A stretch of DNA of 44,980 bases, taken from Leptolyngbya sp. 'hensonii'. Lineage in GTDB: Bacteria; Cyanobacteriota; Cyanobacteriia; GCF-001939115. Numbering within the stretch: position 1 is the first letter of the stretch; every line of letters starts with the position of its first letter. The notes under the pieces are model-generated. The model had not been told where the DNA came from. It worked only from the letters and a program-made list of their open reading frames with translations, and searched no databases. The stretch is from assembly GCF_001939115.1 (NCBI RefSeq), contig NZ_MQTZ01000004.1:1-44980 (forward strand), in the 5' to 3' direction. The translations under genes were made by a program, and so were the position numbers. Shown here one piece after another: positions 1 to 44,980 of the stretch.

Positions 1-64
1 GGGTGAGGGCTGAAAATCTCGGAGTTATTAAATCCACGATCCTTACAGAACATCCACAAAACTT

Positions 65-1087
65 TTAGCCCACGAGCGCTAAGGGTCTTTCAACCACCAG
101 TTCTCTCTCAGGTAAAACCACCTTTTCCATCAAGTACTCAATGGTTTGCTGATTGACCCAACCCTGACTGGAAATAACTTCCCCTAAACGTCTTGCCGTT
201 CTATTTTGCTCATGTAAAGCCAGTTCCAATTGGCTGGAGGTGAGTAACCCAGCTTCCACTAAGTAGGTGCCAATCGGTTTCCCTGCAGGAAGAGGGTCTG
301 TCCCTTGAGACTGAAAGGGGATAGGTTGAGCGATCGAAGACTTCGAACGCAACTTAAAGGTCTTTAAGTAAGTCACATCCCCAGCACTCAAGCGGTCAAT
401 GTCAGTTTTTTCAGCCGCCCTCAGCATCACCTCAAAGAAATGGGTAAAGAGATCAAAGACCCGATCAACCAGTTCAAAAGCCTCTGCTTTCGCCTCTCTG
501 GAGAGATGCAACCCGGCGATAAACTGTTCTGTTTCAGAGAGTCCCAAACTGTGGCCCGTATCGATCGCAAGATGGAGATTGCCAAAGTAACGATATTCCT
601 GGCCCGTCATCATCTGGAGTTCTCGGGCTGCCTGAGCGGTAGCAGATAGAAAAATATCTGCGGTGGCTTCGATCGCCTCAATGACCACCAACTTTTGGAG
701 CGGTGGAGCCTGGTAGGCATAGCGATAGAGTTCATAAACCATCTGTCGTGAGGTCTGGGTGGCATCACTCCAGAGGAATTGCAAGGCTTCACTCAGGGTT
801 AATGAGAGGTCAAACTCCAGCTTCTGCAAGTCTTCCAGAAACCAGATCCAGTGGGTATCATCCTCATAACTATGCTGATTGATGATCGTCTGGATGGCAT
901 CATTGGACGGCTCTTCCCGGAAGACGAATCGATTCAGTTCACCAAACCCCATGGTAAAAGGAGCAAAGCAAGGGGCAAAGGCAAGCCGCTGCCTGGGATC
1001 AATGCTGCTGTCCTGCATCATCTGGAAAAAGGGCAATTGAGCAAAGGCTTGCTGTTTTTTTGAAATCAATTCCAGAACACTTTTCAT
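65..1087 (-). CDS. Haem-oxygenase-fold (HDO/TENA-like) protein with C-terminal MshEN-like domain
   Basis: The first ~230 residues are all-helical and resemble the haem-oxygenase-like/iron-containing oxidase superfamily. Candidate metal ligands are in the segments 'HSYEDDTHW', 'IEAIEATADIF' and 'HLAIDTGH'. Residues ~275-330 form a separate module ('IGTYLVEAGLLTSSQLELAL', 'RLGEVISSQGW') that resembles the N-terminal domain of PilB/GspE ATPases (MshEN, a cyclic-di-GMP-binding fold in some members). I chose the ATG at 1087, with an AGGA-type ribosome site 8-11 nt upstream, over an in-frame TTG at 1105. The fold assignments rest on recognised motifs and pattern only. Substrate is unknown. The domain pairing suggests an enzyme or sensor with a signalling input, which is inference. 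Confidence 0.7.
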   Translation of the reverse strand: MKSVLELISKKQQAFAQLPFFQMMQDSSIDPRQRLAFAPCFAPFTMGFGELNRFVFREEPSNDAIQTIINQHSYEDDTHWIWFLEDLQKLEFDLSLTLSEALQFLWSDATQTSRQMVYELYRYAYQAPPLQKLVVIEAIEATADIFLSATAQAARELQMMTGQEYRYFGNLHLAIDTGHSLGLSETEQFIAGLHLSREAKAEAFELVDRVFDLFTHFFEVMLRAAEKTDIDRLSAGDVTYLKTFKLRSKSSIAQPIPFQSQGTDPLPAGKPIGTYLVEAGLLTSSQLELALHEQNRTARRLGEVISSQGWVNQQTIEYLMEKVVLPERELVVERPLALVG

Positions 1088-1196
1088 GAGCAAATCCTCA
1101 CTCAATAGTTAATGCATCAAACTTGGACTGATTTGATCTGGGATCACGGTAGAGTCCTGACCAATAAGCGCGATAGCTGATTGACTGACAAAACTT

Positions 1197-1241
1197 TTCC
1201 CGTAGGTTCGGTGAAGCAGAGCGAAATCCAACCTACGGGAA
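1197..1241. repeat. Inverted repeat (hairpin) of an interspersed family
   Basis: Perfect 12-bp arms (TTCCCGTAGGTT / AACCTACGGGAA) flank a 21-nt loop. The loop text 'ggtgaagcagagcgaaa' looks like the common cyanobacterial interspersed repeat of this kind. It could fold in RNA from either strand. No gene is convincingly supported in 1106-1560; a 73-codon ORF that starts inside this repeat is not trusted. Confidence 0.6.
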
Positions 1242-1561
1242 ACCTTTCATCAATCAACCAGCAAACCCCTCTCTCAGAGAAAGCATTGGAATCAATTCCC
1301 ACCACCGATAGAATGAGAATCAAGGAAATGAGACGAGGAAAGTTCTGTAAAGGAGTCACCAAGGTTTTTGAAGGGATTGCAAAGCTATTTCAGCGAAAAT
1401 AGGCAATCGTGACTTTCTGCCAAGATAACTTTACAAAAGTATTTTCCCCAGGGAAATTTTACTGAACTGTCTGATACAAGTGTTTCTACTGAATTTACGG
1501 ATAAATTGGCTGCTTTAATGCGGGAATTTCAGTGATTTTACGCGAAGAGGGATCTGGCTTC

Positions 1562-1724
1562 TAAGTAGGTAGGCTTAATTAAACCTAAGACCCTCATCCC
1601 CCAACCCCCTTCTCCCAGTACGGAGAAGGGGGCTCGGATCGACTCCCCTCTCCCAAGTCGGGAGAGGATCTGGGGGTGAGAAAGAAAGCTTGGCATCTTC
1701 CCTTTAATTCCACCTGGCTACTTA
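1562..1724. mobile_element. MITE family 2, copy 1
   Basis: The ends are inverted repeats: left TAAGTAGGTAGGCTTAATTA, and the right end read on the other strand TAAGTAGCCAGGTGGAATTA. The interior is a 'CCCTCATCCCC ... GGGGGTGAG' palindrome-like block without coding capacity. Related copies lie at 23592-23688 and 44426-44566. The flanking TA suggests a TA target duplication as in IS630/Tc1-mariner-type elements (inference). The rest of 1725-1902 holds nothing recognisable. Confidence 0.6.
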
Positions 1725-1902
1725 GATCCCCTGATCCCCTGGTGATCGACTCTGGAAATATAGTGTTGATCAGCAAGCTGAGGACAATTCCAACGGGGCC
1801 ATGGCTGAGTCTAGGCAGGTCCAAGACCATGGGGCAGAGACGATTATCTCCCAGAAGCGGGTCTAAACCTATCCTGCCATCAACCCATCCTCCTCCGTAT
1901 TG

Positions 1903-4635
1903 CTACTTAGTGCTTTCGTTAATCAGTAAGGGCAGCAGCGCACTGAGGAGAATCACGCCAAGGTCCATCCAGGTCAGGGGCGAAAGGTGTAGCAGATCTT
2001 GCAATTGGGGGATCGCCAGGGTAATCAACTGCAATCCGATCGAAAAGATGAGGGCGATCGCCAAATACCAGTTGGCCGATCGGGGCTTTGATGCCAACAA
2101 AATTCGGGTTTTAGACCGGCAACTGATGGCATGCACCAGTTGGGCCAGCGTTAAACTCATAAAGCCAACCGTACTGGCGGAGGGACCAATACCATAGCGC
2201 CAGATGGCGTAACCATAAGCCCCCAGGGCACTGAAGGAGAGCAGGGCAGATTCCAGAAAGATGCGCTGGAATTCCGCCTGAGGCAGAATGGGCTCCTGGG
2301 GATCACGGGGGGGTTGTAGCAGCACCTCTGGTTCGGAGGCTTCCAGGGCCAGGGCCAGCCCTGGGAAAATATCCGTGACCAGATTCAGCCAGAGCAGTTG
2401 AATGGCATTCAAGGGTTGGCCAATCCCCAAACTGACACTGACCAGCATCACCATAATCTCACTCAGATTGGTGGCGATCAGGAAATGGACCGACTTGCGA
2501 ATATTGCCATAAATGGTGCGGCCCTGCTGAATGGCGATCGCGATCGTGTCCAGATTATCCTCTTCCAGAATCACATCCGCCACCTCACGGGCCGCATCTG
2601 TCCCGGCTTGGCCCATGGCAATGCCCACATCCGCTGCTTTCAGGGCTGGGGAGTCATTGATACCATCGCCGGTCATGGCCACCACTTTGCCAGTCTTCTG
2701 CAAAGCCTGGACAACCTGCAACTTATTCGCCGGGCTGATGCGGGCAAAGATATGCACCGATCCATCCAGCTCATGGGCCGCAAACCCCGACTCAGAACCA
2801 GAGGAAGGACCGGAGAACCTGGCCAGATCTGCCGCATCAAGAATCTTCAGGGGTGCCCCCTGGCTGAGGTTAAGGGCCTGACCGATCGCAGAGGCCGTCA
2901 GACTCTGATCCCCCGTGACCATGATCGTCTCAATTCCGGCCTGATGGAAGACCTCAATCGCCGCATTTACCCCTGGCCGAATCGGGTCCGCTAGGGCCAC
3001 CAAGGCCAGCCAGGTGAGGGACTCTGGACCTGGATCAATTGTTTGAGTCTGGCCGTAAGCCACCCCCAACACCCGCAGTGCTTGACTGGCCATCCGATCG
3101 TTTTCTGCCAACACCTGCTGTCGCAGGGCCGGGGTTAAGGCGATCGGCTGCCCCTGATCCAGGATGGCGTGGCATTGATCCAGCACCTCGATCGGATTGC
3201 CTTTCATGGCCACTAAATAAGTTCCCTGCTCCGCTGCATGGGCCGTTGCCATCCAGTTCTGGGTGGTGGAACGGGGCCAGGTTTTAAGTCGGGGATAGCG
3301 TTCCCGTAGGGGTTGCACTGCAACACCCGCTGCGATCGCCAAGGTCAGCAGGGCATTTTCAGTAGAAGAACCCTGGAGAGCAAGATGCTCTCCGCCGCCA
3401 TTCAGTTCACTGTCATTGCAAAGGGCCACAATTTGCAGGAGTTTCAACCAAGAGGGGTGGGCCTGTAGGGACTGCAAGTCCTCTGCTGTCGGAATCTGAA
3501 GCCGGGTCTGGTCGGCATAGAGTTCCACCACGGTCATGTTGTTGACGGTGAGGGTGCCTGTTTTATCCAGGCAGAGCGATCGCAAGGCCCCCAGGGTTTC
3601 TACCGCCCCCAGGCGACGAATCAAAATCTTTTGTTGCCGCATTCTCCAAAGCCCCAGGGCCAGGATTGTTGTCGCCACAGCAGGCAACCCTTCTGGAACC
3701 GCAGCGACTGCCAGAGAAATGGAGGTTTTCAGCATCTCCAGAAGTTCATAGCCCCGCAGCAGCCCGATCACGAAAACAACACCGCAAATCACACTACAGA
3801 GAAGGACAAGTTGGCTCCCGACCTGGTCCAACTGGTTTTCGATCGGGGTCTTTGCCGGTTCAACCTGTCCCACCAGGGTCTGAACTTTACCCATCTCCGT
3901 CTGCTGTCCGGTGGCAACGACGATCGCCCGTCCCTGGCCCCCAATGACGAGGGTTCCCCGATAGACCATATTCAACCGATCGGCCAGGGGCACGTCCGGC
4001 TCTGTCAAGGGGTCCACCTGCTTGGTAACCGGAATACTCTCTCCTGTCAAAGCCGACTCATCCACCTGGAGCTGGTCCGCCTCGATAATGCGGGCATCAG
4101 CGGGGATCGCAGTCCCCGATCGCAGCCACACCAGATCCCCAGGCACCACCTCTGGGGCACTCACCTGCACCCGCTCTCCCGCTCGGACCACCTGAGCCGT
4201 GGGCGTTCCAAGCTGTTCTAAAGAACGAATGATCCGATCAGAATGGTTTTCGGTGGCGTACCCAATGATGGCATTGATCAGGACGACCCCCATAATCACC
4301 AGGGCATCAGCCCGACCTCCGGTGATCACTGCAATCAGGGCAGCGACGCTGAGGAGTGCCACCGGCATGGACTTAAATTGGGCCAGGAACATGGTCCACC
4401 GTGATCGGGAGGCAAATTCCGGCAGGAGGTTGGGGCCATATTGATGCAGGCGCTCCTGGGCCACAGCCTGAGAAAGCCCCTCTGTCACATCCGTATGGAA
4501 CTGGGTCAGCAGGGTTTCAACCCCTGAGCAATGCCAGCACTGAACCGTCTCTTCTCCAATCGGGACTTGGGCAAATACCAATGATTTCACACCCTTTCTG
4601 GTGATCGACTTAACAATCAACGGCAAGAGGATCAA
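1903..4635 (-). CDS. P-type cation-transporting ATPase (Ca2+-ATPase, PMCA/SERCA-like)
   Basis: This ATP-driven cation pump sits in a membrane, probably plasma or thylakoid, and most likely exports Ca2+. Visible signatures in order are: actuator-domain TGES at residues ~197-200; PEGLP in transmembrane helix 4 (~314-318), typical of P2-type Ca2+/Na+ pumps; the phosphorylation site DKTGTLT (Asp357); and the hinge motif 'GDGINDSPALKAADVG' near residue 640. Several hydrophobic helices follow in the last ~200 residues. At 910 aa the length is normal. The N-terminus carries a 'CWHC' pair. The start is uncertain: a TTG at 4635 overlaps the stop of the upstream DUF4327 gene (TTGA), and a GTG lies 15 codons inside. 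The overlap implies translational coupling. Exact ion specificity cannot be proved from motifs. Confidence 0.95.
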   Translation of the reverse strand: MILLPLIVKSITRKGVKSLVFAQVPIGEETVQCWHCSGVETLLTQFHTDVTEGLSQAVAQERLHQYGPNLLPEFASRSRWTMFLAQFKSMPVALLSVAALIAVITGGRADALVIMGVVLINAIIGYATENHSDRIIRSLEQLGTPTAQVVRAGERVQVSAPEVVPGDLVWLRSGTAIPADARIIEADQLQVDESALTGESIPVTKQVDPLTEPDVPLADRLNMVYRGTLVIGGQGRAIVVATGQQTEMGKVQTLVGQVEPAKTPIENQLDQVGSQLVLLCSVICGVVFVIGLLRGYELLEMLKTSISLAVAAVPEGLPAVATTILALGLWRMRQQKILIRRLGAVETLGALRSLCLDKTGTLTVNNMTVVELYADQTRLQIPTAEDLQSLQAHPSWLKLLQIVALCNDSELNGGGEHLALQGSSTENALLTLAIAAGVAVQPLRERYPRLKTWPRSTTQNWMATAHAAEQGTYLVAMKGNPIEVLDQCHAILDQGQPIALTPALRQQVLAENDRMASQALRVLGVAYGQTQTIDPGPESLTWLALVALADPIRPGVNAAIEVFHQAGIETIMVTGDQSLTASAIGQALNLSQGAPLKILDAADLARFSGPSSGSESGFAAHELDGSVHIFARISPANKLQVVQALQKTGKVVAMTGDGINDSPALKAADVGIAMGQAGTDAAREVADVILEEDNLDTIAIAIQQGRTIYGNIRKSVHFLIATNLSEIMVMLVSVSLGIGQPLNAIQLLWLNLVTDIFPGLALALEASEPEVLLQPPRDPQEPILPQAEFQRIFLESALLSFSALGAYGYAIWRYGIGPSASTVGFMSLTLAQLVHAISCRSKTRILLASKPRSANWYLAIALIFSIGLQLITLAIPQLQDLLHLSPLTWMDLGVILLSALLPLLINESTK

Positions 4636-4856
4636 TCCTCAGCCCATACTTCGCAGGCTAGCAGGTCACAAATTCGATCGCGGAGTAAAAACTCATTGCG
4701 TTCTAGCTCAGACTCCACATAGGGCCAATCTTGAGCTGGAAAACAACGACACAGGGCATAGATGGGCTGACGGCGGTTAATCAGTCCTTGTTCGAGTAAG
4801 GCTCTGGCCTCTCCCTGAATCATGGCCAATGAGTATTGAATCGTCGGTAGTCTCAT
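4632..4856 (-). CDS. DUF4327 family small protein
   Basis: This 74-aa protein matches the cyanobacterial DUF4327 family in layout: 'YSLAMIQGEARALLEQGLI', then 'RRQPIYALCRCFPAQDW', then 'ESELERNEFLLRDRICDLL'. The family's function is unknown. It begins at an ATG with a GGAGGA-like site just upstream. Its TGA overlaps the TTG of the downstream P-type ATPase, so the two look like one transcript. A link to cation homeostasis is possible only by that context. Confidence 0.85.
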   Translation of the reverse strand: MRLPTIQYSLAMIQGEARALLEQGLINRRQPIYALCRCFPAQDWPYVESELERNEFLLRDRICDLLACEVWAED

Positions 4857-5116
4857 ATGTTTCCTCCTGATCCGTAGCTGGAGAGATTGCCCGGAATTGT
4901 CTCAGACTCATAGAGGTGCTCTATTTCCTACCTTAGATGTAAGTAAGAAACCCCTGGAAAACTTCATTTAGCAATTTTTCTTGTCAATTCGTATCACTTC
5001 TTACTCTGATTGTGAGCAAAGCACAGTCCATTCTTACAGCCAATTGTATTGATTCGGCAAGGACGGATAAGGGACTGAAGGACGGCATCCCACTTTTGTA
5101 GCCCCTCACCCTTTTT

Positions 5117-5214
5117 GGGCTACTGTGTACCCATCATCCCCTCCCGAGAGGGGATTTCACACCAGTCTGCTGACTGGGGCCGAACTTTTCCGAGATCTGT
5201 ATACACGGTAGCCC
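5117..5214. repeat. MITE-like element family 3, copy 1
   Basis: The left end is GGGCTACTGTGTA and the right end is the inverse TGTATACACGGTAGCCC, about 98 bp apart, with an internal 'CCCCTCCCGAGAGGGG' hairpin. It sits in a 'ctcaccctttttgggagaag' context, and CCCTTTTTGGG occurs at both edges, so a target duplication is possible but ambiguous. A copy in the opposite orientation lies at 27960-28053 and a left-end fragment near 24408. The rest of 4857-5502 (646 bp between genes) shows no ORF worth calling and presumably contains the promoter and leader of the RRM gene. Confidence 0.55.
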
Positions 5215-5502
5215 TTTTTGGGAGAAGGGGCTGGGGGATGTAGACGCGCAGCGGCTTCCCCTTGGGTGGGCAACCTGGCAAAACTGGGATACTCCCGACC
5301 GAAGTCCCTGGTTAAGGGCAGCTATACAGAGAATTGGGATGACCTGATCTGACTCCAGTCTGGAACTTGAGCGTAATTTTCCCTACTCTTGCAAGTTCTG
5401 TGATAGGGTCTTGGGTAAGGCTTATTTTCGGCTGTGTAATCCGTTTTACAAGCGTTTCTCCGAATCTAATTCTCTACATCTTTTGGTTTGGGGGAACCTG
5501 CT

Positions 5503-5805
5503 ATGGCTATTTATGTTGGTAATCTGTCCTACGAGGTTACCCAGGATGATCTGACGCAAACATTTTCCACCTACGGAACAGTTAGACGAGTGCAACTTCC
5601 GATGGACCGTGAAACAGGTCGGTTTCGTGGATTTGCCTTTGTTGAAATGGGGTCAGAGACAGAAGAAACTGCAGCCATTGAAGCACTCGATGGTGCTGAA
5701 TGGATGGGGCGTAACCTCAGGGTCAACAAAGCGAAACCTCGTGAGGAAAGAGGTTCTTCTGGAGGAGATTGGGGCAATAAAGGGAGCTCTTCCCGTCGCT
5801 ATTAA
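5503..5805 (+). CDS. RRM-type RNA-binding protein (Rbp family)
   Basis: This is a 100-aa single-RRM protein. RNP2 (IYVGNL) is at residues 3-8 and RNP1 (RGFAFVEM) near residue 40. A short Gly/Ser/Arg-rich tail ends 'SSSRRY'. Such proteins in cyanobacteria bind RNA, and several are cold-inducible. I chose the ATG at 5503 because it gives the canonical MAIYVGNL start; the upstream in-frame TTG adds only five residues. The next gene, 52 bp downstream, is rpsU, an arrangement known in cyanobacteria. A long non-coding leader upstream could hold regulation, but I see no defined element. Confidence 0.95.
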
Positions 5806-5856
5806 TTTGCCTGATTTCTATCTAGTCTGAATGCAATTAATTTTTGAGGAGATTAG

Positions 5857-6045
5857 ATGACCCAAGTCATTCCTGGCGAAAATGAAGGCATTGAGTCAAT
5901 GATACGTCGCTTCAAGCGAGAGGTATCTAAGGCAGGAATCTTTCCAGATATGAGGAAGCACCGGCATTTTGAGACCCCGATCGAAAAACGGAAGCGCAAA
6001 GTGCTGGCCAAGCACAAACAAAATAAGAGGAAATTTCGCTATTGA
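5857..6045 (+). CDS. rpsU: 30S ribosomal protein bS21
   Basis: This 62-aa protein has the S21 pattern '[16 protein letters not shown]', followed by a basic region ending '[11 protein letters not shown]'. bS21 joins the 30S subunit near the anti-Shine-Dalgarno region and supports initiation. It is preceded by a 'gaggag' ribosome site and lies just after the RRM protein gene. Its TGA overlaps the TTG start of the next ORF, so translation of the two may be coupled. Confidence 0.95.
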
Positions 6046-6263
6046 CTTCTGACAACTCTTTCAGCGAGATCGAACGGATCATCCTGGAAGCATTACGGCA
6101 AGGAGATAGGACTCAGGGGGAACTCTTTGATCTCATCGTCAAAAGCTATCCAACCCTGACTCAGACGTTGCGCAAACTGAAGGACAGGAAGCTGATCGAG
6201 ACTTATTTTGTTGTGACTGAAACCATCCCTATCCTGACCTACCGTTTACTTCCTAAAAGTTGA
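6042..6263 (+). CDS. Small winged-helix-like protein
   Basis: This 73-aa product has the look of a wHTH domain: helix '[15 protein letters not shown]', helix 'TQGELFDLI', recognition-like helix '[19 protein letters not shown]', then a strand pair to the end. It probably binds nucleic acid (inference). Start TTG at 6042 overlaps the rpsU stop in a TTGA quartet. It is likely co-transcribed with rbp and rpsU. I do not recognise a named family. Confidence 0.65.
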
Positions 6264-6294
6264 CTTACACACCCAGTACCGCTGGTCAATATCT

Positions 6295-6639
6295 ATGAAT
6301 ATCAGAGAACTTTTGAGCCGATATGCAGCAGGTCAAAGGGACTTTAGAGGCCTAAACCTGGTAGCCGCAAACCTGAGAAATGTGAATTTAAGTGGTATCA
6401 ACCTGAGTGGGGCCAATCTGACGAAGGCAAACCTCACCCGAACCAATTTAAGCTACGCGAATCTCACGGATGCAGTTTTGATCGGAGCGCTTTTGACTGA
6501 AACCAATTTGGCCAGAGCCAACCTGACCAATGCTGATCTGAATCAGGTTAACCTCAATCAGGCAATTTTGCATGGAACCCGAATGGCAGATGGTAAACAG
6601 GCCAGCATCCAGGCTCATCCCATCCAAATGTCTGTCTGA
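6295..6639 (+). CDS. Pentapeptide-repeat protein
   Basis: The 114-aa protein has about 14 consecutive A(N/D)LXX-type pentapeptides from residue ~19 to ~95 ('NLSGANLTKANLTRTNLSYA'). These should fold as a short right-handed quadrilateral beta-helix. The N-terminus 'MNIRELLSRYAAGQRDFRGL' is the usual cap of cyanobacterial members. There is no signal peptide. Function is unknown. It lies 31 bp after the winged-helix gene, so it may belong to the same transcript. Confidence 0.85.
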   Translation: MNIRELLSRYAAGQRDFRGLNLVAANLRNVNLSGINLSGANLTKANLTRTNLSYANLTDAVLIGALLTETNLARANLTNADLNQVNLNQAILHGTRMADGKQASIQAHPIQMSV

Positions 6640-6705
6640 TCAGAATTAAATAACATCGCCAAACTTCTGCTTGCCCTCTCCCCTGAGTTTTAGAGATGCC
6701 CGCTG

Positions 6706-7194
6706 ATGACGCGATTCCGAGATTACCAAACCAGTCTGGCCGCATTCGAACGGGAGGTTTGGGTCCGCTGTCCTCGTTGCCAGCAGGCCACCCTGTCCCG
6801 CTGTCTGGATCAGGGTCTGACCTGGCGGATTGCCTGCCCCCACTGTGGGTATATTCAGTCGGCGTTTCGGGATGCTCAGCGCCAGCGATCGCAGCCCTGG
6901 TGGACCCAGGGTTGGTGGGGAGAAGCGCGGAAATTTGGGGGAGCGGTTGATCCCCTGTTTGGTTTGCCCTTGTGGTTACAGGTGCCCTGTTGTGGGCAGG
7001 TTTTGTGGGTCTACAACCAGGCCCATCTGGAGTTTCTGGAGCATTATGTGCGATCGACCCTGCGGGAACGGCAGGGGAGCAAGGGGAATCATCACAGCAT
7101 GGCTGTCCGCCTGCCCCGCTGGATCAAGCAAGCGCAGCATCGGGAGGCTGTATTGAAGGGACTGCAACAGTTAAAGGAGCGTCTGGAGGGGTGA
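6706..7194 (+). CDS. Zinc-ribbon protein of unknown function
   Basis: The 162-aa product starts with a CPRC ... CPHC pair (residues ~22-48), typical of a zinc ribbon. A second 'VPCCGQVLWVYN' segment lies near residue 93, and a basic C-terminal helix ends 'LQQLKERLEG'. The ribbon and the basic tail suggest nucleic-acid or protein binding. No enzyme motif is seen. It is the last gene of the forward cluster before the repeat block. Confidence 0.7.
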   Translation: MTRFRDYQTSLAAFEREVWVRCPRCQQATLSRCLDQGLTWRIACPHCGYIQSAFRDAQRQRSQPWWTQGWWGEARKFGGAVDPLFGLPLWLQVPCCGQVLWVYNQAHLEFLEHYVRSTLRERQGSKGNHHSMAVRLPRWIKQAQHREAVLKGLQQLKERLEG

Positions 7195-7208
7195 CTCTGC
7201 AGCAGCCC

Positions 7209-7522
7209 CACCCCGGCCCTGGGGGCCACCCCTCCCCAGAGGGGATTTTAGACGATCCCTCGTGCCCAGGCTCATCCCTCGTACCCAGGCTCATCCCTCG
7301 TACCCAGGCTCTGCCTGGGTGCGCCAAGCCTGCGGGCCAACCTTCCGGCACCTGAGCAGAGCGGATGATCATGATTTTATGATTGAGATCAGCCTATTTC
7401 ATCGTCCCGATCGCCACGCAGAGAAAGACTGACATGATTGCATTTCCCGACAAAGAGAACCTGACTTCAGTGGCATACCTGGACTGGGAAGCGCAACAGG
7501 AAACCAGATATGAATATGTCAA
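7209..7522 (+). repeat. Duplicated block, left copy (19-bp tandem repeats plus Uma2 5' end)
   Basis: Starting at 'caccccggccctgggggccacc', this block matches 9881-10371 in order: GC-rich palindrome, 19-bp units ATCCCTCGTACCCAGGCTC (three here, 7255-7311), the 'CTGCCTGGGTGCGCC' arm, then 'ccttccggcacctgagcag' and the first codons of a Uma2 gene. Homology stops near 7522. The two copies lie in direct orientation on either side of recD2. Confidence 0.85.
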
Positions 7523-7571
7523 TCTGTGGATTGGGTCTTTGTCCCAGGACCGGGAGTTGCCTCAGGGATGA
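7434..7571 (+). pseudogene. Truncated Uma2-family gene (5' fragment)
   Basis: The first ~30 codons from the ATG at 7434 (MIAFPDKENLTSVAYLDWEA) are nearly identical to the intact Uma2 gene at 10283. After 'RYEYV' similarity ends and 16 unrelated codons lead to a stop. The conserved Uma2 core with its nuclease-fold acidic residues is missing, so this is a remnant left by the duplication. It is 65 bp before recD2. Confidence 0.8.
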
Positions 7572-7636
7572 CCCACTTTGCCCGCTGGTAGGAGGCGGTC
7601 GAACGGGCCAAACATTGGGCGCGGTAAAATCGGGGC

Positions 7637-9841
7637 ATGGAACAGTCATCTCCCTACGAACAGCTACAGGGCATTGTCGAACGGCTGACCTTTCATTCCG
7701 AGGAGTCGGGCTACACCGTGGCCCGACTGAAGGTGCCCCGTGCCTCCGAACTGGTGACGATCGTCGGCAGCTTTGCCAACATCCAGGCAGGGCAAACCCT
7801 AGATCTGACGGGGTTATGGAAGGAGCATCCCAAGTTTGGTCCCCAGTTCCAGGTGACCCGCTATCGGGAGACAAAACCGGCGACCCTGACGGGATTGGAG
7901 AAATACCTGGGCAGCGGCCTGATCAAGGGGGTGGGACCCGTGACCGCCAAGCGCATCGTGACCCATTTTGGTCTGGACACCCTGGATATTATCGAAAACC
8001 AGATTGAACGGCTGGCCGAAGTACCGGGCATTGCCCGCAAACGGGTGCAGATGATTCAGGCGGCCTGGGCCACCCAGAAAGCGATCAAGGAAGTCATGCT
8101 GTTCCTGCAGGGGCATGGGGTCTCGACCACCTATGCTGTCAAAATCTACAAACAATACGGGGATGACGCGATCGCCACCGTCACCCACAATCCCTACCAG
8201 CTCGCGATCGAGGTCTATGGGATTGGCTTTGTCACTGCCGACGCGATCGCCCGCAACCTGGGAATTGCCCCCGACTCCGAATTCCGCTACCGGAGTGGGA
8301 TTCTGCATGTGCTGGGGGAAGCCTCCGAGGAGGGTCACTGTTTCCTGCCGCAGAGTGATCTGGCGCAGCGGGTGGTAAAACGGCTGGCCTTGCCCGACCA
8401 TCAGCCCCAGGCGGATCAGGTCCTATTACTCATGGGACAGATGGTGATCGATCGGGAGCTGATCCGCACCGAGGAGCCGATTCCTTCCCTGGACGAACCG
8501 GGCTACTATGCACCCCCCTTCTACTTTGCCGAACAGTCCCTGGCCGGACGGGTGCAGCAACTGCTGGCCCAGCCCCTGACGGTGGATCTGCCCAGGGTGC
8601 AGCGCTGGATCGAGCGGTTTATCGAGAAAACGGGGATGCCCCTATCAGAGCAGCAGCGGCAGGCCGTCGAGCAGGCCGCCTCCCAGCGGGTGCTGGTCCT
8701 GACGGGGGGACCAGGCACCGGCAAGACCTTCACCACCCGCACGATCGTCGCCCTCTGGAGGGCCATGGGCAAGACCCTAGCCCTAGCTTCCCCCACGGGA
8801 CGAGCGGCCCAGCGACTGGCGGAAATGACCGGCCAGGAGGCCAAGACCATCCATCGCCTGCTGGAGTTTGACCCGAAGCAGATGAAATTCAAACGGGATT
8901 CGGATTCCCCCATCCCGGCCCAGGCGATCGTGGTCGATGAAGCCTCCATGGTGGACCTGTTCCTGGGCAACTCCCTGTTGAAGGCGATCGCCCCGGAGGC
9001 ACAACTGCTACTGGTGGGTGATACAGACCAGCTCCCCAGCGTCGGTCCCGGTGCGGTGTTGCAGGATCTGATGGCCTCCGGGGTAGTGCCCGTGGTGCGG
9101 CTGACGGAAGTATTCCGGCAGGCCCAGACCAGCGCGATCGTCACCCAGGCCCACCGGATCAACAAAGGCCAGAAGCTCAGCCTGGAGACTGTTTCTGATG
9201 ACCCCCAATCTGACTGTCTCTGGCTGGCAGCATCGGAGCCAGAGGAGGGGGTGCAAGGGATTCAGGATCTGATCACCCATTTAATTCCCAGGCTGGGGTT
9301 TGAGCCGATGCAGGATGTGCAAGTGCTCTGTCCCATGACACGGGGAGTTGTAGGCACCCGCAATTTGAATTTGGTGTTACAGCAACTGCTGAATCCTCCA
9401 GCGGCGGGGAAAGCCGAAATTGGGCAAAGCGGATCCATCCTGCGGTTGGGCGATCGGATCATCCAGCAGGTGAACGACTACGATCGGGAGGTCTTCAACG
9501 GGGACCTGGGCACCATCCTCACCCTCGATCCAGAAGAGCAGGAAGTGACAATCCAGTTTGGCGATCGGCGAGTTGCCTATGACTATGCCGACCTCAACGA
9601 GATTGCCCTAGCCTACAGCGTCACCACCCACAAGAGCCAGGGCAGCGAGTACCCAGTGGTGATCCTGCCAATTTACATGCAACATTACCCGATGTTATCC
9701 CGCAATCTGCTCTACACGGGCCTCACCCGCGCCAGAGAGTTGGCCATCTTTGTCGGACCCCAGCCTGCGATCGCCCTGGCCGTGCGGCAGGTAAGGGATC
9801 GGGAGCGGTATACAGGGCTAGCCGATCGGCTGCGGGGTTGA
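7637..9841 (+). CDS. recD2: RecD2-type SF1B DNA helicase
   Basis: This 734-aa ATP-dependent 5'-3' DNA helicase belongs to the RecD2 (RecD/TraA-like) family, which acts in DNA repair without RecBC. It has an OB-like N-terminus, tandem helix-hairpin-helix segments ('LIKGVGPVTAKRIV' ~95-108 and 'VPGIARKRVQMI' ~129-140), Walker A GGPGTGKT at 357-364, a DEAS Walker B ('IVVDEASMVD' ~430), 'VGDTDQLPSVGPG' (motif III) and a C-terminal 'TTHKSQGSEYPVVILP' motif. Length is normal. The gene is flanked by direct copies of a repeat/Uma2 block, so it may have been duplicated around or moved, but its HIP1-rich composition matches the genome. Confidence 0.95.
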   Translation: MEQSSPYEQLQGIVERLTFHSEESGYTVARLKVPRASELVTIVGSFANIQAGQTLDLTGLWKEHPKFGPQFQVTRYRETKPATLTGLEKYLGSGLIKGVGPVTAKRIVTHFGLDTLDIIENQIERLAEVPGIARKRVQMIQAAWATQKAIKEVMLFLQGHGVSTTYAVKIYKQYGDDAIATVTHNPYQLAIEVYGIGFVTADAIARNLGIAPDSEFRYRSGILHVLGEASEEGHCFLPQSDLAQRVVKRLALPDHQPQADQVLLLMGQMVIDRELIRTEEPIPSLDEPGYYAPPFYFAEQSLAGRVQQLLAQPLTVDLPRVQRWIERFIEKTGMPLSEQQRQAVEQAASQRVLVLTGGPGTGKTFTTRTIVALWRAMGKTLALASPTGRAAQRLAEMTGQEAKTIHRLLEFDPKQMKFKRDSDSPIPAQAIVVDEASMVDLFLGNSLLKAIAPEAQLLLVGDTDQLPSVGPGAVLQDLMASGVVPVVRLTEVFRQAQTSAIVTQAHRINKGQKLSLETVSDDPQSDCLWLAASEPEEGVQGIQDLITHLIPRLGFEPMQDVQVLCPMTRGVVGTRNLNLVLQQLLNPPAAGKAEIGQSGSILRLGDRIIQQVNDYDREVFNGDLGTILTLDPEEQEVTIQFGDRRVAYDYADLNEIALAYSVTTHKSQGSEYPVVILPIYMQHYPMLSRNLLYTGLTRARELAIFVGPQPAIALAVRQVRDRERYTGLADRLRG

Positions 9842-9880
9842 AGGGAATAAACTCCACAAGCAACAGCCCCTTCCTGGACC

Positions 9881-10371
9881 CACCCCGGCCCTGGGGGCCA
9901 CCCCTCCCCAGAGGGGATTTTAGCCGATCCCTCGTACCCAGGCTCATCCCTCGTACCCAGGCTCATCCCTCGTACCCAGGCTCATCCCTCGTACCCAGGC
10001 TCATCCCTCGTACCCAGGCTCATCCCTCGTACCCAGGCTCACCCCTCGTGCCCAGGCTCATCCCTCGTACCCAGGCTCATCCCTCGTACCCAGGCTCTGC
10101 CTGGGTGCGCCAAGCCTGAAACCCAACACCAGTAAGGATCAGCACTGGAGGGGAGTTGCAGACGGGGTCAGACTGTACCATGGGGTTAACCTTCCGGCAC
10201 CTGAGCAGAGCGGATGATCATGATTTTATGATTGAGATCAGCCTATTTCATCGTCCCGATCGCCAGGCAGAGAAAAACTGACATGATTGCATTTCCCGAA
10301 AAAGAGGACATGACTCCAGTGGCATACCTGGACTGGGAAGCACAACAGGAAACCAGATATGAATATATCAA
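9881..10371 (+). repeat. Duplicated block, right copy, with nine 19-bp units
   Basis: This is homologous to 7209-7522. The 19-bp unit ATCCCTCGTACCCAGGCTC occurs nine times without spacers at 9927-10097; one unit (the seventh) carries two changes. The palindrome CCCAGGC-TCT-GCCTGGG closes the array. About 70 bp at 10120-10189 are extra relative to the left copy. The block runs into the intact Uma2 gene. The open frames across the array are by-products of the periodicity. Confidence 0.9.
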
Positions 10372-10852
10372 CGGTCAAGTCTATGCTATGACAGGGGGAA
10401 CCATTCCCCACAATGCGATCGCCATTAACCTGATTGCAATCCTGCGAAACCAGGTGCGAGGTGGCCCCTGTCGGGTATTGGGCGCAGATGCCAAAGTCAG
10501 AATTACTGAGCAAGGACCGTTTTTCTATCCGGATGTTTTGGTAACTTGCGACGATCGCGATCGACGAGCGTTCAAATTCATTCAATTTCCCTGTTTAGTC
10601 GTCGAGGTTTTATCTCAAACCACCGAAGCCTACGATCGAGGCAGTAAATTTAGTCAGTATCGCCGTTTGGCCAGCCTCCGAGAGTATGTGCTGATCAGTT
10701 CTGAGCAAATCAACGTAGACATCTTTCGGTTGAATGAACGGGGCAAATGGGAACTGACATCCTATATCGCCAGTGACACGATTCAACTCACCAGTATTGA
10801 TTTTGCCTTTCCCCTGGATTTGCTCTATGAAGAAGTTGAATTTTTGCCCTAA
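10283..10852 (+). CDS. Uma2 family endonuclease-fold protein (DUF820)
   Basis: The 189-aa protein shows the Uma2 pattern 'YLDWEAQQETRYEYINGQVY', 'HNAIAINL', a PD motif in 'FFYPDVLV' and 'CLVVEVLS', the acidic positions of a PD-(D/E)XK-type fold. The family is greatly expanded in cyanobacteria and its role is unsettled. I chose the ATG at 10283; an upstream TTG at 10232 would add 17 residues without family support. The upstream DNA and first ~30 codons are duplicated before recD2. Confidence 0.85.
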   Translation: MIAFPEKEDMTPVAYLDWEAQQETRYEYINGQVYAMTGGTIPHNAIAINLIAILRNQVRGGPCRVLGADAKVRITEQGPFFYPDVLVTCDDRDRRAFKFIQFPCLVVEVLSQTTEAYDRGSKFSQYRRLASLREYVLISSEQINVDIFRLNERGKWELTSYIASDTIQLTSIDFAFPLDLLYEEVEFLP

Positions 10853-11246
10853 ATTGCCCATTGAGCAATCTTGTTAGGCTTCACTTCATTCGTCCCTCGT
10901 ACCCAGGCTCTGCCTGGGTGCCCAAAGCAGACCCACCCCGGCCCTGCGGGCCACCCCTCCCCAGAGGGGAGAAGCGGATTCCCATCTATGGCTCGGTGGC
11001 GTTGCCCAAAGCAGACCCACCCCGGCCCTGCGGGCCACCCCTCCCCAGAGGGGAGAAGCGGATAGTGTAGATTGGGTGCCCTAGATTGCTCATTGAGCAA
11101 CCTAGTATGGTCAGTTAACCAGCCACCAGAGCCAATTAAATAGAACCATCATTTAAGCACTAAACTTAATCCCCTCCTGGGAGGGGTGGCGCATAGCGCC
11201 GGGGTGGGTTCTCAAAAGAGGATATGAAGATTGAAAGATTTGTCAG
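10852..11246. repeat. Intergenic repeat block
   Basis: Two near-identical ~54-bp units, GC-rich with 'ccctgcgggccacccctccccagaggggagaagcggat', lie at 10927-10981 and 11011-11065. They are bracketed by near-identical 'TTG[C/T][C/T]CATTGAGCAA' segments at about 10856 and 11085. One 'CCTCGTACCCAGGCTCTGCCTGGGTGC' segment (10894-10920) ties this block to the arrays around recD2. A 'CCCCTCCTGGGAGGGGTGGCGC' repeat lies near 11170. No coding sequence is supported. Confidence 0.7.
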
Positions 11247-13319
11247 TCAATTAGCCCCCTGGATTTCTGCCAGTTTTTGAGCTGCATAATCACGCAATAC
11301 GGGAACACCGATCGCAGTTCCGATCGCAGAGGCCGCTTCACAAGAGGCGATCGCCGCTTCCACCTGACCCAATTGGAGTTGGGCATTGACAATGAACCGG
11401 AGCAAGTTTCGCCCTTGGCTGTAGCGATCGCCAATCTGTAGATAGATCTGTTGAGCAGATTGAAAATAATCCAGGGCCGAAACCGGATCATCTTGTAAAC
11501 TGCCCAAACCGAGTAAGGTGTTGGCTTCCCCCAGCCGATCCCCCACCTGGCGATAAATCTGCAACGCCTCCTGGTAGCGATTCAGGGCTTCATCGCGTTG
11601 GTCGAGAAACTGCAAGACATCGCCGATCGCTTTTAAGGTGTTGGCTTCCCCCAGCCGAGCCCCCACCTGGCGATAAATCTGCAACGCCTCCTGGTAGCGA
11701 TTCAGGGCTTCACTGCTTTGTTTGAGAAACTGCAAGACATCGCCGATCGCTTTTAAGGTGTTGGCTTCCCCCAGCCGAGCCCCCACCTGGCGATAAATCT
11801 GCAACGCCTCCTGGTAGCGATTCAGGGCTTCACTGCTTTGTTTGAGAAACTGCAAGACATCGCCGATCGCTTTTAAGGTGTTGGCTTCCCCCAGCCGATC
11901 CCCCACCTGGCGATAAATCTGCAACGCCTCCTGGTAGCGATTCAGGGCTTCACTGCTTTGTTTGAGAAACTGCAAGACATCGCCAAAAACTTTCTGAAAA
12001 TCGGCAAAGGGTTTTGAAGTCTCCGGGGGCCAACTGTCCCCTAACCGCGAGTAAAGCTGATAACGAGTCGCACTATACCCTCGGAGCGCTAAAAACTGGT
12101 CACAATCATCCCTGCCGTCTGTACCGTAGTAAACAACCTCCAAGGCAGTGGCATAGGCTCCCAGTTCACAGCAGTGGTGAAACAGTTCCAGGTAAGGAAT
12201 GGCTGCGTCTTCTTCATCTGCTGCCATCAGTCGTTGTTGGCGCGATTGTTGATCAAAATAAGCTGCTGCTTTTTGGTGGGCCTGGGTCAGATCTACATTC
12301 CACTGCACATAGTGAGCAATGGCAGCCTGCACCTGATAGCGCCGGTTAGTGGCCTGTCCTAACTCTTCCAGCAACGATCGGGTAATTAATTCCCGTAGTT
12401 GTTGACGAGTTTCCAGTTCTCTCTCAGAGGCATCTTCCACCATAGAAATAGCCGCCTGAATCGTAAACGGAACCCGATAGACACTCAGATTTTGCAGCAA
12501 AGTCTGTTGTTGGGGATTCAGTCGTTCCCAATGCTGTTGCAAAATCCATTCTAGACAGGTTTCCACCGTCCGATGTTCGCCAGTGGCCCGTTTTGCCATC
12601 TGCTCAAATTCTGTCAGTTTGAGCCGTTCCGCCTCCCTCAGTTGCCCATCACAATAGTTGACCAGAAATGTAGCCGCCAGTTTCAGGGTCAGGGGATGCC
12701 CGTTGAGCAACTGAGAGAACTGTTGCAAGCTCGCCTCGCCTCCTTCCACCCCCCAGGCTGCGAGCAATTTGCCTCCAGCAACTGCATTCAGTCCTTCCAG
12801 CATCCGCCAGGTCGGAACCTCTCGCAGCGATCGGGGCTGTTCTCGCGTGGTCACCAGCACAGCACTGGTCTGGCCTTGGGCTAACCAGCGGCTAAAAAAT
12901 TGATGATAGCCAGGATCTCGCCACTGCTGTTCCAGGTTCAACAGGGTTTCTAGATTATCCACCACCAGTAAATAGCGCTGTTGCCTCAGACAGTGCAGCA
13001 GGACGTTAATCTGCTCTGTGGTGCCTGCAGCGGCGAACCGCTGTTCTTGTTCTGGGCTCAGGGTCCTGGCAAACGTCTGATAGACCTTTTTGGCAAAAGC
13101 GAGAAATTCAGGCTGCTGACTGACATCCGCCCACAACACTGCTCCAAAACCCAACTCCGTTGATTGCTCATACAGGTATGCCGCCAGCCAGGATTTCCCG
13201 ATGCCCCCAATACCCTGAAGCCCAACGATCGCAGTAGCTTCGTTCCGGAGCCAACCCTGGACGATCTCCAATTCCCGCCGATCCTGCCATTTCTTCAGCA
13301 CCGGCGGCAGCGTAATCAC
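11247..13319 (-). CDS. STAND (NB-ARC-like) ATPase with TPR repeats
   Basis: The 690-aa protein begins with an NTPase module: Walker A GIGGIGKS at 36-43, Walker B 'RYLLVVDN' with Asp121, 'VTTRE' near 158, and an NB-ARC-type 'LNGHPLTLKLAA' near 205. A helical middle region (~250-430) follows, then TPR-like 40-residue repeats ('DVLQFLKQSSEALNRYQEAL') and a less regular tail. STAND proteins act as oligomerising signal switches, often in defence; that role here is inference. The annotated start GTG has a TGA 17 codons upstream in the same frame that ends the 152-aa ORF at 13368-13826, so both may be parts of one interrupted gene. A diverged fragment of a paralogue lies at 18163-18602. Confidence 0.85.
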   Translation of the reverse strand: MITLPPVLKKWQDRRELEIVQGWLRNEATAIVGLQGIGGIGKSWLAAYLYEQSTELGFGAVLWADVSQQPEFLAFAKKVYQTFARTLSPEQEQRFAAAGTTEQINVLLHCLRQQRYLLVVDNLETLLNLEQQWRDPGYHQFFSRWLAQGQTSAVLVTTREQPRSLREVPTWRMLEGLNAVAGGKLLAAWGVEGGEASLQQFSQLLNGHPLTLKLAATFLVNYCDGQLREAERLKLTEFEQMAKRATGEHRTVETCLEWILQQHWERLNPQQQTLLQNLSVYRVPFTIQAAISMVEDASERELETRQQLRELITRSLLEELGQATNRRYQVQAAIAHYVQWNVDLTQAHQKAAAYFDQQSRQQRLMAADEEDAAIPYLELFHHCCELGAYATALEVVYYGTDGRDDCDQFLALRGYSATRYQLYSRLGDSWPPETSKPFADFQKVFGDVLQFLKQSSEALNRYQEALQIYRQVGDRLGEANTLKAIGDVLQFLKQSSEALNRYQEALQIYRQVGARLGEANTLKAIGDVLQFLKQSSEALNRYQEALQIYRQVGARLGEANTLKAIGDVLQFLDQRDEALNRYQEALQIYRQVGDRLGEANTLLGLGSLQDDPVSALDYFQSAQQIYLQIGDRYSQGRNLLRFIVNAQLQLGQVEAAIASCEAASAIGTAIGVPVLRDYAAQKLAEIQGAN
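11516..11995 (-). repeat. Four near-identical 120-bp TPR-coding units
   Basis: Four head-to-tail units of exactly 120 bp (11516-11635, 11636-11755, 11756-11875, 11876-11995) differ at only a few positions, for example 'gatccccc' versus 'gagccccc'. Each encodes one 40-residue repeat. The near-identity at DNA level points to recent expansion or gene conversion. The unit nearest 11516 encodes a variant 'DQRDEALNRY' in place of 'KQSSEALNRY'. Confidence 0.95.
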
Positions 13320-13367
13320 ATTGGTAGTGGGAGTTACTTGGTCGGTTCCCCATCCCGACGACTCCAG

Positions 13368-13826
13368 TCAGGGATTGGGAGGGGTGCCGTAGTAATTAAT
13401 CGTTTCCGCCTGGTAGACCGTCCCCCCATCAATCTTGTTTTGAAAACCAGTTCCCCCATCGTAAATATTCTGGGTCTGGCTGCTGTTGTCCTGAATCTGG
13501 TTCAGGGTAATCTCCTGGGCGATCGCCTGCAACTCTGCGGCAAACTCCGGCTCCAGCATTTCCACGTCCAGGTACTTCTGGAGGGTGGCCAGGGCTGCCC
13601 GATCGCCCTTTTCGACATGCACCAGCGCCTCATCAACCTTCTGGTCCTGCTTACCACGCAGACGATTCCGAATCCGGTTCCACAGGTCGCCGAGCTTCTG
13701 GATGCCTGTTTCAGTAAACTTTTCGCCCAGCTTGCCTGCCCCAGCTTCAGCGAACTTCTGGAACACCAGTTCTGCGATCTTGCCTGCGGTCCAGATCCCG
13801 GCAGCGGCAGTGAATGGATCAGTCAT
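13368..13826 (-). CDS. Hypothetical protein, N-terminal partner of the STAND ATPase
   Basis: This 152-aa protein starts 'MTDPFTAAAGIWTAGKIAEL', has an amphipathic, Lys/Ala-rich helical body, an 'EFAAELQAIAQEITLNQIQ' helix and a Gly/Thr/Tyr/Asn-rich tail ('NIYDGGTGFQNKIDGGTVYQ'). Such short proteins or domains often sit in front of NACHT/NB-ARC ATPases in cyanobacteria (from memory of the families, not searched). It is in the same frame as the STAND gene and separated by one TGA plus a 16-codon gap free of stops. It may be a separate partner protein or the N-terminus of a once continuous ~860-aa protein. Confidence 0.7.
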   Translation of the reverse strand: MTDPFTAAAGIWTAGKIAELVFQKFAEAGAGKLGEKFTETGIQKLGDLWNRIRNRLRGKQDQKVDEALVHVEKGDRAALATLQKYLDVEMLEPEFAAELQAIAQEITLNQIQDNSSQTQNIYDGGTGFQNKIDGGTVYQAETINYYGTPPNP

Positions 13827-13924
13827 GGTTCATCCTTCTGAGGAAAGAAAACTTCTTTAGTTATAGCCTGTCTCTAGGGTTCCTGTTGTCACCAGCAAAT
13901 TTTTCCAGGTCAGCCTGGGGTCTG

Positions 13925-14006
13925 CTGGGGTGCCCAGGCAGAGCCTGGGCGTGAGGCTAGGGGGGCTGGGGTGCCCAGGCAGAGCCTGGGCGTGAGGCTA
14001 GGGGGG
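13925..14006. repeat. 41-bp tandem duplication with CCCAGGCAGAGCCTGGG hairpin
   Basis: Two identical 41-bp units (13925-13965, 13966-14006), each containing a CCCAGGC-AGA-GCCTGGG palindrome, are followed directly by half of a family-1 MITE. The palindrome is the reverse complement of the arm used in the 19-bp arrays around recD2. Confidence 0.8.
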
Positions 14007-14071
14007 GCTCCCTTCTCCTGCGGGAGAAGGGTTGGGGATGAGGGTAATTCATATTTGCATTCAGCAAAGCC
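14007..14071. mobile_element. MITE family 1, truncated right half
   Basis: About 65 bp match the right half of the complete elements, from 'ctcccttctcctgcgggag' through to the terminal 'CATTCAGCAAAGCC'. The left half is replaced by the 41-bp duplication, so this copy is not mobile by itself. Confidence 0.75.
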
Positions 14072-14168
14072 AGAGGTTCCTAGCCGTTTGATGCTTGGGC
14101 ATGATCCATTGCAGGTGTTGCACAAGGAGTGGGTCACGATCGCATTCGAATGCATGCACCACCCATTC

Positions 14169-14353
14169 GAATGTTCCCTATGACTGAAGCGCTGTCCATA
14201 GACCATATTCGAATGCATGAGCTGCAGATGTGAATGTTCCCTATGCTTGAAGCCTTGTCCATAGAGCATATTCAAATGCACCGCTTGCAGATGTGAATGT
14301 TCCCTATGCTTGAAGCCTTGTCCACAGAACGCATTCGGATGGTTGGCTTTGCG
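14169..14353. repeat. 63-bp tandem repeat (about 2.9 units)
   Basis: Units start 'GAATGTTCCCTATG' at 14169, 14232 and 14295. The first two are full 63-bp units and the third decays after ~59 bp. They contain GAATGC/GCATTC-type inverse segments. The period is a multiple of three, so long ORFs appear on the minus strand with 21-residue repeats, but nothing else supports coding. The array lies between repeat DNA and the 3' edge of the integrase remnant. Apart from these repeats I see no gene in 13827-14390. Confidence 0.85.
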
Positions 14354-14390
14354 ATTGAATTGCAGGAGTAGCCCATGCGATCGCAACGAG

Positions 14391-14663
14391 TCATGTTGAG
14401 CCCATTTCTTGCGGATGCCGTTTGTGATGGAAGAAGATGAAGCGACGAATCCATTGCACATAGGCTTCCTCTGTTCGGTAGGCGTAGTGCTTGAGTCGGA
14501 TTGTTTCACGGACCTGATCCAAAAGCTTTTTTGGGCGTTCCTGGATGGATTGTTTTAGTAGAGTTGCTGAAGAAGGAGATAAAGGATGTTCTCTGCAGCT
14601 TTTCCACTCTAGGGAAAAATATGCTGAAGTTTTCAGCATATTCAGCCAAAATAAGGATATCAT
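14391..14663 (-). pseudogene. Integron-type tyrosine recombinase (IntI-like), N-terminal remnant
   Basis: The segment '[20 protein letters not shown]' followed by '[20 protein letters not shown]' corresponds to the SAM-like N-terminal domain of integron integrases (compare '[20 protein letters not shown]' in IntI1). The ORF stops soon after 'QEMG', so the catalytic domain with its RHRY residues is absent. It is transcribed away from the block at 15-17 kb, the normal layout of intI relative to cassettes. The ~35 residues before the homology may be non-coding. Between 14664 and 14994 no gene or clear attI could be identified. Confidence 0.8.
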
Positions 14664-14994
14664 CCTGAAATATTCTGTATATCCCCCTAATTGGAATGAT
14701 ATGCAGACAATGTCAGACTATCTACCAGAATCCAGATGATGTGCCAAAATTTTCAGTCTATTAATAGTCAGACAGTCTGAGTATGGATGGGTAGGGACGC
14801 AGTTGGCATGCTGCTTGTGAGATGCAATTATCAAGCAGTTATAAATTTTCGGTCGAGATTCAGCCAAGCTATTAGTGATCGGATGCGATCGTGATTTGAT
14901 TTACATGGGTAAATCTTTGCAAGCGATTTTTTCAATGTCCTACTTGCAGAATCTGCATTTTCTCTTAAGCTTTATTCCGCATTCAGGTAAATTC

Positions 14995-15453
14995 ATGATA
15001 CGTTGCTCTTTCACCGCCAGTTTAGTCACACTAAGTCTGTTCCTACTTTCTTTCCCAGTACCTTCTTCTGCCCAGCAGCCTACTCAACATTGTCCAGCAG
15101 CTTTGTCGGTCAAAAAGGAGCTTGAGCAGAAATACAAAGTAAAAGTTACCTATTTTGATCGTAAAGATATTTCTAATGAGTATCCTGACCATCCCACTAG
15201 TCGCACTGAGGCATACAATTTTGGTATGCAAAAGAGTCATGCTTTGCAAAACCTCCTCAGCTCTTCTAAGCTACTTGCGGCAATGTCGAAATCAGTAATT
15301 CAGGGATGCAATTCTGTTGGGCTGGTTGGTTTCGGTGAAGCTTACAGTGATGGCGGTCGTAGCTTTGGTTTGTTTTCGGATGGCCGAATTGGAGAGTTTG
15401 CGTGCGCGGGGCGGGACACCCGAAGTAGGTGGGGTCAAAAGGATTGCTACTGA
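14995..15453 (+). CDS. Secreted protein of unknown function
   Basis: From the ATG at 14995 the product (152 aa) opens with a clear signal peptide: 'MIRCSFTASLVTLSLFLLSF' followed by a 'PSSAQQ' cleavage region. The mature part has three or four Cys ('HCPAAL', 'IQGCN', 'EFACAG', 'KDCY') that could form disulphides. An upstream in-frame start at 14875 would bury the signal peptide, so I rejected it. No family is recognised. Lower GC than neighbouring housekeeping genes fits an acquired cassette-like gene. Confidence 0.6.
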   Translation: MIRCSFTASLVTLSLFLLSFPVPSSAQQPTQHCPAALSVKKELEQKYKVKVTYFDRKDISNEYPDHPTSRTEAYNFGMQKSHALQNLLSSSKLLAAMSKSVIQGCNSVGLVGFGEAYSDGGRSFGLFSDGRIGEFACAGRDTRSRWGQKDCY

Positions 15454-15555
15454 CATTCTGAAAAGTATCAATCTTTCACCTGTATAGGCTTTAATAAACA
15501 GTCAAGTCTCTTGAATTGCCACAAATGAGCTAGATAAAAAATTAGGAGTATTTTG

Positions 15556-16032
15556 ATGAACGGTGTGAGAAAATTTGCTACAACGATCGCATTGGCTGGA
15601 TTGGTCACTTTAGCTGTAGAACCTTGTGTGACCTCTGCTCACGAGATTGCACCAGCCCAACAAACTGTTGAGGTTGAAGGGTTAACTATTGATCTTCTAC
15701 GTTGTGAAAGGTCAAATCAAGCAACCAAGTGCTATTTGAGAATCACCGATGCAAAACAAGGCGATTATTGTCAGCTAATGGCAAAGTCAGCAAGAGCTTT
15801 TGATTTTGCTGGTAATGAGTACATAGCCAAGGAAACACAAATTGGTAGTCAAACGGGTAGAGGACCTGGAATCTCTCTCGTTCGTGGTATTCCTGTAAGC
15901 GCTAGTGTAACTTTTAGGGATATGCAGTCAGCAAAAGATTTGGCAGGACTGGAAATCATAGCAGGTGGAAGAGGGTGTGCTGGTCGCGTCTTTCAATTTC
16001 GTGATGTTGCAATTACTGTTCCTAAACGTTGA
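15556..16032 (+). CDS. Secreted protein of unknown function, followed by attC
   Basis: The 158-aa product starts at an ATG with a 'taggag' ribosome site (the preceding TTG is only one codon earlier). It has a signal peptide 'RKFATTIALAGLVTLAVEP' ending near 'SAHE'. The mature domain has conserved-looking Cys ('LLRCERSNQATKCYLRI', 'GDYCQLM', 'GRGCAGRVFQF'), suggesting a small disulphide-stabilised beta domain. No name can be given. An integron attC site begins 13 bp after its stop, so the gene looks like an integron cassette gene. Confidence 0.65.
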   Translation: MNGVRKFATTIALAGLVTLAVEPCVTSAHEIAPAQQTVEVEGLTIDLLRCERSNQATKCYLRITDAKQGDYCQLMAKSARAFDFAGNEYIAKETQIGSQTGRGPGISLVRGIPVSASVTFRDMQSAKDLAGLEIIAGGRGCAGRVFQFRDVAITVPKR

Positions 16033-16045
16033 GCGAGTTTAGGCT

Positions 16046-16131
16046 GTCTAACAACCCGGTTGGAGCGGATTAGCTATTTGGTCGATGCTATGGCAAGGGT
16101 TACTTACAACCGCTCAACCGGAATGTTAGGT
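16046..16131 (+). other. Integron attC recombination site
   Basis: The site has the full attC architecture. R'' is GTCTAAC (16046-16052) and R' is GTTAGGT (16125-16131), fitting RYYYAAC and GTTRRRY. Inside, L'' CCGGTTGGAGCGG (16056-16068) pairs with L' CCGCTCAACCGG (16110-16121) except for one extra G, the unpaired extrahelical base that gives attC strand polarity. The terminal loop region is ~41 nt. Total 86 bp. It lies directly after a short gene and before another, as expected in a cassette array. Confidence 0.85.
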
Positions 16132-16182
16132 TGAGGACGACTACGATGAGGAGCCTCAAACGTAAGTGGTTGGGATATGGTT

Positions 16183-16588
16183 ATGTCTAGTAAATTAGAG
16201 TATTCACGCCGACTATATGACGACGTTTTAGACTGGTATAAGAGTGCAGACTCAAAAGCTCAAGTGGTTTTAGCTATTGATACTGCTTTCTTGGCATTCC
16301 TAACAAGTACAATTTTTTCTGAGCCTGAATAAACTTCGAGCAATTCTTGGTGTATTTAGTTGGGTAACGTGGCTAAATCTGACATTGATGCTTTTGTCAT
16401 TAATAGTATCGATTGGATCTGCTATTTTTTGCGTTTGGTCACGAATATATTCACTCAAAGAAGTTAAGCAAATCATAAAAAAAGCTGAGTCAAGATGCCA
16501 AGATTCTGACAAGTATCCTCCAGAAATGATAATGTGGTTTTTTCAGCATCCAATGCTTAATGGACAACGCTATTGGGTTCCATGCTAA
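16183..16588 (+). pseudogene. Pycsar-effector-like (PycTM) membrane protein, frameshifted
   Basis: The first frame gives 49 aa from the ATG at 16183: 'DVLDWYKSADSKAQVVLAID' and 'TAFLAFLTSTIFSEPE' then TAA. Skipping one base near 16324 continues as 'LNKLRAILGVFSWVTWLNLT', a long hydrophobic helix 'LMLLSLIVSIGSAIFCVW' and 'KYPPEMIMWFFQ', to a stop at 16588. The 'W-x-x-x-A-D-x-K-A' start, two transmembrane segments and 'WFFQ' fit the PycTM effector family (PF18967) of cyclic-nucleotide antiphage systems. The usual C-terminal helix is missing. No cyclase gene is nearby. Either a broken effector or a sequencing indel. Confidence 0.65.
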
Positions 16589-17007
16589 GCGACCAGGAAA
16601 AATTCACGCTTTCATACAAGCAATATGAGAATGCTGACTGTATCTATAAGGAAGGCTGGAATTTTTACTATGCAAGAGTTTCAAACATTGAAGTGCTTGA
16701 TTCTGGGATTAAGGCTAATGTTCAATCAATCTTAGCTCAAGGGCTGCCTATCCCTCATCAAACTACCTGGAACATCAGTGCTAGCTGGGGATATTTCTCT
16801 TTTTTTGATAATGAATATTGGCGTTGTGCGAGACTCTGGACGCTCTACTTTAATCCAATTTTGATCGAAGAAGTCATCGCTCTAGCAGCAGCATTACCAC
16901 TTCAATGGGATGAAGAGAGCAAGTTTGAACAGCTAGCGAAACATATCAATTTCAATCACGAACTACGAATCAACCAACTTGAAAGCGAAGCAGATTTCTG
17001 TGACTAG
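16582..17007 (+). CDS. Hypothetical protein downstream of the PycTM-like gene
   Basis: The 141-aa ORF begins at an ATG that overlaps the end of the preceding frame (ATGCTAA). It is rich in Tyr/Trp ('YKEGWNFYYARVSNIEVL', 'ISASWGYFSFFDNEYW') and ends with an acidic helix. There is no signal peptide or membrane helix. I do not recognise a family. Overlap with the effector-like gene suggests one unit, perhaps a cassette partner. A MITE follows 7 bp after the stop. Confidence 0.5.
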   Translation: MLSDQEKFTLSYKQYENADCIYKEGWNFYYARVSNIEVLDSGIKANVQSILAQGLPIPHQTTWNISASWGYFSFFDNEYWRCARLWTLYFNPILIEEVIALAAALPLQWDEESKFEQLAKHINFNHELRINQLESEADFCD

Positions 17008-17014
17008 CATTTTG

Positions 17015-17153
17015 GGCGTTGCTGAATAGAAGTATGATTTTCGTGCTTGAGCCTTATGCAGCCCTCACCCTAACCAACAAGAGTTTTAGCTCCCTTCTCC
17101 TGCGGGAGAAGGGTTGGGGATGAGGGTAATTCATATTTGCATTCAGCAAAGCC
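17015..17153. mobile_element. MITE family 1, internally deleted copy
   Basis: It has the same ends as the complete copies (GGCGTTGCTGAATAG ... CATTCAGCAAAGCC), but ~18 bp around the inner 'CTCTCCCAAAGGAGAG' hairpin are missing, giving 139 bp. The outer 8-mers (gcattttg / ggaaaatc) do not match, so no target duplication is present. It may mark a recombination junction between the cassette block and the IS630 remnant. Confidence 0.8.
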
Positions 17154-17513
17154 GGAAAATCAAGTGGACTCCTGCTTGCTCAATCAACGTTTTTACTTCT
17201 TCTCCATGATGAATAGAGCAGTTATCCATGATCACACAAGCGCCTTTCCATAACTGAGACACCAGTTTCTCAGAAATAAAAGCTTCAAAGGTGAGGCCAT
17301 CGGTTGACCCCATTAGCTTCAGATGAGTGATCACCGCCTTGAGATTGATTGCACTAAACTGATTGCACTAATAATAGAGACCCGTTTTCCACGTTTGCTG
17401 GGTCGCTTACCATGGGCTCGTTGACCTTTCGTTGTCCGCGCCCGTAGTCGAGTCAAAGCTAGATCCACACCTGACAGATTTATCACATATTCAATTTGGT
17501 AGACTAAAGTCAT
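17154..17513 (-). pseudogene. IS630-family transposase remnant
   Basis: Two overlapping frames give consecutive parts of the DDE domain. The first is 'SGVDLALTRLRARTTKGQRA' and 'KRPSKRGKRVSIISAISL'. The second, after a frameshift at ~17335, is 'GLTFEAFISEKLVSQLWKGA', 'CVIMDNCSIHH' (second catalytic Asp) and 'KTLIEQAGVHLIF', where a MITE cuts the frame. N- and C-terminal parts and IS ends are absent. A short direct duplication 'gattgcacta' lies at the frame break. Not functional. Confidence 0.75.
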
Positions 17514-17533
17514 TGATTGGGCTAAGTTGACCT

Positions 17534-18160
17534 ATGACCATTGCGATCAACCAACCAATACAGCAGAAGCCACTCAGCTTTGACGAGTTTCTCGCCCGTT
17601 ATGGTGACGATAACCGCTATGAACTGATCGATGGAGAGGTATTCAACTTGGAACCAACGGGTTCGCATGAAGAGGTTGCAGCCTTCATTACCGCAAAGAT
17701 CTGTGTCCAAATCGACGGAACAGGCTTACCTTGGTTTGTCCTTCAGCGGGGACTATTACGCCCTTCTAATATTGGTATGACCGCATTTCGACCTGATGTT
17801 GCAGTAGTCGATCGAGATGAACTTACCAAAGAACTGCTTTGGTCTGACCAATCAATCCTAACGCTGGGCAGTTCGATTAAATTTGTGGCGGAAGTTGTTA
17901 GTAGCAACTGGCAAAATGATTATGCCCGTAAGGTTGAAGATTATGCGGTTTTGGGCATTCCCGAGTATTGGATTGCAGACTACGCAGGATTAGGTGGTAC
18001 TCGACACATTGGAAAGCCCAAACAACCCACCCTCTCTATCTGTACGCTAGTGGATGGGGAGTATGAAATTCAGCAATTTCAGGGCAATCAGACCATCGTC
18101 TCTCCAACCTTCTCAGATTTAGAACTGACGGCTGAACAGGTGTTGAGGGCTGGTAGGTAA
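17534..18160 (+). CDS. Uma2 family endonuclease-fold protein (DUF820)
   Basis: The 208-aa protein has the Uma2 pattern 'LSFDEFLARYGDDNRYELID', 'GEVFNLEPTG', 'RPDVAVVDR', 'SIKFVAEVVSSNW', 'YAVLGIPEYWIADY', with the acidic PD and E-V positions of a restriction-nuclease-like fold. Length is typical. It is not a close copy of the gene at 10283. It lies between the IS630 remnant and a fragment of a STAND-TPR gene, which begins right after its stop. Function of the family is unsettled. Confidence 0.9.
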   Translation: MTIAINQPIQQKPLSFDEFLARYGDDNRYELIDGEVFNLEPTGSHEEVAAFITAKICVQIDGTGLPWFVLQRGLLRPSNIGMTAFRPDVAVVDRDELTKELLWSDQSILTLGSSIKFVAEVVSSNWQNDYARKVEDYAVLGIPEYWIADYAGLGGTRHIGKPKQPTLSICTLVDGEYEIQQFQGNQTIVSPTFSDLELTAEQVLRAGR

Positions 18161-18162
18161 AG

Positions 18163-18602
18163 GTGTTGGCTTCCCCCAGCCGATCCCCCACCTGGCGATA
18201 AATCGGCAACGCCTCCTGGTAGCGATTCAGGGCTTCATCGCGTTGGTCGAGAAACTGCAAGACATCGCCAAAAACTTTCTGGGCTTTGCTGAATGCAAAT
18301 ATGAATTACCCTCATCCCCAACCCTTCTCCCGCAGGAGAAGGGAGCTAAAACTCTTGTTCCCTCTCCTTTGGGAGAGGGCTAGGGTGAGGGCTGCATAAG
18401 GCTCAAGCACGAAAATCATCCTTCTATTCAGCAACGCCACTTTCTGAAAATCGGCAAAGGGTTTTGAAGTCTTCGGAGGCCAACTGCCCCCTAACCGCGA
18501 GTAAAGCTGATAACCAGTCGCACTATACCCTCGGAGCGCTAAAAACTGGTCACAATTATCCCTGCCGTCTGTGCCGTGGTAAACAACCTCCAAGGCAGTG
18601 GC
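18163..18602 (-). pseudogene. Fragment of a STAND-TPR gene, split by a MITE
   Basis: 18163-18281 matches a TPR unit of the gene at 11247-13319 (the 'DQRDEALNRYQEAL' variant) joined directly to 'aaaaactttctg'. 18439-18602 continues with the sequence that follows at 11984-12147. One TPR unit stands where the intact gene has four. The fragment is a few percent diverged and both its ends break off abruptly. A family-1 MITE (18282-18438) lies in the middle. Confidence 0.85.
18282..18438. mobile_element. MITE family 1, complete copy with 8-bp target duplication
   Basis: 157 bp with imperfect terminal inverted repeats (GGCTTTGCTGAATGCAAATA and, inverse at the other end, GGCGTTGCTGAATAGAAGGA). Inside are two hairpins built of 'CTTCTCCCGCAGGAGAAG' and 'CTCTCCTTTGGGAGAG'. 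It is flanked by ACTTTCTG at 18274-18281 and 18439-18446. The homologous unoccupied site is present at 11986-11993 in the STAND-TPR gene with a single ACTTTCTG, which proves the insertion. No ORF. Confidence 0.95.
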
Positions 18603-18673
18603 AGCCTGGGCGCGAGGCCAGGGGGTGGCGCGTAGCGCTGGGGTGGGTCTGGGTGGGCGTGAGGGAAGGATGT

Positions 18674-21600
18674 TTATGCCTCAGAACTAATCAACCGCAG
18701 TAACTCATCTGTGGACATCTTGCCACTCATTTCTGTCCCTTCGAGTAAACTGTCTGCCAAATCCCGCTTGTGCTGGTGCAGATTGACAATCTTCTCTTCG
18801 ATCGTGTGCTTTGCCACCAACCGATAAATCGTGACTGGACGTTGCTGGCCAATCCGGTGCGCCCGATCGGATGCCTGATCCTCCACCGCCGGATTCCACC
18901 AGGGGTCCATGTGAATCACATAATCCGCAGCCGTGAGATTGAGGCCCGTCCCCCCTGCCTTCAGGCTAATTAAAAACACATCCCCTTCCCCAGATTGGAA
19001 GGCTGTGACCCGCTTTTTTCGCTCCGAGGCCGGAGTACTGCCATCCAGATACTGATACCGAATCTGCTGCTGGTCCAGATAGTCTCGAATCAGGTGCAAA
19101 TGATCCACAAACTGGCTGAACACTAGGGCCTTATGGCGGTTCTCCAGGAGTTCTGCCAGTACTTCGCCAAACAGAGTCAGCTTGGCACTGGGCAGACCCA
19201 GATCAGGAGCCACTAGCCGGGTATTGCAGCAGGCCCGTCGCAGCCGCATGATTTCTGCCAGCACCTGCAAATGTTTAGCGCCACTGACCGCATCACTATC
19301 CGCAAGCTTGGCCACTGCTTCCTGCCGCAGCGCTTCGTAGAAAGCCAGTTCCTCCCGACTTAGCTCCACATGCAGCAGGATTTCTGTGCGGGAGGGCAAT
19401 TCCTGCAACACCTGGTTTTTCGTGCGGCGCAGCAGAAAAGGCTGAATCAGTTTCTTCAGATGCTGACGCGCTCGCTCATCCTGATACCGCTCGATCGGTG
19501 TGGCAAACCGCTGGTTGAAATGCTCCAGGGAACCCAGCAACCCAGGATTGATGAACCGGAACAGATTCCACAGTTCCCCCAGATGGTTCTCGATCGGGGT
19601 GCCTGTGGTGATCAGCTTGAAGCCTCCCTGCAGGGTCATGGCCGCCTGCGATCGCTTGGTGGCAAAGTTCTTAATGGACTGGGCTTCATCCAGAACGATC
19701 GTCTGCCACTGCACCTGGGCCAACATCTCCGCCACTTCTTCCTGTTGCAGCAATCCATAACTGCACACCAGCATGTCAAAAGGTTGCAACTGATTCAGCA
19801 CTTTCTGACGGTCCCCACTGCCCAACTGGATCAGGTTTAGGGTCGGAGCAAACCGGTGGGCTTCTTCCAGCCAATTCATGCAGACTGAAGTCGGAGCCAC
19901 AATCAGGGTCGGGCCTGCCGGGGCACGGGTCAGAATCACTGCTAAGGCCTGCACGGTCTTACCCAGGCCCATATCATCGGCCAGACAGGCCCCCACCCCC
20001 CAGTGAGCCAGCCGCGCCATCCACTGAAATCCCTCCAGTTGATAATCCCGCAGCTCGGCCTGCAGGGTGGAGGGCAACTGCGGTTGCAGACTCTGCATTT
20101 CCCGCAGCCGCCGGATATGGGTCTTCCAGTGCTGATCGGCCTGTAAGGTCCCCACTTCATTCACCCAGTCTTCCATGGCCAGGGCCGCCAGGGGATGAAT
20201 CCGCAGACCTTTGCCCTGCTTGTCCGCAAAGGTCTGTAACTCTTCCAGCCGTTTGCGAAACTCGTGGGTCAGGGCCAGGAACTGCCCGTCTCCCAGAGGG
20301 ATAAACCGACCAGGGGCCTGCTGCAACAGTTCCAGCAGGTGTTGCATATCCAGCACCAGGGTATCGTCTAGTTTTAGCTCGCCGCTGGTGGCAAACCAAT
20401 CATTCTGGCGTTGAATTTTTAACCGCAGATTTTGCAGGCTGGCCTGATGGCTGACCCGGATTTTTTCCCCTTCAGGCCATTCCAGCACAATGTTCTCTCC
20501 CAGAGCCTGAAGTTCCAGTAGCAGTTCCAGACAGTCCTCTGGGTCTTCCACCCGCCATTCTCCCTCCTGCTCAGGCTGGCGCACCAGGGTTGGACAGGCG
20601 GCGATCGCTGCTTTGGCCAGCCTCTTTTCTTCCCGCAACTCTCTGGTGGTTTGCAAGCGCTGACCGTCAATCTCGGCAATCACAGTTGCACCACCGGCAC
20701 CGGGCCGATAGTAGGGTCCGCCCTGGGCAAAAGGACGGGCCAGCACCGCCACCTTTAATCCTGCACCGGCAGGCAACAGGTGCACATGGGGTTTGCTATC
20801 CGAGGGCACTCCTGTAGCACTGCCTACCCCACCGCCAATATCAGAATGGACCGTGACAATGCCAGAGACAGCTCCGATCGCCGCTAATACCCGTTCCTTT
20901 GCCACCGCCGGAACCTGTAAGCGGTTCTGCTTTCCCAGAATTTCAGCAATCCGGCGATGCTCAGGCTTGATTTGAAAGACCTTTAACCGGGTTGGACTTT
21001 CCTTCACCACCAGGATCGGTTGGTTCTCCTGCAATTTGGGCGATAACTGGAGTGTCATCTGCCCCTCTTTCCCCTCCTGCACCAGAAGTTCCGGTTCTCC
21101 CTTGACCACTTCGACCGAGACGGTTGGCGCATTCTCCCAGAACACCAGGGGATGACCAATCAGGGCCACGATCGCCTTCTCATCGAAAACGTAATCCACT
21201 TGTCCGTAATAGCCAGAGGACAGGGCTTTGAGATGGGCACAAACCTCCCGATCCTGAGGCGTAAAATAGGTCAATTCATTCAGATTATTCTTGAGGCGTT
21301 TCAGGGCAATATTCCGACCTTTACTCCAATCCCCTTTCGCTGTGATGGTTTGCTCACGGGGTTGCAATAACCAGGCTTTCGTGGTGTAGGTGATAAACCA
21401 GACCAGGCGCTGGGTGGCTTCAGATTTGGCCGGGGTCTGAGGGGAAGCCGGACGCAAATTGGCCAGGGCCGACAGACAGAGATCCCAGGGCTCCCTCGGT
21501 TGAAGCAGATCTACCATCGGACAAATCCCTGTTTTTTGCCGCAGGGTTTCGGCCTGACCACTATAAGCACCACGAGGCTTGAGTCGGGAGAGCAGTGCTG

Positions 21601-22879
21601 CCGTTTCCAGGGTTAGCCAGTCATATCCAGCCGTCTCAGCTTGCTCACACAGTAACTCCACCACTTGGGGCAGCAACTTTTTCGCCCGATCGGCATCTAC
21701 CCAGTAAAGGCAGAGCGATCGAAACAGGAGTTCAATGCTGAACTCTCCCATCGTCTCTGAGGCTTGAATGGCCCAGTCTTTTTGGGAGAGATCCCCCTGC
21801 TGCAATTTGAGCACGCTTTCCAGTAATCCATAGGTCGGACTCAGCCATTGGTCAGATTGACGGGCCAGAGCCGCATACCCTTCCGCCTCCCGCAATTGCT
21901 CTGGCGACCCCTGCTTTAACAGGGCCAGGATAAAAAAAAGGCCACTCATGGACTGGAAGTATATTTTCCGTTTGCCCGTAGCCTTTTTCAGGGTTTGCAA
22001 AGCCAGGGTATATTGCTCGATCGCCCGCTCATAGTCTCCCTGCATAAAGTACAACCAGCCCTGCAGGTTGCCTGCATGATTCCGACAGGGGGCTGACAAT
22101 TGCTCCAGGATCTTGTGAGCTTCTGACAGGCGACCCCTGAGAATCAATTGTTCGATTAAGCAAATGCACAAATTGTCTGAAGTCCGCTCCTGGGTGACGC
22201 ATCCCTGTAGCAGCAGATTAAAGGCATCCTTGGCAGGGGTCAGATCCAACATGGAGTCGTTCAAGAGCCCAGTCAGGGTAATTTCGTACAGCTCTAAGTG
22301 CAGGGTGGAGAACCATTCTGGATCAAAGGGATTGTTACAGATCTGTTGAAAGATTTCACTGGGGAAAATTTTGTCTTGGTAGTTATATCGGTAATAGTCC
22401 TCAAACTGTTTCTCAATAAAAGCAATGTCCTGACGATAAAACCCAATTCGGACTTCCCGAATGAGTTGAGTTTGCTTGGAGAAATAACGAGGGCCATTGC
22501 CCCACCGAGAGGTAATGGGAAGCTTCTCTTCTACCGCCTGAACTATTTTTTCAAAGTGGTTCAGCGCCACCGCATGACGGGTGGCAACTTCCACCAGCAG
22601 AGGATGGCAGCAAGGCCCCTGCCCCTGGGCTTGGGTGACTATCCCTAACTCTAACAGGCGATCGATGTGGGGTTTCAGGGTTGCACTGATCAACGGCTTC
22701 CCCTGTGCATCGCGGGTTCCCATGTGATTCAGGCAGGCGATTAACATCGTCCGGGCAACGGCATCGTAGATAATAGATAGGACCTGGACAATCTGTTGTT
22801 CCAGAGGAGACAACTGGTGATATTGCTCGATCAACTGGGTTTGCAGTTCTGCGGTTTCTGAATCCATCTCTGCCACCAT
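18674..22879 (-). CDS. SNF2-family DEAD/DEAH-box helicase with large N-terminal region
   Basis: This 1401-aa protein has a Swi2/Snf2 ATPase in its last third: 'LADDMGLGKTVQALAVIL' (motif I, ~965), 'IVLDEAQSIKN' (motif II, ~1065), 'ITTGTPIENHLGELW' (motif III), 'ALVFSQFVDHL' and 'GGTGLNLTAADYVIH' with 'DRAHRIGQ' (motifs V-VI, ~1325). It ends with the conserved 'HKRDLADSLLEG' tail of bacterial HepA-like proteins. The first ~450 residues are helical and TPR-like ('YERAIEQYTLALQTLKK'), and the next ~450 contain the mixed region common to large bacterial SNF2 proteins. It should translocate on duplex DNA and remodel bound proteins. Partner unknown; no methylase or nuclease is adjacent. Confidence 0.93.
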   Translation of the reverse strand: MVAEMDSETAELQTQLIEQYHQLSPLEQQIVQVLSIIYDAVARTMLIACLNHMGTRDAQGKPLISATLKPHIDRLLELGIVTQAQGQGPCCHPLLVEVATRHAVALNHFEKIVQAVEEKLPITSRWGNGPRYFSKQTQLIREVRIGFYRQDIAFIEKQFEDYYRYNYQDKIFPSEIFQQICNNPFDPEWFSTLHLELYEITLTGLLNDSMLDLTPAKDAFNLLLQGCVTQERTSDNLCICLIEQLILRGRLSEAHKILEQLSAPCRNHAGNLQGWLYFMQGDYERAIEQYTLALQTLKKATGKRKIYFQSMSGLFFILALLKQGSPEQLREAEGYAALARQSDQWLSPTYGLLESVLKLQQGDLSQKDWAIQASETMGEFSIELLFRSLCLYWVDADRAKKLLPQVVELLCEQAETAGYDWLTLETAALLSRLKPRGAYSGQAETLRQKTGICPMVDLLQPREPWDLCLSALANLRPASPQTPAKSEATQRLVWFITYTTKAWLLQPREQTITAKGDWSKGRNIALKRLKNNLNELTYFTPQDREVCAHLKALSSGYYGQVDYVFDEKAIVALIGHPLVFWENAPTVSVEVVKGEPELLVQEGKEGQMTLQLSPKLQENQPILVVKESPTRLKVFQIKPEHRRIAEILGKQNRLQVPAVAKERVLAAIGAVSGIVTVHSDIGGGVGSATGVPSDSKPHVHLLPAGAGLKVAVLARPFAQGGPYYRPGAGGATVIAEIDGQRLQTTRELREEKRLAKAAIAACPTLVRQPEQEGEWRVEDPEDCLELLLELQALGENIVLEWPEGEKIRVSHQASLQNLRLKIQRQNDWFATSGELKLDDTLVLDMQHLLELLQQAPGRFIPLGDGQFLALTHEFRKRLEELQTFADKQGKGLRIHPLAALAMEDWVNEVGTLQADQHWKTHIRRLREMQSLQPQLPSTLQAELRDYQLEGFQWMARLAHWGVGACLADDMGLGKTVQALAVILTRAPAGPTLIVAPTSVCMNWLEEAHRFAPTLNLIQLGSGDRQKVLNQLQPFDMLVCSYGLLQQEEVAEMLAQVQWQTIVLDEAQSIKNFATKRSQAAMTLQGGFKLITTGTPIENHLGELWNLFRFINPGLLGSLEHFNQRFATPIERYQDERARQHLKKLIQPFLLRRTKNQVLQELPSRTEILLHVELSREELAFYEALRQEAVAKLADSDAVSGAKHLQVLAEIMRLRRACCNTRLVAPDLGLPSAKLTLFGEVLAELLENRHKALVFSQFVDHLHLIRDYLDQQQIRYQYLDGSTPASERKKRVTAFQSGEGDVFLISLKAGGTGLNLTAADYVIHMDPWWNPAVEDQASDRAHRIGQQRPVTIYRLVAKHTIEEKIVNLHQHKRDLADSLLEGTEMSGKMSTDELLRLISSEA

Positions 22880-23026
22880 CCCTTATGAACATGCCCATTT
22901 CAGAGATAACATTATTCCGTTGGGGTTGGATCTGTTAGGGGTTCGTCAAAGAGTCCGATCGCAACTCCTAAATCGGGGCAAATAGTGCTTGCATGGGCGA
23001 TGGAGCTGGCTCGATCAGGATGGAGC

Positions 23027-23416
23027 CTACTTGCCGTACCAGGTTTTTCTCCACTGTTTCATCTGGTCAATTTCTGCCTGTTGAGAGGCGATAATCTCAT
23101 TCGCCAATTGCCTTAACTCAGGATGTTGGGCTTTGGTGAGCGCATCTTTTGCCATTGCAACTGCACCTTCATGATGGGGAATCATGGCGTTCATAAAGCG
23201 CAAATCAAAGTCTGCATCGGCAGCACCCAGATCCATGGCATTGTGATCCATGTTGGCATGATCTGTGGCTGGCTTCGAGCCAGCATCGGTGGCAACGGGA
23301 TTGGTTGTCTGAAGTTGGGTGTGGGGATTTGAACAGGCAGTTAGACCATTACCCATGGTGGCGATCGTAGCGATGACCAGTGGTAAAAACTTAGTCTTCA
23401 CAACAACTTGCTTCAT
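23027..23416 (-). CDS. DUF305 family lipoprotein
   Basis: This 129-aa protein starts at the ATG at 23416. A lipoprotein signal ends 'GNGLTAC', with Cys as the likely lipidation site. A Thr/Ala/His/Asp-rich linker is followed by the DUF305 core 'FDLRFMNAMIPHHEGAVAMA' and 'QLANEIIASQQAEIDQMKQW'. The paired His of the core and the Met/His-rich linker suggest metal (copper-type) binding, as proposed for some family members; that is inference. Extending the ORF upstream to 23575 would translate repeat DNA, so I rejected it. Confidence 0.85.
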   Translation of the reverse strand: MKQVVVKTKFLPLVIATIATMGNGLTACSNPHTQLQTTNPVATDAGSKPATDHANMDHNAMDLGAADADFDLRFMNAMIPHHEGAVAMAKDALTKAQHPELRQLANEIIASQQAEIDQMKQWRKTWYGK

Positions 23417-23462
23417 AACCTTTAAGTAATGGCAACAATATACTTGGCACACCAATCCCTTT

Positions 23463-23562
23463 CCCCTCATCCCCCACCCCCTTCTCCCACAATGGGGAGA
23501 AGGGGCATTAACGCTTAATTTCTCCCCTCTCCCGCTCTGGGAGAGGGGCCGGGGGTGAGGGC
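23463..23562. repeat. CCCTCAYCCC-type palindromic interspersed repeat
   Basis: A block bounded by CCCTCATCCCC and GGGGGTGAGGG holds two hairpins ('CCTTCTCCCACAATGGGGAG' and 'CTCTCCCGCTCTGGGAGAG'). The same core lies inside the first family-2 element (1592-1679) and related cores are inside family 1, so these MITEs share or capture one palindromic filler. No coding potential. Confidence 0.7.
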
Positions 23563-23591
23563 AGTGTTGGTGCATGAAGTATATTAATGCC

Positions 23592-23688
23592 TAAGTAATC
23601 GGGTGAGATTAATTATAAGAAGGGGGTCTGGGGGCACGCCCCCTTCACCCCGACTCTCATCCTTAATTTAATTGTGCCGACCTACTTA
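23592..23688. mobile_element. MITE family 2, copy 2 (97 bp)
   Basis: Ends TAAGTAATCGGGTGAGATTA and, inverse, TAAGTAGGTCGGCACAATTA. The core is 'gggggtctgggggcacgcccccttcacccc'-like. Close to the copy at 44426-44566, which carries an extra ~45-bp internal segment. It is flanked by intergenic DNA only. Confidence 0.8.
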
Positions 23689-23710
23689 CCCAACCCCAGT
23701 TCACCAAGGA

Positions 23711-24271
23711 CTACTGTAGCAGGGATTCAATAAATGCAGCCAGAACCGCTGTAAATACCCGTGTCCAACCTTGACTCAATCTCAATGCCATCTCAGGTTG
23801 CTGCAACAGCACAAAATAGGCACTCAAGGACAGTCCTCCCACCAGGCCATATACCCACCTGCCCAGGCTGACCTGAACCACTTGAGTGTAGAGCCAGTAG
23901 GAAATAACTGACGCCAGCACCATTCCCAGCACTCCCGCCAGATTGAGAGCGATCGCCATCTCGATCGCAACTCCAGCGCTGGCAGTCTGCACCAGATGGG
24001 CTGCATGGCCAGCATACCAGGTTTGGATCGCCATTCCCGGCAACCAGCCAATCCACTCGAACTTAATCTGATGGATCCGCTGCATGATGGCCTCAGTCCA
24101 GTCGAAAAACCAGGTCCATTCCTCCTCTCTGCCTGTGACCCTGTTCCAGATCTGGTTGGTCAGCAGCACCAGGAGCAGCACCAGCAACCAGGGTGCAAGC
24201 AGGAGCAGCACCAGACCCCAGTACATGACCACTGTGCCCAGGGCATGACCCAGGAGCTTCAAAACCACCAT
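23711..24271 (-). CDS. Multi-pass membrane protein of unknown function
   Basis: The 186-aa product has four probable transmembrane helices: residues ~8-38 (long Leu/Val-rich stretch), ~90-110, ~112-130 ('LAGVLGMVLASVISYWLY') and ~140-160. An amphipathic segment with 'EEEWTWFFDWTEAIMQRIHQ' lies between the first and second. No catalytic motif or recognised family. It starts at an ATG at 24271. The minus-strand neighbour DUF305 is ~295 bp away with a MITE between, so no operon is implied. Confidence 0.65.
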   Translation of the reverse strand: MVVLKLLGHALGTVVMYWGLVLLLLAPWLLVLLLVLLTNQIWNRVTGREEEWTWFFDWTEAIMQRIHQIKFEWIGWLPGMAIQTWYAGHAAHLVQTASAGVAIEMAIALNLAGVLGMVLASVISYWLYTQVVQVSLGRWVYGLVGGLSLSAYFVLLQQPEMALRLSQGWTRVFTAVLAAFIESLLQ

Positions 24272-24535
24272 GACGATGCCTCCAGTCTACTCAAGCTTTT
24301 TTCTGTAGTAATGATATGGACAATCGCTATATTGAGACAAAATATGGAAGCCTGTCACTTTTGCAGTGATGCTCTCTAGCCCTCATCCCCCAGCCCCTTC
24401 TCCCTTTTTGGGCTACTGTGTACTCATAATCCCCTCCTGGGAGGGGTAGGGATGGGTTTGAGGGTTATGCGTCAAATCCTGGTGGGTCGAGTAAAGTAGA
24501 GAGACATTTACTCCGAAGCATAACCTCTGGAAGGT

Positions 24536-25140
24536 TTGCGTTGTGGTCATCCCAATACTCATAAACATGGTAAACCTCCAAACGGAGGCCAACGGTACTT
24601 CTGCCTCCAGTGCCAGCAGACGTTCAATGAACGGTTTGACACGACCAGGCCCATAGCGTTCGCGCAGCGTTGCCGGAAGGCACTAGGGAGTAGTCTACGA
24701 GGCATTAGCCACACCAGTGGACTTGCCTATAACACTGTTCTCAGCCTTGTTTGTGCCGCCAGTCAGCAGGCCCAATGGGTCCATAATGCTGAAATCCAAG
24801 CGGTGCAAACTGAGGCAGTGAGTGCGAATGAGTTATGGTCATTTGTAGCAAGAAACAAAAGCAATACCTCCCAGAAGAATTAGAGGTGGGGAATTGCTGG
24901 ATTGAGGTGAGTCTGTCAAATTCCAGTGGCGTGATTTTAGCTGCTAGAGTTGGCAAACATACGGATGAGTTGATCGAATCGTTGGTGCTCAACACGGAAG
25001 GAAAGACAGAGTGTAAGCCATGGAATAGTGATGATTGGGGAGGTTACGAACGGGTCTTACCGCCTGAAATTCTCCCCTACATCGGCAAAGACAAGACCCA
25101 AAGGTTAGAGGCCAATGGCATTGTCAGGCAGCAAATTTAG
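24536..25140 (+). pseudogene. IS1-family transposase remnant
   Basis: The first frame begins with the IS1-type zinc ribbon ('MRCGHPNTHKHGKPPNGGQR', 'YFCLQCQQTFNERF') and continues to 'GISHTSGLAYNTVLSLVCAA' and 'SANELWSFVARN'. A second, overlapping frame from ~24835 holds 'CWIEVSLSNSSGVILAARVG' and 'DDWGGYERVLPPEI', the DDE core, ending 'NGIVRQQI' at a stop. The last third ('HRR...' part) is missing and the middle of the ribbon-HTH linker is replaced by a short 'gcgttcgcgcagcgttgcc' repeat. Some IS1 elements use programmed frameshifting, but the truncation makes this copy inactive. Confidence 0.8.
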
Positions 25141-25790
25141 AAACATAAAGAACCTTGAGAGCCTGGAGGAGGAGCCGCTAAAACGATCGGCTCATTACGC
25201 CCCTCTACTTCCACAACTAATTCACGAAAATTCCATTCACCGTTTTGCTGTTGTGCATCAACATAGATTTCTCCCTTAGTCTTAGAGCCTGAAACAGGAA
25301 TGACAAGACAAGCTGAACCACCATCAAAGGAAGTTGTCAAATTACCTTGCACAAACCACCCTGTCGAAATTGGTTTTCCCAGGCTTTCTACCACCATTGA
25401 GTTTTGCTTCACCTGTTCTACAGCCATTTTATAGGGAGGTGAAGAAGTCATAAAACTGACAATAAATAACAATATGCTTCCACCTATACTGACTTCAAAC
25501 AAAATAGAAGAAATCAGTGGAACAATCGCCAGTTTCCACCCTGATCTTTGAAAAATTCTGACCCATGCAATCAGCAATACTATTAGCGCAATGAATTGAA
25601 TAAAAGGGAAAAGAAGCAGGATGAACCACCACCATGCTTGACCACCAGCTTTGTACATCAAAACTGGACTAAACGGTGTCCATGATAACCAGGTAGGTTT
25701 GATTTCTAGCTTTTTACACAATCTCTGTAGAGAATAAGAAGACGTCACATAAAAGATCATGCTAATAAAAATGAATACTCCAGGGGTCAT
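25137..25790 (-). CDS. Membrane protein: DUF5684-like domain plus Coa1-like domain
   Basis: The 217-aa protein starts at the ATG at 25790 (MTPGVFIFISMIFYV). The N-terminal half has several hydrophobic helices with 'LEIKPTWLSWTPFSPVLMYK' and 'AWWWFILLLFPFI', as in DUF5684 proteins. The C-terminal half is soluble: 'VEQVKQNSMVVESLGKPIST', 'LVIPVSGSKTKGEIYVDA', 'GEWNFRELVVEVEGR', the pattern of the Coa1/Tim21-like domain. The role is unknown. It ends 4 bp inside the 3' edge of the IS1 remnant. An upstream extension to 25859 lacks family support. Confidence 0.75.
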   Translation of the reverse strand: MTPGVFIFISMIFYVTSSYSLQRLCKKLEIKPTWLSWTPFSPVLMYKAGGQAWWWFILLLFPFIQFIALIVLLIAWVRIFQRSGWKLAIVPLISSILFEVSIGGSILLFIVSFMTSSPPYKMAVEQVKQNSMVVESLGKPISTGWFVQGNLTTSFDGGSACLVIPVSGSKTKGEIYVDAQQQNGEWNFRELVVEVEGRNEPIVLAAPPPGSQGSLCF

Positions 25791-26136
25791 AACGCTCTCC
25801 AGTTTTCCAATTCTGATCGGCTTGATCGTCCTTCTGATAATCAACTGTATTTCTGGCATATGAAGAGGTATGCCAAAGCTTGATAACTGTTTCCGTTCCT
25901 TTGTAGGGAAGAGTGCATCCCACTTTTATAATCCTTTCCTCAAAGTCCTGCTCCAGAGCAGGAGAGGGACTTTGAATCTGCCTCCCCTTCTCCCTTTTTC
26001 GGGCTAGCAAAAACTGGGTTGGCGGTGGGGTTCACTTCGTTTCACCCCACTAACGCTAAAAGATTTGTCAGGCAATCCGCTTCTCCCCTCCTGGGAGGGG
26101 TGGCCCGCAGGGCCGGGGTGGGTTTGAGAGCAGAGA

Positions 26137-26304
26137 TCGTCACTCCCACTCAAGTTGTCGTGACTTCCACTCCAGTTGTCGTCAGGAATGGATAAGCGGT
26201 CGTGACTTCCACTCAAGCGATCGTGACTTCCACTCAAGTTGTCATGACCTCCACTCAAGCGATCGTTAGAAATAGAGAAGTTGTCGTGACTCCCGCTCCA
26301 GTTG
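26137..26304. repeat. Eight 21-bp units with HIP1-like motif
   Basis: Eight consecutive units of exactly 21 bp follow the form TCGTGACTTCCACTCAAG + 3 nt. The variable triplets alternate between 'ttg' and 'cga', the latter creating GCGATCG at unit junctions. Units 3 (26179-26199) and 7 (26263-26283) are strongly diverged. Both strands stay open because the period is seven codons, but I see no independent evidence of translation. It ends 15 bp before the stop of the 5'-nucleotidase gene. The remainder of 25860-26136 has 'CCCCTCCTGGGAGGGGTGG'-type repeats and no gene. Confidence 0.9.
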
Positions 26305-26319
26305 TCGTCAGGAGTTCAA

Positions 26320-27849
26320 TCAGGGCTGGATCTGCTGGCCCGATCGCAATTCCCGCATCAGGGCAAAGCGAATATCCTCTCCCGTGGCCAGCGCTTCAAT
26401 GCCTGGTTCGCCCAGCTTCAAAAACCCCAGGTTCTGCTCGCGCCCGCTGACCAGGAAATCATTGATGGCCACCCGATAGGCGCGCTGGGGGTCCAGCCGC
26501 TGGCCCTGAATCAACCACCCCTCTCCTTGAGGAGAACGGCTGACATTGGCCGTCTGCAGATAGCCCCCACTCCCCCGATTGGCTTGCCCCATATCCAGCA
26601 CCTGCTGCAAAATATCTCCCCGCAGATTTACCGTAAGGACTTTGCCGCCAAAGGGCAAAATTCGGATCACATCGTACTGGGTAATGGGTCCGGGGGGCAG
26701 CACATCATCGACTCGAATGGCCCCACTGTTGAAGATGGCCAGCTCCGCCTGTGGCACCGATCTCAGGAGCGATCGGGCAATCAGCCGGGTGAGTTGGGTT
26801 TCCTGATTTCGCACAGTGGACTCCAGCCCATCCAGAGCCTCTGAAGTGGTGGCGACCACCTCCGTGGGCTCAAATCCATCGGCCCGAAAACCCTGAAATC
26901 CTTGTTCCAGCCAGTCCTTGACCAATGCCGCCGTCCGACTGTCTTCTGGAATGTCGGCAGTAACCGCCTGCAAGGTAGATTGGATGGCAAGGCAGCGCCG
27001 TACCGTATCGTAGGTCAGGCGATGGATATAGACTGTGACGGCATTGGCATCGGCTTTGAAAATGGGCGTCATCCTGCGGGGACAGCCTTTGGTCGTCTGC
27101 AGTCGATTGACGACTCGCCATTGCTGGATGTTCTCATGCTCATGGCCCCCCAGGATCAGGTCAATGTCAGGTAATTCCGCCGCCAGTTGCCGATCGGCCT
27201 CGATCGCTAGATGGGTCACAGCGATAAGAATGTCTACCTTTCCGCGCAGGGTCTTGACTTGTTTGCGGGCACTGGCCAACACGTCTTGATAACGCACATA
27301 GTCCGTCTGGTTGGCTGGTAAGGTCAGGCCAATCAAGCCCAGTCGGACCCGATCGCCCCGTTCTCCTTTCACCGTCAGAATCACCTGGGGCAGTACACCG
27401 GGAAATGGGGCTCCTCTAGCATCTGTCACATTGCTGGAGAACCAGCGAAAGGTCGATTCTTGCAGCCGCTGGAGAAATTGCGCCTCGGACAAATCAAACT
27501 CGTGGTTGCCGAAGGTGGCATAGTCCAGCCCCAGGGTGTTCATCACCGCCACGATCTGCCGTCCGGCCAGACGCTCCCCCTTAACTTTGGCGGTCCCCAG
27601 AGCCGAAGGGCTGAACAAATCACCGGCCAGCAAGGTATAGGTACGGGGATTTTCTTGCAAAAGCTGTTTTCGGATAGTGGCCACGCGGGCTAATCCTCCC
27701 CGTTTTCCCCCCTGAACCGGGGTAATTTCATAGACATCATTTAAATGCAGGAGATTGATGGGGACAATTTCAGCCCAGGTGGGAGCCGCAAAACCCAGGG
27801 ACAACAGAATGCCCCATCCCAGTCCCCATCGTTGAACCTGGTTAACCAT
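26320..27849 (-). CDS. Secreted 5'-nucleotidase / 2',3'-cyclic phosphodiesterase family protein
   Basis: The 509-aa protein begins with a signal peptide ('WGILLSLGFAAPTWA'), so it acts in the periplasm or outside. The metallophosphoesterase domain shows 'LLHLNDVYEI', 'LLAGDLFSPSALG', 'ATFGNHEFDLS' and 'LILGGHEHENI', the metal-binding Asp/Asn/His set of the UshA family. The C-terminal 5'-nucleotidase domain has 'AELAIFNSGAIRVDD', 'PFGGKVLTVNLRG' and 'YRVAINDFLVSG'. Length is typical. It likely releases phosphate from nucleotides. No neighbours suggest an operon. Confidence 0.93.
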   Translation of the reverse strand: MVNQVQRWGLGWGILLSLGFAAPTWAEIVPINLLHLNDVYEITPVQGGKRGGLARVATIRKQLLQENPRTYTLLAGDLFSPSALGTAKVKGERLAGRQIVAVMNTLGLDYATFGNHEFDLSEAQFLQRLQESTFRWFSSNVTDARGAPFPGVLPQVILTVKGERGDRVRLGLIGLTLPANQTDYVRYQDVLASARKQVKTLRGKVDILIAVTHLAIEADRQLAAELPDIDLILGGHEHENIQQWRVVNRLQTTKGCPRRMTPIFKADANAVTVYIHRLTYDTVRRCLAIQSTLQAVTADIPEDSRTAALVKDWLEQGFQGFRADGFEPTEVVATTSEALDGLESTVRNQETQLTRLIARSLLRSVPQAELAIFNSGAIRVDDVLPPGPITQYDVIRILPFGGKVLTVNLRGDILQQVLDMGQANRGSGGYLQTANVSRSPQGEGWLIQGQRLDPQRAYRVAINDFLVSGREQNLGFLKLGEPGIEALATGEDIRFALMRELRSGQQIQP

Positions 27850-27959
27850 TGATTGCTGCCCCTTTGCCTGCTTCAGTCCTGCAATGCTTCACTATAGGAC
27901 AGGAAAGGGGGATCATTCTACTCTTAACAATATGGCGTTTAGCACTGCTCCCCCACCTT

Positions 27960-28053
27960 GCTACCGCGTATACAGATCTCTGAAAAGGTTGGCTCAAGTC
28001 AGCAGACTCGCGTGAAATCCCCTCCTGGGAGGGGATTATGGGTACACAGTAGC
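27960..28053. repeat. MITE-like element family 3, copy 2 (inverted)
   Basis: Ends GCTACCGCGTATACAG and ...GTACACAGTAGCCC, the reverse of the copy at 5117-5214, with the same internal 'CCCCTCCTGGGAGGGG' hairpin and 'agtcagcagactcg' segment. A partial left end with the same hairpin lies near 24408-24450. The flanks here show no clear target duplication. Confidence 0.6.
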
Positions 28054-28260
28054 CCACCTTGGGAAAGGAACATCCTGCTGAACCAGGACATCGGGGCAAA
28101 GTAGATATAAATCGTTAGGATGATTTGCAATTCGTACCAAAAGTAAATCTGAAGAAAACATAAAGAAGTCCATACTTACCCCATTTCCCTGGGTATTGTA
28201 GAGACATGAAATGAGGTCAGCCCGAATAAAGACCTTAACGATAAATTTCTATAAACACAA

Positions 28261-28296
28261 GTAAAGCGCCGGTCCCGTATGGGATTGGCGCTTTAC
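28261..28296 (+). ncRNA. Strong RNA hairpin upstream of ndhD (terminator or small-RNA 3' end)
   Basis: A 16-bp stem closes a GTAT loop: arms 28261-28276 (GTAAAGCGCCGGTCCC) and 28281-28296. Two pairs are G-U in the plus-strand RNA and would be A-C mismatches in minus-strand RNA, so the structure reads as plus-strand RNA. 'TATCTTTTG' follows. It lies ~200 bp before ndhD with no ORF upstream in this orientation. It could end a short RNA beginning near 28200 or act as an attenuator in the ndhD leader. The rest of 28054-28498 shows nothing else definite. Confidence 0.55.
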
Positions 28297-28498
28297 TATC
28301 TTTTGCGGAAAAGGGAGTTGGAGCGGTGGATTTCCAGCCCAAAGGCCAGGTTTGTAGTCGTTACCGCTTAAACTGTCTGCCTGTTCAGAGCCGGATCAAA
28401 ATGGGTTGTGTGGGCAATTCATGTAAAAACTCGTGCACTAATCTTTACAAAGGTTAGTAAAATAGCAGTATCAACGATAAGCATTTTTGCTCACTCCC

Positions 28499-30184
28499 AT
28501 GACAGACGATCGATTCCCCTGGCTGACTGCGATTGTGCTGCTCCCACTCGTCGCTTCCCTGCTCATCCCCGTGTTGCCCGATAAAAACGGCAAACAGGTG
28601 CGATGGTATGCCCTGAGTGTGGCGATCGCGAATTTTGTTTTGATGTGCTATGCCTTCTGGAAGCATTACGATGCGGGCAGTGCTACTTTTCAACTCGCAG
28701 AAAAGTATGCCTGGGTACCCCAACTCGGTTTAAATTGGGCTGTTTCGGTCGATGGGGTGTCTGTTCCCCTAGTGCTGCTGGCGGGTTTGGTAACCACCCT
28801 CTCCATTTTTGCGGCCTGGCAGGTGAATCTGAAGCCCCGCCTTTTCTACTTCCTGATGCTGGTTCTGTATTCTGCCCAGATCGGGGTGTTTGTGGCCCAA
28901 GATATTCTCTTGCTGTTTATTGCCTGGGAAGTTGAACTGGTTCCGGTCTACCTGCTGGTTTGTATCTGGGGTGGCCAGAAACGCCGCTATGCCGCTACCA
29001 AGTTCCTGCTTTACACTGCCGCTGCTTCTATCTTCATTCTGATAGCAGGGCTGGCCATGGCGTTCTATGGCAATACCATTACCTTTGATATGGTTGAGCT
29101 GGGCCTGAAGAATTATCCGATCGCCCTGGAACTCTTGCTCTATGCCGGTTTACTCATTGCTTTCGGGGTCAAACTGGCAATTTTCCCGCTCCACACTTGG
29201 CTGCCCGATGCTCACGGTGAGGCTTCTGCTCCCGTCTCGATGATTTTGGCAGGCGTGCTCCTGAAGATGGGGGGATACGGGCTGATTCGCCTGAATCTGG
29301 AGCTTCTCCCCGATGCCCATATTTACTTCGCCCCGATTCTGGCGATTCTGGGGGTCGTCAACATTATCTATGGAGCCCTCAACTCCTTTGCCCAGACCAA
29401 CATGAAGCGGCGTCTGGCCTACTCCTCAATTTCCCACATGGGGTTTGTGTTACTGGGAGTGGCCTCCTACACCGATGTGGGCATGAGCGGGGCCATGTTA
29501 CAGATGATTTCCCATGGCTTGATTGCTGCCGTGCTGTTTTTCCTGACTGGCGTCACCTACGATCGGACCCACACCCTGACCATGGAAGAGATGGGAGGGA
29601 TTGGTCAGGTCATGCCCCGAGTGTTTGCCCTGTTCACAATGGGGGCAATGGCTTCTCTGGCCCTGCCTGGGATGAGTGGCTTTGTGGGTGAGTTGTCAGT
29701 CTTCGTGGGTATGGCCACCAGCGACATTTACAGTTCATCCTTCCGCATTGTGACCATTTTCCTGTCAGCCGTTGGTCTGATTCTGACCCCGATTTACCTG
29801 CTCTCCATGCTGCGACAGGTGTTCTATGGGTCTGGAACTGCTCCCACTTGTGACCTGATCACCCCCGGTGCTGAGGGCCAGAGTAACCAGGAAGCGGTTT
29901 GTTTTGGGACTAACTGCGTTCTTCCGGCTGACGCCAAGTATACAGATGCCAGCCCTCGGGAAATTTTTATTGCAGCCTGCTTCCTGATGCTGATTGTGGG
30001 GATTGGATTTTATCCAAAATTAGCCACCCAGATGTATGACGTGAAAACGGTGGCGGTGAACGCTCAAGTTCGTCAGTCTTACACCCAGATTGCTCAGGAA
30101 AATCCTCAAATCTATGCTTCGAGCCTCGTTATCCCTCAAGTGAGAGCGGCTAAAGTTGCAACGGTGATAGGCATTTCTCGATAA
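28499..30184 (+). CDS. ndhD: NAD(P)H-quinone oxidoreductase subunit 4 (NdhD)
   Basis: The 561-aa protein is a proton-pumping, antiporter-like subunit of the thylakoid NDH-1 complex, used in respiration and cyclic electron flow. About 14 transmembrane helices are visible. Hallmarks are '[20 protein letters not shown]' with its conserved Glu, '[20 protein letters not shown]' and '[19 protein letters not shown]'. I chose the ATG at 28499 over a TTG four codons upstream. It is not next to ndhF in this window. The family splits into respiratory NdhD1/D2 and CO2-uptake NdhD3/D4; an assignment to the NdhD1 type is likely but not tested. A terminator follows. Confidence 0.96.
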
Positions 30185-30233
30185 AGTCGGCTTCTGGAAA
30201 AGAACTGCCAGTCTTCATAACCCTGAAGATGGG

Positions 30234-30268
30234 AGGTGCAGAGGAGATTCTCTTCTGCACCTTTATTG
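30234..30268 (+). terminator. Rho-independent-type terminator after ndhD
   Basis: Stem AGGTGCAGA (30234-30242) pairs with TCTGCACCT (30254-30262). An inner GGAG/CTCT extension leaves a 3-nt loop, and TTTATT follows. It lies 50 bp after the ndhD stop. No other feature is seen in 30269-30529. Confidence 0.75.
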
Positions 30269-30529
30269 ATTGAGCACCGGAGGCATGTGGGTAAAGTCGG
30301 GGTGCCGGGTGGGTAGGTCCACACTTTCCCTCACCTCCCCTGACCTGGCACTATAAGATAATGCAAAAAATTTTGTCAATTTTCATGTTATAAAGCCTGC
30401 TATTGCATAGCGCATTTTAAGTTTCAGTTTTTAAGAGATGATGACAAACATTCTGACTGGCGTTGTCATTTATTCTTCCAGCTATTGCTGTTGATCTTCC
30501 TTCAAACTTATTCCTGTGAGGTACTGACC

Positions 30530-31111
30530 ATGGCATCAGGTCCACAATCCACCTCTCGATCGAAATCAGTTCATAAGTCAACCCTGGAGCAGGTTGATTT
30601 ATTTCTGCGCGAATTACCGAACAAGGAAAAAGACCATTTGTCTTTAAGAGAAGCGATTACTGAAATGGCAGAATCTGTCAGGACAGCGATGGCTAAAGGA
30701 TACAGCTACAGTGAAATTGCTGCGCTGCTTTCAGAACATATGGGTATCAGCGTCAGTTCCTGGTCTCTGAGACGGTACATTGCTGTAGAATCCAGACGAG
30801 ACAGCCCGACAAAACAGGCCGATGCAAAAACTGGGGTTGCTCCCAGACGACAGCGGAGAGCCAGAACCGAACCTGCCCGTAAGGAGGATGAAAGCTCAGG
30901 GGTGCAGGTGGTCCAGGCTGTGAGCGCATCTACAGCGATCGTGGAAGCTCCTCCTACCTTTCGAGTTGATGCCCCCTTACCTGCGCCAGGATCTCCCCCA
31001 GCCAAAATAAGAAGCCCAAGAAGTCGATCGACCCCCACCCAACCCCGGTCTGACAGTACACCCAGCAGCAAACAGGCGACCCAACGCAAAAGCAGGACCG
31101 ATCAGAGTTAA
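30530..31111 (+). CDS. Hypothetical protein with N-terminal HTH-like region and basic tail
   Basis: The 193-aa protein from the ATG at 30530 has helices 'STLEQVDLFLRELPNKEKDH', 'SLREAITEMAESVRTAMAKG' and an HTH-like 'YSYSEIAALLSEHMGISVSS', 'WSLRRYIA'. The remaining ~100 residues are a low-complexity Ser/Pro/Arg/Lys-rich tail. The N-terminal module recalls small DNA-binding proteins found on cyanobacterial chromosomes and plasmids, and a role in DNA binding is inferred. The upstream TTG at 30485 would add 15 unlikely residues. It converges on gltD. Confidence 0.65.
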   Translation: MASGPQSTSRSKSVHKSTLEQVDLFLRELPNKEKDHLSLREAITEMAESVRTAMAKGYSYSEIAALLSEHMGISVSSWSLRRYIAVESRRDSPTKQADAKTGVAPRRQRRARTEPARKEDESSGVQVVQAVSASTAIVEAPPTFRVDAPLPAPGSPPAKIRSPRSRSTPTQPRSDSTPSSKQATQRKSRTDQS

Positions 31112-31187
31112 GCACTCAGCAGTCCAATGTCTCTGCGGTTGAGGCCATCAAGCAATGCAGAGCCACCAAGGAAAACCTCCGGTTCCC

Positions 31188-32672
31188 TTAAGGCAAATCA
31201 GAGTGGCCCATCAAATAGAGGTCACATTCTCGGGCTGCCCCACGTCCCTCATTGAAGGCCCAGACCACCAGGCTCTGCCCCCGACGACAGTCTCCAGCCG
31301 CGAAGACTCCGGGAATGCTGGTATTGTACTTGCCATAGTCAGCTTTAATGTTGCTGCGGCCATCTCGATCGAGGCCCAGGGCATCCAGCAGGGGTTGTTC
31401 GGGCCCCAGGAAGCCCATGGCCAGCAGGACGAGTTGGGCCGGGAGGACTTTTTCCGTGCCCGGAATCTGCTTGGGAATAAACTGTCCCTTCTCGTTTTTC
31501 GTCCATTCTACCTGCACGGTGTGGACGGCCTTGACCTGCCCGTCTGCATCCCCTTCAAACTTCGTGGCAGTCGTGAGATATACCCGTGGATCGTCGCCAA
31601 ACTGGGCGGCAGCTTCTTCCTGGCCATAGTCCATCCGATAGACCTTGGGCCATTCCGGCCAGGGATTGTCCGCAGCCCGTTCTGCTGGGGGTTGGGGCAG
31701 AATTTCCAGTTGCACCAGGCTGTTACACCCATGGCGCAGGGAAGTGCCAACACAATCGGTGCCGGTGTCCCCCCCACCAATGATCACGACATCCTTGCCT
31801 GCAGCAGAGATGAAACCCCTGTTCTGATGCCGATCGAGGATTGCCTTCGTGTTGGCCGTGAGAAACTCCATGGCGAAGTGAATACCCTTCAGATCCCGGC
31901 CTTCGATCGGTAAATCCCGGGGTTTGGTAGCTCCAACACAAAGGATGGTTGCATCAAACTCCTGCAGCAGGGTCTCCACTGGCAAATCCTTGCCGACCTC
32001 AGTGTTGCAGGCAAACTTCACCCCTTCCTCCTCCAGGACATTGAGGCGACGCAGCACCACCTGTTCCTTATCCAGTTTCATGTTGGGGATACCATACATG
32101 AGCAGTCCCCCCGGTCGATCGGCCCGTTCAAACACCGTCACCCAGTGGCCAGCTTTATTGAGCTGAGCTGCAGCAGACAATCCGGCAGGGCCAGAGCCAA
32201 CCACGGCCACTTTCTTGCCCGTGCGTTTGGTCGGCGGGTCCGCCGTGATCCAGCCTTCCTCCCAACCCTTATCAATGATCGAGTACTCGATATTTTTGAT
32301 CGTCACGGGAGGATTGTGAATCCCGAGAACACAGGAGCCTTCACAGGGGGCCGGACAAACCCGCCCCGTGAACTCCGGGAAGTTGTTCGTCTTGTGCAGC
32401 CGATCGAGGGCTTCTTTCCAGAGGCCGCGATACACCAGATCATTCCATTCCGGAATCAGGTTATTGATCGGGCAACCGCTAGCCATGTTGCTGATCAGGG
32501 TCCCGGTATGGCAGAAGGGGGTGCCACAGTCCATACAGCGGGCCGCCTGGGTGCGGAGGCGATCGTCCGGCATGGGCAAGTGGAACTCGTCCCAATTGCG
32601 GAGGCGATCGAGGGGAGCCAGTTCAGAGGGCGATTCCCGCAGGTATTCGATGAAGCCGGTTGGTTTTCCCAT
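31188..32672 (-). CDS. gltD: Glutamate synthase small subunit
   Basis: The 494-aa protein supplies electrons from NAD(P)H to GltB. The N-terminal iron-sulphur region has '[15 protein letters not shown]' (Cys46, Cys49, Cys54), 'GCPINN' (Cys67) and '[13 protein letters not shown]'. The FAD-binding motif '[15 protein letters not shown]' lies near residue 155 and the NAD(P)H-binding '[14 protein letters not shown]' near 297. The start ATG at 32672 gives '[12 protein letters not shown]', the family start. gltB lies upstream on the same strand, but an antitoxin/PIN/mini-ORF unit of ~0.8 kb separates them, unlike the usual direct pairing. Confidence 0.96.
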
Positions 32673-32693
32673 AGTAGTGTTTCTGGTGGATGA

Positions 32694-32810
32694 TTAAGGA
32701 ATTTGAATAGATGGGGAGAGAACAATTAATGCGGCAACGTCGCCTGCCTTAAATTGATATTCTGGCAGGTCAAAAGCTAGTGCAGCAGTGTGATAAAGCT
32801 CAAGAGTCAT
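32694..32810 (-). CDS. 38-aa DUF4926-like mini-ORF after PIN toxin
   Basis: Translation gives MTLELYHTAALAFDLPEYQF followed by 'KAGDVAALIVLSPSIQIP'. The 'D/A-L-x-x-D-L-P-E-Y-x-x-K-x-G-D-V' stretch is the opening pattern of DUF4926 proteins, small partners often found beside toxin-like genes. It is about half the family length, so truncated or divergent at its C-terminus. The ATG overlaps the stop of the PIN gene (ATGA), pointing to co-translation. gltD starts 22 bp further on. Confidence is limited by its size. Confidence 0.5.
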   Translation of the reverse strand: MTLELYHTAALAFDLPEYQFKAGDVAALIVLSPSIQIP

Positions 32811-33226
32811 GATGAGGGTTCCCTATGCAATGCAATAAATTCAGAAGCTTTTACGATCGCAATATTTTGATAATTCGTTAAGGATAAAAGGTGTTTATCT
32901 CCAGTAACAATGTGAGTTGCATTGTCATTTACTGCACATTCAATCACCATGTCATCATCAGCATCATCAGGGACAACTTTGAGAGTTTTAGAAATACTTA
33001 CTAGACAAGAAAGTCTTCGAACTTCCTCAACAACAGATTGTGTTGCTTCCTCAGAAAACTTAAATTTAATCAGTAGTTTTTCGGTAAACTCATTTAGAAT
33101 TTCTTCACAGGTTATTGATTCTACCTGACCAATCTTTGCTAAGGCTAAACATCGGAATGGATTACCATTTTGTGAGAGTAAAGCAGAAAGCAAGATGTTG
33201 GTATCAAAAACAGCCGTGTACTTCAC
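32807..33226 (-). CDS. PIN-domain toxin (VapC-like, putative toxin component PIN family)
   Basis: The 139-aa protein has the PIN ribonuclease acidic residues: Asp8 in 'AVFDTNILLSALL', a Glu in 'EEILNEF', the 'DDADDDMVIECAV' cluster near residue 90, and 'HIVTGDKHLLSL'. PIN toxins cleave RNA, often tRNA. It starts with GTG, which shares one base with the TAG of the upstream antitoxin-like gene, the usual toxin-antitoxin overlap. Its own stop overlaps the mini-ORF at 32694-32810. It sits between gltB and gltD. Confidence 0.88.
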   Translation of the reverse strand: MKYTAVFDTNILLSALLSQNGNPFRCLALAKIGQVESITCEEILNEFTEKLLIKFKFSEEATQSVVEEVRRLSCLVSISKTLKVVPDDADDDMVIECAVNDNATHIVTGDKHLLSLTNYQNIAIVKASEFIALHREPSS

Positions 33227-33465
33227 TATTCTTCATGAACAATTTCATCAATAAAAACCTCGCGTTCTGCCTCAGTCATAGTATTCCAGTCATAACCTCG
33301 CTCTTGCGCCACTGACCTGATCTTGCCCGCACCGTAAGTAGAAATAGATTCCCATTCTCCCCACTGATTCAGGAGCAGATACCTGAATACTTCAATTTGC
33401 TGTTGACTCGGTAGTTGTCGAAGTAGCTCAATTACTTGTTCGTTGGTTAATGTTAGTAATGGCAT
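33226..33465 (-). CDS. Antitoxin-like protein for the PIN toxin
   Basis: The 79-aa acidic protein starts 'MPLLTLTNEQVIELLRQLPS', contains 'QQQIEVFRYLLLNQWGEWES' and ends with an acidic helix 'EAEREVFIDEIVHEE'. This layout is common to small cyanobacterial antitoxins next to PIN genes. The DNA-binding part is not obvious. Overlap with the PIN gene (TAGTG) supports pairing. Assigned by context more than by fold. Confidence 0.75.
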   Translation of the reverse strand: MPLLTLTNEQVIELLRQLPSQQQIEVFRYLLLNQWGEWESISTYGAGKIRSVAQERGYDWNTMTEAEREVFIDEIVHEE

Positions 33466-33577
33466 TTCTCTTCTGTCAGTCGAATTTGTATTTTTACACC
33501 CCTGATTCCTGACTATATTGATTTTTCAGTAGGGTGGGTAGGGTTCACCCTACAAGATTCACAGCCAAGAGCGAGGA

Positions 33578-36500
33578 TCAACCGCCCCCAATGCGGGCCA
33601 CATCGCGGGTATTTTCCTCAAAGGCAGCAGCCAGGGCATCATCCCCACTGAGGCCAGCAGCCAGGGCATTCTTCAACGCCTGTAGCACCCGCTTGTAGTC
33701 CCTGGGCATCACCTTGACAAACTTCGGCACCATTGCCTCCCAGTTTGTCAGGACGATCGTCCCCTTCTTACTCTGGGTATAGTCCACATGACGCTGGATC
33801 AACTGGCGCACCTCGGCAATTTCCTCCGGCTCTTCCAGCCGCTCCAGACCCACCATCTGGGTGTTGCAACGGGTGGCAAAATCCCCCGCTTCATCCAGAA
33901 CGTAAGCGATGCCCCCGCTCATCCCAGCCGCAAAGTTGCGCCCTGTGGGACCCAGGATGACCACCTTGCCGCCGGTCATATATTCACAGCCATGATCTCC
34001 GACAGCTTCGACTACCGTATTCACCCCAGAGTTGCGGACGCAGAATCGCTCCCCAGCTACCCCAGAGATATAGGCTTCCCCAGCCGTGGCCCCATAGAAG
34101 GCCACATTGCCAATGATGATATTTTCCTCAGCCACAAAGGTTGAAGCTGCCGGAGGATAGACAATGATCTTGCCTCCACTCAACCCCTTACCCACGTAGT
34201 CGTTGGCATCCCCTTCCAGTTCCAGGGTGACGCCCTTGGGTACGAACGCCCCAAAGCTCTGGCCCGCACTGCCCTGGAAATGCAAATGTACCGTATCTTC
34301 TGGTAGCCCATGCCAGTGCCGTTTGGTGATTTCGTTCCCCAAAATCGTCCCCACAACCCGATTGGTATTCTTGATCGGTAAGGTAGCAGTGACTTTTTCT
34401 CCTTTCTCGATCGCCGGTTGGCACAAATCCAGCAGCACCGTCATATCCAGGGACTTCTCCAGACCATGGTCCTGGGGCATCTGGCAATAACGCCCCACTT
34501 CCGGCCCCACTTCCGGCTGATAGAGAATCTTCGACAGGTCAATCCCTCTGGCTTTCCAGTGCTCTACCGCCTGCTTCGGTTCCAGCACATCCGTGCGACC
34601 GATCATCTCATTCAGCGATCGGAAACCCAACTGAGCCATCAGTTCCCGCACTTCCTGGGCCACGAACTGCATGAAGTTAACCGCATGTTGGGGGTCGCCG
34701 ACGAAACTCTCCCGCAGTTTGGGATTCTGGGTGGCAATCCCTGCCGGACAGGTATTCAGGTGGCAAACCCGCATCATGATGCAGCCCAGGGTCACCAGGG
34801 GAGCTGTGGAGAAGCCAAACTCTTCGGCTCCCAGCAGGGCCGCAATCACCACATCTCGCCCTGTTTTCAACTGACCATCCGTTTCCACCACGATCCGCGA
34901 TCGCAGGTTGTTCAGCACCAGGGTCTGATGGGTTTCGGCCAGCCCCAGTTCCCAGGGCAGACCCGCATGCTTGATCGAGGTCTGGGGTGAGGCTCCCGTG
35001 CCCCCGTCATAGCCGGAGATTAGCACCACATCGGCATGGGCCTTGGAGACCCCAGCGGCGATCGTGCCCACCCCCACCTCGGACACTAGCTTGACATTGA
35101 TGCGGGCATCCCGATTGGCGTTCTTCAAGTCATGGATTAATTCTGCCAGGTCTTCGATCGAGTAGATGTCGTGGTGGGGCGGCGGCGAAATCAGCCCCAC
35201 ACCAGGAGTAGAATGGCGCACCTTGGCAATCCAGGGATAGACCTTCCCACCAGGAAGCTGGCCCCCTTCTCCAGGCTTGGCCCCCTGGGCCATCTTGATC
35301 TGGATTTCTTTAGCCTTGGAGAGATACAGACTTGTGACCCCAAACCGACCTGACGCCACCTGCTTAATCGCACTGTTCTTGGAATCCCCAGCTTCATTCG
35401 TCCAGGTGTACCGTTCCGGGTCCTCTCCCCCCTCGCCGGTATTGGATTTGCCCCCAATCCGATTCATGGCGATCGCCAGGGCTTCGTGGGCCTCCTTCGA
35501 GATCGAGCCATAGCTCATGGCTCCTGTCTTGAAGCGCTTCGTGATCGCCTCGATCGGCTCCACTTCTTCCAGGGGCACCGGCTCCCTGGGCTTAAACTCC
35601 AGCAGCCCCCGCAGGGTAAAGAACTTCTGGTTCTGCTGATTCACCAGAGCTGCATAGTTCTGGAACAGGTCATAGCGACCCGTGCGGACTGCCTGCTGCA
35701 GAGTGTGAATAGTTTCCGGGCTGAACAGATGGGCTTCCCCATCCTTGCGCCACTGGTACTCCCCACCCACATCCAGGGTATGGCCGTTCACCTCCCGATC
35801 GGGGAAGGCATGGCTGTGCCGCAGGATGGCTTCCTGGGCGATGATGTCCAGGCCCGCTCCTTCGATCCGGGATGCGGTCCAGCTAAAGTAGCGATCGATG
35901 ACAGCGCGATTCAGCCCGATCGCCTCAAAGATCTGAGCCCCTCGATAGCTCTGCAGGGTCGAGATGCCAATCTTGGAGGCCACCTTAATCACCCCCTTGG
36001 TGGCGGCTTTGATGTAGTTTTTGCAGGCGGTTTTGTACTCGACATTGACCAGTAAACCCTGCTGGATCATGTCCTCGATCGTCTCAAAAGCCAGATAGGG
36101 ATTGATGGCTCCGCAGCCATAGCCGATCAGGGTGGCGTAGTGGTGCACCTCACGGGGTTCCCCTGACTCCAGCACCAACCCCACTCGAGTCCGACTGCCC
36201 TCCCGAATCAGGTGGTGGTGCAGACCGGCCACCGCCAGCAGAGCTGGAATGGGAGCCTGGGCTGCATCCACCCCCCGATCGCTGAGGATGAGGATGCTGA
36301 CCCCAGCGGCGATCGCAGCGTCTGCCTTGCTACAAAGATCGGCCATGGCCGCTTCCAAACCCTGCACCCCCGCTTTCGGATCAAACAGAATCGGCAGGGT
36401 GATGGATTTGAAATCCCCAGTTGTAAGATGCTTCAGTTTGGCCAGTTCTTCATTGCTCAGAATCGGGGTTTTCAGTTTGATCAGATGGCAGCTTTCCGGC

Positions 36501-38170
36501 TCCGGTTTGAGCAAATTGCGCTCCGCCCCGATCGTCGTCTCAGCAGAGGTGATGATTTCTTCTCGAATCGAGTCGATCGGGGGATTGGTCACCTGGGCAA
36601 ACAATTGCTGGAAGTAGTCATATAACAGCTTGGGCCGATCGGACAGCACAGCCAAGGGCGTATCGGCTCCCATGGACCCCACCGCCTCCACCCCATCCCG
36701 CGCCATGGGCACCATCAACAGCCGCAGTTGCTCAAAGGTATAGCCAAAGGCCAGTTGCCGCTGAATGGCGGGAATCTGATCGCTGGTGAGGGCTGCTGGG
36801 GGGGCATCGGGCAACTGGGCCAGATCCACCAGGTGCTGGTTCACCCAATCCCGGTAGGGATGGGCCGTGACAATGCTGCGCTTGATTTCCTCGTCAGCAA
36901 TGATGCGCCCCTCTTCCATATTCACCAGGAACATCCGACCTGGCTGCAACCGTCCCTTCAGGGCTACCCGTTCGGGCTCAATCGGCAACACTCCGGCTTC
37001 TGAGGCCATGATCACCAGGTCATCCTTGGTGACGTAGTAGCGGGAGGGGCGCAGGCCGTTGCGATCGAGCACTGCTCCCATCATGGTGCCATCGGTGAAG
37101 GCGATCGACGCCGGACCATCCCAGGGCTCCATCAGACAGGAATGGTACTCATAGAAGGCTTTCTTCTCGTCACTCATGGACTCATGGGCCGTCCAGGGTT
37201 CGGGGATCATCATCATCACAGCGTGGGGCAGGGACCGACCCGCCAGGGTCAACAGCTCCAGGGCATTGTCGAAAATGGTGGAGTCGCTGCCGTCTACGTT
37301 AATGACCGGCTTTACTTTCTTGATGTCATCCCCAAATAGCTCCGACTCAAACAGAGACTGACGGGCATGCATCCAGTTGATGTTGCCCCGCAGGGTGTTG
37401 ATCTCCCCGTTATGGGCGATGTAGCGGTAGGGGTGCGATCGCTCCCAACTGGGGAAGGTATTGGTACTGAAGCGGGAGTGAACCAGGGCCAGGGCACTTT
37501 CCAGATCCGGATCCTGAAGGTCGGGATAGTACTGCCCCACCTGCACCGGCATCAGCATGCCCTTGTAGACGATCGTCCGGCAGGAGAGGCTGGCGGGATA
37601 CCAGCAGGGATCGATCCCCGGCACCCGGATGGCATTGTGGGTCAGCTTGCGGATCACGTAGAGCTTGCGTTCGAAAGCCAGGTCATCCACCAGCAAGGGA
37701 TTGCGTTGGATAAACACCTGTTGCATCAACGGCTCACTGGATTTGGCCGTGTTTCCCAGGGGTTCATTATTGGTGGGCACATCCCGCCAACCCATGACCT
37801 GCTGTCCTTCCTCAGCCACGATCGCCTCGAAAATTCGCCGTCCCTGCTCCCGAGCAGCCCGATCAGGAGAGGCGTAGATCATCCCCACCCCATACTGACC
37901 CGCCTCCGGCAGGATGATGTGCTCTGTCGCTGCCACCTTCTGCAGGAACTTGTGGGGGATTTGCAGCAAAATCCCAGCGCCATCGCCAGTGTTGGCTTCA
38001 CAACCACAGGCTCCCCGGTGATCAAGGTTGAGGAGGATGGTCAGCGCCTGTTCCACGATCGCATGGGAGGGCTTTCCCTTCATGTGAACGATAAACCCGA
38101 CGCCACAGGCATCGTGCTCAAACTGTGGATCGTATAGTCCCTGGTTAGGTGGCAGTTGGTTGCTTTGCAT
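33578..38170 (-). CDS. gltB: Glutamate synthase large subunit
   Basis: The 1530-aa enzyme transfers the amide nitrogen of glutamine to 2-oxoglutarate. The glutaminase domain begins after a ~21-residue propeptide at Cys22 ('[15 protein letters not shown]'), the catalytic N-terminal nucleophile. The synthase FMN region includes '[20 protein letters not shown]' and '[15 protein letters not shown]'. The [3Fe-4S] ligands are Cys1130, Cys1136 and Cys1141 (C-x5-C-x4-C). The C-terminal beta-helix has repeated G-G-K/G-x-G motifs. Length fits both Fd- and NAD(P)H-dependent forms; the nearby gltD favours the NAD(P)H form. It is divergent from the topoisomerase gene. Confidence 0.96.
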
Positions 38171-38505
38171 TGTGCTAGTAGTGGCGAAACGAAATTGGGC
38201 AGCGGAACGGAATGGGCAATGGGACAGAGCCTAAATCCAGAAAATAAGGAGTTCCTAATTCTAGATAATTTAGTCTGGATTTTCTAATGAGGTTAGCCTG
38301 CAGAGGTCAGGTCTTAAGGAAATCGTCAGATCTGCTGATTTACATCTCGCAATAATTTCGGGGATCACCAGAAAACTCGACTCGAAAAATACAAAAGTCC
38401 AGTGTTAGAGAAAACATACAGCAGGTCGCCCTGATTCCAGTAGATCTCCCGTACTATTTAGTAAATCTTTTGTACTATAAAGAGAGCGATCGTTGGAGAG
38501 GACAG
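38171..38505. promoter_or_regulatory. Divergent promoter region of gltB and topoisomerase gene
   Basis: This 335-bp AT-rich gap separates two oppositely transcribed genes and must hold both promoters. Visible features are a 'tctagataatttagtctggattttctaatgag' AT-rich patch and a direct repeat GTACTAT at 38452 and 38472. A GTA-N9-TAC element (38461-38475) is one base too long for a standard NtcA box (GTA-N8-TAC), so NtcA control of gltB is not supported here. A GAGAGGA ribosome site precedes the topoisomerase ATG. Confidence 0.5.
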
Positions 38506-40671
38506 ATGGCTAACCTGTTGCTAATCGAGAGTCCAGGTAAATCCAGGAAGCTGAGTCAGATCCTGGGCCAGGGCTGGATTGTTAAAGCCAGCTTGGGCCA
38601 CATTCGGGAACTGGCCAACGATGGGGAAGATGCCCTTGGCTTTGACCTGAACGAAAATCAGGTCGAATGCCGCTATGAACCCAGAGGAGCCAGAGCTAAA
38701 CAGGTGTTGGCAGAACTGCGCCAGGTGGTCAAGCAGGCCGATCGGGTCTATATCGCCACTGACCCCGATCGGGAAGGGGAAACGATCGGGTGGCATCTCC
38801 AGCAAGAATTGCGCCTGAAAAATCCCCAGCGGGTCGTTTACAGTGAAATCACACCTGCCGCTGTGCAACGGGCGATCGCCCATCCCCGTCCCCTGGACCA
38901 GGCTCTCATCGGGGCTGGACGCGCCCGCGATTGCCTGGATAAGCTGGTGGGGTATCGGGGCAGCAAGCACCTGGTTTGGAAGCTCAACAATGGAGCAAAG
39001 TCCATGGGCCGGGTCCAAAGCGCTACCCTGCACCTGCTGTGTCAGCGAGAACGGGAGATTCAGACGTTCAAGCCCCAGGATTACTGGATGGTGTGGGTGG
39101 AGTACCGGGAAGGGTTCAAAGCCCTTTACCGTAAGAGTTTGACGCCCCGCAAGCAGGCTCCGACAGTGCCGAGCGAGGATGCTGCTGAGAGCCAGGATGG
39201 GGCAGAAGGGGATCGGGTCACCACTCAGGCAGAAGCCGATCGTCTGGTCGCGATCGCCCGCTCCCAGCCGCACCAGATTGTGAAGGTCGATCGTAAAACC
39301 ACGCCCCAATCTCCTCCACCGCCGTTCATTACCTCCACCCTGCAGCAGGCAGCCGGGGCCAAACTGCACTTCAGTCCCGACCAGACGATGAAAATTGCCC
39401 AGTCTCTCTATGAAGCTGGGCACATTACCTACATGCGCACCGATTCGGTGATGCTCTCGGAGCAGTTCTGTATTGCGGTTCGGCAATACCTGGAACAAGA
39501 GGACCCCACCAATGTACCTGCCAGAACGACCCGTCACCGTTCCAAACAGCAGGCTCAGGAGGCCCACGAAGCTATTCGACCCACAGAGGTGAATCAAACT
39601 CCACAACTGCTGCAGGCCAGGGTATCCGCCGATGCCGCCCGCCTTTATGAGCTGATCTGGCATCGGGCTGTAGCCTCCCAATGTGCCCCGGTTCAGATCG
39701 CCAAAACTCGTATTGTCACCCAATCTGGCGAGGCTTTCTGGGAAGCTCGGGGCCAGGTGGTGACCTTTCCCGGCTACACCCGCTACTGGAATAATCTGAG
39801 TGCCGATGTGCAGTTGCCTAACCTGAATCAGGGGCAGGCTGTGACCCTGATTCAGGCCGGGGCAGAAGCCAAACAGACCCAACCCCCACCTCGCTACACC
39901 GAGCCCAAGCTGGTGCAACTGATGGAGCGTCAGGGTATTGGTCGGCCTTCCACCTATGCTCCTACGATTAAAACCCTGAAAGAACGAGATTATGTGCAAG
40001 GCGTGAAGGGCAAACTTCAGCCCACCCCTCTGGGTTTGGAACTGGATGCATTTCTACAGAAGGTTTTGCCCGATCTGATTCAACCGGAGTTCACGGCTCA
40101 GATGGAATCGTCCCTCGATGCGATCGCTGCTGGAAAAGAAGACTGGCAAACCTACCTCACCCAATGGAACCGGAATTACTTTGCCCCGGCCCTGGCGCAA
40201 GCTATCCAGAAAATTTCATCCTCTGTGGGCAGGCCCCCGACTCCCCCAGCTTCTCCCCAGTCTGCCAAAACCACTCAAAAACCCTGTCCTAAATGTGGCC
40301 AATCCCTGGTGAAGGTGCCTTCTAAGTCCACCAAGATTAGGGGCAATCATTTCCTCGCCTGCGATCGGAAGCAGGGGGGCTGTGGTGCAGCCCTATTCTG
40401 GAATCCAAAACTTAAGCAATACGAGTTGCCCTACAGTCAGAGAACCCCCGACCCGGAAGCCTTGACAGACTTTCCCTGTCCTGGCTGTAGGGCGTTGCTG
40501 GAGCGGTATGCCTATACCAAAGAGGGCAAAACCAAAGTCATGTTACGCTGTGCCATTCCCGAACATCGCCAGGGTAAGTGCAAAGATGTGGCTTTCTTTG
40601 AGGGGCGGGATGGCTTTTGGTCTCCCAAGTTTGGTATCCTCAAAACCCCTGCACTTACCGTCGTGGACTGA
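38506..40671 (+). CDS. Type IA DNA topoisomerase
   Basis: The 721-aa enzyme relaxes negative supercoils through a Tyr-linked single-strand break. The Toprim domain has 'LLLIESPGKSRKL' and DPDREGE (86-92). The active-site Tyr309 is in 'GHITYMRTDSVM', and 'GIGRPSTYAPTIKTL' is near residue 480. Two C-terminal zinc-ribbon-like units ('CPKCGQSLVKV ... GGCGAALF' and 'CPGCRALLERY') follow. It is shorter than the usual ~880-aa cyanobacterial TopA, so it may be the second, divergent paralogue found in many cyanobacteria (inference). The ATG at 38506 gives the family start MANLLLIESPGK; an earlier ORF start adds 12 residues. Confidence 0.94.
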   Translation: MANLLLIESPGKSRKLSQILGQGWIVKASLGHIRELANDGEDALGFDLNENQVECRYEPRGARAKQVLAELRQVVKQADRVYIATDPDREGETIGWHLQQELRLKNPQRVVYSEITPAAVQRAIAHPRPLDQALIGAGRARDCLDKLVGYRGSKHLVWKLNNGAKSMGRVQSATLHLLCQREREIQTFKPQDYWMVWVEYREGFKALYRKSLTPRKQAPTVPSEDAAESQDGAEGDRVTTQAEADRLVAIARSQPHQIVKVDRKTTPQSPPPPFITSTLQQAAGAKLHFSPDQTMKIAQSLYEAGHITYMRTDSVMLSEQFCIAVRQYLEQEDPTNVPARTTRHRSKQQAQEAHEAIRPTEVNQTPQLLQARVSADAARLYELIWHRAVASQCAPVQIAKTRIVTQSGEAFWEARGQVVTFPGYTRYWNNLSADVQLPNLNQGQAVTLIQAGAEAKQTQPPPRYTEPKLVQLMERQGIGRPSTYAPTIKTLKERDYVQGVKGKLQPTPLGLELDAFLQKVLPDLIQPEFTAQMESSLDAIAAGKEDWQTYLTQWNRNYFAPALAQAIQKISSSVGRPPTPPASPQSAKTTQKPCPKCGQSLVKVPSKSTKIRGNHFLACDRKQGGCGAALFWNPKLKQYELPYSQRTPDPEALTDFPCPGCRALLERYAYTKEGKTKVMLRCAIPEHRQGKCKDVAFFEGRDGFWSPKFGILKTPALTVVD

Positions 40672-40714
40672 CTAATCTGCAATGGGCCGCAATCGCAACA
40701 ACCAAAGCAATCTG

Positions 40715-40758
40715 CCTGCACAGGTTCTCAAACCCTGATCAATTTGAGTCTGTGCAGG
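40715..40758 (+). terminator. Hairpin downstream of topoisomerase gene
   Basis: Outer stem CCTGCACAG / CTGTGCAGG with a second inner stem CTCAAA / TTTGAG and a loop 'ccctgatcaa'. It starts 43 bp after the stop codon. No T-run follows, so it may be an mRNA-protecting or factor-dependent end and not an intrinsic terminator. Confidence 0.5.
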
Positions 40759-40907
40759 TCTGCAACCTCGCCCAGGTGGGTAGATTGTTGAGAGTTATCA
40801 ACGCTTGATTGCAGATTATCTCGTCTGATCTAGGATGGAATTATAAATAGAACAAACTTAATTGCTGACTACAATTTGAAACAAAATCATTCATTTCTGC
40901 AACCTAA

Positions 40908-40975
40908 TTAGAGCATAGAGGTTAGAGCATAGAGGTTAGAGCATAGAGGTTAGAGCATAGAGGTTAGAGCATAGA
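40908..40975. repeat. 14-bp tandem repeat TTAGAGCATAGAGG (about 4.8 units)
   Basis: Four exact units at 40908-40921, 40922-40935, 40936-40949 and 40950-40963, then a partial fifth ending at ~40975. The repeat is in the 606-bp gap between the topoisomerase gene and the FAD oxidoreductase pair. No gene is seen in the gap; the region 41000-41277 is likely the leader/promoter of the oxidoreductase operon. Confidence 0.9.
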
Positions 40976-41277
40976 AAAGAAGATTTTGAGCGATCGCGCC
41001 GTAGCAGATGGCGAGAACGATCGAGCATATCAGATTGAGATCTGTAAATTAGCTAAAGAAAGGTTAGCTAGCAAAGAAGGGAGCTGAAACAGGTCTCAAT
41101 TGCTTCAAAGGGTTTTTTGCAGGGTTGTTGGAGATAGCACCATCAGTAAAGTTTAAGCTCTATGCAGTGAATCCCACTTCATGAGAGCAAAAGATTAAGC
41201 ACAACGCACAACTCAACCTAATCGCAGCCTCCTGATCGCTAGGGGCATGGGAAATTCAAGGATTGAGGAAATACACC

Positions 41278-42816
41278 ATGACACCCGATTATCTCATCGT
41301 AGGGAGTGGCTTATCTGCACTGGTCTTTGGAGCCCTGATGGCCAAAGCCGGGAAAACGGTGCAAATCCTGGAAGCCCATGAGCACCCTGGTGGCTTTGGC
41401 CACACCTTCACCATGGCCAAGAAGTATAAGTTTAATGCCCAGCTTCACTATGTTTGGGATTGCGGCGAAGGACATACGGTGAATCGGGTGTTGAAGAAGC
41501 TGGACTTAGATCAGATCGTCACTTTTGAGCGATATGATCCTCAAGGCTTTGATCACATGCGGATGCCCGGTTACGCACTGGATATTCCCTCAGATCCTCA
41601 AGACCTGATTCAGCGGCTTTCTGACCTGTTCCCAAAGGAAGGGGAGGCGATTCGGAAGTTTATCCACGAAGTTCAGAAAACCAGTCAGGGCTTGAAGCGC
41701 CTCTCCCCTCCAGTCCAACCCTTGGAACTGCTGCAGCATCTGGGTGAAGTGACGAGTACCTTAAGGTATCTCAACAGTACGCTGCAGGACGTTTTTGACA
41801 AGTTTAACCTGCCCAAAGCGGCCCAAACCCTATTAGCCCTACAATGGCCAGATTTTTTATTACCTCCCGATCAACTTTCTTTTTATGCCTGGGTGATCTT
41901 ATTTACCGGATATCAACAGGGGGCCTTTTATCCGACTCGCCATTTTGAGCAGGTGATTCAGTCCCTGGTGCAGGAGATTGAAGCCCAGGGAGGCAAGATT
42001 CTGTTTAACTATGAAGTCACTGGCTTTATTGTCAAAAATAGCTCTGTGACTGGAGTCCAAGCCATCAATCTCAAAACCAAAACAACCACTGAATTTGTAG
42101 GCAACACGATCGTCTGCAACATGGATCCGAAAAAAGCGGCTCAGATGATAGGTCTTGAGAAATTCTCCAGGGCAGTCCGCCAGAAACTCAATTATGACTA
42201 TTCCCCCTCCAACTACATGGCTTACTGTGTGGTTAAGGATTTAGATCTGCGTGCGTATGGATTTGGTAAATGGAATACCTTTCATACGGAGCTTCAGGAT
42301 TTGAATTATGCCTTTTACAAAATGTATGAAAAGCATGATTTCTCCAAGCCCAGTTTTGCAATCACGACCCCTACCTTGCTAACAGAATATCAGCGCGACT
42401 GTCCAGAAAACTGTCAAATCATTGAGTTTTTGACAGTTGCTAATTATGCCTATTTCAAGGCCCTAAAAGAACATGATCCAAAAGCTTACAGGCAGAAAAA
42501 GGCAGAAATTCTGGATGCTATTTTGGATGTGGTTGAAAAACACTATGTCCCCAATTTTAGACAACATATTGTCTTTAAAATTACGGGAACTCCAACGACC
42601 AATGAGCGATTTTGCTGGTGCCCCAATGGGAATTCCTATGGTTCAAGTCTGACCCCTCGCAATATGGGCATGGACAGGTTAGATTACCGCACTTCTTTAA
42701 AGAATTTCTATTTTTGTAATGCCTCATCGGGCTATCCAGGATTCGCGGCTACATTTTGGACGGGGGCATTGTTGTATCAAAAATTGTCTGGAGATGTGGT
42801 TTTAGGCAAAGGTTAA
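41278..42816 (+). CDS. FAD-dependent oxidoreductase, carotenoid isomerase/desaturase (CrtISO/CrtI)-like
   Basis: The 512-aa protein has an N-terminal dinucleotide-binding motif 'YLIVGSGLSALVFGALMAKA' and 'ILEAHEHPGGFGHTF'. Long helical/substrate regions follow, and the C-terminal FAD-closing segment is 'NFYFCNASSGYPGFAATFWT'. This is the plan of phytoene-desaturase/CrtISO/retinol-saturase relatives. The substrate cannot be read from sequence, and a lipid or polyene is plausible. I chose the ATG at 41278, five codons inside the longest ORF. A second FAD enzyme follows after 12 bp, so they are one operon. Codon use is less HIP1-rich than neighbouring genes. Confidence 0.85.
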   Translation: MTPDYLIVGSGLSALVFGALMAKAGKTVQILEAHEHPGGFGHTFTMAKKYKFNAQLHYVWDCGEGHTVNRVLKKLDLDQIVTFERYDPQGFDHMRMPGYALDIPSDPQDLIQRLSDLFPKEGEAIRKFIHEVQKTSQGLKRLSPPVQPLELLQHLGEVTSTLRYLNSTLQDVFDKFNLPKAAQTLLALQWPDFLLPPDQLSFYAWVILFTGYQQGAFYPTRHFEQVIQSLVQEIEAQGGKILFNYEVTGFIVKNSSVTGVQAINLKTKTTTEFVGNTIVCNMDPKKAAQMIGLEKFSRAVRQKLNYDYSPSNYMAYCVVKDLDLRAYGFGKWNTFHTELQDLNYAFYKMYEKHDFSKPSFAITTPTLLTEYQRDCPENCQIIEFLTVANYAYFKALKEHDPKAYRQKKAEILDAILDVVEKHYVPNFRQHIVFKITGTPTTNERFCWCPNGNSYGSSLTPRNMGMDRLDYRTSLKNFYFCNASSGYPGFAATFWTGALLYQKLSGDVVLGKG

Positions 42817-42828
42817 ACATGGTGAGAT

Positions 42829-44043
42829 ATGAAAATAGCCATTATCGGGGGTGGGGCCAGCGGCATGGTGACAGCATACTTGCTCGACAAAAAGGGCCAT
42901 CATGTGACCGTATTTGAGAAACAACCTATCTTGGGGGGGCATATCCGGACCCTCAATTATAATGTGCAACCTAACCAATCTGACTGTAATCAGCGTTTGG
43001 AATGCGGGGTCCTCGAATTTCCCCGTGTGTTTCACAATTTTCTGGATTTGATGCAGGAATTGAAAGTTGAATTAGAACCTGTTGATTTGGGTTCAGCCTT
43101 GTATCTCAAAGGGGGGCGTCATTTTCTATCCTCTGGGGTGATCCGCAAGAATTTTACTGGGATGCGTTGGCTGATCGAATCTCTACGGTTGGATACGTTG
43201 TATGCCCGATCGGCTGGATTTTGGGTTAACACAAGATTTGCCAATCAGAAAGACTTTTATCATCACCCTCTTTCGCAATACCTGAAGCGCCAATGTATTC
43301 GAAATCGCTGGCTGAAATTGCTCACGATGTATAGCTATTCAATGCCATTTGAACTGATTGACAATTTTCCAGCAGAACTCGCCATTCCAGCACTACGAGA
43401 CTATATTTTTGTCAACTGGGTCAGAATTAAAGATGGGGTCTATTCCTATATTGACAAGATCTTGAAATCCTTCCAAGGGGACATTTTTCTCAATGTTGAG
43501 ATTGCAGGGATTTTTAGAACACCGGATGCGGTGAAAATCATGGGCACAAATGGGGAGATAGGGATCTTTGACAAACTGGTTTTTGCGACCCCCCCGGATC
43601 AGGTGATGAAGCTGTTGGCTGACCCAACGGACGCAGAAGCCAGACGGTTTTCAGCCTGGAAGGCAAACTGGATGAGAACTGTGATCCATACGGATACTTC
43701 CATGTATTCCCAGTATGGGATTCGGCAATTTTCAGAATTTGACTTTTTTGAAACAGACAGGGGCTGGGGATATAATGCTTACTTGAATCAGCTTTGCGGC
43801 CTCTCCTCCTCCCAGGCCTATAGTTTGGCATTTGATCTGGATAGCTTGATTGCAAAAGATAAAATTCTGCATATCCAGGAACATCACACCCCTTTATATA
43901 CGGTTCAGTCTTTCCGATATAGAGACGAAGTAAGGGATACCAATGGTGAGAACAATACTTACCATGTTGGTGCCTACCTGGGCGATGGCTTGCATGAAGG
44001 CGCGATCGTTTCAGCCCAGCGGGTCGCCCAGTTGATTGGGTAG
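42829..44043 (+). CDS. FAD-dependent amine-oxidase-like oxidoreductase
   Basis: The 404-aa protein starts with 'MKIAIIGGGASGMVTAYLLD' (GxGxxG) and 'VTVFEKQPILGGHIRTL'. A mid-protein flavin-contacting stretch 'FDKLVFATPPDQVMKLLADP' and the C-terminal 'GAYLGDGLHEGAIVSAQRVA' are typical of the NAD(P)-binding Rossmann/amine oxidase family. It lies 12 bp after the CrtISO-like gene and likely works in the same pathway. No signal peptide. The frame downstream overlaps a degraded coiled-coil gene. Confidence 0.85.
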   Translation: MKIAIIGGGASGMVTAYLLDKKGHHVTVFEKQPILGGHIRTLNYNVQPNQSDCNQRLECGVLEFPRVFHNFLDLMQELKVELEPVDLGSALYLKGGRHFLSSGVIRKNFTGMRWLIESLRLDTLYARSAGFWVNTRFANQKDFYHHPLSQYLKRQCIRNRWLKLLTMYSYSMPFELIDNFPAELAIPALRDYIFVNWVRIKDGVYSYIDKILKSFQGDIFLNVEIAGIFRTPDAVKIMGTNGEIGIFDKLVFATPPDQVMKLLADPTDAEARRFSAWKANWMRTVIHTDTSMYSQYGIRQFSEFDFFETDRGWGYNAYLNQLCGLSSSQAYSLAFDLDSLIAKDKILHIQEHHTPLYTVQSFRYRDEVRDTNGENNTYHVGAYLGDGLHEGAIVSAQRVAQLIG

Positions 44044-44155
44044 GTGCATTCGAATCAGAAGAATGGGGGAAGGTTGCCAAAGCCAACGAAGCCGCAGCCA
44101 ACCAACTGGTTCATATGCAACAGGAATTGCAAATCATCCGCACTGAAGTTCATCA

Positions 44156-44311
44156 GGCGTTGCTGAATAGAAGTATGATTTTCGTGCTTGAGCCTTATGC
44201 AGCCCTCACCCTAGCCCTCTCCCAAAGGAGAGGGAACAAGAGTTTTAGCTCCCTTCTCCTGCGGGAGAAGGGTTGGGGATGAGGGTATTCATATTTGCAT
44301 TCAGCAAAGCC
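44156..44311. mobile_element. MITE family 1, complete copy with 8-bp target duplication
   Basis: 156 bp from GGCGTTGCTGAATAG to CATTCAGCAAAGCC, flanked by GTTCATCA at 44148-44155 and 44312-44319. It is inverse in orientation to the copy at 18282-18438 and nearly identical to it. It interrupts the coiled-coil gene; exact removal restores the reading frame. Confidence 0.95.
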
Positions 44312-44425
44312 GTTCATCAATGGCAGGGACAGGCAGAAGCAAATCATCAGCTCTTTCAAGTAGAGCAAGAGAAACATCATCAGGTCTTGTCCTGGTACCA
44401 GGCTGAGCAGGAGAAACCCCAGTCT

Positions 44426-44566
44426 TAAGTAATCGGGTGAGATTAGTTATAAAAATGGGGGTCTGGGGGCTTTTGCTGGCGCAACGCTTCGCGAACGCCC
44501 CCAGGAAGGGGGCATGCCCCCTTCACCCCTACACTTATCCTCGATTTAATTGTGCCGACCTACTTA
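44426..44566. mobile_element. MITE family 2, copy 3 (141 bp)
   Basis: Ends TAAGTAATCGGGTGAGATTA and, inverse, TAAGTAGGTCGGCACAATTA. Compared with the 97-bp copy at 23592 it carries an extra internal segment around 'ctggcgcaacgcttcgcgaac'. Removing the element with a TA (or TTA) duplication joins the flanking codons in frame (TCT TAC ATT), which supports the TA target. Confidence 0.85.
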
Positions 44567-44762
44567 CATTGCACTCTACACTGAGGAAAAGACCAGGGCG
44601 GACGATCTATTGGTCCAATTCCAGCAGGCTCAGACTCAGACCCAGCACTACATGACCCTGTATCAGGAAGCGCAAACTCAGCTCACGGTAGAGCGGCGAT
44701 CGAAAGCCGGAATCAAAGGCTGGGAAACTTGCCGGAAGTGGGAGAACGAGGTTAAAAACAGT

Positions 44763-44784
44763 CCATGACCCAATCGGGTCATGG
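44763..44784. terminator. Perfect hairpin at the end of the coiled-coil remnant
   Basis: Stem CCATGACCC / GGGTCATGG with loop AATC, overlapping the stop of the remnant. There is no T-run. It could be an mRNA 3' structure or a palindrome from the end of another mobile element that truncated the gene. Confidence 0.4.
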
Positions 44785-44839
44785 AGGCAGATCTACGATC
44801 TGAATTCATCATGCTCCAGATCATTGGGTTGGCATCAAC

Positions 44840-44980
44840 TTATCTGCTGTTAAAAAACCAGCTACACACCATGTTCTGAGCCATACCAACCGGGGAATCT
44901 TGGGAAAATTCGGCGAGAGCAGTGACTTCATCACTCTGACTGTAACCACCCTTCTTCAGGTAAGCACGGGTTGAAAGAAG
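44840..44980 (-). CDS. Partial gene leaving the window (C-terminus only)
   Basis: An open frame enters from the right edge and ends at the TAA at 44840-44842. The 46 residues read 'RAYLKKGGYSQSDEVTALAE', 'FSQDSPVGMAQNMVCSWFFN', ending 'SR'. Amino-acid composition looks like a real globular protein. I do not recognise the family from this fragment. Confidence 0.5.
   Translation of the reverse strand, partial: LLSTRAYLKKGGYSQSDEVTALAEFSQDSPVGMAQNMVCSWFFNSR

What the first reader, a model, noticed from the sequence alone, without database searches (positions are those of the whole stretch)
7209..10371. recD2 bracketed by a direct duplication containing a 19-bp array and a Uma2 start
The same ordered block occurs before and after recD2: GC palindrome, 19-bp units (3 versus 9), CCTGGGTGC arm, ~100-bp leader and the first ~30 Uma2 codons. 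The left copy ends abruptly and leaves a broken Uma2. This could reflect insertion of recD2 by recombination between repeats, or duplication of the Uma2 promoter region. Recombination between copies would delete recD2.
Basis: partly seen in the sequence, partly recalled or inferred. Interest (0 to 1): 0.5.

Follow-up and report, generated by a model that had tools for sequence, protein, structure and literature searches.

The report
Repeat-anchored partial duplication flanking recD2
In a cyanobacterial genome, a piece of roughly 300 bases carrying dispersed hairpin repeats and the start of a gene is found on both sides of a DNA-repair helicase gene; it looks like ordinary repeat-driven rearrangement, with one unusual detail in how the hairpin repeats grow.

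Summary
A block at 7207-7522 recurs at 9879-10371, same order and strand: GC-rich double hairpin (A), 19-bp array (3 vs 9 units), hairpin B, leader, about 30 Uma2 codons. The block is of two kinds of sequence. A (70 sites) and B (45 sites at up to 1 mismatch) are dispersed repeats that keep company: 10 of 19 B clusters have A within 200 bp against 0.145 at random. Only leader plus Uma2 start (10 mismatches in 189) is a duplication special to this locus. The left Uma2 fragment stops after 45 codons. None of 116 loci from other genomes has two of the genes together, so synteny cannot say whether recD2 or the fragment came later. I favour a one-ended copy of the right block into an A-B site upstream of recD2, over insertion of recD2. 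Here 18 of 45 B hairpins have extra left arms upstream, 2 of 45 extra right arms downstream; in hairpins from other cyanobacteria 4 and 2 of 64. The cause is open.

The parts
6706..7194 (+). 162-aa ORF ahead of the left block (called zn162 here for its CPRC and CPHC motifs, by eye); no Pfam family
   Evidence: matches in 24 of 388 genomes searched, own included
7207..7254 (+). left copy of repeat A: two GC-rich stem-loops
   Evidence: 70 genome sites at up to 3 mismatches to its 21-nt core
7255..7311 (+). left 19-bp array, 3 units; the last unit holds the left arm of hairpin B
7303..7319 (+). left hairpin B
7334..7522 (+). left copy of leader and first ~30 Uma2 codons (ATG 7434); frame continues in unrelated sequence to a stop ending at 7572
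7523..7636 (+). single-copy DNA between broken Uma2 and recD2
   Evidence: query 7515-7640 matches itself and one 19-base stretch at E 0.35
7637..9841 (+). recD2, 734 aa
   Evidence: OB_YrrC, HHH_RecD2, AAA_19/AAA_30, SH3_13, UvrD_C_2
9879..9926 (+). right copy of repeat A
9927..10097 (+). right 19-bp array, 9 units; its last three correspond to the three left units
10089..10105 (+). right hairpin B
10119..10187 (+). segment between hairpin and leader present in the right copy only (6 other bases in the left copy)
10183..10371 (+). right copy of leader and Uma2 start
10283..10852 (+). intact Uma2 gene, 189 aa from ATG
   Evidence: PF05685, 1.5e-39; query began 9 bases ahead of the ATG
10893..11209 (.). 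further repeat cluster: one hairpin B with a single left arm, two forward A copies and one inverted A

Best explanation
The locus is a partial segmental duplication anchored in dispersed palindromic repeats. Shown: A and B are dispersed, associated repeats; the shared block starts at the edge of A in both copies, 12 and 37 bases behind the stop codons of two different genes; it ends without a repeat inside the Uma2 reading frame; the left Uma2 start is a truncated fragment. Inferred: an A-B element lay on each side of recD2; during repair or stalled replication a DNA end paired in the shared A-B sequence, copied on into the leader and the first 30 codons of the intact Uma2 gene on the right, and was then joined non-homologously, leaving the fragment upstream of recD2. 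The 19-bp arrays are B hairpins whose 5' arm, with its lead, is multiplied while the 3' arm stays single. Inferred mechanism for that: polymerase slippage when the template hairpin refolds and displaces a nascent strand that has just copied the left arm.
For: Dispersal of A and B. A-B association: 10 of 19 clusters, random mean 0.145, maximum 2 in 10,000 draws; 8 of 16 if the three clusters of the window's own contig are set aside. An A - multiplied left arms - B - A composite on contig C61, a contig without any recD2 or Uma2 match. No third copy of the leader listed. Six coding differences, 5 nonsynonymous and 1 synonymous (sites, codons recounted by hand from ATG 10283); of 8 homologues from other genomes printed, 8 have P and 6 have M where the left copy has S and L. 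Left units match the last three right units with the shared G variant, in a 76-bp identical run. Arm asymmetry 18 vs 2 of 45, on 8 contigs vs 2; other genomes 4 of 64 with extra left arms; own vs other p 1.6e-5 (18 of 44 contexts, not corrected for clustering).
Against: No relative shows the state before duplication. The edge at A would also be seen if a longer Uma2 duplication had decayed. At codon 29 the left copy's V is the commoner residue in homologues (V 4, I 2, A 2 of 8), so the right copy may have changed too. No microhomology is visible at the start of the 19-bp array (by eye). CTC in the lead does not separate amplified from unamplified hairpins (17 of 18 against 40 of 44 overall; other genomes 3 of 4 against 40 of 64), so a microhomology account of the asymmetry is not supported. 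The random control places repeats anywhere and ignores that such repeats tend to avoid genes, so the true expectation is likely several times higher. Clusters on C7 and C22 share near-identical sequence, and several amplified hairpins lie in the same cluster, so they are not independent.
Confidence: 0.5

Rival explanations
1. recD2 was inserted into a locus that read zn162 - block - Uma2, for example by single crossover of a circle that carried recD2 and a truncated copy of the block, giving direct repeats on both sides.
For: Geometry fits exactly: truncated copy, recD2, complete copy, all on one strand. recD2 is patchy in the class: 100 of 388 genomes, own included, at E <= 1e-100 with at most two candidates scored per genome, and its neighbours differ between families. 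recD2 has the highest GC3 of seven genes measured.
Against: No room for a mobile gene: outside recD2 the DNA between the two block starts is 430 and 37 bp, taken up mainly by the left block. recD2 has HIP1 sites like several of its neighbours (1.81 per kb). Patchiness applies to the whole class and dates nothing here.
Confidence: 0.22
2. A complete Uma2 gene with its upstream region was duplicated in tandem; the first copy later lost its 3' part, with recD2 already between the copies or arriving with that deletion.
For: Uma2 is multi-copy here, with five further matches besides the left fragment, and the left fragment is truncated and altered.
Against: Nothing of the remaining ~160 codons is found left of recD2: 7515-7640 matches only itself and one 19-base stretch at E 0.35. 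The five nearest Uma2 homologue loci show no direct repeat of 40 bp or more.
Confidence: 0.2
3. Assembly artefact: short reads misjoined at the repeats, so that the left block or the array lengths are wrong.
For: Draft genome of 77 contigs; contigs C22 and C66 end about 40 bases behind a hairpin B, and stretches on C22, C61 and C66 contain N.
Against: The left copy differs from the right at 10 of 189 sites and by a 63-bp length difference, so it is not a misplaced copy of the same DNA. Array counts could still be wrong.
Confidence: 0.06

Closest known systems
REP / REPIN elements (PMC3733652, PMC3116915; passages seen)
   Same: Short dispersed palindromes, often clustered, able to occur in tandem arrays.
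   Different: No GTAG or CGTC tag beside the three window hairpins inspected; arrays here repeat one arm only, whereas the arrays in the passages seen repeat whole REPs or REPINs.
Dispersed cyanobacterial hairpin with the core CCCAGGCTCTGCCTGGG, often in the context CTCGTT...AATGC (no name known to me; seen in loci of other genomes)
   Same: Same 17-nt core; 27 of 388 genomes have it exactly, own included.
   Different: In 60 of 64 contexts from other genomes there is no extra left arm within 120 bp.
Segmental duplication at dispersed repeats (general knowledge)
   Same: One edge lies at a dispersed repeat; a truncated gene copy results.
   Different: No difference was established.
STRR and small dispersed repeats of heterocystous cyanobacteria (recalled; not read)
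   Same: Short repeated units in intergenic DNA of cyanobacteria.
   Different: Unit here is 19 bp and derives from a hairpin arm.

Membership tests
GTAG/CGTC-tagged REP | Unpaired GTAG or CGTC at one end of the stem-loop | tested here: not met
   Read by eye beside the hairpins at 7303, 10089 and 10902 only; definition from passages of PMC3733652
GTAG/CGTC-tagged REP | Dispersed short palindrome in many copies | tested here: met
   66 matches at up to 2 mismatches (one place counted on both strands), 30 exact, reversed control 0
GTAG/CGTC-tagged REP | RAYT transposase in the genome (GTAG type) | not tested
CRISPR array | Repeats separated by unique spacers | tested here: not met
   19-bp units abut without spacers
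Composite transposon carrying recD2 | Transposase gene within the element | tested here: not met
   outside recD2 only 430 and 37 bp lie between the block starts, mainly block sequence; ORFs antisense to recD2 were not searched against families
RecD2 helicase | OB, HHH, RecA-like, SH3 and UvrD_C_2 domains | tested here: met

The most novel reading that the evidence does not exclude
One-armed growth of hairpin repeats is a directional process peculiar to this lineage (a strand-specific replication or nuclease event at hairpin B), and the arrays so formed act as recombination anchors, here making recD2 a gene that can be lost in one step while leaving an intact Uma2.
Probability: 0.12. Interest if true: 0.55.

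Novelty: new variant of a known kind. Interest (0 to 1): 0.28.

Why it matters
It shows how dispersed palindromes can seed gene-fragment duplications around a repair gene. The one-sided multiplication of hairpin arms, seen on eight contigs with different unit lengths, gives a countable signature against which models of hairpin-provoked slippage can be tested. A recombination between the two copies would remove recD2 and leave one complete Uma2, which long reads or PCR can look for.

Tried and rejected
Synteny in relatives: of 193 loci then held, 75 were the own genome's and 118 came from other genomes; 116 of the 118 gave a hit to recD2 (63), zn162 (24) or Uma2 (29), and none had two of the five genes tested. 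The 63 include weak RecD-like hits and non-cyanobacterial RecD2; flanks were about 1.5 kb for most loci and up to 6 kb for those. None of the genomes drawn is labelled closer than the same class. No A (up to 3 mismatches) or B (up to 2) was found in the other-genome loci of Uma2 (29), recD2 (44 taken) and zn162 (24).

Plasmid search with 7200-7345: 11 Azospirillum records match 40-44 bases of the A end at 87-90%; not followed. Rfam: nothing in the window at gathering scores. Promoter-like sites: 3 against 1.8 +/- 1.3 in shuffles; terminator-like sites: 6 against 3.8 +/- 2.5; no claim made. Foreign origin of recD2 from composition: not decided. CTC microhomology as cause of the arm asymmetry: not supported. 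Divergence of the repeat part (1 of 124, entered by hand and partly chosen as an identical run) against the leader part (10 of 189): p 0.055, not claimed. Text of the hairpin core in papers: 0 (open PMC library only).

Counting notes: one search used 45 hairpins (30 exact, 15 with one mismatch); the 21 matches with two mismatches were left out, there and. One search also found a solitary left arm downstream of 7 of 45 and a solitary right arm upstream of 1 of 45. One search merges one repeated context (44). For other genomes 64 contexts in 49 loci were used, taken from listed places, not from all hits. Searches with the Uma2 protein began at 10274, nine bases ahead of the ATG; codon numbers printed are off for that reason and were recounted by hand.

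Full report
The window lies in a 5.94 Mb, 77-contig genome. None of the genomes drawn for comparison is labelled closer than the same class. That it is cyanobacterial rests on RecD2 relatives in seven named cyanobacterial records at 69-77% identity and on HIP1 sites.

Observation. The same ordered block occurs before and after recD2. Repeat A (7207-7254 / 9879-9926) differs at 1 of 48 sites. The 19-bp array has 3 and 9 units. Hairpin B closes each array. Leader plus the first ~30 Uma2 codons (7334-7522 / 10183-10371) differ at 10 of 189 sites. Between hairpin and leader the right copy has 69 bases where the left has 6; they have no other match in the genome.

Two kinds of sequence. The core of A has 70 genome sites (up to 3 mismatches) and B 66 matches (up to 2 mismatches, 30 exact); reversed-pattern controls gave 0. 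The leader-Uma2 part has no third copy among the matches, where 40 of 105 candidates were scored, and the Uma2 start none, where all 20 were scored. A and B keep company: B sites with up to one mismatch form 19 clusters, 10 of which have A within 200 bp, against a random mean of 0.145 and a maximum of 2 in 10,000 draws. That control ignores that such repeats tend to avoid genes; without the window's contig the count is 8 of 16. A composite on contig C61 has the order A, multiplied left arms, B, A, on a contig without a recD2 or Uma2 match. So 'palindrome, array, arm' recurs in this genome, and only the leader-Uma2 part needs a duplication special to this locus.

State of the left fragment. The frame from ATG 7434 leaves the homology after 7522 and stops after 45 codons. 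Of six coding differences five change the residue (sites, codons recounted from ATG 10283). Of eight homologues printed, eight have P and six have M where the left copy has S and L; at codon 29 V, the left residue, is found in four, I, the right residue, in two. The left copy is very probably dead as Uma2, and the right one may have changed too.

Which came first. Relatives do not answer: 0 of 116 loci share two of the genes. recD2 is patchy (100 of 388 genomes), with different neighbours in different families. It is the most GC-rich of seven genes measured here, close to zn162, which neither shows nor excludes foreign origin. The shared block begins at the edge of A (judged from A contexts), 12 bases behind the stop codon of zn162 and 37 behind that of recD2, and ends inside a gene without a repeat. 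This one-sided anatomy is what a repeat-primed, one-ended copying event would leave. I prefer it at 0.5, over recD2 insertion (0.22) and Uma2 duplication with decay (0.2).

The arrays. The three left units match the last three right units, with a shared G variant in the first of them, within a 76-bp identical run; the six further right units are identical to each other. Gain or loss was therefore most simply on the side away from the hairpin. Across the genome 18 of 45 B hairpins have one or more solitary left arms within 120 bp upstream and 2 of 45 a solitary right arm downstream; 7 of 45 have a left arm downstream and 1 of 45 a right arm upstream. The amplified hairpins lie on eight contigs with nearest spacings of 15, 19, 20, 21, 23, 28, 34, 39 and 72. 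The differing spacings suggest repeated events, although clusters with the same spacing (C3, C5, C7 at 15) may be copies of one another. In 64 hairpin contexts from other genomes 4 have extra left arms and 2 extra right arms; own against other gives p 1.6e-5, uncorrected for clustering. DNA folding supports the hairpin at the two array ends (z -2.9 and -4.8) and A as two stem-loops more weakly (z -1.8). Slippage would explain one-armed growth, but the microhomology expected in the lead does not distinguish amplified hairpins. The cause of the asymmetry remains open.

Consequence. Recombination between the copies (identical runs 78, 76 and 45 bp) would delete recD2 and leave one complete Uma2. 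This is inference; no such allele was seen or could be looked for.

Literature. I saw passages of PMC3733652 and PMC3116915; other papers only as search listings. The hairpin core was not found in the open library. One-armed arrays did not appear in the passages seen; that is no full search of the literature.

Noticed in passing
11514-11984: 120-bp unit repeated 3.9 times at 98% within an NB-ARC/TPR gene (11247-13319, minus strand): near-identical TPR units.
   Followed up: no
13924-14006: 41-bp unit twice without a mismatch, each holding an inverted hairpin B.
   Followed up: partly
40908-40975: 14-bp unit TTAGAGCATAGAGG repeated 4.9 times without a mismatch.
   Followed up: no
L203 (contig C66) and L205 (contig C22): Both contigs end about 40 bases behind a hairpin B, and both hold Ns, so these repeats seem to break the assembly.
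   Followed up: partly
L202, L203, L204, L205: A second hairpin (CCCAGACTCTGGCTGGG, on either strand) lies between copies of hairpin B in the clusters on C20, C66, C7 and C22.
   Followed up: no
L049 (G042) and L063 (G052): Broken or partial recD2-like matches with stop codons in other cyanobacterial genomes; G052 has a full-length recD2 as well (L035).
   Followed up: no

What the first reader, a model, noticed from the sequence alone, without database searches (positions are those of the whole stretch)
18274..18446. MITE insertion with an unoccupied paralogous site in the same window
The 157-bp element is flanked by ACTTTCTG on both sides. The paralogous sequence at 11984-12003 has the same text with a single ACTTTCTG and no element. 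This pair proves transposition with an 8-bp target duplication and dates the insertion after the duplication of the STAND-TPR fragment.
Basis: seen in the sequence. Interest (0 to 1): 0.6.

Follow-up and report, generated by a model that had tools for sequence, protein, structure and literature searches.

The report
IS1-type MITE carrying triplex-motif pair
A 157-base "hitch-hiker" transposon with no genes of its own has jumped, recently and about 50 times, around a cyanobacterial genome, and an untouched sister copy of the target lies a few kilobases away; it probably moves with a borrowed IS1-family enzyme and carries a repeat motif, able to form triple-helical DNA, whose spread had no known vehicle.

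Summary
A 157-bp element (18282-18438) is flanked by ACTTTCTG on both sides. Its flanks match one ungapped segment at 11878-12153 that holds a single ACTTTCTG (119+165 nt, 13 mismatches).

The assembly holds 48 copies with both ends. Of these, 32 have perfect 8-bp duplications, 6 have one mismatch and 2 have 10-bp duplications; 8 copies are identical. So this is a recently active MITE.

Its ends match those of 754-757-bp cyanobacterial IS1-family elements, which have 8-10-bp duplications and encode an IS1 transposase. The host assembly holds only a 289-bp deleted remnant of that IS, so the helper is lost or unassembled.

It is an inverted pair of BoxC/PIT intrastrand-triplex motifs. All 46 such motifs found in this genome lie in full or truncated MITE copies. 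The same core occurs across the class: in IS1-ended MITEs, in at least two elements with unrelated ends (CTRRTTGACTGACAAA, 9-bp duplication), and alone. Literature held here reports no vehicle for this motif.

The element is a new member of a known kind. The cargo link is the interesting part. The Nezha paper and ISfinder could not be checked.

The parts
18274..18281 (.). left target-site duplication ACTTTCTG
18282..18438 (+). MITE, 157 bp, identical to the family consensus
18282..18307 (+). left terminal inverted repeat GGCTTTGCTGAATGCAAATATGAATT
   Evidence: 26 nt, 77% complementary to 18413-18438; IS1-type end
18309..18343 (-). BoxC/PIT-like triplex motif on the minus strand: CCCTTCTCC-loop-GGAGAAGGG-loop-GGATGAGGG
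   Evidence: compared with the consensus in PMC4666352
18360..18391 (+). BoxC/PIT-like triplex motif on the plus strand: CCCTCTCC-TTTG-GGAGAGGG-CTA-GGGTGAGGG
18413..18438 (-). right terminal inverted repeat (rc GGCGTTGCTGAATAGAAGGATGATTT)
18439..18446 (.). right target-site duplication ACTTTCTG
18163..18603 (-). duplicated fragment of a TPR gene that received the MITE
11878..12153 (-). unoccupied paralogous segment inside the NB-ARC/TPR gene 11247-13319; single ACTTTCTG at 11989-11996
44156..44311 (-). second full copy (156 bp) with 8-bp duplication GTTCATCA
17015..17153 (-). third copy (139 bp, core deletion, no target duplication found)
14007..14071 (-). truncated copy (left half only)

Best explanation
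The element is a non-autonomous IS1-family transposon (MITE). An IS1-family transposase acting in trans recognises its ends, GGC(T/G)TTGCTGAATnnnnnnATGA(A/T)TT, and inserts it at A+T-rich sites, usually duplicating 8 bp. Here it entered a duplicated TPR-gene fragment after that fragment had split from the intact gene. Between the ends lies an 84-bp cargo: two BoxC/PIT intrastrand-triplex motifs in inverted orientation, which the MITE has spread through this genome. Shown: insertion with duplication, pre-insertion site, copy number, shared ends with real IS1 elements, cargo identity by sequence. Inferred: mobilisation by IS1 transposase, recent loss or non-assembly of the helper, insertion after the duplication.
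For: 48 both-ended copies; 32 perfect 8-bp duplications, 6 with one mismatch, 2 of 10 bp; mean pairwise divergence of the 157-bp copies 1.4%; duplications 35.5% GC against 52% for the window. End pattern: 119 genomic hits against 2 for the reversed control. IS1-family elements of 754-757 bp with the same ends and 8-10-bp duplications in other cyanobacteria (L131, L136, L140, L149) and on plasmids of Calothrix sp. 336/3, Microcystis aeruginosa NIES-2481 and Nostoc sp. C052. Their transposase hits NF033558 IS1 at 258.7 bits (cut-off 100) and PF03400. For 22 of 30 loci found with this transposase clade the matching end was scored beside the C-terminal match; in 6 more it lies there but contig starts shift the position. 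Of 39 other IS1 loci, 3 had a loose end-like match within about 900 bp. Own remnant has those ends plus an IS1 transposase fragment. All 46 BoxC-type motifs lie in MITE copies, three of them truncated.
Against: No intact matching IS1 is in the 77-contig assembly; seven intact IS1 copies there have different ends (GGTTGTGCATCAAA). Ten of 48 copies lack an 8-bp duplication within one mismatch (two of these have 10 bp). The MITE ends are not identical to any one IS1 element examined. No transposition was observed directly.
Confidence: 0.87

Rival explanations
1. The MITE was present before the duplication and was lost precisely from the copy at 11989.
For: An empty site with one duplication copy is also what precise excision leaves (logic only).
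Against: The focal MITE equals the consensus while flanks differ 4.2-4.6%; P about 0.03 for no change over that time. Precise excision is rare for IS1-type elements (general knowledge).
Confidence: 0.05
2. The MITE is moved by another transposase family, for example one of the seven intact IS1 copies with other ends, or an IS6/IS5-type enzyme; the IS1-like ends would be coincidence.
For: No intact matching IS1 in the assembly; GGC-TTG-type ends also occur in IS6 and IS5 groups (from memory).
Against: Transposase-to-end association in the matching clade is close to one-to-one, other IS1 loci nearly all lack the end, and two IS-internal deletion forms with these ends carry IS1 transposase fragments (L036 and L076).
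Confidence: 0.08
3. The paired BoxC core, not the IS1-type ends, is what disperses, and the ends are accidental passengers.
For: Core-only matches (positions about 28-111) occur in many genomes without IS1 ends.
Against: In this genome target duplications abut the IS1-type ends, not the core, and IS1-ended MITEs with unrelated interiors transpose too.
Confidence: 0.05

Closest known systems
IS1 family insertion sequences of cyanobacteria (NF033558 / PF03400; annotated on Calothrix sp. 336/3 and Microcystis NIES-2481 plasmids)
   Same: terminal sequence GGCGTTGC(TG/AT)AATnnnnnnATGAAT, 8-10-bp target duplication
   Different: The MITE has no transposase gene and its interior is unrelated to the IS
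Nezha, MITE of Anabaena variabilis and Nostoc sp. PCC 7120 (host names from memory), proposed to be moved by ISNpu3-like elements (cited in PMC3049150 and PMC10969869)
   Same: a small non-autonomous cyanobacterial element with terminal inverted repeats
   Different: Cannot be compared: the original paper is not held and its sequence is not known to me
187-bp Microcystis PCC 7806 MITE (PMC11448079)
   Same: 8-bp target duplications, stem-loop fold, about 30 copies
   Different: ends GGCTCTTCG, assigned to an ISL3-family helper
BoxC / PIT / TM-ECO intrastrand-triplex motif (PMC4666352)
   Same: core matches CCCTCNCCC-N3-6-GGGNGAGGG-N3-GGGNGAGGG closely; E. coli also has close inverted pairs
   Different: In E. 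coli no link to mobile elements was found; here the motif sits inside a transposing MITE

Membership tests
MITE | short, no transposase gene | tested here: met
   157 bp; no IS fragment inside
MITE | terminal inverted repeats | tested here: met
   26-nt arms, 77% complementary; outer 13 nt differ by one base
MITE | target-site duplication at insertion | tested here: met
   32/48 perfect 8 bp, 6 with one mismatch, 2 of 10 bp; empty site found
MITE | high copy number in one genome | tested here: met
   48 both-ended copies
IS1-family-derived element | ends shared with an element encoding an IS1 transposase | tested here: met
IS1-family-derived element | 8-9 bp (variable) target duplication | tested here: met
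   8 bp, some 10 bp, in MITE and IS1 alike
IS1-family-derived element | intact helper transposase in the same genome (supporting, not defining, for a MITE) | tested here: not met
   only a 289-bp deleted remnant in the assembly; a helper may be lost or unassembled
IS1-family-derived element | mobilisation by IS1 transposase in trans | not testable with these tools
   needs a transposition assay
Nezha | same sequence and ends as published Nezha | not testable with these tools
   paper not held
BoxC/PIT triplex motif | C-stem, loop, G-stem, 3-nt loop, second G-stem | tested here: met
   plus-strand copy CCCTCTCCTTTGGGAGAGGGCTAGGGTGAGGG: 8-nt C-stem instead of 9, 8-nt first G-stem
BoxC/PIT triplex motif | actual triplex formation | not testable with these tools
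   needs CD or NMR; the cited study saw triplex on single strands in vitro only

The most novel reading that the evidence does not exclude
IS1-type ends form a class-wide cyanobacterial platform that has repeatedly taken up unrelated dispersed repeats as cargo. The inverted BoxC/PIT triplex pair is one such cargo that also rides on MITEs with unrelated ends (CTRRTTGACTGACAAA, 9-bp duplication). This would explain how triplex motifs became so numerous in cyanobacterial genomes.
Probability: 0.45. Interest if true: 0.6.

Novelty: new member of a known kind. Interest (0 to 1): 0.42.

Why it matters
Occupied and empty sites in one sequence are a clean, checkable case of MITE transposition. More important, the MITE gives a concrete vehicle for BoxC/PIT triplex motifs: the 2015 survey found them very abundant in cyanobacteria but saw no mobility function near the E. 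coli copies. It also makes testable whether such repeats spread by their own properties or as cargo. The 12-bp deletion that removes the third triplex strand in 6 of 48 copies gives a natural series for testing motif instability.

Tried and rejected
First guess that the seven near-identical IS1 copies are the helper: rejected, ends differ. HTH_Tnp_IS1 (PF12759) search brought mostly another IS1 clade with ends GGT-TGTTCTAGAC; no paired matching ends. Exact MITE pattern in named genomes: no hit, so the host species could not be named. Phages: no match. Plasmids: core-only fragments. Rfam: no match. A first copy census with loose matching misplaced the ends and was discarded (redone). One Pfam call failed on a wrong frame. 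Chance was rejected by shuffled or reversed controls. Literature search for the end sequence and for BoxC with MITE gave nothing direct.

Full report
Observation. The window is contig 4 of a 5.94-Mb, 77-contig genome. At 18274-18446 there is ACTTTCTG, 157 bp, ACTTTCTG. At 11989-11996 there is one ACTTTCTG without an element. The left flank (119 nt) and right flank (165 nt) match 11878-12153 without gaps, 13 mismatches in all and none in the 20 nt left of the element. The left flank belongs to the last of four tandem TPR units, so aligning from 11516 gives extra repeats. No other copy of the segment exists in the assembly.

Family. A search of the whole genome found at least 40 copies at 98-100% identity, the limit of the list. 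The end motif has 119 hits against 2 for the reversed control. From the fetched loci I counted 48 distinct copies with both ends: 37 of 157 bp, 6 of 145 bp, 2 of 156 bp, and one each of 139, 158 and 161 bp. Of these, 32 have a perfect 8-bp duplication, 6 one with a single mismatch, 2 a 10-bp one. The duplications are A+T-rich (35.5% GC; window 52%). Eight of the 157-bp copies equal the consensus and mean pairwise divergence is 1.4%. Most copies lie outside long reading frames; only 3 of 48, the focal one included, have open frames running on at both edges. This is a recently active MITE.

Dating. Flank divergence of 4.2-4.6% predicts about 3.3-3.6 changes in a MITE as old as the split, and the focal copy has none relative to the consensus (P about 0.03 under equal rates). 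Insertion after the duplication is thus the better reading. It is an inference, because precise loss or recombination cannot be excluded from one genome.

Helper. In the own genome one 289-bp element with these ends contains an IS1 transposase fragment. A probe from it found intact or partial relatives in 102 of 291 genomes. Full elements of 752-757 bp have ends GGCGTTGCATAAT.. and GGCGTTGCTGAAT.. and several have 8-10-bp duplications. Annotated IS1 transposases on plasmids of Calothrix sp. 336/3, Microcystis aeruginosa NIES-2481 and Nostoc sp. C052 have the same type of ends with 8-, 10- and 8-bp duplications. The protein is an IS1 transposase by NCBIfam and Pfam. The end was scored beside the C-terminal match in 22 of 30 loci of this clade, and lies there in 6 more where a short contig start shifts the position. 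Of 39 loci of other IS1 types 3 have a loose end-like match nearby. The own assembly has no intact copy, and its seven intact IS1 copies have other ends. The helper has been lost, or is not assembled.

Cargo. The interior is an inverted repeat pair; each half reads C-stem, loop, G-stem, 3-nt loop, G-stem. This is the BoxC/PIT/TM-ECO motif described as forming intrastrand triplexes in vitro (PMC4666352). A search of the genome with the plus-strand motif found 46 places, control 0; 43 coincide with the counted copies and the remaining three are truncated MITE copies. In this genome the motif is thus spread by the MITE. The 145-bp copies lack the 12 bp that hold the third strand; five of six have their own perfect duplication, the sixth one mismatch, and the break register differs between them (L038 against the others), which suggests repeated slippage. 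Single-stranded DNA and RNA of the element fold far better than shuffles (z -5.5 and -6.6).

Distribution. With the MITE as query, 191 of 390 class genomes match, but many of the weaker matches cover only positions about 28-111, the core. Full IS1-ended MITEs with this core and perfect duplications occur in other families (L319, L320, L327, L328, L330, L339). IS1-ended MITEs with quite different interiors also exist, several with duplications. The same core also sits in elements with unrelated ends CTRRTTGACTGACAAA and a 9-bp duplication (L179 exact, L169 one mismatch). In the less biased set (first BoxC hit per genome, L168-L197) four loci, own genome included, have both IS1-type ends under the loose criterion, several one, and many neither. 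So the core is wider than the MITE and behaves as exchangeable cargo; how it got between the ends is unknown.

Known or new. MITEs, IS1 elements and BoxC motifs are all known. The held literature reports no vehicle for BoxC: the 2015 study states that no mobility functions were found near the E. coli copies. The Nezha paper is not held, so I cannot exclude that Nezha belongs to this family. I therefore file the element as a new member of a known kind and give the cargo-platform idea as the novel case.

Noticed in passing
window 24530-25140: A broken IS1-family transposase gene of another clade (about 74-75% DNA identity to the genome's other IS1 elements), interrupted by stops and a frameshift.
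   Followed up: partly
window 14007-14071: Left half of the MITE ends abruptly beside a G-rich run; looks like a copy cut by a later rearrangement.
   Followed up: partly
L169, L179 (BoxC core at about 1501): The same triplex-pair core sits between unrelated inverted ends CTRRTTGACTGACAAA with 9-bp direct repeats (exact in L179, one mismatch in L169), suggesting a second MITE type with the same cargo.
   Followed up: partly
L025 (G000:C1:23133-23289): One MITE copy is flanked by sequences that are inverted, not direct, copies of each other (CCAGAAA / TTTCTGG); may reflect an inversion between MITE copies or intramolecular transposition.
   Followed up: no
   Followed up: no
window 11516-11990: Four near-identical 120-bp TPR units in tandem in the NB-ARC/TPR gene; the fragment at 18163 has one.
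   Followed up: no
window 9940-10119 and 26004-26258: Short tandem repeats (reading as repeated RLIPRTQAHPSYPGSSLVP and LSGSHDNLSGSHDR).
   Followed up: no
L208, L216, L225, L261, L276: IS1-ended MITEs of Okeania, Nostoc and a Microcoleaceae genome whose interior is a tandem array of GACACGGGGACACGG-like repeats.
   Followed up: no
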